Under the pieces are notes generated by a model. That model saw only the letters and a list, made by a program, of their open reading frames with translations. It had not been told where the DNA came from and ran no database searches. From Xanthobacteraceae bacterium (GTDB lineage Bacteria; Pseudomonadota; Alphaproteobacteria; Rhizobiales; Xanthobacteraceae), in the NCBI GenBank assembly GCA_030037185.1, contig JASHRR010000851.1:1-8197 (forward strand): a stretch of DNA of 8,197 nt. The letters run 5' to 3'. Made by a program: the position numbers and the translations under genes. Shown piece after piece: positions 1-8,197 of the stretch (its first letter is position 1; the number at the start of each line of letters is the position of its first letter).

Positions 1-552
1 GATTGCTTCGAGATCGGGCGCCGGACGTTCCTGAGCTCGCTGCTGCGCCCCCGTGCCGACCGTATTCTGTTCGCTGCCACTAAGGCGGATCACCTCCATC
101 ACACCAGTCATGACCGGCTGGAGGCGATCCTTCGCCGCATGGTCGAACGTGCGATTGCACGCGCCGACGTGGCCGGCGCTGCCATTGACGTGATCGCGCT
201 TGCGGCGGTGCGCGCGACGCGCGAAGCCGAGGTCCGGCAGGGCGGTGCAACGCTTCCCTGCATTGTCGGCGTGCCGGCGGCCCGCGAGCGTTCCTCCGGC
301 GGTAAGACGTTCGACGGCATGAGCGAAGTTGCGGTGTTCCCGGGTGAGCTTCCGGACGATCCGGACGCCCTGTTCGCGCCGGGCGCAGTGCCCTTCCGCG
401 GCCTGACGGCGGCAGGCGCGGAGGAAGCCGATTTCCGCTTCGTCGCCTTTCGTCCGCCGCCGCTCGAAAGAAGTGGTGACGGCGTGCCGGCGCTACCCCA
501 TATTCGGCTTGACCGTGCGCTACAATTCCTGATCGGAGACCGGCTCGCCTGA
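1..552 (+). CDS. ycjX: YcjX family GTP-binding protein (DUF463), C-terminal part; 5' end outside window
   Basis: The frame is open from base 1 to a TGA at 550-552, giving 183 residues of a protein whose family is usually about 460-490 aa, so the N-terminal half (P-loop, switch regions) lies upstream. Near the start, residues 22-32 read ILFAATKADHL. TKAD (27-30) is the G4 guanine-specificity motif (N/T-K-x-D) of P-loop GTPases, in the form typical of YcjX. The protein ends in LDRALQFLIGDRLA, a normal-looking family C-terminus, so the gene is intact at its 3' end. YcjX is a P-loop NTPase of the heat/envelope-stress-associated YcjX-YcjF pair, and its exact role is not settled. The next chromosomal gene in the same direction is the YcjF-like partner (992-2041), but about 430 bases of IscB-element sequence separate the two where the spacing is normally short. 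An internal ATG at 139 is not the start, because the G4 motif lies upstream of it. Confidence 0.9.
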   Translation, partial: DCFEIGRRTFLSSLLRPRADRILFAATKADHLHHTSHDRLEAILRRMVERAIARADVAGAAIDVIALAAVRATREAEVRQGGATLPCIVGVPAARERSSGGKTFDGMSEVAVFPGELPDDPDALFAPGAVPFRGLTAAGAEEADFRFVAFRPPPLERSGDGVPALPHIRLDRALQFLIGDRLA

Positions 553-553
553 A

Positions 554-713
554 GGCCCGCGGGGGCGCTTCGTTAGGCTGCGGGCTCTGGAAAGCACGGC
601 TTAACACGGGATTAGGCACGAAACGGGTCTTGCGCAAACACGCCCTGCAACATTGCGGACGGAGATGCAGGTGAGCTCACGAGGCCTTCCAGGCCTCATC
701 GGAGTAGCTGAAG
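554..713 (+). ncRNA. Candidate omega RNA (HEARO) region, possibly degenerate
   Basis: In IscB loci the guide-carrying omega RNA is encoded immediately upstream of the iscB start and is about 150-250 nt. This 160-nt stretch sits exactly there and has matching secondary structure. The stems are 554-560 with 580-586 (seven pairs, one of them G-U), CCTGCA 644-649 with TGCAGG 666-671, a perfect ten-base palindrome GTGAGCTCAC (671-680), and GAGGCCT 681-687 with AGGCCTC 691-697 around a three-base loop. No protein reading in it looks real. By position the guide segment would correspond to the last bases of ycjX. Placement and structure are seen; identity as omega RNA is inference, and no covariance search was done. 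Whether it is still transcribed or functional cannot be told. Confidence 0.42.
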
Positions 714-974
714 TTGGCAGTCTTTGTTTTGGACAACCGCAACAAACCGCTGATGCCGTGCTGCCAAAAGCGCCTGCTTCTCACGCGCGGCCGGGCCGTT
801 GTGCATCCCCGCCACCCCTTGACGATTTGCTTGAAGGACCGCGTCGGGGGCAATGCCGGCCCGTGTTCTGTCTGCGCGAGACCGCTCACCGGGGACGGCA
901 GATCAAGTCCTGCAGACTTTCTCCACCGCGCGGACCGCCTGGCGGCCCGCACTTGCTTCCCCGGCCGAAGGGGT
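714..974 (+). pseudogene. iscB: iscB remnant: N-terminal PLMP domain fused to a C-terminal trace, RuvC/HNH core deleted
   Basis: Starting at a TTG, the first ~47 residues begin MAVFVLDNRNKPLMP and continue with LLLTRGRAVVH and LTICLKDRVGG. This is the N-terminal domain of IscB (the RRXRR/PLMP region), with PLMP at residues 12-15 (747-758). The stretch between PLMP and the RGRAVVH segment looks about two residues short of the usual form. After base ~854 the RuvC-I motif (DPGS-like) expected next is absent. Further on, KSCRL in frame 2 (905-919), one extra base (920), then LHRADRLA in frame 3 (921-944) restores the family's C-terminal C-R-L-L-x-R-A-D pattern. Intact IscB is roughly 400-500 aa, so the catalytic RuvC and HNH parts are gone. 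The frame ends at TGA 993-995, overlapping the ycjF ATG. A weak GGAG (701-704) precedes the TTG. The N-terminal match is strong; the C-terminal trace is moderate. Confidence 0.72.
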
Positions 975-980
975 CTTACC

Positions 981-986
981 GGGAGG
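981..986 (+). promoter_or_regulatory. Shine-Dalgarno site setting the ycjF start at 992
   Basis: GGGAGG lies five bases before ATG 992, the best ribosome-binding match in the area. It argues against the upstream in-frame ATG at 653, whose extra 113 residues would run through the IscB-element DNA. It directly follows the right-end-like hairpin, so it may be at or near the element boundary. Confidence 0.6.
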
Positions 987-991
987 ATCGG

Positions 992-2041
992 ATGAACCAA
1001 GCCCACAAGCCTGCGGTATTCCGGCTCGACGACCCCGGCATCGTCGTCACGCCCGCGAAGGAACCGCGCCACATCGCGCCGGCCGCCAGTAACGCGCCGG
1101 CGGTCGAGGCTCTTGCGCCGCCCCCGTCGCACCGCCGTGCGCCATGGGCAGGTATATTCTGGGTCTCGGCCGCGGGCCTCATGCTGCTCGCGACCGGGCT
1201 CGGCATCGCCGATCTGATCGAGGACCTCCTCAATCGCGCCGCCTGGCTCGGCGGCATCGGTGCCGCATTGGCGACCGCCGCGGCGGTCGCGCTTCTCGCA
1301 ATTGTGACGCGGGAGGCACTCGGCCTCGCCAGGCTCGCCGCCATCGACAGCTTGCGGCAGCGCGCCGCCGCGATCCTGGTGAGCGACGACCGCAAGGCCG
1401 GCCGCGCGCTCGGTCGCGATCTCATCGCCTTGACGAGCCGCATGCCGGGTCTTGCCTGCGCCCGGGCGCGGCTCGAGAGCCATCTCGGCGACATTATCGA
1501 CGGCGGCGATCTCGTTCGCCTGAGCGAGCGTGAGCTGATGGCGCCGATCGATGCCGAGGCAAGACGTTTAGTCGCCGCTGCCGCCAAACGGGTGTCGGTG
1601 GTGACCGCCGTGAGCCCGCGTGCGGCGGTCGACATGCTGTTCGTTCTTCTGACCGCCCTCGGCCTGGTGCGACGGCTGGCGCTTCTTTACGGCGGGCGTC
1701 CCGGCACGCTCGGGCTCATCAAGCTCATGCGCTACGCGGTGTCGCACGTCGCGTTGACGGGCGGCATGGCGGCGAGCGACAGCCTGATCCAGCAGGTCAT
1801 CGGCCACGGCATCGCGGCCAAGCTATCCGCCCGGCTCGGCGAAGGCGTCCTCAATGGCCTGCTCACGGCGCGGCTCGGCCTGGCCGCCGTCGAGGCAACG
1901 CGGCCGCTTCCGTTCACGGCGCTTCGGCAACCCGCCCTCAACGACATTGCAGGTTCGCTGTTGCGGGGGAGCGCAATTGGCGGCACCAACGAAACTTTGC
2001 AGGATCAAAGTCATGACCGTCACCGCGGTTCGAACTCTTAA
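992..2041 (+). CDS. ycjF: TIGR01620/YcjF family (DUF697) membrane protein
   Basis: The product is 349 aa. A proline/alanine-rich N-terminal tail of about 50 residues is followed by two transmembrane helices (about 52-72, WAGIFWVSAAGLMLLATGL, and 84-105). A charged helical cytoplasmic region with LAAIDSLRQRA follows at 115-125. The C-terminal DUF697-like part (about 205-310) holds hydrophobic segments around 212-228 and the conserved run RLGEGVLNGLLTARLG (281-296) followed by RPLPF (304-308). The family is the membrane partner of the YcjX GTPase, and the partner gene lies just upstream. Start 992 is chosen for its GGGAGG site and because upstream in-frame sequence is mobile-element DNA. The final ~25 residues after SLLRGSAI are polar and unlike the family; they overlap the presumed tctC start (2013). 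Spacing from ycjX is stretched by the IscB remnant, so co-transcription may be weakened or depend on read-through. Confidence 0.86.
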   Translation: MNQAHKPAVFRLDDPGIVVTPAKEPRHIAPAASNAPAVEALAPPPSHRRAPWAGIFWVSAAGLMLLATGLGIADLIEDLLNRAAWLGGIGAALATAAAVALLAIVTREALGLARLAAIDSLRQRAAAILVSDDRKAGRALGRDLIALTSRMPGLACARARLESHLGDIIDGGDLVRLSERELMAPIDAEARRLVAAAAKRVSVVTAVSPRAAVDMLFVLLTALGLVRRLALLYGGRPGTLGLIKLMRYAVSHVALTGGMAASDSLIQQVIGHGIAAKLSARLGEGVLNGLLTARLGLAAVEATRPLPFTALRQPALNDIAGSLLRGSAIGGTNETLQDQSHDRHRGSNS

Positions 2042-3233
2042 AGCGCGATGCGCCTGGGGTGCCCCCCAGGCCGGGGCAATCCTGTCGCGCACGGCGCCTC
2101 TGCGCCCCGCCGGCGGGGTCGCAGTGGGGCGGATTTTCCGCAAGCGCAATCTCGCCATTTGGCGGAGAGCCCCCCTCGGCCAGAATGCGGGCGACGGGCG
2201 CGCAACCCTCTCCCCGCAAGCCGGGCGAGCCCAGGGCCGCGCCCCACGCGATCGCCCTGCGCTGCGCCGCAGGCTGGTCCTCTCGTTGCCGGTTGTCCTG
2301 ATCGCGCTCTTGGCCGGGAGCTCTGCAACCCAGGCTGCGTGGCCGGAGCGCCCGATCACCCTGATCGTACCTTTTGCGCCCGGCGGACCGACCGACATCA
2401 TCGCCCGCATCCTGGCGACCTCGCTGCACATGTCGCTCGGCCAGCCCATTATCATCGATAACCGCGCCGGCGCGGCCGGCAATACCGGCATGGGCGTAGC
2501 GGCGCATGCAACGCCCGACGGCTACACGCTGCTGCTCACCTCCACCTCGATTGCGGTCAATCCGGCCCTGTTTAAGAACCTGCCCTACGACCCGTTCCGC
2601 GACTTCGTACCGGTCTCGGAACTCGTCAATGCGCCTAATGTTCTGATCGTCAAGTCGAGTTCGACGATCAACACCCTGGCCGATCTCGTCGCACAGGCGA
2701 AGGCCGACCCTGACCGGTTCAATTACTCGAGCCCCGGCGCCGGGACGAAGTCGCATCTCACCGGCGAACTGCTCAAGCTGCGCGCCGGCATCCAGATGGT
2801 GCATGTGCCGTATCGGGGCGCCGGCCCGGCAACGCTGGCGGTGCTGGAAGGTACCGTGCAGGTCGGCTCAGTCGCACTGCCGCCCGCCGAGCCGCTGATC
2901 AAGGACGGCCAATTGCGCGCGCTCGCAGTCACCGGCGCTGAGCGCTGGTTCTCGCTGCCGGACGTCCCGACGATGATCGAAGCCGGCTATCCGAATTTCG
3001 TGTCCGACACCTTCAATGCGCTTTTCGCGCCGGCCGGAACGCCCCCTGACATCGTCGCCAAGCTCGTTAACGAAAGCCGTGCCGCATTCGCCAACCCGCA
3101 AGCGCGCGAGCAAGCGCGCAAAGCCGGCTTCGAGATCGTCGCCGGCACGCCCGAACAGCTGAGCGCACGGGTCGCGGCGGAAGTGCCGGCCGTGCGCGAC
3201 CTGGTGGCCAGAGCCGGCATCAAGGTCCAGTAA
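2013..3233 (+). CDS. Bug/TctC family periplasmic tripartite tricarboxylate transporter substrate-binding protein; start uncertain
   Basis: The mature part is classical: after a hydrophobic signal segment (LVLSLPVVLIALLAG, from 2274) and an ATQA-A cleavage-like site near 2337, about 298 residues follow. They contain ITLIVPFAPGGPTDIIAR, DNRAGAAGNTG, ATPDGYTLL, NYSSPGAGTKSHL, HVPYRGAGPA, LPDVPTMIEAGYP and APAGTPPDIVAKL, all hallmarks of the Bug/TctC fold that binds carboxylates or other small organic ligands in the periplasm. No TctA or TctB genes are adjacent, which is common for orphan Bug proteins; the ligand cannot be inferred. The start is a problem. No ATG, GTG or TTG lies close to the signal peptide. 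The nearest candidates are GTG 2124 and ATG 2013 (AGGA at 2001-2004), which would add about 45 or 85 residues of low-complexity, palindromic sequence before the signal segment. ATG 2013 also overlaps the end of ycjF by 29 bases. The family is certain, the 5' end is not. Confidence 0.85.
   Translation: MTVTAVRTLKARCAWGAPQAGAILSRTAPLRPAGGVAVGRIFRKRNLAIWRRAPLGQNAGDGRATLSPQAGRAQGRAPRDRPALRRRLVLSLPVVLIALLAGSSATQAAWPERPITLIVPFAPGGPTDIIARILATSLHMSLGQPIIIDNRAGAAGNTGMGVAAHATPDGYTLLLTSTSIAVNPALFKNLPYDPFRDFVPVSELVNAPNVLIVKSSSTINTLADLVAQAKADPDRFNYSSPGAGTKSHLTGELLKLRAGIQMVHVPYRGAGPATLAVLEGTVQVGSVALPPAEPLIKDGQLRALAVTGAERWFSLPDVPTMIEAGYPNFVSDTFNALFAPAGTPPDIVAKLVNESRAAFANPQAREQARKAGFEIVAGTPEQLSARVAAEVPAVRDLVARAGIKVQ
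2052..2229. repeat. Cluster of GC-rich inverted repeats at the ycjF-tctC junction (REP-like)
   Basis: Three palindromes occur in about 180 bases. The first is 2052-2059 with 2064-2071, a perfect eight-base stem with loop TGCC. The second is 2101-2123, containing the 14-base palindrome CCCCGCCGGCGGGG (2105-2118) extended by TGCG/CGCA with one bulged T. The third is 2208-2229, an imperfect form of the CTCTCCCCGCAAG-type stem. There is no T-tract, so these are not classical intrinsic terminators, although the first could end or slow ycjF transcripts. The segment resembles dispersed intergenic repeat DNA of Bradyrhizobium-type genomes; that resemblance is from memory and untested. It reads open in the tctC frame but the translation has no domain character. 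Confidence 0.55.
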
Positions 3234-3263
3234 TGCAGGTTGGGGCCTGACGACGGCCCGTCA

Positions 3264-3875
3264 TCAGATAGGCTCAGGATGGGCTTTCGCAAACGGGATC
3301 GGGGGTGGCGCGCCCGCGTGCGGGTGTCCCCCCTTAAGTCGCTCTCCAATTGCTTGCAATTTGCCATCACGGCAACCTTGCGCCTCGATTTCCGCAATCG
3401 TGGACAAAACGTAATCCAAATTCGCCCCGGATCGGCCATGTCCTTGGCGTACCAGATGGATTTGATGCTCAATGTCAAGGCGGCCGGCATATTGGGCATG
3501 GCTGCGATCGACCAGGAAGACGAGGGCGGTCACATCGCGCGGGGGTGACGCTGAAAGCGTGACGCGACGCGAGGTTTCAATGTAGACGGAGGTTACCTGT
3601 TCGCGTTCCCGCAAATATGCGACGGTGCGATCGCGATCCTTGGCTGCTACCCGATAGGCAATGCCGCGGCAGGCGCCGCCACGGTCGAGACCAAGCACCA
3701 GGCCGGGCTGCTCCGGGGTGCCGCGATGGACGAACGAATACACGCACAATGCCCGGTGCAACCCGACGAGGCGCGCCGGAACGCGCTCAAGGTACGGGAA
3801 ATCGGGCCGCCACATGAGCGATCCATAACCAAACACCCAAAGATCTTCATTGGCGGGAGGCAGCGCAGAGTGCAT
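3264..3875 (-). CDS. Gamma-glutamylcyclotransferase, ChaC family
   Basis: The product is 203 aa from ATG 3875. The N-terminus carries DLWVFGYGSLMWRPDF, whose YGSL (17-20) forms the substrate-binding loop of the gamma-glutamyl cyclotransferase fold. LCVYSFVHRGTPEQPGLVLG and GGACRGIAYRV are further ChaC blocks. In YLREREQVTSVY (87-98), Glu92 aligns with the catalytic glutamate of ChaC enzymes. Members act in the cytosol, releasing 5-oxoproline from gamma-glutamyl peptides, chiefly glutathione (giving Cys-Gly). The frame is open back to a start at 4025, but the added 50 residues have no family character and run into the region upstream of the divergent DUF2125 gene, so 3875 is preferred. No strong Shine-Dalgarno is visible at either. 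The gene is convergent with tctC, with a 30-base gap, and divergent from the DUF2125 gene. Confidence 0.88.
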   Translation of the reverse strand: MHSALPPANEDLWVFGYGSLMWRPDFPYLERVPARLVGLHRALCVYSFVHRGTPEQPGLVLGLDRGGACRGIAYRVAAKDRDRTVAYLREREQVTSVYIETSRRVTLSASPPRDVTALVFLVDRSHAQYAGRLDIEHQIHLVRQGHGRSGANLDYVLSTIAEIEAQGCRDGKLQAIGERLKGGHPHAGAPPPIPFAKAHPEPI

Positions 3876-3974
3876 GAAGGACCGCTGTAGTTTACTGCAA
3901 GGAGGTTTCGCTAACAGGCAGAGGCGGGCGACGCAAGTTTCGTGGAACATTCGTGAAGGCAGCGAGGAGATAGC
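3876..3974. other. Divergent intergenic region between chaC and the DUF2125 gene
   Basis: These 99 bases must carry the promoters of both outward-facing genes. No convincing -35/-10 pair could be picked on either strand. An AAGGAGG on the plus strand (3899-3905) has no start codon at a workable distance. Confidence 0.4.
3965..3969 (+). promoter_or_regulatory. Shine-Dalgarno site setting the GTG start of the DUF2125 gene
   Basis: AGGAG sits five bases before GTG 3975. This supports the GTG as the true start even though no ATG is nearby. Confidence 0.6.
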
Positions 3975-5195
3975 GTGAATACGCAGGAATATGACCCACA
4001 GTCGCGGCCATCGCTGACAAAGCATTCCCCAAAGTCGCGGTCATGGCTGATCGTCATGCCTACCGCGATACTCGTTCTCTTCGGGCTCATCTGGTCGGCC
4101 TTCTGGTACTGGTCGGCCACCACGGCCGAAGCCACCATCACGGCGTGGCGTGCGCACGAGGCCGCGGCCGGGCGCGTCTACGGCTGCGCTACAACGGGCT
4201 TTGGCGGCTACCCGTTCCGCATTGAGGTCGAATGCGCAGAGCCTTCCGTGGATGATCCGGCAACCGCGCTTTCGATCCGGGCGCGTAATCTGCTGGCGGT
4301 CGCGCAAGTCTACGACCCGACTCTCGTGATTGGCGAAGTGGTCGGTCCGCTCACGGTGGCGCCGCTCGGCGGTTCGCCGACCGCAAAGATGGACTGGACG
4401 CTCGCACAGGCGAGCCTGCGCGGTAAGCCCGCAGCCCCCGAGCGCCTGTCGATCGTCATCGACAAGCCAAATCTCGCAGCGGCGCCCTCGGGCGCCCCGC
4501 TCGCCATCGCCGACCATATGGAATTCCATGGACGCTTTGCACCGGGGTCGGCGCCGGGGCATCCGGCGCTCGACCTCGCGCTCGATCTTAAAAACGCAAC
4601 GGCGCCTGCGCTCGCCCCCGCTCTCGGAACTTTCGCGCCGCTGGTTTCCGCTTCGTCCGATTTGTCCCTGGTCGCGCAGCTGAGCGGGGCGTCCGATCTT
4701 ACGCCGAAGCCGTGGGAGCAGCGACTACGCGAACTTCAGGCCGCCGGCGGCCGGCTGGAAATCACCGACGCGCGGCTGCAGCAGGGCGACCTGATCGCGA
4801 CTGCCACCGGCGCACTCAGCCTCAGCGACCGCGGCACATTGAACGGCGACGTGCGGCTGACCATCGTCAATTTCGCCAAGATCATTCCGTGGCTTGGCCT
4901 CGACCGTGCATTCGCCCAGGCCGGCCTGCGGCCGGAAGCCCTCAACCGCTTCGCCCCGACACTTGACCGGCTGATGCCCGGGCTCGGCAACCTCTTGCGA
5001 AGCCGCGATAATGGCGGGGGAAATGGGGGTACCGGCACAAAAGGAGATATGAACATGGCGGTCGGCGCCGCCGTGCTGGGTGGCCAGCAAACTGAGCTCG
5101 AAGGCCAGCAGGCCGTCACGCTTAACCTGCGCTTCGAGGATGGGGCGGCTTTGCTTGGGCCGCTTAAGCTTGGTCAGCTGCCGCCGCTTTATTGA
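3975..5195 (+). CDS. DUF2125 domain-containing membrane-anchored protein
   Basis: The product is 406 aa from a GTG start. After a polar tail, one membrane anchor spans residues 24-46 (WLIVMPTAILVLFGLIWSAF). It is followed by WRAHEAAAGRVYGCATTGFG and GYPFRIEVEC (58-87), the conserved opening of DUF2125 with its paired cysteines (71 and 87). The rest looks like a repetitive beta-rich periplasmic domain with segments such as LDLALDLKNATAPAL and GALSLSDRGTLNGDVRLTI. This general pattern recalls AsmA-like lipid-transfer proteins, but no such function is established for DUF2125. A glycine-rich linker with NGGGNGGTG lies near 349-357, then a short conserved-looking C-terminal tail (RFEDGAALLGPLKLGQLPPLY). 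The predicted location is the inner membrane with a periplasmic bulk. The function is unknown; the family is largely alphaproteobacterial. The gene is divergent from chaC and is followed by a hairpin at 5219-5239. Confidence 0.88.
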   Translation: MNTQEYDPQSRPSLTKHSPKSRSWLIVMPTAILVLFGLIWSAFWYWSATTAEATITAWRAHEAAAGRVYGCATTGFGGYPFRIEVECAEPSVDDPATALSIRARNLLAVAQVYDPTLVIGEVVGPLTVAPLGGSPTAKMDWTLAQASLRGKPAAPERLSIVIDKPNLAAAPSGAPLAIADHMEFHGRFAPGSAPGHPALDLALDLKNATAPALAPALGTFAPLVSASSDLSLVAQLSGASDLTPKPWEQRLRELQAAGGRLEITDARLQQGDLIATATGALSLSDRGTLNGDVRLTIVNFAKIIPWLGLDRAFAQAGLRPEALNRFAPTLDRLMPGLGNLLRSRDNGGGNGGTGTKGDMNMAVGAAVLGGQQTELEGQQAVTLNLRFEDGAALLGPLKLGQLPPLY

Positions 5196-5218
5196 GCCGC
5201 GGCGCGGCTAGGGCGACC

Positions 5219-5239
5219 CTCTCCGGTGCTGCCGGAGAG
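5219..5239 (+). terminator. Possible terminator hairpin after the DUF2125 gene
   Basis: CTCTCCGG (5219-5226) pairs perfectly with CCGGAGAG (5232-5239) around a five-base loop, 23 bases past the stop. There is no T-tract downstream, so intrinsic termination is uncertain. Confidence 0.4.
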
Positions 5240-5378
5240 CTGCTGGGGCCGCTGCGGAGGGAGTTTCCGACAGGGGGCGCGACACATCGGACTCCTGCCG
5301 TTCCATCCCTTGGAACCTCATCCGCGGAGCGCAGGCGCAAAGCCACGCCGCTCCGCGTAGGTCTCGGCCTCAGCCGAG
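5219..5378. repeat. Tandem cluster of five inverted repeats filling the convergent intergenic region
   Basis: There are five non-overlapping hairpins in 160 bases. They are 5219-5226/5232-5239 (eight pairs), 5260-5270/5287-5295 (nine pairs with a TT bulge), GTTCCA 5300-5305/TGGAAC 5311-5316 (six pairs), CGCGGAGCG 5323-5331/CGCTCCGCG 5349-5357 (nine pairs), and CTCGGC 5363-5368/GCCGAG 5373-5378 (six pairs, loop CTCA). No reading frame here looks coding. It lies between two convergent genes and could be a 3'-UTR structure for either, a REP-type cluster, or a structured RNA. The last hairpin abuts the stop of the minus-strand gene at 5379. Confidence 0.6.
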
Positions 5379-5663
5379 TCATTGCGTTTTGACTGGGCTT
5401 TTCTGATGCAGCTTGAGGGGGGCCTGGCCACGAGGTCCACCGGGCGGTCCGCAAAGCTGCACGGTCTGCTGCCCCCAGTTTTGAGTGCCCACGGTGACCA
5501 TCTCGCACACCTGCTTCGGTATTCCGGCTGTGATATTCTTTTTTTGTTCAGCCGCTGCACTCATCGTCGTTGCGACCGAGACACTCGCCAGCGCGGCCAA
5601 CCCGATCATTATTTTGCCTATCATGGTGCTCATTCCAGTGTAAGCACCCCAGCCTTTAATCAT
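5379..5663 (-). CDS. Small secreted protein of unknown function, two cysteines
   Basis: The product is 94 aa from ATG 5663, or 84 aa from ATG 5633. A lipophilic segment, IGKIMIGLAALASVSVATTM, followed by SAAA-EQKK looks like a Sec signal peptide cleaved after AAA. That leaves a mature protein of about 55 residues with QVCEMVTVGTQNWGQQTVQLC, then GPPGGPRGQAP and a basic tail ending KTQ. The two cysteines, 19 residues apart, could form a disulphide in the periplasm. No domain family is recognised. ATG 5663 has GGAG four bases upstream (plus-strand 5668-5671), whereas 5633 gives the more typical signal-peptide length; the choice is open. The signal peptide, with a stop placed next to a hairpin, supports a real gene over a chance frame. 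Confidence 0.68.
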   Translation of the reverse strand: MIKGWGAYTGMSTMIGKIMIGLAALASVSVATTMSAAAEQKKNITAGIPKQVCEMVTVGTQNWGQQTVQLCGPPGGPRGQAPLKLHQKSPVKTQ

Positions 5664-5759
5664 GAAACTCCATGGCTCTGATACAGTTGCCCGCGTGCGG
5701 CAGTACCGCGCGGCACCGTCCGGCGTATTTGATGAAACCGCGGATTGAATAAAGTTATA

Positions 5760-5804
5760 GCGCCGCAGCGATTGCTACGGCGCCGATACGCGGGACGCTC
5801 CCGC
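5760..5804 (-). terminator. Paired hairpins after the DUF4175 gene, possible terminator
   Basis: On the minus strand, just past the stop at 5814, two hairpins follow. The first is GCGGGA/TCCCGC (5790-5795/5799-5804, six pairs). The second is 5760-5769/5774-5783 (ten positions, one mismatch, four-base loop). Moving downstream on the minus strand, the second is followed by the AT-rich CTATAACTTTATTC, the nearest thing to a terminator tail in the window. Confidence 0.45.
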
Positions 5805-5813
5805 TGGAACAGA

Positions 5814-8197
5814 TTAATAATCCTTCAGCAAGCGCTCGATGTAGTCGAGTTCGAACTGCGGGCGGAACGCTTCGCCGAAACGGCGGCGAAGCTCTTCAAG
5901 GATCCGGCGTGCGCGCTGCGCATCGATCTCGCCCGGCACCTTGACCGTGGTGTCGTCGCCGTAATCGCGTCCTCGCAGGGGCCGGCCGAGCGGGTCGGTC
6001 TCTTGCTGGGCGCGATTCGCCGGACCGAGGCGGCCGGGCTGGCCGTAGGGTCCGGGCCCTTGGTTCTGTCCCATCTGCTGCTGAAGCTGTTGGGCGAGTC
6101 CCTGTGCGCCCTTGCGCATGGCATCGAGTGCGCGACCCTGGCCATCGACGGCGCGGTTCGAATCGCCTTCGCCGAGCGCGCTTTCCGCATCACCCATGGC
6201 GTTGCCGGCATCCGCAAGATCGTCGCCGCCCTGGCCGTCTTGGCCCTGCTGACCTTGCTGACCTGGTTGACCTTGTTGACCCGGCTGACCCTGCTGGCCC
6301 TCTTGACCCTTCTGGTTCTGGCCGAGACCGCGCTTCTTCATCTCCTCAAGGAATTTCTTCAATTCCTCGCGCAGCGCCTGCTGGTTCTCGCGCAGCTCAC
6401 TGAAGGCATTCGGATCACCGCGCTCGCCCTGTTGGTCTTGTTGGCCTTGCTGACCGCGTTGGCCTTGCTGACCGCGCTGCCCTCGCTGACCCTGCTGGCC
6501 GCGCTGCCCGCGCTGCTGGTCCTGGCCCTGGCGGAAGGTCTTATCGCGCAATTGCTGCTGCTTGCGAATCATGTCGCTAAGCTCATCGAGCATCGCCATG
6601 TCGTCGTCGGCATCCTGGCCGTTCTGGCCCGGCCGCGCCATCTGCAGGTTCTGCATCATCTGCGACAGCTGATCGAGCAGCTGGCGGGCAGCATCGCGAT
6701 TGCCGGACTTGGCAAGCTGCTCCATGCGGTCGAGCAGGCTCTTGAGGTCCTGAGATTGCATCATGCGCGAATTGCGATCGAGCGGACGCGCCATGTCCGG
6801 GTTCTTGCGCAGTTCCTCCGCGAGCGCCTGGAGAAACTGGTCCATTGCGGCGCGCAACTCGTCCATCAGCCGCTTGAGTTCCTCGTCGCTGGCGCCGCGT
6901 TCGAGGGCATTGCGCAGCGCTTCCTCGGCGTTGCGCAGGCGCGCCGAGGCGTCGGACATATTGCCGTCCTCAAGCATCGTGGCGTAAGCCCACATCTGCT
7001 TCACCACCTCGCGCAAGTCGTCGTCGCTCTTGGCTTGCGACAACTGCCAGTACAGCGACCGCAGGCCGAGGTACTGACCGAGCTCCGGCATGAATTTTTC
7101 CGGCGCGATGGCGAGCGCATCGAGGGCGATCAGCACGCGGTCCCGATTCTCCGCATCCAGCGCCAGCTCGCGGCGCTGCTCGATGATCGCACGGGCGAGC
7201 TGTTTGACGAAGGGACGCTCCGGCAAGCGGAAGGTATGCGGCGCACTGGTGCCCTCGTTGTTGGCCTCATCGCGAGCCGTGAGCGTCATCGTGACCTCGG
7301 CGCCGGCCCAGGGATGATCGCTCAAATCCTTGGTGGTCTGGCCAACGCCGTTCTTGACCCGCGCTTGCGGCAGAACCAGTTGCATCTCGGGCGGCCCGAA
7401 TAACGGGCGCGGTCCCGACGCGTCGTCTGCTTTCGCCTCGCCGGCGTCCTTAAGGGCGAACAAGGCCTTGGCTTCGACGACGCCGTAATCGTCTTCCATC
7501 TTGTAGTTGAGCTGCAGCGATCCGCTCGGCTGGGGCTCCGGATCCTTGGTGAGCGCGATCACCGGCGGCGTGTCCGGTATGGCGTTGAACGCGTAAGTGG
7601 GATCTTCGTCGCTCAGGCCGTGCACCGCAGCGGTGCCGCGGTCGCTGATGATGTAGCGGTGTTCCTCGGTGCCGGCCGGCGCCTGCGGTCGCTGCTCGGC
7701 GGGCTGTTCCGCAACCCCGCCGGTCGTCGCCACGTCGAAATGGACCTTGCCGCTGGCGCGGATCACCAGAACGCTGCCGGCCGGCACGGAAGCGACCGAC
7801 GCTTGGCCGCGTTCGCCTGGCCGCAGGCCGGGCAGAATAACAGGCGGCTTGAGGGTGTAAGTCGGCGGCGACACCCAGGCATCGAGCCGGAAATTCGTCG
7901 GCGTCACCACGCCATGCCAGTCGAAGGCCGCCGCAATGCGCCGGACGCGGTCGCCTCCCGCCGCAATAAAGGTCGTCACCACAAGCAGCAGCACCAGGGC
8001 ACGCGCAGCGACCGGATCGCGCAGGTCGAGGCGCGGCGCCGGACGGCCGACCCTGAGCGTGCGCGCCGCCAACAGGGCGCGCTCGACATGGGCGCGCCAC
8101 AGAGCCAGCGACAACGGGTCGGACTTCGGGGTCGCAAGTTCATCGCTGATCGTCGTCGCCGGACGGTGGGGCAGGCCGGCATTGCGGTCGAGCCGGC
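5814..8197 (-). CDS. TIGR02302 family / DUF4175 membrane protein, 5' end outside window
   Basis: The frame is open from the window edge to TAA 5814-5816, giving 793 residues. A TTG at 8114 is not the start, because the sequence before it (RLDRNAGLPHRPATTISDEL) is conserved family sequence that runs off the window; full members are about 850-900 aa. Visible in order: the RNAGLPHRPAT block; LWRAHVERALLAARTLRVG; a transmembrane helix around fragment residues 66-81 (ALVLLLVVTTFIAAGG); an extracytoplasmic domain with beta-rich segments including YKMEDDYGV (about 7478-7508); FRLPERPFVKQLARAIIEQR; and a long helical, glutamate/methionine-rich stretch likely to form coiled coils. Two Gly-Gln-rich collagen-like tracts follow, then a C-terminal RRRFGEAFRPQFELDYIERL block typical of the family. 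The function is unknown; the family is nearly confined to alphaproteobacteria, and a cell-envelope role is inferred from topology only. Confidence 0.9.
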   Translation of the reverse strand, partial: RLDRNAGLPHRPATTISDELATPKSDPLSLALWRAHVERALLAARTLRVGRPAPRLDLRDPVAARALVLLLVVTTFIAAGGDRVRRIAAAFDWHGVVTPTNFRLDAWVSPPTYTLKPPVILPGLRPGERGQASVASVPAGSVLVIRASGKVHFDVATTGGVAEQPAEQRPQAPAGTEEHRYIISDRGTAAVHGLSDEDPTYAFNAIPDTPPVIALTKDPEPQPSGSLQLNYKMEDDYGVVEAKALFALKDAGEAKADDASGPRPLFGPPEMQLVLPQARVKNGVGQTTKDLSDHPWAGAEVTMTLTARDEANNEGTSAPHTFRLPERPFVKQLARAIIEQRRELALDAENRDRVLIALDALAIAPEKFMPELGQYLGLRSLYWQLSQAKSDDDLREVVKQMWAYATMLEDGNMSDASARLRNAEEALRNALERGASDEELKRLMDELRAAMDQFLQALAEELRKNPDMARPLDRNSRMMQSQDLKSLLDRMEQLAKSGNRDAARQLLDQLSQMMQNLQMARPGQNGQDADDDMAMLDELSDMIRKQQQLRDKTFRQGQDQQRGQRGQQGQRGQRGQQGQRGQQGQQDQQGERGDPNAFSELRENQQALREELKKFLEEMKKRGLGQNQKGQEGQQGQPGQQGQPGQQGQQGQDGQGGDDLADAGNAMGDAESALGEGDSNRAVDGQGRALDAMRKGAQGLAQQLQQQMGQNQGPGPYGQPGRLGPANRAQQETDPLGRPLRGRDYGDDTTVKVPGEIDAQRARRILEELRRRFGEAFRPQFELDYIERLLKDY
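6224..6325 (-). repeat. Gly-Gln collagen-like tract in the DUF4175 gene, C-terminal block
   Basis: The minus-strand frame encodes GQEGQQGQPGQQGQPGQQG and similar Gly-x-x units. The DNA is a tandem-like array of nine-base units (CAG/GGT variants) prone to slippage. The tract separates the LRENQQALREELKKFLEEM coiled-coil segment from the acidic GDDLADAGNAMGDAES segment. Confidence 0.75.
6424..6534 (-). repeat. Gly-Gln-Arg collagen-like tract in the DUF4175 gene, N-terminal block
   Basis: Encodes RGQRGQQGQRGQRGQQGQ-type Gly-x-x repeats, basic through arginine, unlike the proline-containing second tract. It follows the acidic DDDMAMLDELSDMIRKQQQL helix. The repetitive DNA likely varies in copy number between strains. 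Confidence 0.75.

Follow-up and report, generated by a model that had tools for sequence, protein, structure and literature searches.

A remnant of an IscB/HEARO element immediately upstream of the ATGA at the ycjX-ycjF junction

HEARO elements reportedly insert at ATGA or GTGA, an observation attributed to Weinberg in 2009, and an Allochromatium IscB uses ATGA. IshB consists of a PLMP domain plus an HNH domain. According to one published study, target cleavage by an IsrB occurs where a TTGA or ATGA motif is present (PMC9581776). Another places HEARO RNAs 5' of the gene, with a 5' spacer as the reprogrammable part, and states that few HEARO nucleases were found with TnpA (PMC9755519). The PLMP motif is described in a third study as contacting both RuvC and the omega RNA and stabilising the complex (PMC9640706). 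By title, none of the literature matches listed concerned miniature IscB elements, a weak negative that covers titles only.

The window analysed here is a stretch of 8,197 nucleotides from a Xanthobacteraceae bacterium (GenBank assembly GCA_030037185.1, contig JASHRR010000851.1). In it, ycjX and ycjF are separated by 443 bp that come from an IscB/HEARO element and lie immediately 5' of an ATGA (Table 1). The initial annotation had placed a miniature IscB element at 553-980; the insertion is real, although it does not resemble a working miniature element, and 549-991 are its better boundaries. What is left of it is diverged and comprises the 3' part of the omega RNA, the PLMP domain, a RuvC-I-side scrap and an eroded right end. 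The losses comprise the left end together with roughly the first 100 nt of omega RNA, a stretch between PLMP and the scrap, and a core of about 1 kb.

Table 1. Features of the ycjX-ycjF region, with positions in the window
Feature	Position	Strand	Basis
ycjX (DUF463), 3' part	1..552	+	PF04317, E 2.7e-47
IscB/HEARO insertion remnant, whole, 443 bp	549..991	+	alignment to the L101 empty site; left boundary uncertain by a few bases
Degenerate omega-RNA sequence without the first ~100 nt	552..686	+	local alignment to L052 103-255; no Rfam match
Remnant of the N-terminal PLMP (RRXRR) domain of IscB, shorter than in relatives by two residues	714..855	+	PF14239, NF040563, alignment
IscB scrap from the RuvC-I side (L001 residues 77-93), out of frame with PLMP	857..907	+	1/256 controls as high
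Putative C-terminal CRLLxRAD trace of the initial annotation, doubtful	911..944	+	not above controls
Eroded right end	945..991	+	anchored test rank 1/94; unanchored, 6/511 controls as good
Shine-Dalgarno-like GGGAGGA, 4 bases before the ycjF ATG	981..987	+	once on the window + strand
ATGA, insertion site motif and ycjF start	992..995	+	ATGA at the right ends of 46/49 relatives
ycjF (DUF697, TIGR01620)	992..2041	+	profile matches, DUF697 E 1.2e-43

The ycjX-ycjF junction and its empty counterpart

Relatives of the host locus were identified through YcjF in two steps. In the class of an Altererythrobacter MAG (G001; Alphaproteobacteria), matches at E 1e-30 were obtained in 24 of 385 genomes, the best of them (G362) with 61% identity. 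The family of G362 gave matches at E 1e-60 in 294 of 391 genomes, and the best of these, G406, is the closest host-type genome found, its YcjF being 87% identical to that of the window over residues 33-340. A single YcjF protein, P0032, reaches 99% identity. The G406 locus (L101) is an empty site. Window positions 1-553 and 992 onward align there to adjoining DNA, and the junction reads GACCGGCTCACATGAACC, in which the stop codon of ycjX and the start codon of ycjF share an ATGA. The same 4-base overlap is present in 29 of the 30 YcjF loci read (L081 and L101-L129, from the 294 matching genomes); in the remaining locus, L108, the ycjX stop is also within ATGA, and the scripted ycjF start lies 10 bases past the stop. 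Because the two genes overlap at this point in relatives, the window has 443 extra bases directly before its ATGA. The empty site and the overlap identify the region as an insertion between genes that normally touch. A spacer of about 430 bases conserved in related genera, which had been named as grounds for rejecting the element, was not encountered, since ycjX and ycjF overlap directly in 29 of the 30 loci.

Counted from a TTG at 653, the ycjF reading frame runs without a stop across most of the remnant (653-2041), so that a longer YcjF could be annotated by mistake. Farther along the window, a DUF4175 protein encoded at 5814-8114 on the minus strand carries a collagen-like Gly-Gln-rich stretch, with a collagen match below the cut-off.

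Remains of the element and its intact relatives

The genome collection yielded 170 confirmed relatives, from which 80 loci were kept for comparison. Full relative elements are about 1.7 kb long and carry a left end, omega RNA, an IscB of ~450 aa, a right-end hairpin and ATGA; both ends were located by pattern in 45 of the 80 loci, with a median of 1699 bp. Four elements with both ends are shorter than 1500 bp, namely L007 (523 bp), L037 (897 bp), L078 (1074 bp) and L064 (1414 bp). In L007 (4724-5246), HEARO RNA was detected at the gathering threshold and PLMP lies in an 81-codon frame. No second L007 copy was found in its own genome, so this single copy does not show that a mini-element has spread to several copies. 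The relatives do include miniature IscB elements that keep both ends, among which the window does not count, and movement in trans could be tested in these four. The Sulfobacillus genome of L078 contains further deleted IscB copies. Of two deleted elements in a Sulfobacillus MAG (G1153), one (L165, contig C139, ~735 bp) has a long omega RNA, has lost the PLMP start and keeps a C-terminal part, and the other (L166, contig C126, ~507 bp) has a shortened omega RNA; each sits before ATGA.

The IscB-type N-terminus with PLMP, for which the lack of any IscB profile match had been given as the refuting outcome, stands. Positions 714-855 matched PF14239 (RRXRR) above its cut-off (E 9.8e-9; 35.7 bits, cut-off 25) and NF040563 (IscB) over model positions 1-46 of 314 (E 1.4e-10; 40.8 bits, short of the full-length cut-off of 175). 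Matches of this segment to solved IscB chains were weak (7 sequences, E 0.08-0.3), and a protein search returned 33 candidates, 31 of them homologous RRXRR proteins, each labelled RRXRR. Beyond PLMP we found a further piece of IscB that had gone unnoticed. It reads RPVFCLRETAHRGRQIK, is identical at 11 of 17 residues to L001 IscB residues 77-93, and has an average score matched by a single one of 256 control stretches. This 17-residue scrap is the sole RuvC trace of the split RuvC and HNH typical of IscB, and no RuvC or HNH family match was obtained in two of the three forward frames (the PLMP frame and the scrap frame). The proposed loss of the catalytic core is supported. The C-terminal CRLLxRAD trace did not hold up when read without removing any base, as 50 of 255 controls were as good by protein and 115 of 306 by DNA; it may be real, lying where expected, yet it is no evidence by itself.

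For the omega RNA, 51 non-redundant left-end-to-iscB sequences were drawn from the 64 relatives with a left end among 73 loci with enough upstream DNA. An nhmmer profile of this omega DNA gave no match in the window, and pairwise alignment with controls was therefore used. When 549-713 was aligned locally to the 51 relatives, the best score was 61 (L052) and the mean 27.6; neither value was reached by any of 336 controls taken from the window. The best alignment pairs 552-686 with 103-255 of L052; many other relatives cover less and a few align best elsewhere, so that the support comes mainly from L052 and a few others. The alignment starts near position 100 of the relatives, so the window lacks the left end as well as the initial ~100 nt of the omega RNA. 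The left-end motif GTCAACTACCCC, present with at most 2 substitutions in 64 of the 73 relatives with enough upstream DNA, had no plus-strand match before 1025 at up to 3 mismatches. A similar sequence with 3 mismatches lies on the other strand at 701-712, and the whole window has 8 such matches against 3.65 expected. Another sequence, CCGAGGGGA, is shared by 44 of the 51 relatives and is absent from the window.

The covariance model for HEARO (RF02033), suggested as a check on the upstream RNA, had no match in the window at a lax threshold, not even at E 10 in 400-730; the same RNA was found at the gathering threshold in 13 of the 14 relatives scanned, L062 being the exception. Folding of 553-722 was no better than that of shuffles (z 0.71), and Rfam matches to M23 and DUF3800-XI were below the gathering score and in coding stretches. 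A CRISPR-DR20 match at 2926-2961, also below the gathering score, lies inside a TctC receptor gene and is probably due to chance. The upstream omega RNA that had been postulated is thus present in its 3' part, and its first ~100 nt and an Rfam match are lacking. With the left-end motif not found and CCGAGGGGA lost as well, the idea that the RNA and both ends were kept is not supported.

Right ends of relatives were recognised by pattern in 49 of the 80 loci. An ATGA is located no more than 4 bases from where the pattern ends in 46 of these, a GTGA in 2 and neither in 1, although only the A before TGA is informative in the 46, because the pattern itself requires TGA. Some of the other 31 relatives have ATGA when read by eye (L023, L040, L061, L065), and in others the contig ends first or the pattern is absent. 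Compared with the relatives' right ends, the 50 bases preceding the ATGA at 992 gave a mean score of 17.3 (all sites 3.3, sd 3.9) and ranked first among 94 ATGA or GTGA sites on both strands, the site itself included, by mean and by maximum. The unanchored signal is weaker, with 6 of 511 control stretches as high. The right end proposed for the element is therefore present when anchored on this ATGA.

The pieces that remain do not fit a single internal deletion of ~1 kb, since at least three are needed, one on the left, one from PLMP to the scrap and one of ~1 kb after the scrap.

Probable fate of the insertion and possible consequences for ycjX and ycjF

A copy of the element would have inserted upstream of the ATGA at the ycjX/ycjF overlap, and the end of ycjX would have provided its guide. 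The copy has decayed and has lost the left end, ~100 nt of omega RNA, some of RuvC-I and almost all other parts of iscB. The remnant should neither move nor guide, because the left end and the 5' omega RNA are gone and the guide is the left flank, taken via the 5' end of the omega RNA. Its only present effect would be local, as a spacer, a ycjX stop and a ycjF 5' leader that contains a Shine-Dalgarno-like sequence and replaces the lost stop-start overlap. Taken as a whole, this account of a decayed IscB insertion at the ycjX/ycjF ATGA, immobile, without a usable guide and with a local effect only, is very probable. Neither an intermediate nor a sister copy of this insertion turned up, which counts against it, and a search of plasmid DNA with 540-1000 gave no match. 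The remnant is ordinary as a fossil; the empty site is unusually clean.

The remnant may act on its neighbours, since it keeps apart two genes that otherwise overlap, apparently provides the ycjX stop and places a putative Shine-Dalgarno sequence in front of ycjF. In L101 the native ycjX stop lies inside the ATGA overlap with ycjF, and judging from this empty site the TGA at 550-552 in the window most likely comes from element DNA. Its source could be either the loop of a left-end hairpin, for which GCCTGAAGGCC, occurring also in L033, is the candidate, or the middle of the omega RNA.

A stronger claim would be that the decayed right end has been selected as the ycjF ribosome-binding site and that the remnant is now functional host DNA. 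GGGAGGA has the position expected of such a site and is unique on the plus strand of the window, and the Shine-Dalgarno-like core is found at the right-end position in 0 of 46 relatives and in 493 of 8187 window 10-mers (6%). Set against this, it is one case, its motif was chosen after being seen, the chance of it is ~6% or more, and a promoter and terminator scan of 480-1060 found neither kind of site. The motif is at most suggestive of a repair of ycjF translation, and selection of the leader appears somewhat unlikely. The full sequence of events, in which an IscB element on an ATGA overlap splits the pair with both frames intact, its decaying right end becomes the ycjF ribosome-binding site and the fossil becomes a 5' leader, is unlikely.

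Of the two fates offered in the initial annotation, an inert fossil and a unit moved or used in trans, the former is favoured, because the left end, the first ~100 nt of omega RNA and CCGAGGGGA are missing and several deletions have occurred. A MITE-like mini-element with RNA and both ends, moved by a TnpA elsewhere, would agree with the recognisable right end and with a size resembling that of L007; it is very unlikely for a remnant that has neither a left end nor the 5' portion of its RNA. Two weak negatives point the same way. The PLMP frame of the window matched 0 of 397 genomes of the order, in a search without a positive control, and a search of G406 with window 1-2041 gave the flanks only, with 40 of 157 candidates scored. 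The IscB family had one weak match in G406, to the HNH part (40.2 bits, cut-off 175), and 9 of 14 control genomes also match below the cut-off.

About as improbable is a short PLMP-only or PLMP-HNH (IshB-like) protein made from 714-995. That frame is open for 93 codons and other short RRXRR proteins exist, but neither it nor the frame of the scrap has an HNH match. Past residue ~50 it shows only a sub-threshold C1_2 match, and the IscB scrap lies in another frame, so that its tail looks like frameshifted debris. With no above-threshold domain past that residue, 714-995 was rejected as a protein that is made. Chance resemblance in an ordinary intergenic spacer, which might be suggested by how weakly the omega and C-terminal sequences score with profiles or against controls, is refuted by the PLMP profile match, the empty site, the ATGA placement and the right-end rank together, and its probability is close to nil.

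Comparison with known IscB and HEARO elements

As a decayed insertion, the remnant provides a cleanly bounded example of how such elements enter operons. In 32 of 46 relatives (e.g. L052 and L078) the right-end ATGA opens a frame of at least 60 codons, compared with 562 of 1434 ATGAs of the same loci (p 3e-5, a rough value, the sites being non-independent and two neighbouring ATGs being allowed at the right end against one in the control). Since this ATGA frequently serves as a start codon or forms a stop-start overlap, an IscB insertion can spare both genes.

Among described systems, the locus belongs beside the IscB/HEARO (OMEGA) elements of the IS200/IS605 group, represented here by L052 and L077 from Leptospirillum and Sulfobacillus MAGs. 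It shares with them PLMP, an upstream omega sequence, and a right-end hairpin with ATGA after it; it differs in having no left end, no 5' omega RNA, little of RuvC, and no recognisable HNH or C-terminal domain. An IscB/HEARO-type locus (L071) also occurs in a record titled Chlamydia trachomatis MAG, a label that may be a binning error. Short RRXRR proteins compared by eye (P0002, P0013, P0015 and P0023) pass from PLMP to an IscB-like C-terminus through internal deletions similar to those of the window, but, unlike the window, their frames are open across the junction. The short elements L007, L037, L078 and L064 resemble the remnant in having lost part or most of iscB while keeping PLMP, the right end and ATGA. 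They retain the left end, and HEARO RNA reaches the gathering threshold in the two that were scanned, L007 and L064, whereas the window has neither.
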